A stretch of 36,189 bases of DNA, from positions 1 through 36,189 of the forward strand of contig JANJSZ010000137.1 in assembly GCA_024711405.1 (NCBI GenBank), in the 5' to 3' direction. This DNA comes from Acidovorax sp. GTDB lineage: Bacteria > Pseudomonadota > Gammaproteobacteria > Burkholderiales > Burkholderiaceae_C. This document shows positions 1 to 36,189 of this stretch, one piece after another (within the stretch, counting starts at the first letter, position 1; each line of letters starts with the position of its first letter). Made by a program: the position numbers and the translations under genes. The notes under the pieces are model-generated. The model was not told the DNA's origin, did not search any database, and worked only from the letters and a program-made list of their open reading frames with translations.

Positions 1-1010
1 AGATCCAGCGCGTCTATACCGGCATCACGGGCAGCCATATCCGGGGGCTCAACTCCAGCGGCATGGTGGCCGTGAAGGACAAGGAAGTCACCGCCGCCGA
101 CGTGGCGCGCGTGGTCGAGACGGCCAAGGCCATCAACATCAGCAGCGACCAGCGCCTGCTGCTGGTGGAGCCGCAGGAATTCGTGATCGACGGGCAGGAC
201 GTGAAAGAGCCCATCGGCATGAGCGGCATCCGCCTGGAGGCCAAGATCCATATCGTGACCGGTGCGCAGAGCGCGGCCGAGAACATCATCAAGTGCGTGC
301 GCCGCTGCGGCCTGGAAGTCGAGCAGCTCATGCTCAACCCGCTGGCCAGCAGCCAGGCCGTGCTGACCGACGACGAGCGCGAACTCGGCGTGGTGCTGGT
401 GGACATCGGCGCCGGCACCACCGATGTGGCGATCTTCACCGGCGGCGCCATTCGCCATACCGCCGTGATTCCGATCGCCGGTGACCTGATCACCAGCGAC
501 ATCGCCATGGCGCTGCGCACGCCCACGAAGGACGCCGAGGACATCAAGGTCGAAAGCGGCTACGCCAAGCAGTTGCTGGCCGATCCCGAGGCGCAGGTCG
601 AAGTGCCTGGCCTGGGCGACCGCAGTCCGCGCATGTTGTCCAAGCAGGCGCTGGCGGGGGTGATCGAGCCGCGTGTCGAGGAGATTTTCTCGCTGGTGCA
701 GCAGGTGGTGCGCGAGTCGGGTTACGAAGAAGTGCTGTCCTCGGGCATCGTGCTCACCGGCGGCAGTTCGGTGATGCCCGGAATGATCGAACTGGGTGAA
801 GACATTTTCCTGAAGCCCGTGCGCCGCGGCATCCCCAAGTATTCCAGTGCCCTGTCGGACATGGTGGCCCAGCCCCGTGCCGCCACGGTCATGGGCTTGC
901 TCGAAGAGGCCCGGCTGGCGCGGCTGCGCGGCTTCAAGGTGGCGCAAAAGAGCGGGTCGATGAAGACCGCGTTCGGGCGCTTCAAGGATTTCATCGTGGG
1001 GAATTTCTGA
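1..1010 (+). CDS. ftsA: Cell division protein FtsA, 3' portion (5' end outside window)
   Basis: Frame open from base 3 (IQRVYTGITGSHIRGLNSSGMVAVKDKEVTAADVARV...), actin-like motifs VDIGAGTTDVAIF and GIVLTGGSSVMPG, C-terminus GRFKDFIVGNF; immediately upstream of ftsZ. Confidence 0.96.
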   Translation, partial: IQRVYTGITGSHIRGLNSSGMVAVKDKEVTAADVARVVETAKAINISSDQRLLLVEPQEFVIDGQDVKEPIGMSGIRLEAKIHIVTGAQSAAENIIKCVRRCGLEVEQLMLNPLASSQAVLTDDERELGVVLVDIGAGTTDVAIFTGGAIRHTAVIPIAGDLITSDIAMALRTPTKDAEDIKVESGYAKQLLADPEAQVEVPGLGDRSPRMLSKQALAGVIEPRVEEIFSLVQQVVRESGYEEVLSSGIVLTGGSSVMPGMIELGEDIFLKPVRRGIPKYSSALSDMVAQPRAATVMGLLEEARLARLRGFKVAQKSGSMKTAFGRFKDFIVGNF

Positions 1011-1022
1011 AATGCAGCGACA

Positions 1023-1147
1023 ACCCCCTGAGCGACTTCGTCGCTTCCCCCTTCTCTCGCGCTGTGCGCGGGAAGGGGGACGCCGCCAGCGCGGCGGGGC
1101 GGCCCTTGCGCGGCGGCCCTTGTCTGGGCTGCGCCAGTTTCATGGGC
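1023..1147 (+). repeat. Interspersed intergenic repeat, family A, short form
   Basis: CCCCCTGAGCGACTTCGTCGCTTCCCCCTTCTCTCGCGCTGTGCGCGGGAAGGGGGACG...GGGCGGCCCTTG...GCGCCAGTTTCATGGGC; shares blocks with 2580-2785, 3789-3965 and 15433-15556. Confidence 0.8.
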
Positions 1148-1329
1148 TGTGGGCGGCGTGCGGCACGGGGGATCAATAACATGAAATATCCACTGTGGCT
1201 GGCGCGTGGGAGCCCTCACCGAATACCGCGCGAGCGATGGCGATGTACAGGACCGCCACGCACTACAAGAAAAATGACCCCATCTCTCAATTGGCAATTG
1301 CATACGAATCTAGAACCAGGAGCTCCAAC

Positions 1330-2571
1330 ATGACCATCGAAATGATCGAAGCCGAAGAATTCAACCAGGGCACCCAGATCAAGGTGATCGGCGTGGGCGG
1401 TGGCGGCAGCAACGCCGTTGAACACATGATTGCCCGCAGCGTGCAGGGCGTGGAGTTCGTCAGCGCCAACACCGACGCGCAGGCGCTCACCCGCAGCTCG
1501 GCCCATCGCACCATCCAGCTGGGCCAGAGCGGCCTGGGCGCGGGCAGCAAGCCCGACAAGGGACGGGACGCTGCCGAGGCGGCGGTGGACGACATCCGTG
1601 CCGCCATCCAGGGCGCCCACATGCTGTTCATCACCGCCGGCATGGGCGGCGGCACGGGCACCGGCGCAGCGCCCGTGATCGCGCGCGTGGCCAAGGAAAT
1701 GGGCATTCTCACCGTGGGCGTGGTCACCAAGCCCTTCGACTGGGAAGGTGGCCGCCGCATGACCAATGCCGACAACGGCCTGGCCGAACTCGAAGCCAAT
1801 GTCGATTCGCTGATCGTGGTGCTCAACGAGAAGCTGCTCGAAGTGCTGGGCGATGACATCACCCAGGACGAAGCGTTTGCGCATGCCAACGACGTGCTGA
1901 AAAACGCCGTGGGCGGCATCGCCGAAATCATCAACGAATACGGCCATGTGAACGTCGACTTCGAAGACGTGCGCACCGTGATGGGCGAGCCCGGCAAGGC
2001 CATGATGGGCACGGCCACCGCCAGCGGCCCCGACCGCGCCCGCATCGCCGCCGAGCAGGCCGTGGCCTGCCCGCTGCTCGAAGGCATCGACCTGTCGGGC
2101 GCCAAGGGCGTGCTGGTGCTGGTGACGGCCGCCAAGGGCAGCCTGAAGCTGTCCGAGTCGCGCCTGGCCATGAGCACCATCAATGCCTACGCCTCGCCTG
2201 ATGCGCATGTCATCTACGGCGCCGCCTACGACGACAGCCTGGGCGACGAGATCCGCGTCACCGTGGTGGCCACGGGCCTGTCGCGCCCCAACGCACGCCG
2301 CCAGCCCATTTCGGTGGTGCAGGGCGGTCTGCGCACCGGCACAGACAACATGGCCTACCAGATGCCCATGACTGTTGGCGGTGGCATGGGCGGTGCCGTC
2401 GGGGTGGCCGGTGGCATGGTCGGTGGTTCCCAGGCCGATTACGGCGGCATGTCGGTGCCCAGCGTCTGGCGCACCAACCGCACGCAGGCGGCCGCCCGCG
2501 TGGATGCGCTCTCGTCGGGTGGCATGGACGATCTGGAGATTCCGGCTTTCCTGCGCAAGCAGGCGGATTGA
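1330..2571 (+). CDS. ftsZ: Cell division protein FtsZ
   Basis: GGGGSNAVEHMI, tubulin signature GGGTGTGAAPV, C-terminal DDLEIPAFLRKQAD; ATG at 1330 preceded by CAGGAGC; the longer ORF start at 1195 is unlikely. Confidence 0.97.
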   Translation: MTIEMIEAEEFNQGTQIKVIGVGGGGSNAVEHMIARSVQGVEFVSANTDAQALTRSSAHRTIQLGQSGLGAGSKPDKGRDAAEAAVDDIRAAIQGAHMLFITAGMGGGTGTGAAPVIARVAKEMGILTVGVVTKPFDWEGGRRMTNADNGLAELEANVDSLIVVLNEKLLEVLGDDITQDEAFAHANDVLKNAVGGIAEIINEYGHVNVDFEDVRTVMGEPGKAMMGTATASGPDRARIAAEQAVACPLLEGIDLSGAKGVLVLVTAAKGSLKLSESRLAMSTINAYASPDAHVIYGAAYDDSLGDEIRVTVVATGLSRPNARRQPISVVQGGLRTGTDNMAYQMPMTVGGGMGGAVGVAGGMVGGSQADYGGMSVPSVWRTNRTQAAARVDALSSGGMDDLEIPAFLRKQAD

Positions 2572-2579
2572 TCCGGTCC

Positions 2580-2785
2580 ATCCCCTTGAGCGGCTGCGCC
2601 GCTCGGGGCAGCCCCCAGAGGTGGCTGCTCTTCGGGACCGTCCAAACCTGCGCGGGCAGGCTTGGAGCCGCGGCCCTCAGCCCCTTCTCTCTGAGCGCTA
2701 CGCGCTCCGGGAAGGGGGACGATGCCCTCGCTGCGGGGCGGCCCTTGCTCGGCATCCCTGGCCCGGGTCGCGCCAGTCTCGATCG
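2580..2785 (+). repeat. Interspersed intergenic repeat, family A, long form
   Basis: CCCCTTGAGCGGCTGCGCCGCTCGG...GCAGGCTTGGAGCCGCGGCCCTCAG...GGAAGGGGGACGATGCCCTCGCTGCGGGGCGGCCCTTGC...GCGCCAGT; same order of blocks as 3789-3965. Confidence 0.8.
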
Positions 2786-2855
2786 CTCCGTTTTCTATCA
2801 ATGCCATAGTTGAGACGGTGCCGTGATCAACGGGTCGGCCCACTAAAATCTACCC

Positions 2856-3779
2856 ATGCTTCAGCAACGCACCCTCAAGACGATCACCCGCGCTGTTGGC
2901 GTGGGGCTGCACAGCGGCCAGCGGGTCGAGTTGACCCTGCGGCCGGCACAGCCCGACACGGGCATCGTGTTTCGCCGCGTGGATCTGCCCCAGCCCGTGG
3001 ACATCCCCATCTGCGCGACGGCGGTGACGGATACCCGCCTGGCATCGACCATTGGCACGGGCAATGCCAAGGTGCACACCGTGGAGCACCTGATGTCGGC
3101 CTGTGCAGGCCTCGGCATCGACAACCTGTATGTGGACATCACGGCAGAAGAGGTCCCCATCCTCGATGGTTCCTCGGCATCGTTTGTCTTTCTGCTGCAA
3201 AGCGCAGGCATCGAGTTGCAGAATGCGCCGCGCCGCTTCATTCGCGTGACCCGGCCGGTCGAGGTGCGCCAGGGCGAGGGGGCCGCAGCCAAGTGGGCAA
3301 GGCTCACGCCCTACCATGGCTACAAGCTCAGTTTCGAGATCGATTTCGACCACCCGGCGGTCGATTCCACGGGCCAGCGGGTCGAGTTCGACCTGGGGGC
3401 CGGCAACTACAGCCGCGACATTGCGCGCGCGCGCACCTTTGGCTTCACGCGCGACGTGGAAATGATGCGCTCCAGCGGCCTGGCGCTGGGCGGAGGGCTG
3501 GACAACGCCATCGTGATGGACGACTACAAGGTGCTCAACAGCGAGGGCTTGCGCTACGACGACGAGTTCGTCAAACACAAGATTCTCGACGCCATGGGCG
3601 ACCTGTACCTGGTCGGCAAGCCCCTGCTGGCGGCCTACAGTGCCTTCCGTTCGGGCCACGCCATGAACAACCTGCTGCTGCGCGAGCTGCTGGCGCAGCG
3701 CGACGCCTGGGAAGAAGTGACGTTCGAGGACGAGCGCCAGGCGCCCCGCGGATTCCTGCAACCCGCGCGGGCCTGGTGA
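2856..3779 (+). CDS. lpxC: UDP-3-O-acyl-N-acetylglucosamine deacetylase LpxC
   Basis: [88 protein letters not shown]. Confidence 0.97.
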
Positions 3780-3788
3780 ACATGAACG

Positions 3789-3965
3789 TCCCCCTGAGCG
3801 ACCTCGCGCCTCGGTGCCGCCGCCAGAGGCGGCAGCTCTTCAGGCACGTCCAAGCTTGCGCAGGCAGGCTTGGAGTCGCGGCCCTCAGCCTCCAGGGGGA
3901 CGACGCCCTCGCTGCGGGGCGGCCCTTGCCTGGCGTCCCTGGCCAGCGCTGCGCAAGTTTTCGCC
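3789..3965 (+). repeat. Interspersed intergenic repeat, family A, long form
   Basis: CCCCCTGAGCGACCTCGCG...GCAGGCTTGGAGTCGCGGCCCTCAG...GGGGGACGACGCCCTCGCTGCGGGGCGGCCCTTGCCTGGCGTCCCTGGCC...; clearly homologous to 2580-2785. Confidence 0.8.
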
Positions 3966-3986
3966 GCGCAGGGGGGGGGCGCTGAA

Positions 3987-4163
3987 ATGCTGCTGTTTCG
4001 CTGGCTGTCCATGGCACTGCTGCTGGCTGCAGCAGTTTCCTTTGCGTTCTATGCCGGCACGGGCCAGGCGCGCTACAAGCGCTTTGGCCTGGTGGTGCTG
4101 AAGTGGACCCTCATCGCGGCGGTCTTTTTCTTTGCCGTGCTGTTCATCGGGCGCCTGGCCTGA
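3987..4163 (+). CDS. Small (58 aa) predicted two-helix membrane protein
   Basis: MLLFRWLSMALLLAAAVSFAFYAGTGQARYKRFGLVVLKWTLIAAVFFFAVLFIGRLA; two hydrophobic helices separated by a basic loop. Confidence 0.75.
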   Translation: MLLFRWLSMALLLAAAVSFAFYAGTGQARYKRFGLVVLKWTLIAAVFFFAVLFIGRLA

Positions 4164-6296
<2,133 letters not shown>

Positions 6297-6300
6297 CGGT

Positions 6301-6400
6301 TGCTATTAAAAAAGAGCTTCTGGCGCTTTCTGTATAGGTGCTGGACGCTCTTTGTGGCGAATGGCGCTTATACGGTAAACGCTTGCAGCCATTGAATAGG
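6301..6400 (+). repeat. Short interspersed repeat, family F (TGCTATTAA...GCGCTTATAC.GTAARCGCTTGCAGCC type)
   Basis: TGCTATTAAAAAAGAGCTTCTGGCGCTTTCTGTATAGGTGCTGG... and ATGGCGCTTATACGGTAAACGCTTGCAGCCATT directly after the thiC stop; related to 10037-10082, 17391-17445 and 18067-18116. Confidence 0.65.
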
Positions 6401-6473
6401 TCGCATTGCGCGCCCGAATTTCCCGTGGCGGTACAGGGTGCAACGGCGCCAGCCACCGTCGCACCCCTGGGGA

Positions 6474-7862
6474 TCAGTCCCTCGTTACCCGCACCACTTC
6501 TTCGCGGCTGGTGATGCCGGCGGCGATCAGGCGCTCCCCGTCGTCGCGCATCAACGCCATGCCGTTGGACAGTGCCGCGGCGCGGATGTCGGCCTCGGAG
6601 GCCTGGTTGTGGATCTGGGCGCGGATGGTGTCGTTGGTCACCAGCATCTCGAACACCCCCGTGCGGCCCGCGTAGCCGGTCTGGCCGCAGGCGTCGCAGC
6701 CCTGGCCGGTGCAGTGGGTGCAGATCTTGCGCACCAGGCGCTGGGCCAGCACGCCCAGCAGGGACGAGGACAGCAGGAACGGCTCCACGCCCATGTCGGT
6801 CAGGCGCGTGACGGCGCTGGCGGCATCGTTGGTGTGCAGCGTGGCCAGCACCAGGTGGCCGGTGAGCGAAGCCTGGATGGCGATCTGCGCGGTTTCGAAA
6901 TCGCGGATCTCGCCGATCATGATGATGTCCGGGTCCTGGCGCAGGATGGCGCGCAGCGCCTTGGCAAACGTCAGGTCGATCTTGCTGTTGACCTGCGTCT
7001 GGCCCACGCCGGGCAGCTCGTACTCGATGGGGTCTTCCACCGTCATGATGTTGTTGCGCGTGGCGTCGAGCCGGCTCAGCGCGGCATACAGCGTGGTGGT
7101 CTTGCCCGAGCCCGTGGGGCCGGTCACCAGCACGATGCCGTGGGGCTGGGCGATCAGGCTGGTGAAGCGCTGCAAGGTGTCGCCCTGCATGCCCACGGCT
7201 TCGAGGCTGATCTTGCTTTCGCTCTTGTCCAGCAGGCGCAGCACGGCGCGCTCGCCATGGGCGCTGGGCAGGGTGGACACGCGCACGTCGATGGCCCGGG
7301 TCCCCAGACGCAGGCTGATGCGCCCGTCCTGCGGCAGGCGTTTTTCGGAAATATCGAGGTCGGCCATGATCTTCAGGCGCGAGATCAGCGCCGCGTGCAG
7401 CGCGCGATTGGGCTGCACCACCTCGCGCAGGTTGCCGTCCACGCGAAAGCGCACGCTGGAATGGCGCTCGTAGGGCTCGATGTGGATGTCGCTGGCGCCA
7501 TCGCGCGCAGCCTGCGTGAGCAGGGCGTTGAGCATGCGGATGATGGGTGCGTCGTCTGCCGTTTCCAGCAGGTCTTCCACGGCAGGCAGTTCCTGCATCA
7601 TGCGCGAGAGATCTGCGTCGGACTCGACCTCGCTCACTACCGTGGCGGCGCTTGATTCACCCTGCGCGTAGGCGGCGCTGATGCGCTGGGCCAGGCCATG
7701 GGCGTCGAGCGGCAGCAACTGCTGCACGGGGTGCTTGCGCAGCACCTCCGACAGCGCGCTGGCATTGGGCTGGGGGCCGTGCCACAGCACCAGCTGCTGG
7801 CCGTCGTCCTCCAGTAGCAACTGGGCGGTGCGCGCAAAGGCGTAGGGCAGGGGATGGCGCAT
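6474..7862 (-). CDS. gspE: Type II secretion ATPase GspE
   Basis: [23 protein letters not shown] (Walker A), [69 protein letters not shown]. Confidence 0.96.
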
Positions 7863-7874
7863 GGTGGTGCCGCC

Positions 7875-10109
7875 TCAGGGCGTGCTGACGGGCGCGGGCT
7901 CGGATGGCACCGGCGCGGGCGGCGCGGCCTCGGGGCGCAATGCGGGCAGTACCGGGGCAGCCGAGACCGAGCCCATCACGGCGCTGGGCGCGGGTTGCGC
8001 GACCTGCTGCAGCGCACGGATGGCTTCGTAGCGGTCGAGCATCAGTGCGTCGCTGGCGGCGGCATCGCGCACCACCACCGGGCGCAAAAACACCATCAGG
8101 TTGGTCTTCTTGCGCGAGCGGTTCTCGCTGCGGAACAGGTTGCCCAGCACCGGGATGTCGCCCATCAGGGGCACCTTGTCCTCGGCCTGCTGGTAGCTGT
8201 CTTCCAGCAGGCCGCCGAGCACGATGATGCTGCCGTCCTCGACCAGCACGTTCGACTCGATGGAGCGCTTGCTGGTGGTGGGGCCGTTCACGTCCTTGAG
8301 GGTGTTGCCGTCGATTTTGGAGACCTCCTGGTAGATGGCCATCTTGACGGTGCCGTTCTCGTTGATCTGGGGGCGCACGCGCAGCATCAGGCCCACGTCC
8401 TTGCGCTCCACGGTGGTGAAGGGATTGACCGAGTTGTTGCCGGTGGTGTTGGCGTACGAGCCCGTGACGAAGGGCACGTTGTTGCCGATGACGATGCGGG
8501 CCTCTTCGTTGTCCAGCGTCATCAGGTTGGGGGTGGAGAGCACATTGGCATCGCCGCTGTTTTGCAGGAAGTTGGCCAGCGCGCCCAGGTAGTACTGGCC
8601 GTTGACGCGCGGCGCCAGTGCAATGTTCAGGCCTCCGCCCAGCGATGCCAGTGCCGTGGCGCTGCCGGTGGCAATGCCGGCGGCCAGGCCCAGGATGTTG
8701 CCGCCCGACACCGCCGAGTTGGTGCCGATGGCGCCCACCACGCCGTCGCCCTTGCTGCCCAGCACGCTCTGCCACTGGATGCCGAACTCGGCCAGCTTGC
8801 TGGCCGTGACTTCCACGATCAGGCTTTCCACCAGCACCTGCGCGCGGCGGCCGTCGAGCTTGTCGATCACGGCGCGCAGCTGCCGGTACTGGGGCTCGGG
8901 CGCGGTGATGATGAGTGAGTTGGTCGTGGGGTCGGCCTGGATCTGCCCGCCGGTGGAGGGCTGGTTGCCGCTGGCGCTGCTGCTGGAGCCCCCGCCTGCA
9001 CCCATGCCCAGGCCGCCGCTGCCGGCGCCCAGCCCGGCGCTGTTGCTGGCGCTGCTGGCGCCGGCCGTGCCGGAGGACGCCACCGTGGTGGACAGGCCGC
9101 TCGTTCCCGCAGAGCCCGACGACGCGGCGTTACCCCCCGTGGCCGAGATGGCTGCGCGCAGCGTGGTCGCCAGCTTGGTGGCATCGGCATTCTTGAGATA
9201 GACCACATGGATGTTGCCGCTGGCCGCGCCGCTGCCGGGCACGGGCGGCTGGTCGAGCTTGTCCACCAGCGCGCGCACCTGGGCCACGCGGGCCGGGTTG
9301 GCGGCGCGCAGGATCAGCGAGTTGCTGCGCGGCTCGGGCAGCAGCGTGGTCTTGAACGAGGTGTCGGTCTGGCCCTGGGCCGCGGCCGGAGCGGCTGCGC
9401 CGCCCCCATCGATGAGCCGTGCCACCAGAGGCGCCAGGTCGGCGGCCACGGCATTCTTGAGCGGGATCACCTCGACATCGCTGGCGTTGGACACATCCAT
9501 GGCCGCCACGATGCGCGCTAGGCGCTGCAGGTTGTCGGCGTAATCGGTGATCACCAGCGAGTTGTTGCCGGGGTTCACGTTGATGGTGTTGTTGGGGCTG
9601 ATCAGCGGGCGCAGCACCGGCACCAGGTTGGCCGCGTTCTCATAGTTGAGCTTGAAGATCTGCGTGACGATCTGTCCGCCGCCGGGGCCCGCCGCGCCGC
9701 CCCGCGACACGCTCACGCTGCCGCCCTGCAGCTTGGCATCGGCCTCGGGCACCACCTTGTACAGGCCGGCGGACTCGACCACCGTGAAGCCCTGCAGCCG
9801 CAGTGCCGCCAGAAATTGCTGGAAGGCCGCCGCGGGTGTCACGGCCCGCTCGGTGATCAGCGTGAGCTGGCCTTTCACGCGCGGGTCCACTACCACATTG
9901 CGACCAGTGATGGTGGCCATGGTGCGGGCCACGGCCTCGATCTCGGCGTTGGCAAAGTTCAGCGTGACGGGCTCGCCCGGGCGCACGCTGCTGGTGCCGG
10001 TTCCTATCGCCGTTTGCGCATGAACTGGACCACTGGTGCATACCAATAAAGCGCATGCAGCTATCGTGTTGATAGCAAAATGCAGTCGGGGTGAAAGATT
10101 GGAAGTCAT
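7875..10109 (-). CDS. gspD: Type II secretion outer-membrane secretin GspD
   Basis: Signal peptide MTSNLSPRLHFAINTIAACALLVCTSGPVHAQ, N-domains, Gly/Ser-rich linker, secretin domain VPLMGDIPVLGNLFRSENRSRKKTNLMVFLRPVVV. Confidence 0.95.
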   Translation of the reverse strand: MTSNLSPRLHFAINTIAACALLVCTSGPVHAQTAIGTGTSSVRPGEPVTLNFANAEIEAVARTMATITGRNVVVDPRVKGQLTLITERAVTPAAAFQQFLAALRLQGFTVVESAGLYKVVPEADAKLQGGSVSVSRGGAAGPGGGQIVTQIFKLNYENAANLVPVLRPLISPNNTINVNPGNNSLVITDYADNLQRLARIVAAMDVSNASDVEVIPLKNAVAADLAPLVARLIDGGGAAAPAAAQGQTDTSFKTTLLPEPRSNSLILRAANPARVAQVRALVDKLDQPPVPGSGAASGNIHVVYLKNADATKLATTLRAAISATGGNAASSGSAGTSGLSTTVASSGTAGASSASNSAGLGAGSGGLGMGAGGGSSSSASGNQPSTGGQIQADPTTNSLIITAPEPQYRQLRAVIDKLDGRRAQVLVESLIVEVTASKLAEFGIQWQSVLGSKGDGVVGAIGTNSAVSGGNILGLAAGIATGSATALASLGGGLNIALAPRVNGQYYLGALANFLQNSGDANVLSTPNLMTLDNEEARIVIGNNVPFVTGSYANTTGNNSVNPFTTVERKDVGLMLRVRPQINENGTVKMAIYQEVSKIDGNTLKDVNGPTTSKRSIESNVLVEDGSIIVLGGLLEDSYQQAEDKVPLMGDIPVLGNLFRSENRSRKKTNLMVFLRPVVVRDAAASDALMLDRYEAIRALQQVAQPAPSAVMGSVSAAPVLPALRPEAAPPAPVPSEPAPVSTP
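10037..10082 (-). repeat. Family F repeat within gspD signal-peptide codons
   Basis: Minus strand CATTTTGCTATCAACACGATAGCTGCATGCGCTTTATTGGTATGCA resembles TGCTATTAA...ATAGCTGC..GCGCTT. Confidence 0.6.
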
Positions 10110-10113
10110 AGCG

Positions 10114-10941
10114 TCAACCCACGGTGATGATGGAGCGCGCGCCATTGCGCCGTCCGATGATGTTCAGGAGATTGGCCAGGGCCGCCTCGCGCTCGGGCTT
10201 GGCGCTGGCCTCGCCGGTAAAGCGCAGGCGCTGGCCCACCCATTGGCCGCTGCCGTTCAGCCGCAGGTCGCCGTCGAGTGTGTTCAGCGTGAGCGTGGGC
10301 ACTTCGCCGCCCTGCAGCACGAGCCGGTAGCTGCCCATGGGGCGCAGGGTGGACAGGCGCGAGGACATGGCCCGCGCGTCCAGTTGTGCTGTGCCCGCCA
10401 GTACCAGGCGGCCGGCGGTCCACAGGGCTTCGAGACCCTGGGTCTGCAGGGCCAGCTGGCCCTGGGGTTGCAGGGTGTTCCAGGGCGTTCCCAGGCCGGT
10501 CAGCAGGCCGGCGGGGAACTGGCTCTGGCCATCGGCGATGGCCAGCCGCGCGCCGCCCCAGCGCGCGTCCACGCGGGCCTGCAGGGGCGCAGCCATGCAG
10601 CAGGCGGCGTGCACCTGGGCGTGCAGGCCGGTCCAGCGGGGGCGCAAGCGCCACTCCAGGCGCCCGGGCAGGGCGGTGCGGTCCTGGCTGGCGCCGCCGC
10701 CGGTCAGCACCAGCTGGGCCGAACCGGTCCACACGGTGCCACGCGCCTGGGCCAGCAGCACTTGCCCCTGGCTGGCGCGGTCCACTGCCAGGGCCAGCCA
10801 CCGCGCCGGTGCAAAAACCACCAAGGCCGGCAGCACACCCGCAAGCACGCCGGCCGCCGCCCAGCCCCAGGGTGCGCGCGGGGCTGCCGTGGCATTGCGG
10901 CGGGGGCGGGAACGCTGGGAAGAGGGCACGGTGCGCAACAC
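10114..10941 (-). CDS. gspN: Type II secretion protein GspN
   Basis: N-terminal TM segment, position between gspM and gspD, T2SS-N-like composition (LAQARGTVWTGSAQLVLTGG). Confidence 0.82.
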   Translation of the reverse strand: MLRTVPSSQRSRPRRNATAAPRAPWGWAAAGVLAGVLPALVVFAPARWLALAVDRASQGQVLLAQARGTVWTGSAQLVLTGGGASQDRTALPGRLEWRLRPRWTGLHAQVHAACCMAAPLQARVDARWGGARLAIADGQSQFPAGLLTGLGTPWNTLQPQGQLALQTQGLEALWTAGRLVLAGTAQLDARAMSSRLSTLRPMGSYRLVLQGGEVPTLTLNTLDGDLRLNGSGQWVGQRLRFTGEASAKPEREAALANLLNIIGRRNGARSIITVG

Positions 10942-10956
10942 GGAAGAGGCAGTTGG

Positions 10957-11499
10957 TCAGCGGGCTGGCAGGGCCAGCACCAGGCTGCCATCCCAGCGCG
11001 GTACGGCTGCAGCGGGCCCATTGCCGAGGGTGGCGGGGGCCGCAGGGCTGGCCGCTGGCGCACTTCGTGCGAGACGGGCCTCGATCGGCACCGCCAGCGC
11101 ATTGCTGCGTGCCTGGGCCAGCCATGGGGCCAGGGCGTCGGCGGGCGCTCCCTTGAGCGTGATGGTGGCGCGGTCGCCCGCCAGTGTGAGCTGGGCCGTG
11201 GCGCCCAGGCGCTGGGTGAGCGCGCTGCGCAGGCTGGCCACGGCATCGCCGGGTGCGCTGCGGGGTGCGGTCTGCAGTTGCAGGGCTTCGGCCTGCAGGC
11301 TTTGCATGCGCTGCAGCTGGGCATCCAGGGCCGCATGGCGCGCGGGGGCCGTGCGCAGCGTGGCCAGGGCCGGTGCCAGGGCCACCCACCACAGCAGCGC
11401 CAGGGCCACCACGGCGCCCGCGGCCAGCAGCAGATTCTGCTCGCGCGGGGCCAGGGCTTTCCAGCGGTCTTGCAAGACGGTGTGGAAGGAGGTGTTCAT
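10957..11499 (-). CDS. gspM: Type II secretion protein GspM
   Basis: MNTSFHTVLQDRWKALAPREQNLLLAAGAVVALALLWWVALAPALATLR; overlaps the gspL stop (ATG at 11499). Confidence 0.88.
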   Translation of the reverse strand: MNTSFHTVLQDRWKALAPREQNLLLAAGAVVALALLWWVALAPALATLRTAPARHAALDAQLQRMQSLQAEALQLQTAPRSAPGDAVASLRSALTQRLGATAQLTLAGDRATITLKGAPADALAPWLAQARSNALAVPIEARLARSAPAASPAAPATLGNGPAAAVPRWDGSLVLALPAR

Positions 11500-12758
11500 G
11501 GTGTGGTCTCCGGGCGCAGCAACAGGCTGCCGTCGTCCAGGCGGGCGCTGTAGCCTGCCGCTTGCAGCCGGGTGGCCAGGGCCGCCTGCTCTTCGGCCGT
11601 CAGCGTCACGCCGCGAAGGCGCAGCTCGCCCGCGGTGTATTCGAGTGCATTGGGCAGCTGGCCCGCGGGCAGGGCGGCCCCTGCTGCCGCGAGCAGGGGC
11701 TCCAGGTCGCGCGGTGACACGCTGCCGGTGGCCTGGCGCAGCGTGGCCAGTTCGCGTTCCATCTGCACGGGGGCATCGACCACCACCTGCACCTTGGGAA
11801 ATGTCTGGGTGAGCGCCTTGCGCACACCGGCCTGCTTGGCGGCAAGTGCACCACGCTCCTGCCAGGCCCAGGCGTTCAGGCCCACCAGGTGGGCGGCGGC
11901 CAGCAGGCCTGCGCCCCAGCGTGCCGCGCGCCACTGTGGCGCATGCAGAAAGGCGCTGGCGGCGCTGCCGGCCTTGCGCAGGGCGCGGGTGCGCCCGGTG
12001 CTGGCCAGGTCGAACTGCGCCAGATCCCAGTCGCTGCGCGCCGCATCGAGCGCGCGCTGACTGGCGGTGTGCAGCACCACCGACTGGCCCAGCGTGCGCT
12101 CGGCCAGTGTCGCCACGGCGGGCTCGGCGCGCACCGGCGGCATCGCTTCGCCGGGGTCTCCGGGACGGGTGGCCGGGCCGATCAGACCCAGTGCCGCAGC
12201 GGACAGGGGCAGCACGGCCACGCCCTGATCGGGCCCGTGGCCGCAAACCACGAGCTGGGCATCCTCGGGGCTGCCCAGCGCAAACAGCTCGGGCCCGCCG
12301 CTGGCGGTGGGGCCCGGTGCAAATTCGGGCACCACGCGCGCGACGCGCCGGCCTGCGGCCTCCAGTGTCTGCAGCGCTTCGCGCAGCCAGGCCCGGTCGC
12401 ACACGGCCACCCACACCGGCTCGCCGGCGCGGGCACCCGGTTGCAGGGCAAAGTGCAGCTGGGAAGGTTCGTCGAGCAGCTGGTCTTCCAGCAGGCCTTC
12501 GAGCACCGAGCGCAGGCGCGGTGTCTGCTGGCCCCCCCCCAGCGGCACACCCTGGGGCAATTGCACGCGCTGCCATGAAAGCGCCGCTGCCGGCACCACC
12601 GCCACCACCTCGCCGCCCGGCCGGGCAGGCTCGGGCAGCAGCGGCGCCGGGGCGCTGGCGTGGCGAAGTGCGGTGTGGCCGTCGGCGGTCAGCGTGTAGC
12701 TGTAGGCAGTGGCGGACCCGGAAGGTGCCTGGGGCAGGAAAAGGATCAGGGTGCTCAT
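11496..12758 (-). CDS. gspL: Type II secretion protein GspL
   Basis: MSTLILFLPQAPSGSATAYSYTLTADG..., LEGLLEDQLLDEPSQLHFAL, position in gsp cluster. Confidence 0.88.
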   Translation of the reverse strand: MSTLILFLPQAPSGSATAYSYTLTADGHTALRHASAPAPLLPEPARPGGEVVAVVPAAALSWQRVQLPQGVPLGGGQQTPRLRSVLEGLLEDQLLDEPSQLHFALQPGARAGEPVWVAVCDRAWLREALQTLEAAGRRVARVVPEFAPGPTASGGPELFALGSPEDAQLVVCGHGPDQGVAVLPLSAAALGLIGPATRPGDPGEAMPPVRAEPAVATLAERTLGQSVVLHTASQRALDAARSDWDLAQFDLASTGRTRALRKAGSAASAFLHAPQWRAARWGAGLLAAAHLVGLNAWAWQERGALAAKQAGVRKALTQTFPKVQVVVDAPVQMERELATLRQATGSVSPRDLEPLLAAAGAALPAGQLPNALEYTAGELRLRGVTLTAEEQAALATRLQAAGYSARLDDGSLLLRPETTP

Positions 12759-12816
12759 GGGCGGGATTTGCGGGCCATTTTAGGGGGCAGAGTTGACAGT
12801 GCTGCGGCAAGGGCGC

Positions 12817-13824
12817 TCAGCGCGCCGCTGGGGGCGCAGCGGTCGCGCCTGCGCTGTCAAAAGCGCCGCGTTCGCGCCACAGCGTGGTGACGGTGGTGCC
12901 CTGGCGCATCACCAGCGAGCGTTCTTCCACCACGCTGGTGCCCAGGCGCAGGCGCCCGCGCACCTCGAAGTAGCGCGAGGCGATGGCATGGTCATCGGCG
13001 TTCAGCGCAATGCTGGCGCCCAGCTGGTCGGAGACATCGGTCAACGCCCGGAAATGGCGCGCCTGCCGGGCCTGCACCAGCTTTTGCGCGTCCGCCATGT
13101 CCAGCCCGTCGATCGCGGCCGACAGCACATCCACGTCGGCCGTGTTCAGGTTCACCGGGGTGCGCATCGGCAACAGCGTGACATGCGGCGCCAGCACGGT
13201 CAGTGTGGCGGGGGGCAGGCCCAGCCAGCCCAGCTGGGCCGGGGTCGGCGGCAGCAGGGGGGCGCTGCTGTTGGCGCCCTGGCTGGCTTTGGCTTCGCGC
13301 AGGCCCTGCACGAGCAGGCTCAGTTGCTGCGCAGGCAGGCCCAGGCGCTCGAACAGGCGAGAAAACTGGCGCAAGGAGCCCGCGTTGACCTTGTCGCCAT
13401 CGACCAGGTTGGTCAGGTTCAGCCGCCCCTGCAGGTCGGTGATCTGGCCGGACAGAAAGGCGTCGGTGGTGTCGGTGCTGGCGTCGTCCACCTGGGTCAT
13501 GTTGCGGTCGGCCGCCAGAAAGGTGGACAGGCGCGCCTCCTGCAGCGGCACGGCCCAGGGTTCGGCCAGGTGGTCGGCACCGCCGGTGATGCCGTCCTCG
13601 CGCAGGATCAGGCGCGACCAGTCGAGCGCGCCCACCAGAATCCAGGCCGACTGCAGCCGGGCGCGCTCAGCCGTCTCGACCTCGACCGCACGCCACTGCT
13701 GCCACAGGGCAGCGGCGGCAAAGGTGGCCACCAGCGTTACCGTGAGCATGGCCGCCAGCAGGGCCGCACCGCGCTGGCGGGCGGGGCCTGCAGTGCTTTG
13801 CAAAGGGGTGGTGCGGTGCCTCAT
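12817..13824 (-). CDS. gspK: Type II secretion minor pseudopilin GspK
   Basis: RQRGAALLAAMLTVTLVATFAAAALWQQWRAVEVE, WILVGALDWSRLIL, DLQGRLNLTNLV; start taken at MRHRTTPLQ. Confidence 0.93.
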   Translation of the reverse strand: MRHRTTPLQSTAGPARQRGAALLAAMLTVTLVATFAAAALWQQWRAVEVETAERARLQSAWILVGALDWSRLILREDGITGGADHLAEPWAVPLQEARLSTFLAADRNMTQVDDASTDTTDAFLSGQITDLQGRLNLTNLVDGDKVNAGSLRQFSRLFERLGLPAQQLSLLVQGLREAKASQGANSSAPLLPPTPAQLGWLGLPPATLTVLAPHVTLLPMRTPVNLNTADVDVLSAAIDGLDMADAQKLVQARQARHFRALTDVSDQLGASIALNADDHAIASRYFEVRGRLRLGTSVVEERSLVMRQGTTVTTLWRERGAFDSAGATAAPPAAR

Positions 13825-14669
13825 GACTTGCCGCCACCCAGCACCGGGTTGACCCAATCGCGCGTGATCTGCCCGGCCAGCGCCTGGCCCGGGCGGATGG
13901 TGATCTGCAGGCGCACGCCATCGGGCAGCGCAGCGTTGGCCTCGCCGGGCGTCGTGTTGCTGCTGGACTGCGGGTTCGACCAGGCGCCGCCGCGGTAAAA
14001 ATAGATTTGCCAGTTGTCCAGTGGCAGCAACACCACTTCTCTGCGCCGTTCGGCTTCGTTGGGATTACCGGCCCACTGGGCGGCCTGCTGCCAGGCCTGT
14101 TGCCAGTCGGCATGGGTGCGCACCGGGGGCGATTGCCAGCGCAGCCAATGGCTGGCGCCCCGCACGTCGCGCCGGGTCCAGGCCACCACCAGGGCGCCTT
14201 CGTCGGGCACGGCGCTGCTGCGCCGCGTCATGCGCAACACCTGGCCGTCCCAGTTCAGCGGCGTGGTGTAGGGCACGGACACGATGGCGTCCAGATCCGC
14301 GCCCCACTGCGCAAGCGCAGCCTGCACCACCAGCAGTTCATCGGCCCGCTGGCGTGTCGTCTCTTGCGCCCGCGCCATGCCGTCCAGCCCGCGCCACCCC
14401 AGGATGGCCATCAGCGCCATGATGGCAATGGCCACCAGCAGCTCGATCAGGGTGAAGCCGCGCGGCGACGATGCGCCGTGCAGCAGCGTGGGGACTATCA
14501 GCCCGCCGCCCGGCCGCCCGAAGGCGGGTTGGGCCCCCTCGGGGGGCAGCGAGCGACACGCAGTGCGCGACCGTGGGGGCCTTGTCAACCCGCCGCCCGG
14601 CCGCCCGAAGGCGGGTTGGGCCCCCTCGGGGGGCAGCGTCGACACGCAGTGCGGGAGCGTGGGGGTCAT
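13821..14669 (-). CDS. gspJ: Type II secretion minor pseudopilin GspJ, with repeat-derived N-terminal leader
   Basis: SSPRG/FTLIELLVAIAIMALMAILGWRGLDGMARA prepilin motif; ATG at 14669 arranged TGAAATG with the gspI stop. Confidence 0.9.
   Translation of the reverse strand: MTPTLPHCVSTLPPEGAQPAFGRPGGGLTRPPRSRTACRSLPPEGAQPAFGRPGGGLIVPTLLHGASSPRGFTLIELLVAIAIMALMAILGWRGLDGMARAQETTRQRADELLVVQAALAQWGADLDAIVSVPYTTPLNWDGQVLRMTRRSSAVPDEGALVVAWTRRDVRGASHWLRWQSPPVRTHADWQQAWQQAAQWAGNPNEAERRREVVLLPLDNWQIYFYRGGAWSNPQSSSNTTPGEANAALPDGVRLQITIRPGQALAGQITRDWVNPVLGGGKS
14502..14669 (-). repeat. Tandem direct repeat (family E, two units, period 87 bp) inside gspJ leader
   Basis: CCCGCCGCCCGGCCGCCCGAAGGCGGGTTGGGCCCCCTCGGGGGGCAGCG occurs at 14502 and 14589, followed by GACACGCAGTGCG...GTGGGGG in both. 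Confidence 0.93.
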
Positions 14670-14670
14670 T

Positions 14671-15030
14671 TCAATATCTACCCACGATGGTGGACAGGCG
14701 CAGTACCGAGTTCTCGCCATCGAACACCTGCGCATCCACGCGCCGAAAACTCGGATTGGGCGTGGGCCGCACGATCACGGCCACATCGAAGCGTCGCCCC
14801 GCCTGCTCGCAGGGCTGGGTGCTGTCGCCCACCCCCGGCATCTGGCGCGACAGGCGGGCCTTGACCAGTTCGTTCTCGGCGCAGAGCTGGGCCAGCACGA
14901 TGTCCGATTGCCGCAACGCATTGCGCGTCAGCGCCGTGGTGGCCTGCAGGCCCGCCAGAAGGGCAATGGCCACAATGGCCAGCGCCACCAGCACCTCGAC
15001 CAGGGTAAAGCCCTGTTCTGGCGTTTTCAT
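14671..15030 (-). CDS. gspI: Type II secretion minor pseudopilin GspI
   Basis: MKTPEQG/FTLVEVLVALAIVAIALLAGLQATTALTRNA. Confidence 0.93.
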   Translation of the reverse strand: MKTPEQGFTLVEVLVALAIVAIALLAGLQATTALTRNALRQSDIVLAQLCAENELVKARLSRQMPGVGDSTQPCEQAGRRFDVAVIVRPTPNPSFRRVDAQVFDGENSVLRLSTIVGRY

Positions 15031-15554
15031 GGCAGTGGCTCCACCGCGAAAGGCCGCAGGCCGTCGGTGGCCACGCGCAGCGTGCGTTCGGGGTGGGCCT
15101 GGTGGGCCAGCAGCACCTGCTGCGGCCCGATCAGCGGCTCGGGCCCCAGTTGCAGGGTGGCGGGGCCGCGCACCGTGGTGCCGGCATCCAGCCACTGGGT
15201 GGGAAGCGTGCCGGCGGGCAGGCCCTCGAACCGGAAACCCTGCGCATCGGCGCGCCAGCGTACCGGCACGCCCGTGCCGCGCGACTGGGCCCGGCCCGAT
15301 TCCAGCAGGGCCGCCAGCCGTGCCGCTTCGCGTTCCAGCTGCGTCTGTCCGCCGTCGCGCAGCGCCAGGCTGACGCCCGCCGTGGCCAACGCCATGATGC
15401 TGATGACCACCAGCAATTCAAGGAGGGTAAAGCCCCCCTGAGCCGCTACGCGGCTTCCCCCCTCTCTCGCGCTGCGCGCGGGAAGGGGGACGACGCCAGT
15501 GGCCTGGCAAAGCCAGTTCCACGGCGTCCCTGGCCGGGGGCGCGCCAGTTTCAT
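15027..15554 (-). CDS. gspH: Type II secretion minor pseudopilin GspH, with repeat-derived start codon and leader
   Basis: AAQGG/FTLLELLVVISIMALATAGVSLALRDG; only in-frame ATG upstream of the prepilin motif is at 15554 within a family A repeat. Confidence 0.88.
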   Translation of the reverse strand: MKLARPRPGTPWNWLCQATGVVPLPARSAREGGSRVAAQGGFTLLELLVVISIMALATAGVSLALRDGGQTQLEREAARLAALLESGRAQSRGTGVPVRWRADAQGFRFEGLPAGTLPTQWLDAGTTVRGPATLQLGPEPLIGPQQVLLAHQAHPERTLRVATDGLRPFAVEPLP

Positions 15555-15556
15555 GG
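15433..15556 (+). repeat. Interspersed repeat, family A, short form, overlapping gspH 5' end
   Basis: CCCCCCTGAGCCGCTACGCGGCTTCCCCCCTCTCTCGCGCTGCGCGCGGGAAGGGGGACGACGCC...GGCGTCCCTGGCC...GCGCCAGTTTCATGGGCC, aligns to 1023-1147. Confidence 0.85.
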
Positions 15557-15585
15557 GCCTGGGATGCGTGGGGAAAGAAGGCGGG

Positions 15586-16050
15586 TCACTGCCAGCTGCC
15601 GATATCCGCGTCCTTGCCCTCGCCGCCCGACTGGCCGTCGGCGCCGAACGACATCACGTCGATCTCGCCCTTGATGCCGGGGTTCAGGTACTGGTAAGGG
15701 CGCCCCCAGGGGTCGTTGGGCAGCTTTTCGAGGTAAGGTTTCCAGTTGCCGGGGATGGGGCCGGCCGTGGGCTTGGCGACCAGCGCCTGCAGGCCCTGTT
15801 CGGCCGTGGGGTAGCGCTGGTTGTCCAGGCGGTACAGCTTGAGCGCCTGCATCACGTTGGTGACGTCGGTGCGGGCGGCGGTGCCGCGCGCGTCGTCGGC
15901 GCGGTCGAGCACGTTGGGCACGATCAGCGCGGCCAGCACGCCGATGATGACCAGCACCACCATCAGCTCGATCAGGGTGAAGCCCCGCGCAAGGTGCGTG
16001 GCCAGGCGGCTGCGGGCGGGGCGCAGGGGGAGGGCGGAGGATTTGTTCAC
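15586..16050 (-). CDS. gspG: Type II secretion major pseudopilin GspG
   Basis: LARG/FTLIELMVVLVIIGVLAALIVPNVLDRADDARGTAARTDVTNVMQALKLYRLDNQRYPTAEQGLQALV...; GTG start at 16050 (VNKSSALPL). Confidence 0.95.
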   Translation of the reverse strand: MNKSSALPLRPARSRLATHLARGFTLIELMVVLVIIGVLAALIVPNVLDRADDARGTAARTDVTNVMQALKLYRLDNQRYPTAEQGLQALVAKPTAGPIPGNWKPYLEKLPNDPWGRPYQYLNPGIKGEIDVMSFGADGQSGGEGKDADIGSWQ

Positions 16051-16097
16051 TGCAGGCGGTCTCGGGAGGGTCGGATCGCGTGAATCATAATCCCCGC

Positions 16098-16553
16098 ATG
16101 GTGACCAATACACACAGCAAATGGGGCGTGCGCCTGGGGACTCTGGCTCTCTGGGCACTGGCGGGCGCCAGCGTGGTCTATTGGGGGTTGCGCCTGTCGG
16201 CACGGCCCGTGGGGCTGGCGGTGCCGGCCGTGGCCCCCGCGCCCGTGGCACCCGATGCCCATGCCATGGCGCGCCTGCTGGGTGTGCCGGCCGCGACCGA
16301 TGCGGTGGCGGGTCGGGCGCCCGTGGCCTCGCTGGCCAGCCGGTTTGCACTGATCGGTGTGTTGGCGGGCCGCAGCAGCGGCGGTGGTGCCGCGCTGATT
16401 GCGGTGGACGGCAAGCCGGCCAAGCCGTTCCGCGTGGGCGCCGCCGTGGACGAGGGGCTGGTGCTGCAGTCGCTGGACCCGCGCCAGGCCCGGCTGGGCG
16501 CCAGCGTCGATGGCCCCGCCACGCTGACGCTGGACATGCCCCTCAAGAACTGA
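16098..16553 (+). CDS. gspC: Type II secretion protein GspC (short, no PDZ domain), divergent from gspG
   Basis: MVTNTHSKWGVRLGTLALWALAGASVVYWGLRLSA, HR-domain-like SRFALIGVLAGRSSGGGAALIAVDGKPAKPFRVGAAV. Confidence 0.85.
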   Translation: MVTNTHSKWGVRLGTLALWALAGASVVYWGLRLSARPVGLAVPAVAPAPVAPDAHAMARLLGVPAATDAVAGRAPVASLASRFALIGVLAGRSSGGGAALIAVDGKPAKPFRVGAAVDEGLVLQSLDPRQARLGASVDGPATLTLDMPLKN

Positions 16554-17139
16554 GCCGGTCCAGGTTCCGGATTTCCCATTCGCCCCACGCTGGCGCAGCC
16601 GCCGGCCACTGCTCCGGCCGGGGCCAGACGCCGTCGCCACGGGCCTGCAGCCAGGCCACGCAGCGCGCCACGCCGGCGTGGGTGATCCACACCACGTCCT
16701 GCGCTGCCTGCTTTGCGGGCTGTGGCTGCGCGGCGCGCAAGGCCAGCGAAACGCGGGCCAGCATGGCGCTCAGGCTCTCGCCACCGCCGGGTGCGTAGGT
16801 GGCAAAGGCCGCCGTCCACGCGTCGATGGCCGTTTTGCCGATGTGCTCCCAGGCCCGCCCTTCCCAGTGGCCAAAGTCCATTTCACGCAGGCGAGCGTCG
16901 GGATTGGAGGCCAAATCGGGCCTGAGCGCTTGCAGGTCATGCGCCAGCAGCGCACATCTTTGCAGCGTTGAATGAAAGACCCGCGCCTTCGGCGGCAGGG
17001 CGTCTGCCAGGCGTTGTGCGGCCACGCGGGTGGCTGCGGCGTCGGCTGGCACATCGACTGCACCGTAGCAGGTGCCCGGTGCCACCAGGGGTTGTGCATG
17101 GCGCACCAGCCACAGGCGGGCGCCGGCGGGCGGGCTCAT
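16543..17139 (-). CDS. cobC: Histidine phosphatase, probable alpha-ribazole phosphatase CobC
   Basis: LWLVRHAQPLVAPGTCYGAVDVPAD (RH motif), REMDFGHWEGRAWEHIG, VWITHAGVARCV; next to cobS. Confidence 0.85.
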   Translation of the reverse strand: MSPPAGARLWLVRHAQPLVAPGTCYGAVDVPADAAATRVAAQRLADALPPKARVFHSTLQRCALLAHDLQALRPDLASNPDARLREMDFGHWEGRAWEHIGKTAIDAWTAAFATYAPGGGESLSAMLARVSLALRAAQPQPAKQAAQDVVWITHAGVARCVAWLQARGDGVWPRPEQWPAAAPAWGEWEIRNLDRLSS

Positions 17140-17236
17140 TCCATTTTCAGACCCTCCGTGTCGTTGTTGCTTCGCCTTGCCGTGCTGCAGCACTGTCTGC
17201 GGCTTCGCGCCTAGACACGAAGGGTCTGGAAACGGA
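17138..17236. repeat. Long imperfect inverted repeat between cobS and cobC
   Basis: ATTCCATTTTCAGACCCTCCGTGTC ... GACACGAAGGGTCTGGAAACGGAAT; about 25-nt arms with few mismatches around a GTGCTGCAGCAC palindrome. Confidence 0.8.
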
Positions 17237-17237
17237 A

Positions 17238-18044
17238 TTACATCCATCGCAGAGCCAGCGCCGCGCCCAGGTAAAACCCGATCTCGCTGACCTGCTGCGT
17301 GGCGCCCAGGCAATCGCCCGTGAAGCCCTGCAGGCGCCGCGCGAACCAGCGCGCCAGCCACGCGGCAGCCAGCGCACTTGCCGTGAAAGATGCTATTAAA
17401 TAAATAGCTGAATGCGTTTGCCATACAAGCGCCAGCGGCATCAAACACCAGAACATGGCGGCCGCCAGGGCGCCCCCCGAGATCTGATCGGCCAGCGGTT
17501 TGCTTTTGGACCGGGCCGTGTCGCCCACATGCGGCAGCCCGCGCACGATGAACAGCGGCCACAGGCGCGACAGCACATGGCCGCCCACCAGTGCCGCCAC
17601 CGCCGCCAGCAGGCTGTGCGCACCCAGCAGCGCCAGCAGGCTGACCTTGGCCAGCAGCGCCAGCACCAGCGCCATGGCCCCGAAGGCGCCGATGCGCGAG
17701 TCTTTCATGATGTCGAGCGCCCGCTCGCGGTCATGGCTGCCGCCCAGTCCGTCGGCCACGTCGGCCAGGCCGTCCTCGTGAAACCCCCCCGTCATCAGCA
17801 CCGTGGCGATGGTGCAGAACACCGCCGCTACGGCCGGCGCCATCGGGTTGGGCGCCAGGGCTGCGTGCAGCGCGGCATACACGCCCGCCGCCAGCGCCGC
17901 CGCCAGCCAGCCGATGCCCGGAAAATGCGCGGCACTGGCGCGCAGCATGGCCGGGCTGTAGCCCACCCAGCCGGCCAGCCGCCCGGTGACGGGGATGCGG
18001 GTGAAAAACTGCACGGCCAGCAGGTAGTGGCGCAGGGCTTGCAT
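17238..18044 (-). CDS. cobS: Adenosylcobinamide-GDP ribazoletransferase CobS
   Basis: AVQFFTRIPVTGRLAGWVGYSP, GGFHEDGLADVADGLGGSHDRERALDIMKDSRIGAFGAMAL. Confidence 0.95.
   Translation of the reverse strand: MQALRHYLLAVQFFTRIPVTGRLAGWVGYSPAMLRASAAHFPGIGWLAAALAAGVYAALHAALAPNPMAPAVAAVFCTIATVLMTGGFHEDGLADVADGLGGSHDRERALDIMKDSRIGAFGAMALVLALLAKVSLLALLGAHSLLAAVAALVGGHVLSRLWPLFIVRGLPHVGDTARSKSKPLADQISGGALAAAMFWCLMPLALVWQTHSAIYLIASFTASALAAAWLARWFARRLQGFTGDCLGATQQVSEIGFYLGAALALRWM
17391..17445 (+). repeat. Family F repeat within cobS coding sequence
   Basis: TGCTATTAAATAAATAGCTGAATGCGTTTGCCATACAAGCGCCAGCGGCAT. Confidence 0.65.
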
Positions 18045-18066
18045 GGTGCGGGACCGTGGGGATGTC

Positions 18067-18116
18067 AAATTAGATAGCTGCGGGCGCTTGATGGATAAGC
18101 GCCCGCAGTCATTTTG
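18067..18116 (+). repeat. Family F repeat between cobS and ilvA
   Basis: AATTAGATAGCTGCGGGCGCTTGATGGATAAGCGCCCGCAGTCATTTTG; core forms GGGCGCTT...AAGCGCCC hairpin. Confidence 0.65.
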
Positions 18117-18129
18117 CGCAATATCCTGG

Positions 18130-19689
18130 TCACTTGGAGCGCAAAAACAGCCGGTAGGCCGGGTTCAGCGTTTCTTCCACATACGGGTAGCCCAGCGTGG
18201 CCAGGAAGGCATCAAACGCTGCGGCGTCTTCGGGCGGCACCTGCAGGCCCACCAGAATGCGGCCGTAGTCGGCGCCCTGGTTGCGGTAGTGGAACAGGCT
18301 GATGTTCCAGGTGGGCTGCATCAGGCTCAGGAACTTGAGCAGCGCGCCGGGCCGCTCGGGGAACACGAAACGCAGCAGGCGCTCGTCCTGCGCCAGCGCC
18401 GAGTGGCCGCCCACCAGGTGGCGCAGGTGTTCCTTGGCGAGTTCGTCGTGCGTCAGGTCGAGCGACTCGAAGCCGTGGCGCTCGAAGTTTCTGGTGATCT
18501 TTTCCGACTCGCCCTTGCCGTGCGTGGCCAGGCCCACGAACACATGGGCGCGCTGGGCGTCGCTGATGCGGTAGTTGAACTCGGTCACGTTGCGCGGACC
18601 GCCTGGCAGGCTGCCGATGACTTCACAAAAACGCCGGAAGCTGCCGCGCTCCTCGGGAATGGTGACGGCCAGCAGCGCCTCGCGTTCTTCGCCCACTTCG
18701 GCGCGTTCGGCCACGAAGCGCAGGCGGTCGAAGTTCATATTGGCGCCGCACAGGATGGCGGCGTAGGTTTCACCCCGGGTTTTGTTTTTGGCCACGTACT
18801 GCTTGATGGCCGCCACGGCGAGGGCCCCGGCGGGCTCGACGATGCTGCGCGTGTCCACGAACACGTCCTTGATGGCGGCGCACACGGCGTCGGTGTCCAC
18901 GGTGACGAATTCATCCACCAGGCCCTGGGCGATGCGAAAGGTTTCCTCGCCCACCAGCTTGACGGCCGTGCCGTCGGAAAACAGGCCCACATCGGCCAGC
19001 GTGACGCGTTCGTGCGCGTTGACCGACTGGAGCATGGCGTCCGAGTCGTTCATCTGCACGCCGATCACCCTGATGTCGGGCCGCACCGCCTTGATGTAAT
19101 TGGCCACGCCTGCCACCAGGCCGCCGCCGCCAATCGCCACGAACACGGCGTTGAGCTGGTTGCTGCCCAGCTTTTGCAGCTGGCGCAGGATTTCCATGGC
19201 AATCGTGCCCTGGCCGGCGATCACGTCGGGGTCGTCAAAAGGGTGGACAAAGGTCAGCCCCTGCTCTTGCTGCAGCCGCACCGCGTGGTCGTAGGCATCG
19301 GAATAGCTGTCGCCCGCCAGCACCACCTCGCCGCCCAGCGCCTGCACGGCATCCACCTTGAGCTGTGGCGTGGTGGTGGGCATCACCACCACCGCGCGCG
19401 TGCCCAGCTTGCGCGCGCTCATGGCCACGCCCTGCGCGTGGTTGCCGGCCGAGGCGCAGATCACGCCCTTTTGCAACTGCTCGGGCGCCAGGTGGGCCAT
19501 CTTGTTGTAGGCGCCGCGCAGCTTGAAGCTGAACACCGGCTGCTGGTCCTCGCGTTTCAAAAGCACCTTGTTGTGCAGGCGGCGGCTGAGGTTCCTGGCG
19601 GGCTCCAGGGCTGACTCGACGGCCACGTCATAGACGCGCGCGGTCAGGATCTTCTTCAGGTAATCGAGGGGGGTGAGAGGCTGGGTCAT
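18130..19689 (-). CDS. ilvA: Threonine ammonia-lyase (dehydratase), biosynthetic
   Basis: LLKREDQQPVFSFKLRGAYNKM (PLP lysine region), CASAGNHAQGVA, VAIGGGGLVAG, two C-terminal ACT-like regions. Confidence 0.96.
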   Translation of the reverse strand: MTQPLTPLDYLKKILTARVYDVAVESALEPARNLSRRLHNKVLLKREDQQPVFSFKLRGAYNKMAHLAPEQLQKGVICASAGNHAQGVAMSARKLGTRAVVVMPTTTPQLKVDAVQALGGEVVLAGDSYSDAYDHAVRLQQEQGLTFVHPFDDPDVIAGQGTIAMEILRQLQKLGSNQLNAVFVAIGGGGLVAGVANYIKAVRPDIRVIGVQMNDSDAMLQSVNAHERVTLADVGLFSDGTAVKLVGEETFRIAQGLVDEFVTVDTDAVCAAIKDVFVDTRSIVEPAGALAVAAIKQYVAKNKTRGETYAAILCGANMNFDRLRFVAERAEVGEEREALLAVTIPEERGSFRRFCEVIGSLPGGPRNVTEFNYRISDAQRAHVFVGLATHGKGESEKITRNFERHGFESLDLTHDELAKEHLRHLVGGHSALAQDERLLRFVFPERPGALLKFLSLMQPTWNISLFHYRNQGADYGRILVGLQVPPEDAAAFDAFLATLGYPYVEETLNPAYRLFLRSK

Positions 19690-19806
19690 GGGATGGCAGG
19701 GTGTGTGCCGCCGCAGCGAAGGTGGCGGGGCAGCCATCATAGGCGCAACGCCTGACGGCCCGGCAGGGGCGGGGCCTGTCCGTACAGTGCTGGGCGGCGC
19801 ACAGGC

Positions 19807-19838
19807 AAAAAAAAGCCCCAGGCGGTAAGGCCCAGGGC
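19807..19838 (-). terminator. Rho-independent terminator of candidate sRNA
   Basis: 9-bp stem GCCCTGGGC/GCCTGGGGC (two G-U), loop CTTACC, followed by 8 T on the minus strand. Confidence 0.88.
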
Positions 19839-19936
19839 TGAATCCATCCTTTGAGGAGATGGAGGAGACAATCAGTGCATTGCGGCTGTTGGTGGCCTTG
19901 GGCTACCAACCCTTTCTTCCCGAAAGGGCAACGCAT
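19807..19936 (-). ncRNA. Candidate small RNA with anti-Shine-Dalgarno motifs and intrinsic terminator
   Basis: Minus strand: -10-like TAGAAT (19943-19948), hairpins CCCTTTC-GGGAA-GAAAGGG and GTTGGT..GCC-CAA-GGC.ACCAAC, TTGTCTCCTCC, hairpin TCCATC-TCCTCAAAG-GATGGA, terminator GCCCTGGGC-CTTACC-GCCTGGGGC-T8. Confidence 0.75.
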
Positions 19937-20047
19937 GGCGCTATTCTAGCGCGTCGGGTGCTGCAATGCAGCAAAATTCACCGTATATTTTTGAAATGGC
20001 GGGCCCATTTCGTCAAAAAAGCCACGCACCAACAAGGAGTGACAGAC

Positions 20048-20497
20048 ATGGAATGCACAGTCAGCTGGACCGGCGGCGCCGGAACGCGCTCAGGGATGGG
20101 CTTTGTGGCCGAAACAGGCAGTGGCCACATCCTGGCCATGGATGGCGCGCCCGATGCGGCGAATCCGGCCAATGGCGGGCTCAACCTGGCGCCCCGGCCC
20201 ATGGAAACACTGCTGGCGGGCACCGGCGGTTGCACCGCCTACGACGTGGTGCTGATCCTCCAGCGCGGCCGCCACGATGTACGCGGCTGCAGTGTCAGGC
20301 TCACGTCGCAACGGGCCGATGTGGATCCCAAGGTGTTCACCGCCATCCACATGCAGTTCACCGTGACGGGCAAGGGCCTTGCGCCCGCCGTGGTGGAGCG
20401 CGCCATTGCCTTGAGCCACGAAAAATACTGCTCTGCCAGCATCATGCTGGGCAAGACGGCACGCATCACCACCGGGTTCGAGATCGTCGAGGTCTGA
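20048..20497 (+). CDS. OsmC family protein
   Basis: MECTVSWTGGAGTRSGMGFVAETGSGH, PMETLLAGTGGCTAYDVVLILQ, AIALSHEKYCSASIMLGKTARITTGFEI; RBS AAGGAG. Confidence 0.9.
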   Translation: MECTVSWTGGAGTRSGMGFVAETGSGHILAMDGAPDAANPANGGLNLAPRPMETLLAGTGGCTAYDVVLILQRGRHDVRGCSVRLTSQRADVDPKVFTAIHMQFTVTGKGLAPAVVERAIALSHEKYCSASIMLGKTARITTGFEIVEV

Positions 20498-20540
20498 GAT
20501 CGTGAACAGGTTCTGCGTGCGTTCCAGGGCCGCGCCTGGT

Positions 20541-21158
20541 TCAGACGTAATGCGCCGTGGTCGTCATCACCTTGGCGGCCATTTTCATCATCAGGCGGGC
20601 GGGCGCTGGCAGGGCCACGGCCCCGGCATCGTGCGCATTGGCGGCGTGGCGCTCTTCGTCGTTCTTCATGCGGCTGACCACGGCGCGTGAGGCCAGGTCC
20701 TCGGCCGGAAGCTTTTCCAGATGGCCCTGCAGGTGCTCTGCCACCTGGTTTTCGGTTTCCACCACAAAACCCAGGCTCACACGGTCGCTCACCTTGGCGG
20801 CCACCAGGCCCAGCGCGAAGGCGCCCGCAAACCACAGCGGGTTGAGCAGGCTGGGCCGTGCGCCCAGGGCATCAAGCCGCTGCTGCGTCCAGGCCAGGTG
20901 GTCGGTTTCCTCGCGGGCCGATTCGAGCAGGTGGCTGCGCAACCGGGCATCGCGCGTGACCGCTGCCTGCGCCGTGTAAAGGGCCTGGGCGCACACCTCG
21001 CCCACATGGTTCACCCGCATCAGCGCGCCCGCCAAGCGCTTTTGCGCGGGATTCAGTGCGGCTTCGGCAAAGGGCTCGGCGGGTGAGGTCTCCATGGCAT
21101 GGGGTTTGGCAAACAGGGTGCGCAGCGCGGTGTCTGCGGCGCAAAGGAATGGGTCCAT
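20541..21158 (-). CDS. coq7: 2-polyprenyl-3-methyl-6-methoxy-1,4-benzoquinone monooxygenase Coq7
   Basis: [71 protein letters not shown] di-iron ligands. Confidence 0.94.
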
Positions 21159-21643
21159 GGCAAATCTCTTGGAAGAAAAATTGGCGGTGGCGGGTACGGA
21201 ATATGCTTTTACAAATCCACTTCCCGGTTGCGCACTGGGGGTCAATGCGACGAAGTGTTGCAACGTTCCGGGGGTGTTGCAAGGATGCCCGAGGAGAATG
21301 CGACAGTTGTTACAGACAGAAGGGGTTGTCTTGGGGTAATTGGCGATGGTTTCTGTGGTGGCTGCCGCCAATGAGGGGCTGCATGGCGACATTTTTTGTC
21401 GCTCCAGGGAGTATGGGCATGGCGCCATGTTGCGCAGGGCTTCTGCGATGAAGATGAATTGTTGCAATGCCGCAACGAAATTGACCCTGTGCGGTGATTT
21501 CCTTTGCGCAACCGCGCCCCGTCTGGTGCAATAACACCAACTTCCCCACCAGGAGGTTGGCCCGGGGAACCGGTGGGACTGTGCTGGCGCTGCGCCCCAG
21601 ACCTCCGAACCGGTGCCCATGTTTAACCTTGGAGTAACTCGCA

Positions 21644-22678
21644 ATGAAAAAATCCCTGATTGCCCTGGCTGTGCTGGCTGCTTCCGGCGCCGCAATGGCC
21701 CAATCTTCCGTGACCCTGTTCGGTATCGTTGACACGGCCGTCGGCTATGTGGACCACGCCAACGCAGCTGGCGACAGCGTGTATGGCCTGACCACCAGCG
21801 GCAATGCCACCAGCCGCATCGGCTTCCGCGGTGTGGAAGACCTGGGCGGTGGCCTGAAGGCCGGTTTCTGGCTCGAAGGCGAACTCTTCGGTGACGTCGG
21901 CAACTCTTCCGGCCTCGACTTCAAGCGCCGTTCTACCGTCAGCCTGATGGGCAACTTCGGTGAAGTCCGCCTGGGCCGTGAACTGGTTGCTGGCTACAGC
22001 AAGACCAGCAGCTACGATCTGTTCAACCAAGCCGGTATCGGCCAGTTCATGGGCTGGGGCGCCTGGGATGAAACGGTTGCCGATGCCAACGGTATCCGTA
22101 AGAACAACCTGATCAGCTACTACACCCCCAACTTCAGCGGCTTCACCGGTGGCATCAGCTACGGTTTTGACGAGCAAACCACCGGCAAGGCTGGCCGCTA
22201 CGTTGGTGGCAATGTGGCCTATGACAACGGTCCTCTGAGCGTGGCCCTGTCGTTTGACCGTGCCAACCTGACCAGCACCGTTGAGCGCGACAAGCTGACC
22301 CTGGGTGGTTCTTACAACTTTGGCGTTGCCAAGGCCATCGCCATCCTCCAGCAGACCAAGGATGACCGTGGTGCCCTGGCCGAGCGCAAGGTGAACGCAT
22401 ACGCTCTGGGCGTGTCGGCTCCTGTGGGCGCTGGTGAAGTCAAGCTGCAATACGCTCTGTACGACCAGAAGGCCATCGACTCCAAGGCCCACCAGATCAG
22501 CCTGGGCTATGTCCACAACCTGTCCAAGCGCACGGCTGTGTACGGCACGGTGGCATTCATGGACAACAAGGATGTTTCCAACATGGGCCTGTCTGTCAAG
22601 GGTCTGAGCAACGCCGGAGCCCCTGGCGCTGGCGAAAGCCAGACCGGCGTGCAAGTCGGTATCCGCCACGCTTTCTGA
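21644..22678 (+). CDS. Gram-negative porin (copy 1)
   Basis: [43 protein letters not shown]..., C-terminal VGIRHAF beta-barrel signature. Confidence 0.95.
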
Positions 22679-22719
22679 TGAGTTGCTGGCCTTGCGCCAG
22701 CATTCACGAAGCTGATAAA

Positions 22720-22749
22720 GCCACTCGTCGCAAGACGGGTGGCTTTTTT
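22720..22749 (+). terminator. Rho-independent terminator after porin copy 1
   Basis: GCCACTCGTC-GCAA-GACGGGTGGC-TTTTTT. Confidence 0.92.
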
Positions 22750-22753
22750 CATG

Positions 22754-23130
22754 GTGCGCCCAGCATGGGCGCACACCTGTGGGTGCAAGTGCCGCTGGGA
22801 GCTGGGCACGGTGAGTGACCTGAAGCGCAACTGCGTGAGGGCGACCGAGCATTGTGAACGCGAATGCGAGCGCAATCGGGGCAGGCACAGCGCGGGGTGA
22901 GGCGGTGTGCCCCAGCCAGTGACGAAGCCTGCGGTCCGCTCCATGAACACCGGGGCACGGGGTCGGCAAAGTGGATCGCAGGCACAGGCCGCTTGCAGGG
23001 GGTGGTGCTGACGAGATAGAGCCTGTTACAGCATGGATGCGGGGCAAGGCCAACAAAGTCGCAGCCGGGGTGGACGGTCCCGACATCGAGCAAACGGCCC
23101 AAGTCATCATCGCCCCGGTGCTGTTGGCCG
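22754..23130 (+). pseudogene. Decayed group II intron: 5' ribozyme-like segment plus RT/maturase N-terminal remnant
   Basis: Starts GTGCGCCCAGCATGGGCGC...GGTGCAAGT (GUGYG 5' end); reading frame WMRGKANKVAAGVDGPDIEQTAQ resembles the RT N-terminal 'A/VRANKGAAGVDGxxIEQT' region; no intact RT follows. Confidence 0.72.
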
Positions 23131-23753
23131 GACGCCATGTGTGGGGCTGGGGGATGTGGTTTGGACTGGCGCAAACACCAAGTTGCGTCTTCTTTGGTGG
23201 GCTGCGCGGTAGGAAAGTCGATCGGTTGATGGGTGATCGTCGGAAATTCAGGACATTTTGTTTCATTTTTGAGACAGTGTTTTGTTTTTGCCCTGAGAAT
23301 TTTGGTGTTGTGTTGCGTTCACTGAACACTTGTTTGAATCAATCGCAACAGAAAAATGATGAAAACAATTGGGTGACACAAGAGTAAAAAGTGTATTTTG
23401 TGTTGAAAAAACAACTGAATTCATGGTTTTTTTTGCATTTTTCATGGCCCTGTCGTTCATTTTTTTGCGCGACACGATTTTTGGTGTTGCGCAATGGGAA
23501 AAGGGGAAACGGGTAAACCCGAATAGGTGCCAGCAAGGGGTCATTGGTTGAATAGAGGCATTGCTTCGGTCCCGAGAGGCAGACGCCAATGCTCACTTTT
23601 CTGGTGGGGAAGTCTGCGAGAAGTTTGTTTTTCGGGGTTCTGAGGCAATAGCGTCCATCAAGGAACCTGTTTCCTGGAGCGGCTGGGTTGGGGTAAGGCG
23701 GTACCCGGGCCCAACCAAAACGAAGTCCCCTGTTCAATTCTGGAGTGTTCTCA

Positions 23754-24815
23754 ATGAAAAAATCCCTGATCGCCCTTGCCGTGCTGGCAGCCTCTGGTGC
23801 CGCAATGGCCCAGTCTTCCGTGACCCTGTTCGGTATCGTTGACACGGCCGTCGGCTACGTGGACCACGCCAATGCAGCTGGCGACAGCGTGTACGGCCTG
23901 ACCACCAGCGGCAACGCCACCAGCCGCCTCGGCTTCCGTGGCGTGGAAGACCTGGGCGGTGGCCTGAAGGCCGGTTTCTGGCTCGAAGGCGAAATCACCG
24001 GTGACAACGGCAATGCTGCTGGCTTCAACTTCCAGCGCCGTTCCACGGTAAGCCTGATGGGCGGTTTCGGTGAAGTCCGCATGGGTCGTGAACTGACCCC
24101 CGGCTACAGCAAGACCGCCCTTTATGACCTGTTCGGCCAAGTCGGTGTCGGTCACTTCATGGGCTGGACCGGCAACTGGTACGGCACGGGTGGTGACTCC
24201 GGCAACGGCGTTCGTTCGAACAACATGATCAGCTACTACACCCCCAACTTCAGTGGTTTCACCGCTGGTCTGGGTTATGGCTTTGACGAGCAGACGACTG
24301 GCAAGGGTGGCCGTTACATTGGTGGTTACGTTGCCTATGACAACGGCCCTCTGAGCGTGGCTGCGTCGTACGACGAGCGCAGTGTGGGTGCTGTTACGAG
24401 CCCCGCCCCGATTGCTGCCTTTGACCGCAATTCCCTGACTTTGGCTGGCTCATACAACCTGAAGGTTGCGAAGCTGATTGCCATCCTGCAACGCACCGAA
24501 GACGACCGTCCAGGTCTGAGTGATCGCAAGGTGAACGCATACGCTCTGGGCGTGTCGGCTCCCGTGGGCGCTGGCGAAGTCAAGCTGCAATACGCTCTGT
24601 ACGACCAGAAGGCCACCGACTCCAAGGCCCACCACATCAGCCTGGGCTATGTCCACAACCTGTCCAAGCGCACGGCTGTGTACGGCACGGTGGCATTCAT
24701 GGACAACAAGGATGCTTCCAACATGGGTCTGACTGCCAAGAACCTGAACACCGGCGGCCCCGGCGCTGGTGAAAGCCAGACCGGCGTGCAAGTCGGTATC
24801 CGCCACGCTTTCTGA
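23754..24815 (+). CDS. Gram-negative porin (copy 2, close paralogue of copy 1)
   Basis: [43 protein letters not shown] identical N-terminus; near-identical C-terminal third; differing internal segments. Confidence 0.95.
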   Translation: MKKSLIALAVLAASGAAMAQSSVTLFGIVDTAVGYVDHANAAGDSVYGLTTSGNATSRLGFRGVEDLGGGLKAGFWLEGEITGDNGNAAGFNFQRRSTVSLMGGFGEVRMGRELTPGYSKTALYDLFGQVGVGHFMGWTGNWYGTGGDSGNGVRSNNMISYYTPNFSGFTAGLGYGFDEQTTGKGGRYIGGYVAYDNGPLSVAASYDERSVGAVTSPAPIAAFDRNSLTLAGSYNLKVAKLIAILQRTEDDRPGLSDRKVNAYALGVSAPVGAGEVKLQYALYDQKATDSKAHHISLGYVHNLSKRTAVYGTVAFMDNKDASNMGLTAKNLNTGGPGAGESQTGVQVGIRHAF

Positions 24816-24856
24816 TGAATTGCTGGCCGGGTGCCAGCATTCACGAAGCTGATAAA

Positions 24857-24886
24857 GCCACCCGTCGCAAGACGGGTGGCTTTTTT
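24857..24886 (+). terminator. Rho-independent terminator after porin copy 2
   Basis: GCCACCCGTC-GCAA-GACGGGTGGC-TTTTTT, near-identical to 22720-22749. Confidence 0.92.
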
Positions 24887-25036
24887 CATGGGGGCATGTT
24901 TCTTTCTTGTGCTTTGTGAGTTACCGGCCGGTTATTGCGATCCACTTGCGCTTCTCTGCAAGTGGCCCGGCAAGCGGAGCCGCAAAGTCACCCGCGCTCG
25001 TGCCAGACCGGGGTGATACATGATTTTTAAATAAGT

Positions 25037-25048
25037 GAACGATCGTTC
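25037..25048. promoter_or_regulatory. Perfect palindrome GAACGATCGTTC upstream of third porin (TetR-type operator candidate)
   Basis: 12-bp perfect palindrome 107 bp upstream of the porin ATG. Confidence 0.5.
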
Positions 25049-25154
25049 TATTAGGGAAAGCCTGTGTAAGCATTACGCCACAAGCACTTACGAACGGGCG
25101 TGCCTTTACTACACTCAATCGGCATCCCCTCAACCACGGAAAGAGACGCGACCC

Positions 25155-26369
25155 ATGAAAAAAACCGATATCAAGAAGCTGTTCGCTTTCGGGGCCGTTG
25201 CCCTGGCTTCGAGCTTCGCTTGCGCGCAGACCGCCAGCGCCCCCGCGAGCAGCGTGCAGTTGTACGGCATCGTTGATGTGGCCTATCGCCATACCACCAA
25301 CGAAGGTCCGGCCACCGACCGAGGCCAGTCGCTGGACCAGATGATTGGTGGCGGCATGTCGCAAAGCCGCCTGGGTATCAATGTCACCGAGGATCTGGGC
25401 GGCGGATTGAAGGCGATCGCCAATCTGGAGCACCGCTTTCTCGCCGACAGCGGCACCGTGGCCGCCGCCAATTATTTCCAGCAGTCCTGGGTGGGCCTGC
25501 AGAGCAGCAGCCTGGGTCGCCTGACCGTGGGCCGCCAGTACAACATGCTGTTCGACCTGGTGACCACGACCTACGCCTCCTTTCCCTATTCGCCGTACAT
25601 GGAGGCATACAAGCCCGAATTGGGCATGTCCATGGGCTCGCGTGCCAACAACATGATCAAGTACATGGCCGAGGTCGGAGCGATCCGCGGCTCGCTGCAG
25701 TATTCTTTCGATGAAGGCAGCACGGTTGACAGGATGGGCGCGGCTGCGGTCAGCACCGGCGCCATCCGGACGGCTGGCGGTTACCTGCGTTATTCAGCCG
25801 ATGGTCTTTCTGCCGGCCTGGGCTACCTGAACACCAGATTGCCGGGCGGCACCAAGGTGGATGCCTGGACCTTGGGTGGTTCGTACCGTTCCGGCCCGCT
25901 GTATGTGAACCTGGGCTACGCGGAGAACAAGCGCAAGGGCAACTATCCGCTGAGCGTGGCCGGCGTGATCGATAGCGCCGTCCTCGGTGCCTTCTGGATG
26001 AGCCCTTCAAGTGGCGGCTTTGTGCCAGGCGCCACGGCAGACCCGAGCAGGCCCGCTACCGTGGTGGGTCTGGTCAACCACGCCAACAAGCGTGAGATGT
26101 TCAAGGTGGGCTTTGGCTACCAGATCACGCCGCAGATCAATGGGGGCGTGCATTACTACCATGCCAAGCAGTCCGGCTCGGCTTCGGGTGTTTACAACGG
26201 CAAGGCCAACTTCCTGGTGGCTGCCGTGGATTACGCATTCTCCAAGCGCACGGATGCCTATTTCGCTGTGGACCATACCCGCGTCAGCGGCGGTGACGGC
26301 ATGGCGCTGGCTGCCAACGGTGCCCGTACGCGCACAGGCGTCACCGCAGGCCTGCGCCATCGCTTCTAA
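25155..26369 (+). CDS. Gram-negative porin (third, divergent)
   Basis: MKKTDIKKLFAFGAVALASSFACAQTASAPASSVQLYGIVDVAYRH..., C-terminal GVTAGLRHRF; ATG at 25155. Confidence 0.94.
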   Translation: MKKTDIKKLFAFGAVALASSFACAQTASAPASSVQLYGIVDVAYRHTTNEGPATDRGQSLDQMIGGGMSQSRLGINVTEDLGGGLKAIANLEHRFLADSGTVAAANYFQQSWVGLQSSSLGRLTVGRQYNMLFDLVTTTYASFPYSPYMEAYKPELGMSMGSRANNMIKYMAEVGAIRGSLQYSFDEGSTVDRMGAAAVSTGAIRTAGGYLRYSADGLSAGLGYLNTRLPGGTKVDAWTLGGSYRSGPLYVNLGYAENKRKGNYPLSVAGVIDSAVLGAFWMSPSSGGFVPGATADPSRPATVVGLVNHANKREMFKVGFGYQITPQINGGVHYYHAKQSGSASGVYNGKANFLVAAVDYAFSKRTDAYFAVDHTRVSGGDGMALAANGARTRTGVTAGLRHRF

Positions 26370-26426
26370 ATCAACTGGTGGGAGAGGGGCGCTGCTCTGG
26401 TGACAGGGCAGCGCTGGTTTCCAAGG

Positions 26427-26470
26427 AAAAACCGGGTCGCTCGCCAGAGCGACCCGGTTTTCTTCTTTTT
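26427..26470 (+). terminator. Rho-independent terminator after third porin
   Basis: AAAAACCGGGTCGCTC-GCCA-GAGCGACCCGGTTTTCTTCTTTTT. Confidence 0.9.
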
Positions 26471-26647
26471 GTCGCCAGCGCACGAATGGGTGCATTGCTG
26501 CGGTTGCCCGCTGCTGGGCTGCGGTGGCCTGGTGCCTGTGTGGAGGCGACGGATGCACTGGCGTTTTGTGGCGCGGAGTGATCGAAAACCATGGGTTGTT
26601 GCGAGAAACTTCCCTGTTAGCATGGTCCATCATTCTTCGCTTTTCTG

Positions 26648-27628
26648 ATGCTTGCATTTATTTTGCGTCGCCTGATCCAGGCAGTCATGGTGATGGTCAC
26701 CGTGGCCTTCATTGCCTTCATGCTGTTTCAGTATGTGGGCGATCCGGTGGTGTTTCTGCTGGGTCAGGATGCCACGCCTGAGCAGATTCGCAGCCTGCGC
26801 GCCGACCTGGGGCTCGACAAGCCCTTCTTCGTGCAGTTCTGGCATTTTCTGGTGAATGCCGCGCAGGGCGAGTTTGGCCTGAGCCTGCGCCAGGGTGCCA
26901 AGGTTTCGCGCCTCATGGCCGAGCGCTTCCCGGCTACGCTGGAGCTGGCCCTGGTGGCCGCCGCCCTGGCCCTGCTGGTGGGGGTCCCCATGGGGGTGTA
27001 TGCGGCGCTCCAGCGCGGCACGTTCATCAGCCAGGCGTTCATGACCTTGTCATTGCTGGGCGTGTCGCTGCCCACATTTCTCATTGGCATCCTGCTGATT
27101 CTGGTGTTTGCGGTGACGCTGGGCTGGTTTCCGAGCTTTGGCCGCGGCGAGGTGGTGCACATCGGGTGGTGGACCTCGGGGCTTTTGACGGCCAAGGGCT
27201 GGCACCACATCACGCTGCCGGCCATCACGCTGGCGATTTTCCAGCTCACGCTCATCATGCGGCTGGTGCGCGCCGAGATGCTGGAGGTGCTGCGCACCGA
27301 CTACATCAAGTTTGCCCGCGCGCGCGGCCTGTCCAGCCGCGCCATCCATTTTGGCCATGCGCTCAAGAACACGCTGGTGCCGGTAATGACGATCACCGGG
27401 CTGCAGCTGGGCGGGTTGATTGCCTTTGCCATCATCACCGAAACGGTGTTCCAGTGGCCAGGCATGGGGCTGCTGTTCATCCAGGCCGTGACGTTTGCCG
27501 ACATCCCGGTGATGGCCGCCTATCTGTGCCTGATTGCGCTGATTTTTGTGGTGATCAACTTGGTGGTGGATCTGCTGTATTTTGTGGTCGATCCGCGCCT
27601 GCGCGTGGGCCATGCCGGAGGACACTGA
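26648..27628 (+). CDS. Peptide/opine-type ABC transporter permease (DppB/OppB family)
   Basis: MLAFILRRLIQAVMVMVTVAFIAFMLFQYVGDPV, DLGLDKPFFVQFWHFL, RTDYIKFARARGLSSRAIHFGHALKNTLVPVMTITGLQLG. Confidence 0.95.
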   Translation: MLAFILRRLIQAVMVMVTVAFIAFMLFQYVGDPVVFLLGQDATPEQIRSLRADLGLDKPFFVQFWHFLVNAAQGEFGLSLRQGAKVSRLMAERFPATLELALVAAALALLVGVPMGVYAALQRGTFISQAFMTLSLLGVSLPTFLIGILLILVFAVTLGWFPSFGRGEVVHIGWWTSGLLTAKGWHHITLPAITLAIFQLTLIMRLVRAEMLEVLRTDYIKFARARGLSSRAIHFGHALKNTLVPVMTITGLQLGGLIAFAIITETVFQWPGMGLLFIQAVTFADIPVMAAYLCLIALIFVVINLVVDLLYFVVDPRLRVGHAGGH

Positions 27629-28845
27629 TGCACAACCCCCGCTGGAAAGTTGGCGGCCGCGCCTTTGCCCATATTGCGCAATACCACCCCGAACTGACGG
27701 CCCTTCGCCGTGACCTGCATGCCCACCCCGAGCTGGGTTTTGAAGAGGTGTACACGGGGCGGCGCGTGAAAGAGGCGCTGCAGCTGTGCGGCGTGGATGA
27801 AATCCACGAGGGCATTGGCCGCACGGGCCTGGTGGCTGTGGTGCGGGGCCGCAGCCAATCGAGCGGCAGCATGGTGGGCCTGCGCGCCGACATGGACGCA
27901 CTGCCGATTACCGAGCACAACGATTTTTCCTGGAAATCGTGCAAGCAGGGCCTCATGCATGGCTGCGGGCACGACGGCCATACCGCCATGCTGGTGGGTG
28001 CCGCCCGCTACCTGGCCGAAACCCGCAATTTTGACGGTACCGCCGTGCTGATCTTCCAGCCTGGCGAAGAGGGCTTTGCCGGCGCCCGCGTGATGATGGA
28101 AGACGGCTTGTTCGACCGGTTCCCGGTGCAATCCGTTTTTGCCATGCACAACTGGCCGGCCATGAAGCCGGGCACCGTGGGCATCAATCCGGGGCCCATG
28201 ATGGCGGCGGCAGACCGCATCACCATCGAGATCACCGGCCGCGGCGGCCATGGCGCACATGCCTACCAGACGGTGGACGTGGTGCTGGTGGCGGCGCACA
28301 TCATCACCGCGGCGCAGAGCATTGCGTCGCGCAACGTGCGGCCCATTGACAGCGCCGTGGTCAGCCTGTGCGCCATCCAGGCGGGCGACCTGGGCGCTTT
28401 CAGCGTGCTGCCGGGCAGCGCCACGCTGGTTGGCACGGTGCGCACCTTCGATCCGGCGGTGCAGGAGATAGTGGAGCAACGCCTCCAGGAGCTGTGCAGC
28501 GCCATTGCCCTGGGGTTTGGCGCTACGGCCACGCTGCACTACGAGCGCATGTACCCCGCCACCATCAACACCGAAAGCGAGGCCGTGTTTGCCGCCGACG
28601 TGGCCGAGTCGCTGGTGGGCGCCGACCATGTGGTGCGCGACCTGGAACCCAGCATGGGCGCAGAAGATTTTTCGTTCATGCTGCAGACCAGACCCGGCGC
28701 CTACCTGCGCCTGGGGCAGGGCACGGGCGCCAGTGGCAGCGCGCTGCACAACAGCCGCTACGACTTCAACGACGAGGTTCTGCCACTGGGGTCGGCCTTG
28801 CATGCCAGCCTGATCGAGCAGGCCATGCCTTTGCAGGCACCCTGA
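27628..28845 (+). CDS. M20 family metallopeptidase/amidohydrolase (hippurate hydrolase-like)
   Basis: LRRDLHAHPELGFEE, GLRADMDALPI, MHGCGHDGHTAMLVGAA, FQPGEEGFAGARVMMEDGLF, GAEDFSFMLQTRPGAYLRLG; ATGA overlap with upstream permease. Confidence 0.94.
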   Translation: MHNPRWKVGGRAFAHIAQYHPELTALRRDLHAHPELGFEEVYTGRRVKEALQLCGVDEIHEGIGRTGLVAVVRGRSQSSGSMVGLRADMDALPITEHNDFSWKSCKQGLMHGCGHDGHTAMLVGAARYLAETRNFDGTAVLIFQPGEEGFAGARVMMEDGLFDRFPVQSVFAMHNWPAMKPGTVGINPGPMMAAADRITIEITGRGGHGAHAYQTVDVVLVAAHIITAAQSIASRNVRPIDSAVVSLCAIQAGDLGAFSVLPGSATLVGTVRTFDPAVQEIVEQRLQELCSAIALGFGATATLHYERMYPATINTESEAVFAADVAESLVGADHVVRDLEPSMGAEDFSFMLQTRPGAYLRLGQGTGASGSALHNSRYDFNDEVLPLGSALHASLIEQAMPLQAP

Positions 28846-28879
28846 GCGGTTGAGAGCCTTTTGCCTATGCCCGCCTTGC

Positions 28880-28975
28880 ACGCCAAAACCCCCTGCTCGT
28901 CGTTGCAAATGCGCGCCATAGCCGGCGCTATGGCTGTGCTTCTGCAGCCCAGGATCAGCGGCGTTTTGACGCGCC
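28880..28975. repeat. Imperfect palindromic element with CCATAGC-CGGC-GCTATGG core
   Basis: Core hairpin at 28916-28933; outer arms CGCCAAAACCCCCTGCTC ... GATCAGCGGCGTTTTGACGCG. Confidence 0.6.
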
Positions 28976-29072
28976 TTTCGGGCACGGGCAAAAAACTCTC
29001 AGCCTCTGATTCCCCGCTGCGTTCCGGTTGACCGCCTGAGTTCTTGTTCCCGTCCATCCACAGGAGATTCGC

Positions 29073-30650
29073 ATGAAATTTCAGAAGAAAACAGCCTTGG
29101 CCCTTGTACTGTCTGCGCTGGCAGCTACTAGTCTGGTAGCAAATGCCCAGACGATCCGGATTGCCAACCAGGGCGATGCGCTCTCGATGGACCCGCATTC
29201 GCTCAACGAGTCGCTGCAGCTGAGCACGACCAGCAATGTGTACGAACCGCTGGTGGGGCGCAACAAGGACCTGAGCCTGGCGCCCGCGCTGGCCACGGCA
29301 TGGAAGCAGACCTCGCCCACCGTGTGGCAGTTCGAGTTGCGCAGGGGGGTGCAATTCCATGACGGCACCCCGTTCACCGCCGACGATGTGCTGTTCAGCT
29401 TTGCGCGCACGCAGGCCGATGGCTCGGACATGAAGAGCTACACCAACGACTTCAAGCAAGTGCGCAAGATCAACGACTTTCTGGTCGAGATCGAGACCAA
29501 GACGCCTTTCCCCATTCTTCCGGATGTGGTCTCGCAAGTGGCCATGATGAGCAAGAAATGGTGCGAGACCAACCAGGCCCTGACGCCGGTGGACCGCCGC
29601 AAGGGCATCGAGAACGCCGCGTCGTTCCGCGCCAACGGCACGGGGCCGTTCCGCTTGCGCGAGCGCCAGCCCAACGTGCGCACGGTGTTCACGCGCAATG
29701 GTTCCTACTGGGGCAAGATCGAGGGCAACGCGACCGAAGTCATCTTCACCCCCATCGGCAACGACGCCACCCGCGTGGCAGCCCTGCTGTCGGGCGAGGT
29801 GGATGTGATGGAGCCCGTGCCGGTGCAGGACATCGAACGCGTGAACAGCGGCGCCAACACCCGGGCCATCACCGGCCCCGAGCTGCGCACCATTTTCCTG
29901 GGCATGGACCAGAAACGCGACGAGCTGCTGTATTCGAACGTGAAGGGCAAGAACCCGTTCAAGGACAAGCGCGTGCGCCAGGCCTTCTACCAGGCCATCG
30001 ACATCGAGGGCATCAAGAAAACCGTGATGCGTGGCGCCTCCAACCCGTCCGCGCTGATGGTGGGCCCGGGCATCAACGGCTTCCAGCCCGATGCCAAGCG
30101 CCTGCCGTATGACGTGGAAGCTGCCAGGAAGCTCATGGCCGAAGCCGGCTATGCCAGTGGCTTCGAGGTGGCCATGAACTGCCCGAACGACCGCTATGTG
30201 AACGATGGCCGCATCTGCCAGGCGGTGGCGGCCAACCTGGCGCGCATCAATGTCAAGATCAACCTGCAGGCCGAGACCAAGGGCACCTATTTCCCCAAGA
30301 TCCTGCGCCGCGACACCGGCTTTTACATGCTGGGCTGGACGCCTTCGACCTACGACGCGCACAACGCGCTCAATGCCCTGATGGCCTGCGTGGACGACAA
30401 GGGCGCGGGCCAGTTCAACCTGGGCGCCTATTGCAACCCCAAGGTGGACGAGCTGACCCGAAAGATCCAGGCCGAGACCGACAAGGTCCAACGCAACGCC
30501 ATGATCAAGGAGGCGTTTGATCTGCATGCGGCCGACGTGGGGCACCTGCCGCTGCACCAGCAGGCCCTGGCCTGGGGCGTGAGCAAGAAGGTCAAGCTCG
30601 TGCAGCTGGCGGACAACTACATGCTCTACAAGTGGATGAGCAAGAACTGA
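29073..30650 (+). CDS. ABC transporter substrate-binding protein, family 5 (peptide/opine)
   Basis: Signal peptide MKFQKKTALALVLSALAATSLVANAQ; TIRIANQGDALSMDPHSLNESLQLSTTSNVYEPLV, RRGVQFHDGTPFTADDVLFSF. Confidence 0.95.
   Translation: MKFQKKTALALVLSALAATSLVANAQTIRIANQGDALSMDPHSLNESLQLSTTSNVYEPLVGRNKDLSLAPALATAWKQTSPTVWQFELRRGVQFHDGTPFTADDVLFSFARTQADGSDMKSYTNDFKQVRKINDFLVEIETKTPFPILPDVVSQVAMMSKKWCETNQALTPVDRRKGIENAASFRANGTGPFRLRERQPNVRTVFTRNGSYWGKIEGNATEVIFTPIGNDATRVAALLSGEVDVMEPVPVQDIERVNSGANTRAITGPELRTIFLGMDQKRDELLYSNVKGKNPFKDKRVRQAFYQAIDIEGIKKTVMRGASNPSALMVGPGINGFQPDAKRLPYDVEAARKLMAEAGYASGFEVAMNCPNDRYVNDGRICQAVAANLARINVKINLQAETKGTYFPKILRRDTGFYMLGWTPSTYDAHNALNALMACVDDKGAGQFNLGAYCNPKVDELTRKIQAETDKVQRNAMIKEAFDLHAADVGHLPLHQQALAWGVSKKVKLVQLADNYMLYKWMSKN
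29104..29145 (-). repeat. Possible family F repeat, antisense, within the binding-protein signal-peptide codons
   Basis: Reverse complement TTTGCTACCAGACTAGTAGCTGCCAGCGCAGACAGTACAAGGGC resembles TGCTATTAA..ATAGCTG..AGCGC....ACA.GCGC. Confidence 0.45.
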
Positions 30651-30735
30651 TCTGCCACCCACCACCTTCCCAAGGGGCTGCAAGGCGGGGCCGCACGGCG
30701 CGCCGGGCCTTGCCGCCTGTTTCTGGTTGCCTCCG

Positions 30736-31647
30736 ATGACAAAAACCCTTGCGCGCTGGCTCGACAGCGATGTTGGATACAGCTTTCGCACCTCGCCCAT
30801 GGCCATGGTGGCGGCCGCGATTGCCGTGGTGTGCGTGTTCTGCGCGCTGGCTGCGGGCTGGGTGGCGCCGCACAACCCGTTCGATTTGTCCACACTCGAA
30901 CTCAGCGATGCGCGCCTGCCCCCGGCCTGGAGCGCCGAGGGTTCGCGCAAATACCTGCTGGGCACCGACGACCAGGGGCGCGACATCCTCTCGGCCCTGA
31001 TCTATGGCGCCCGCATCTCGCTGGTGGTGGGGCTGGCGTCGGTGCTGCTGTCGGTGGTGGTGGGCGTGGCGCTGGGCCTGCTGGCCGGTTTTCGGGGCGG
31101 CTGGATCGACGCCGTGCTGATGCGCCTGTGCGACGTGATGCTGTCGTTTCCTGCCATTTTGGTGGCCCTGCTGATCGCTGGTGTGGGCCGGGCGCTGTTT
31201 CCCAATGCGCACGAATCGCTGGCTTTTGGCGTGCTGATTTTCTCGATCTCGTTGACGGGCTGGGTGCAATATGCGCGCACGGTGCGCGGCTCCACCCTGG
31301 TCGAGCGCAACAAGGAATATGTGCTGGCCGCGCGCGTGACCGGTGTGCCCCCGCTGCGCATCATGCGCAAGCATGTGCTGCCCAATGTGATGGGCCCGGT
31401 GATGGTGCTGGCCACCATCCAGGTGGCCACGGCCATCATCACCGAGGCCACGCTGTCGTTTCTGGGCGTGGGGGCGCCGCCCACCTCGCCCTCGCTGGGC
31501 ACGCTGATCCGCGTGGGCAATGACTACCTGTTCTCGGGGGAGTGGTGGATCACCGTGTTCCCGGGGCTGATGCTGGTGCTGATCGCGCTGTCGGTGAACC
31601 TGCTGGGCGACTGGCTGCGCGACGCGCTCAATCCACGGCTGCGCTGA
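30736..31647 (+). CDS. Peptide/opine-type ABC transporter permease (DppC/OppC family)
   Basis: HNPFDLSTLELSDARLPPAW, YLLGTDDQGRDILSALIYGARISLVVGLASVLLS, ARVTGVPPLRIMRKHVLPNVMGPVMVLATIQVATAIITEATLSFLGVG. Confidence 0.95.
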   Translation: MTKTLARWLDSDVGYSFRTSPMAMVAAAIAVVCVFCALAAGWVAPHNPFDLSTLELSDARLPPAWSAEGSRKYLLGTDDQGRDILSALIYGARISLVVGLASVLLSVVVGVALGLLAGFRGGWIDAVLMRLCDVMLSFPAILVALLIAGVGRALFPNAHESLAFGVLIFSISLTGWVQYARTVRGSTLVERNKEYVLAARVTGVPPLRIMRKHVLPNVMGPVMVLATIQVATAIITEATLSFLGVGAPPTSPSLGTLIRVGNDYLFSGEWWITVFPGLMLVLIALSVNLLGDWLRDALNPRLR

Positions 31648-31683
31648 AAGCGCAACCACCTCTCCGAAGCAGGCCGCCCTTTC

Positions 31684-32651
31684 ATGTCTCTCCTCGAAGT
31701 CAAAAACCTCGTCGTCGAATTTCCGGGCCGGCGCGGCACGCTGCGCGCCCTCGATGACATTTCGTTTTCCATCGCCCCCGGCGAGATCCTGGGCGTGGTG
31801 GGCGAGTCGGGGGCGGGCAAGTCGCTCACGGGCGCCGCCATCATTGGTCTGCTCGAATCGCCGGGGCGCGTGGCCTCGGGCCAGATTCTGCTGGAAGGCC
31901 AGCGCATCGACCAGCTGGGCGAAGCGCAGATGCGGCACATCCGGGGCCGGCGCATTGGCGCGATCTTCCAGGATCCGTTGACCTCGCTGAACCCGCTTTA
32001 CACCGTGGGCCGGCAGCTCACCGAAACCATCCAGGCGCATCTGCCGGTGAATGCCGCCGAAGCCCGGCGGCGCGCCATTGCCCTGCTGCAGGACACCGGC
32101 ATTCCGGCGGCCGAGCAGCGCATCGACCATTACCCGCACCAGTTTTCGGGGGGCATGCGCCAGCGCGTGGTGATTGCCCTGGCGCTGGCGGCCGAGCCCC
32201 AGCTCATCGTGGCCGACGAGCCCACCACGGCGCTCGATGTGTCCATCCAGGCGCAGATCATCACGCTGCTCAAGAACATCTGCCATTCGCGCGGCGCAGC
32301 CGTGATGCTGATCACCCACGACATGGGCGTGATCGCCGAAACCTGCGACCGCGTGGCGGTGCTGTACGCCGGGCGCGTGGTCGAGATCGGTCCGGTGCAC
32401 GAGGTCATCAACCACCCCGCCCACCCCTATACCGCCGGCCTCATGGCCTCCATTCCCGACATGGCGCAGGACCGCGAGCGCCTGAACCAGATCGACGGTG
32501 CCATGCCCCGCCTGAACGCCATTCCGCCGGGCTGCGCCTTCAACCCGCGCTGTCCGCACCGCTTTGACCGCTGTACCGCCGAGCGCCCCGAGCTGCTACC
32601 CGCGGGCGCCACCCGCGCGGCCTGCTGGCTGCACGCCCCGGAGGTGGCCGC

Positions 32652-32655
<4 letters not shown>
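31684..32655 (+). CDS. ABC transporter ATP-binding protein (DppD/OppD family)
   Basis: [14 protein letters not shown] Walker [36 protein letters not shown]-terminal [15 protein letters not shown]. Confidence 0.96.
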
Positions 32656-33665
<1,010 letters not shown>

Positions 33666-33777
33666 TGGGAAGGATTGCTCCTGGAATGGGCGCTTTTCGC
33701 GCTTTATAGATAGGTTCTATCGGCTGATTTGATGCGTTTTCATGCGCGAAATGCGCGACTACCCCGTACCAGCGGGG

Positions 33778-34701
33778 TCACGGTGCTGGCAGGCCCGGCG
33801 CCGGCGGATTGGCTGCTGGCAGGGCGCGGCCCAGCAGGTAGTCGATGCAGGTGCGCACCGCCCGCGTCTGGTGGCGGTCGGGCATGTAGAGCATGAACAT
33901 CTGCGTGCCAAAGATGCTCAGGCGCCAATCGTTCAGGGTGGTCAGCACCTCGCCGCTGGCCACGGCGTCCTCCACCACATAGTCGGGCACCAGCCCCACG
34001 CCCAGCCCGGCCAGAATGCCCTGGCGCAGGAACGGAAAGTGCTCGGAAATCAGCGTCGGCTCCAGCGTCACCTCTTCGCGCCGCTCGCCCTGGTAGGCGT
34101 GCAGGCGCAGCTGGCGCCCCACGACGCCGGCCGTGATCAGTGGTGCGGTGCGCAGCGCCTCCGGCCCCGTGGGCAGGCCGTGCGCCAGGGCGTAGCCGCG
34201 CGAGGCGCAGGCGATGTAGCGTACTGCGCCCATGTCGCGTGCCACCAGCGTGGGCGGGGGTTCGGGCATGACGCGGATGGCGATATCCACCTCGTCGCGG
34301 ATCAGATCGTCCACCCGGTTTTCAAAGCGCACATCGAGCACGATGCCGGGGTACAGGCGCTTGAAGTCGATCAGCCAGTCCGACATCACCATCTGCCCGT
34401 AGCCGCTGGGCACGCTCAGGCCCACGCGGCCCTGCAGGCCCTGGCCCAGCGTGGCAATGGTTTCGCGCGCGGCCAGCATTTCGTTCTGGATGGTGCGGCC
34501 ATGCTGGTACAGGCGCAGACCCACCTCGGTGGGCTCGACCCGGCGCGTGCTGCGGCGTACCAGCTGCACGCCCACCGATTTTTCGAGCTGGCTCAGGTGG
34601 TAGCTCACATTGGCACGCGACATCTTCAGGTTGCGCGCCGCCTGGCTGAGGTTGCCCGCGTCCAGAATGTCTACCAGCACGGTCAGGGAGGTGATTTCCA
34701 T
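33778..34701 (-). CDS. LysR family transcriptional regulator
   Basis: N-terminal wHTH MEITSLTVLVDILDAGNLSQAARNLKMSRANVSYHLSQLEKSVGVQLVRRSTRRVEPTEVG. Confidence 0.94.
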   Translation of the reverse strand: MEITSLTVLVDILDAGNLSQAARNLKMSRANVSYHLSQLEKSVGVQLVRRSTRRVEPTEVGLRLYQHGRTIQNEMLAARETIATLGQGLQGRVGLSVPSGYGQMVMSDWLIDFKRLYPGIVLDVRFENRVDDLIRDEVDIAIRVMPEPPPTLVARDMGAVRYIACASRGYALAHGLPTGPEALRTAPLITAGVVGRQLRLHAYQGERREEVTLEPTLISEHFPFLRQGILAGLGVGLVPDYVVEDAVASGEVLTTLNDWRLSIFGTQMFMLYMPDRHQTRAVRTCIDYLLGRALPAANPPAPGLPAP

Positions 34702-34726
34702 GGTGGAACGCTTGAAAAGCGGCCTA

Positions 34727-34745
34727 TGTCAAAGATTATTTGACA
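34727..34745. promoter_or_regulatory. Perfect inverted repeat TGTCAAA-GATTA-TTTGACA in LysR/fad divergent intergenic region
   Basis: 7-5-7 perfect dyad; two further TGTCAA copies follow (TCTGTCAATCG, ATTGTCAAG). Confidence 0.65.
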
Positions 34746-34830
34746 GTCTGTCAATCGTTAATGTAATTGTCAAGATTGTTTGGCGCATCAACAATAGCGG
34801 GCTCTTTCCCGACCACCAGGAGACTCCCGC

Positions 34831-36189
34831 ATGGGCGCAGCCACCCCCGATTCCGTTGTCACCACCGCCCGCGTGGGTTCCATTCTGGCCGTGACGGTGA
34901 ATAACCCGCCGGTCAACGCGCTGGGCGTGGCCGTGCGCCAGGGCCTCGCCGCCGCCATGGCGGCCGCGCAGGCCGACGATGCGGTCGCCGGCGTGCTGCT
35001 GGTGGGCGCGGGCAAGGCCTTCATCGCGGGAGCCGACATCCGCGAATTTGGCAAACCCGCCATGCCGCCGTCGCTGCCCGAGGTGTGCCGCAGCATCGAA
35101 GACTGCACCAAGCCGGTGGTCGCGGTGCTGCATGGCGCAGCCCTGGGGGGTGGCCTGGAAGTGGCGCTGTCGGCCCACTACCGCCTGGCCTTGCCCGCTG
35201 CCAAACTGGGCCTGCCCGAAGTGACGCTGGGCCTGCTGCCCGGCGCGGGTGGCACGCAGCGCGCGCCGCGCCTGATGGGCGTGAAAGCCGCCACCGAGCT
35301 GATGCTCAGCGGCCAGCACCTGTCGGCCAAGGCCGCGCTGGCGGCGGGCCTGGTCGATCAACTGGCCGAGGGCGATGACGCCCTGGCCGTCGGCCTGGCT
35401 TACCTGAACGGCCTGCTGGCGCGCAACGCCCCCGTGCGGCGCACGCGCGATATCGCCATTGCCGACCCGGCCGCCGCGCTGGCCGAGCTTGCGGCGCTGA
35501 AGGCCGACACGGCGAAAAAGACCCGGGGCCTGTTCTCGCCGCTCAAGATCATCGAATGCGTACAGGCGGCGGTGCAACTGCCGTTTGACGAAGGCATGGC
35601 CCGCGAGCGCGCCCTGTTTCTGGAATGCCTGGACAGCCCGCAGCGCGCCGGCCTGATCCATGCCTTTTTTGCCGAGCGCGAAGTGGTCAAGGTGCCCGAG
35701 GCCCAGGCCGCCGCGCCGCGCGCGTTCGCCCGCATTGGCATCATTGGCGGCGGCACCATGGGCGCGGGCATTGCCGTCTCGGCCCTGGATGCGGGCTACC
35801 CCGTGACCATGGTCGAGCGCGATGCCGACTCCATCGCCCGGGGCCGTGCCAATGTGGAAAAGGTGTACACCGGCCTGGTTGCCAAGGGCCGCATGGCCGA
35901 AGAGGCCAAGGCCGCCGTCATGGCGCGCTACACCGGCAGCACCTCCTACGACGATCTGGCGAATGTGGACTTGGTGATCGAGGCCGTGTTTGAAGACCTC
36001 GAAGTCAAAAAAGCCGTTTTCAAGGAGCTGGACCGCGTGTGCAAACCCGGCGCTGTGCTGGCCACCAATACTTCGTACCTGGACATCGACGCCATCGCCG
36101 CCGCCACCCGCCGCCCGCAGGACGTGATCGGCCTGCACTTCTTCAGCCCCGCCAACGTGATGCGGCTGCTGGAGATCGTGCGCGGAGCC
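34831..36189 (+). CDS. Bifunctional enoyl-CoA hydratase / 3-hydroxyacyl-CoA dehydrogenase (FadJ/FadB type), 3' end outside window
   Basis: Open frame to window end: MGAATPDSVVTTARVGSILAVTVNNPPVNALG, AFIAGADIREFG, HGAALGGGLEVALSAHYRLA, GLLPGAGGTQRAPRL, then Rossmann FARIGIIGGGTMGAGIAVSAL, LATNTSYLDIDAIAAATRRPQDVIGLHFFSPANVM. Confidence 0.95.
   Translation, partial: MGAATPDSVVTTARVGSILAVTVNNPPVNALGVAVRQGLAAAMAAAQADDAVAGVLLVGAGKAFIAGADIREFGKPAMPPSLPEVCRSIEDCTKPVVAVLHGAALGGGLEVALSAHYRLALPAAKLGLPEVTLGLLPGAGGTQRAPRLMGVKAATELMLSGQHLSAKAALAAGLVDQLAEGDDALAVGLAYLNGLLARNAPVRRTRDIAIADPAAALAELAALKADTAKKTRGLFSPLKIIECVQAAVQLPFDEGMARERALFLECLDSPQRAGLIHAFFAEREVVKVPEAQAAAPRAFARIGIIGGGTMGAGIAVSALDAGYPVTMVERDADSIARGRANVEKVYTGLVAKGRMAEEAKAAVMARYTGSTSYDDLANVDLVIEAVFEDLEVKKAVFKELDRVCKPGAVLATNTSYLDIDAIAAATRRPQDVIGLHFFSPANVMRLLEIVRGA

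Follow-up and report, generated by a model that had tools for sequence, protein, structure and literature searches.

A dispersed repeat as the probable source of the start codon and leader peptide of gspH in Acidovorax, with repeat-built leaders likely also in gspJ

The gspH gene found in a 36,189 nt stretch of Acidovorax sp. DNA (the window; contig JANJSZ010000137.1), part of a draft genome with a completeness of 82%, raises the question of where its start codon and leader peptide came from. The T2SS operon lies on the minus strand of the window in the order gspG, gspH, gspI, gspJ, gspK, gspL. The gspG gene for the major pseudopilin (coordinates 15586–16050; GTG start; TIGR01710, 187 bits) is followed by gspH for a minor pseudopilin (15027–15554; 175 aa counted from the repeat-derived ATG described below), by gspI with a short native leader, MKTPEQG (14671–15030; TIGR01707, 57.9 bits; T2SSI), and by gspJ (13821–14669; TIGR01711, 54.2 bits from residue 70). 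GspH matched TIGR01708 with 61.9 bits (E 7e-17), which is under the 80-bit equivalog cut-off, and the name was therefore assigned from the best-scoring model together with the G-H-I-J gene order, gspG being identified by TIGR01710 upstream and gspI by TIGR01707 downstream. A class III signal (G/FTLLEL) with a hydrophobic helix was found by PF07963 (N_methyl; residues 38–61; 28 bits, cut-off 21.2) and TIGR02532 (26.7 bits, cut-off 16.3). As the TIGR01708 alignment begins at residue 39, everything N-terminal of that residue is extra relative to the GspH family.

The gspH frame on the minus strand translates as MKLARPRPGTPWNWLCQATGVVPLPARSAREGGSRVAAQGG followed by FTLLELLVV, and from this translation and the N_methyl match the prepilin peptidase cleavage site is predicted at Gly41/Phe42 (15429–15434). 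A reading of the sequence alone (the sequence-only reading) had proposed that the frame 5' of the prepilin motif is the antisense strand of an interspersed repeat, family A, and this was confirmed. The segment 15433–15556 had 39 matches within its own genome (E<=0.001), and alignment with 49 dispersed full-length copies, from which the family A consensus was derived, placed an antisense repeat at 15434–15554 (minus strand) that encodes the gspH start codon and leader, making up the first ~40 codons of the gene (15433–15554). The final leader codon, Gly41 (15432–15434), sits at the joint between repeat and gene, and the repeat stops at residues -2/-1 of the cleavage site; its end position is known to +/- 1 base because the joint falls in a run of six C.

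Three further copies in the window, all on the plus strand and identified by repeat comparison within it, were found to lie between genes, as had been claimed: one upstream of ftsZ (1023–1147), and two of the long form, between ftsZ and lpxC (2580–2785) and downstream of lpxC (3789–3965). All 13 Acidovorax genomes searched also matched 15433–15556, with at least 7 to at least 42 matches each among those scored, and the copies are many, alike and mostly intergenic. As the segment belongs to a dispersed family, it is not ancestral to gspH, a finding on which the sequence-only reading had depended.

The family A consensus begins ACCCCCTGAGCCGCTTCGCGGCTTCCCCC and contains GCGCCAGTTTCA(T). It starts CCCCCTGAG and exceeds 120 nt, and so does not belong to the GTAG/CGTC REP superfamily of 20–40 bp palindromes with a GTAG/CGTC tag. 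Terminal inverted ends, a MITE trait, were not seen in it by eye, and no Rfam family reached the gathering score over 14490–15560. The only Rfam matches in the window were elsewhere, namely a TPP riboswitch (RF00059; 4206–4325, plus strand) upstream of a 657-aa ORF at 4323, and the Betaproteobacteria toxic small RNA RF02278 (19808–19870, minus strand).

The gspH ATG (15552–15554, minus strand) is the complement of the CAT in the repeat, and none of its columns varies among 18 Acidovorax leaders. The repeat end, CAGTTTCAT, provides the sole in-frame ATG, GTG or TTG from the gspG end to the prepilin motif, and the earlier statement that there is no other holds for that stretch. Weaker similarity among dispersed copies extends ~20–45 nt beyond the CAT, placing the ATG inside the repeat, and CAT is the commonest triplet at that consensus position, but it is present in only 13 of the 49 dispersed copies. 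The frames of these copies are evenly spread (15/20/14, with the gspH-compatible frame in 15), and an ATG, an open frame and a compatible frame are combined in only four. The 31 nt that separate the gspG stop from the ATG (15555–15585, minus strand) show weak similarity to the sequence past the CAT in dispersed copies and probably represent what is left, after decay, of the outer end of this repeat. There is no strong Shine-Dalgarno sequence upstream of the ATG in the window. Other dispersed copies were also considered as antisense starts of genes; long ORFs exit many of them and none was convincing, as these ORFs, judged by their GC-rich DNA and their position opposite annotated-looking genes rather than by comparison with protein families, resemble chance open frames.

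To establish how general the arrangement is, 47 gspG-gspH junctions were taken from 46 Acidovorax genomes (48 searched; the mixed bin G006 gave two), and repeat A was found to form the gspH leader in 18. The ATG is kept in 18 of these 18 and the frame is open in 17, and the gspG stop lies 28 or 31 nt from the ATG in every one. Measured from the ATG to the Gly-Gly codons, these leaders span 96, 99, 105, 117, 132, 171 or 183 nt, each divisible by three; G021 (L045), at 170 nt, is the sole out-of-frame exception. Of the eight distinct lengths, seven are thus in frame (p=0.0026 against an expectation of 1/3), a value that is only a guide as the species share ancestry and the counts are not independent, for which the use of distinct lengths corrects in part. 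Mature GspH is intact in G021 and the leader is shifted by one base in the G run at the joint, possibly reflecting an assembly error or a slippage-prone site. Many of the other junctions have a leader of six or seven residues right before the motif (MNRSRG, MNHSRG, MTRRPRG), often preceded by copies of a second repeat, family B, and some have a short gspG-gspH gap free of repeats, similar to that of the outgroups Simplicispira and Giesbergeria (14 and 22 nt). This contrast between junctions with and without the repeat supports the suggestion that the leader peptide was born from a repeat.

It could also be argued that the repeat is untranslated and that GspH starts either at a non-canonical codon near the motif or further upstream, at a codon that overlaps gspG. 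In many Comamonadaceae (e.g. L070, L072 and L074) only a short gap separates gspG from gspH and an in-frame ATG overlaps gspG, some species such as G028 and G066 retain an upstream in-frame ATG of this kind, and it has been cautioned that N-terminal REPs may be non-coding, with translation beginning downstream (PMC3733652). Judging from the closest outgroups and from several further Comamonadaceae, the ancestral gspH start probably overlapped the gspG end. However, the codon of this ancestral type in the window is ACG, leaving only the repeat ATG, and no ATG, GTG or TTG follows it before the motif. A start overlapping gspG would translate the repeat anyway, and an untranslated repeat would not require retention of the frame and the ATG in 17 to 18 of 18 junctions. 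This explanation is therefore unlikely, and we infer that the ATG at 15552–15554 is the start in vivo and that the long leader is cleaved off.

Selection on the two parts of the protein differs, with a pN/pS of 0.54–0.92 in the gspH leader versus 0.20–0.26 in mature GspH. The leader amino acids are near-neutral or weakly constrained and the mature protein is constrained, in agreement with the earlier proposal that an invading sequence would cost the mature pseudopilin little. Weak constraint on the leader is the pattern that a translated and then discarded segment should show.

The sequence-only reading, although borne out for gspH, did not notice that the leader of gspJ, also in the window, is built from repeats. 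The gspJ ATG directly follows the gspI stop, and a 71-residue leader (MTPTLPHC...GASSPRG, then FTLIELLVA) holds two family B units on the minus strand. The unit at 14498–14551, which reads LPPEGAQPAFGRPGGGL, is 98% identical to that at 14585–14638, located by repeat comparison and translation 87 nt (29 codons) away. Family B is also dispersed, with 19 matches in the genome. In the close relative G062, the gspJ leader has ~19 residues and no B units.

Across Acidovorax, 42 of 45 gspJ junctions have an ATG between 1 nt before and 10 nt after the gspI end that is motif-compatible and open. Of the 34 junctions with a leader of >=90 nt, 31 combine a compatible frame with the absence of stops; 18 of 21 distinct lengths among the long leaders are in frame (p=1e-6), and the other two frames of the 34 contain stops in 28 and 18. 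Many of the long leaders consist of repeat A on the sense strand (MPPLSRFAPSPREGDAPGGLAEPVPR..., or in another frame ...ALRAFPPLSHCCAMRAGGRR...) or of tandem repeat B, and that of G027 reaches 200 codons. The exceptions, which are G021 for gspH and G033, G063 and G031 for gspJ, may reflect either errors of assembly or genuine losses; the gspJ leader of G063 has a one-base frame break. Tandem peptide repeats upstream of the motif that are unlike families A and B by eye were seen in gspJ of G002 (L179), with the unit AAARRSPEHLRLRLRYERLR, and in gspH of L106, with a QRGNAI-type unit.

An alternative is that the repeats are kept for an RNA role, as intercistronic hairpins tuning gspH and gspJ expression, with coding incidental or secondary. 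The repeat segment at gspH folds strongly on the transcribed strand (-80 kcal/mol, z -2.3), and gspJ leaders of the MPPLSRFAPSP type vary little at every codon position. However, an RNA role alone leaves the frame preserved across 21 gspJ and eight gspH lengths unexplained, and the occurrence of two families, in both orientations and at very different lengths, at one position speaks against a specific RNA element. As the whole explanation it is very unlikely, though an RNA role can coexist with repeats serving as leaders. Purifying selection on the residues of the gspJ MPPLSR-group leaders was not found (pN/pS 1.4). In seven genomes (G023, G010, G018, G015, G014, G068 and G025) the repeat A leader of gspJ is near-invariant at every codon position (pS 0.05), against a difference of 0.34 at the synonymous sites of mature gspJ. 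Possible causes of this near-invariance are homogenisation among copies, a recent spread and RNA constraint.

Both of the deep lineages of Acidovorax on the operon tree contain gspH repeat leaders, interspersed with replacements. Sister pairs differ, G025 having the repeat and G035 lacking it, and G018 and G004 having it and G061 lacking it. The distribution requires 10 changes on this tree (shuffles: mean 14.9, minimum 10), and leader and operon distances are correlated (rho 0.47). The common joint and orientation suggest that there was a single, old insertion at gspH, which would have been followed by exchange or replacement of segments between species or between copies. The gspH leader of G010 resembles those of the distant G034 and G021, and the G028 group carries a different repeat subtype with ~18 extra nt at the joint before the motif, making recombination or a second insertion likely; a second insertion event in the G028 group is possible. 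The presence of the repeat in both lineages, and also in a small number of further genera, could be read as an ancestral gspH leader from which the dispersed repeats were derived. This is scarcely credible, as there are many dispersed copies, which are situated between unrelated genes and continue past the coding part, and the closest outgroups, Simplicispira and Giesbergeria, lack the repeat at gspH.

Strong family A matches were found in 10 of 121 genomes drawn from the bacterial family, representing 9 of 120 genera, and the comparison was extended to seven genera outside Acidovorax that possess gspH as well as family A. In-frame gspH leaders with an ATG where the CAT of the repeat lies were found at L254 (G072), L255 (G144) and L251 (G082), and these leaders of three other genera look repeat-A-derived. 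The L251 leader, which is more diverged, and part of the L255 leader were recognised by eye; a short repeat library gave no family A match for either, and the genome search did match L255. L251 and L255 also have gspJ leaders that resemble a repeat, of the MPPL type. The repeat is out of frame at gspH in G075, where mature gspH is frameshifted too. At L087, in Polaromonas eurypsychrophila, a family B-like repeat contains an ATG and continues into gspH without a change of frame. Among the prepilin-motif loci examined in three genomes, repeat leaders were found in gspH and gspJ only. Type IV pilus minor pilins were rejected as further cases, as the short B/A1 matches at L242 and L237 were upstream of the leader or chance-like.

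Taken over both genes, sequence comparison makes it very probable that the start codon and leader of gspH are derived from a repeat and that gspJ leaders are likewise derived from repeats A and B. A dispersed hairpin-forming family A repeat would have inserted, reversed, between gspG and gspH, its antisense strand by chance reading ATG AAA CTG GCG ... without a stop and joining gspH at the Gly before the cleavage site, so that the repeat ATG and open frame could become the translation start and entire leader of pre-GspH. Prepilin peptidase would then cut off everything before Phe42; since the leader is removed, its residues would be almost free to drift and only the start and frame must stay. 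A like process, with repeat A on the sense strand and with tandem repeat B, would have occurred in gspJ. Tolerance of a discarded leader would be the reason for retention. It is doubtful that the leaders of GspH and GspJ are a general landing site at which unrelated mobile hairpin repeats repeatedly become translated leaders, with the structured, length-variable leader mRNA and the G run at its joint tuning or switching minor pseudopilin amounts.

In-frame repeat insertion is already known. Rickettsia RPEs are dispersed, lie in frame in protein genes and are translated, some at the N-termini of expressed proteins (PMC3733652). The gspH and gspJ repeats are similarly in-frame insertions in ORFs, but probably differ from RPEs in sequence and are found in another host. 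They also differ in that two genes of one operon have been invaded repeatedly, that a start codon is supplied in gspH, and that prepilin peptidase is expected to cut the translated insert away. REPs (GTAG/CGTC) are short hairpin repeats near or inside genes, at N-termini more than C-termini, and many N-terminal cases are regarded in that study as untranslated (PMC3733652). Unlike these, family A is ~120–165 nt with a consensus lacking an initial GTAG or CGTC, and frame conservation at gspH and gspJ argues for translation. The BRE of Bordetella and Comamonadaceae, including Acidovorax, is ~90 bp, GC-rich, often tandem and sometimes within ORFs (PMC3110155); family B, with its tandem 87 nt unit, resembles it by description rather than by sequence comparison, but leader peptides are not described in that paper. 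Leader length is known to vary in type 4 filament prepilins and can be very long (T4b pilins, S. sanguinis; PMC10191384), and no description of repeat-derived minor-pseudopilin leaders of 34–200 residues was found in the literature searched. What appears to be new is the use of prepilin leaders as recurrent landing sites.

The two genes would offer a natural example of intergenic repeats becoming the start codon and/or leader of GspH and GspJ with the frame intact across many species, and so of a route from a non-coding repeat to translated sequence, even to a start codon, that is tolerated since the product is expected to be discarded. With the pattern replicated in two genes and several genera, the birth of a leader peptide can be put to the test. 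A further prediction is that GspH and GspJ starts may be misannotated, and that prepilin peptidase accepts leaders of 40–200 residues, far longer than those of the MNRSRG type.

Elsewhere in the window, three consecutive Porin_4 porin genes were found at 21639–26369, the first two of which share DNA segments that are 81–93% identical.
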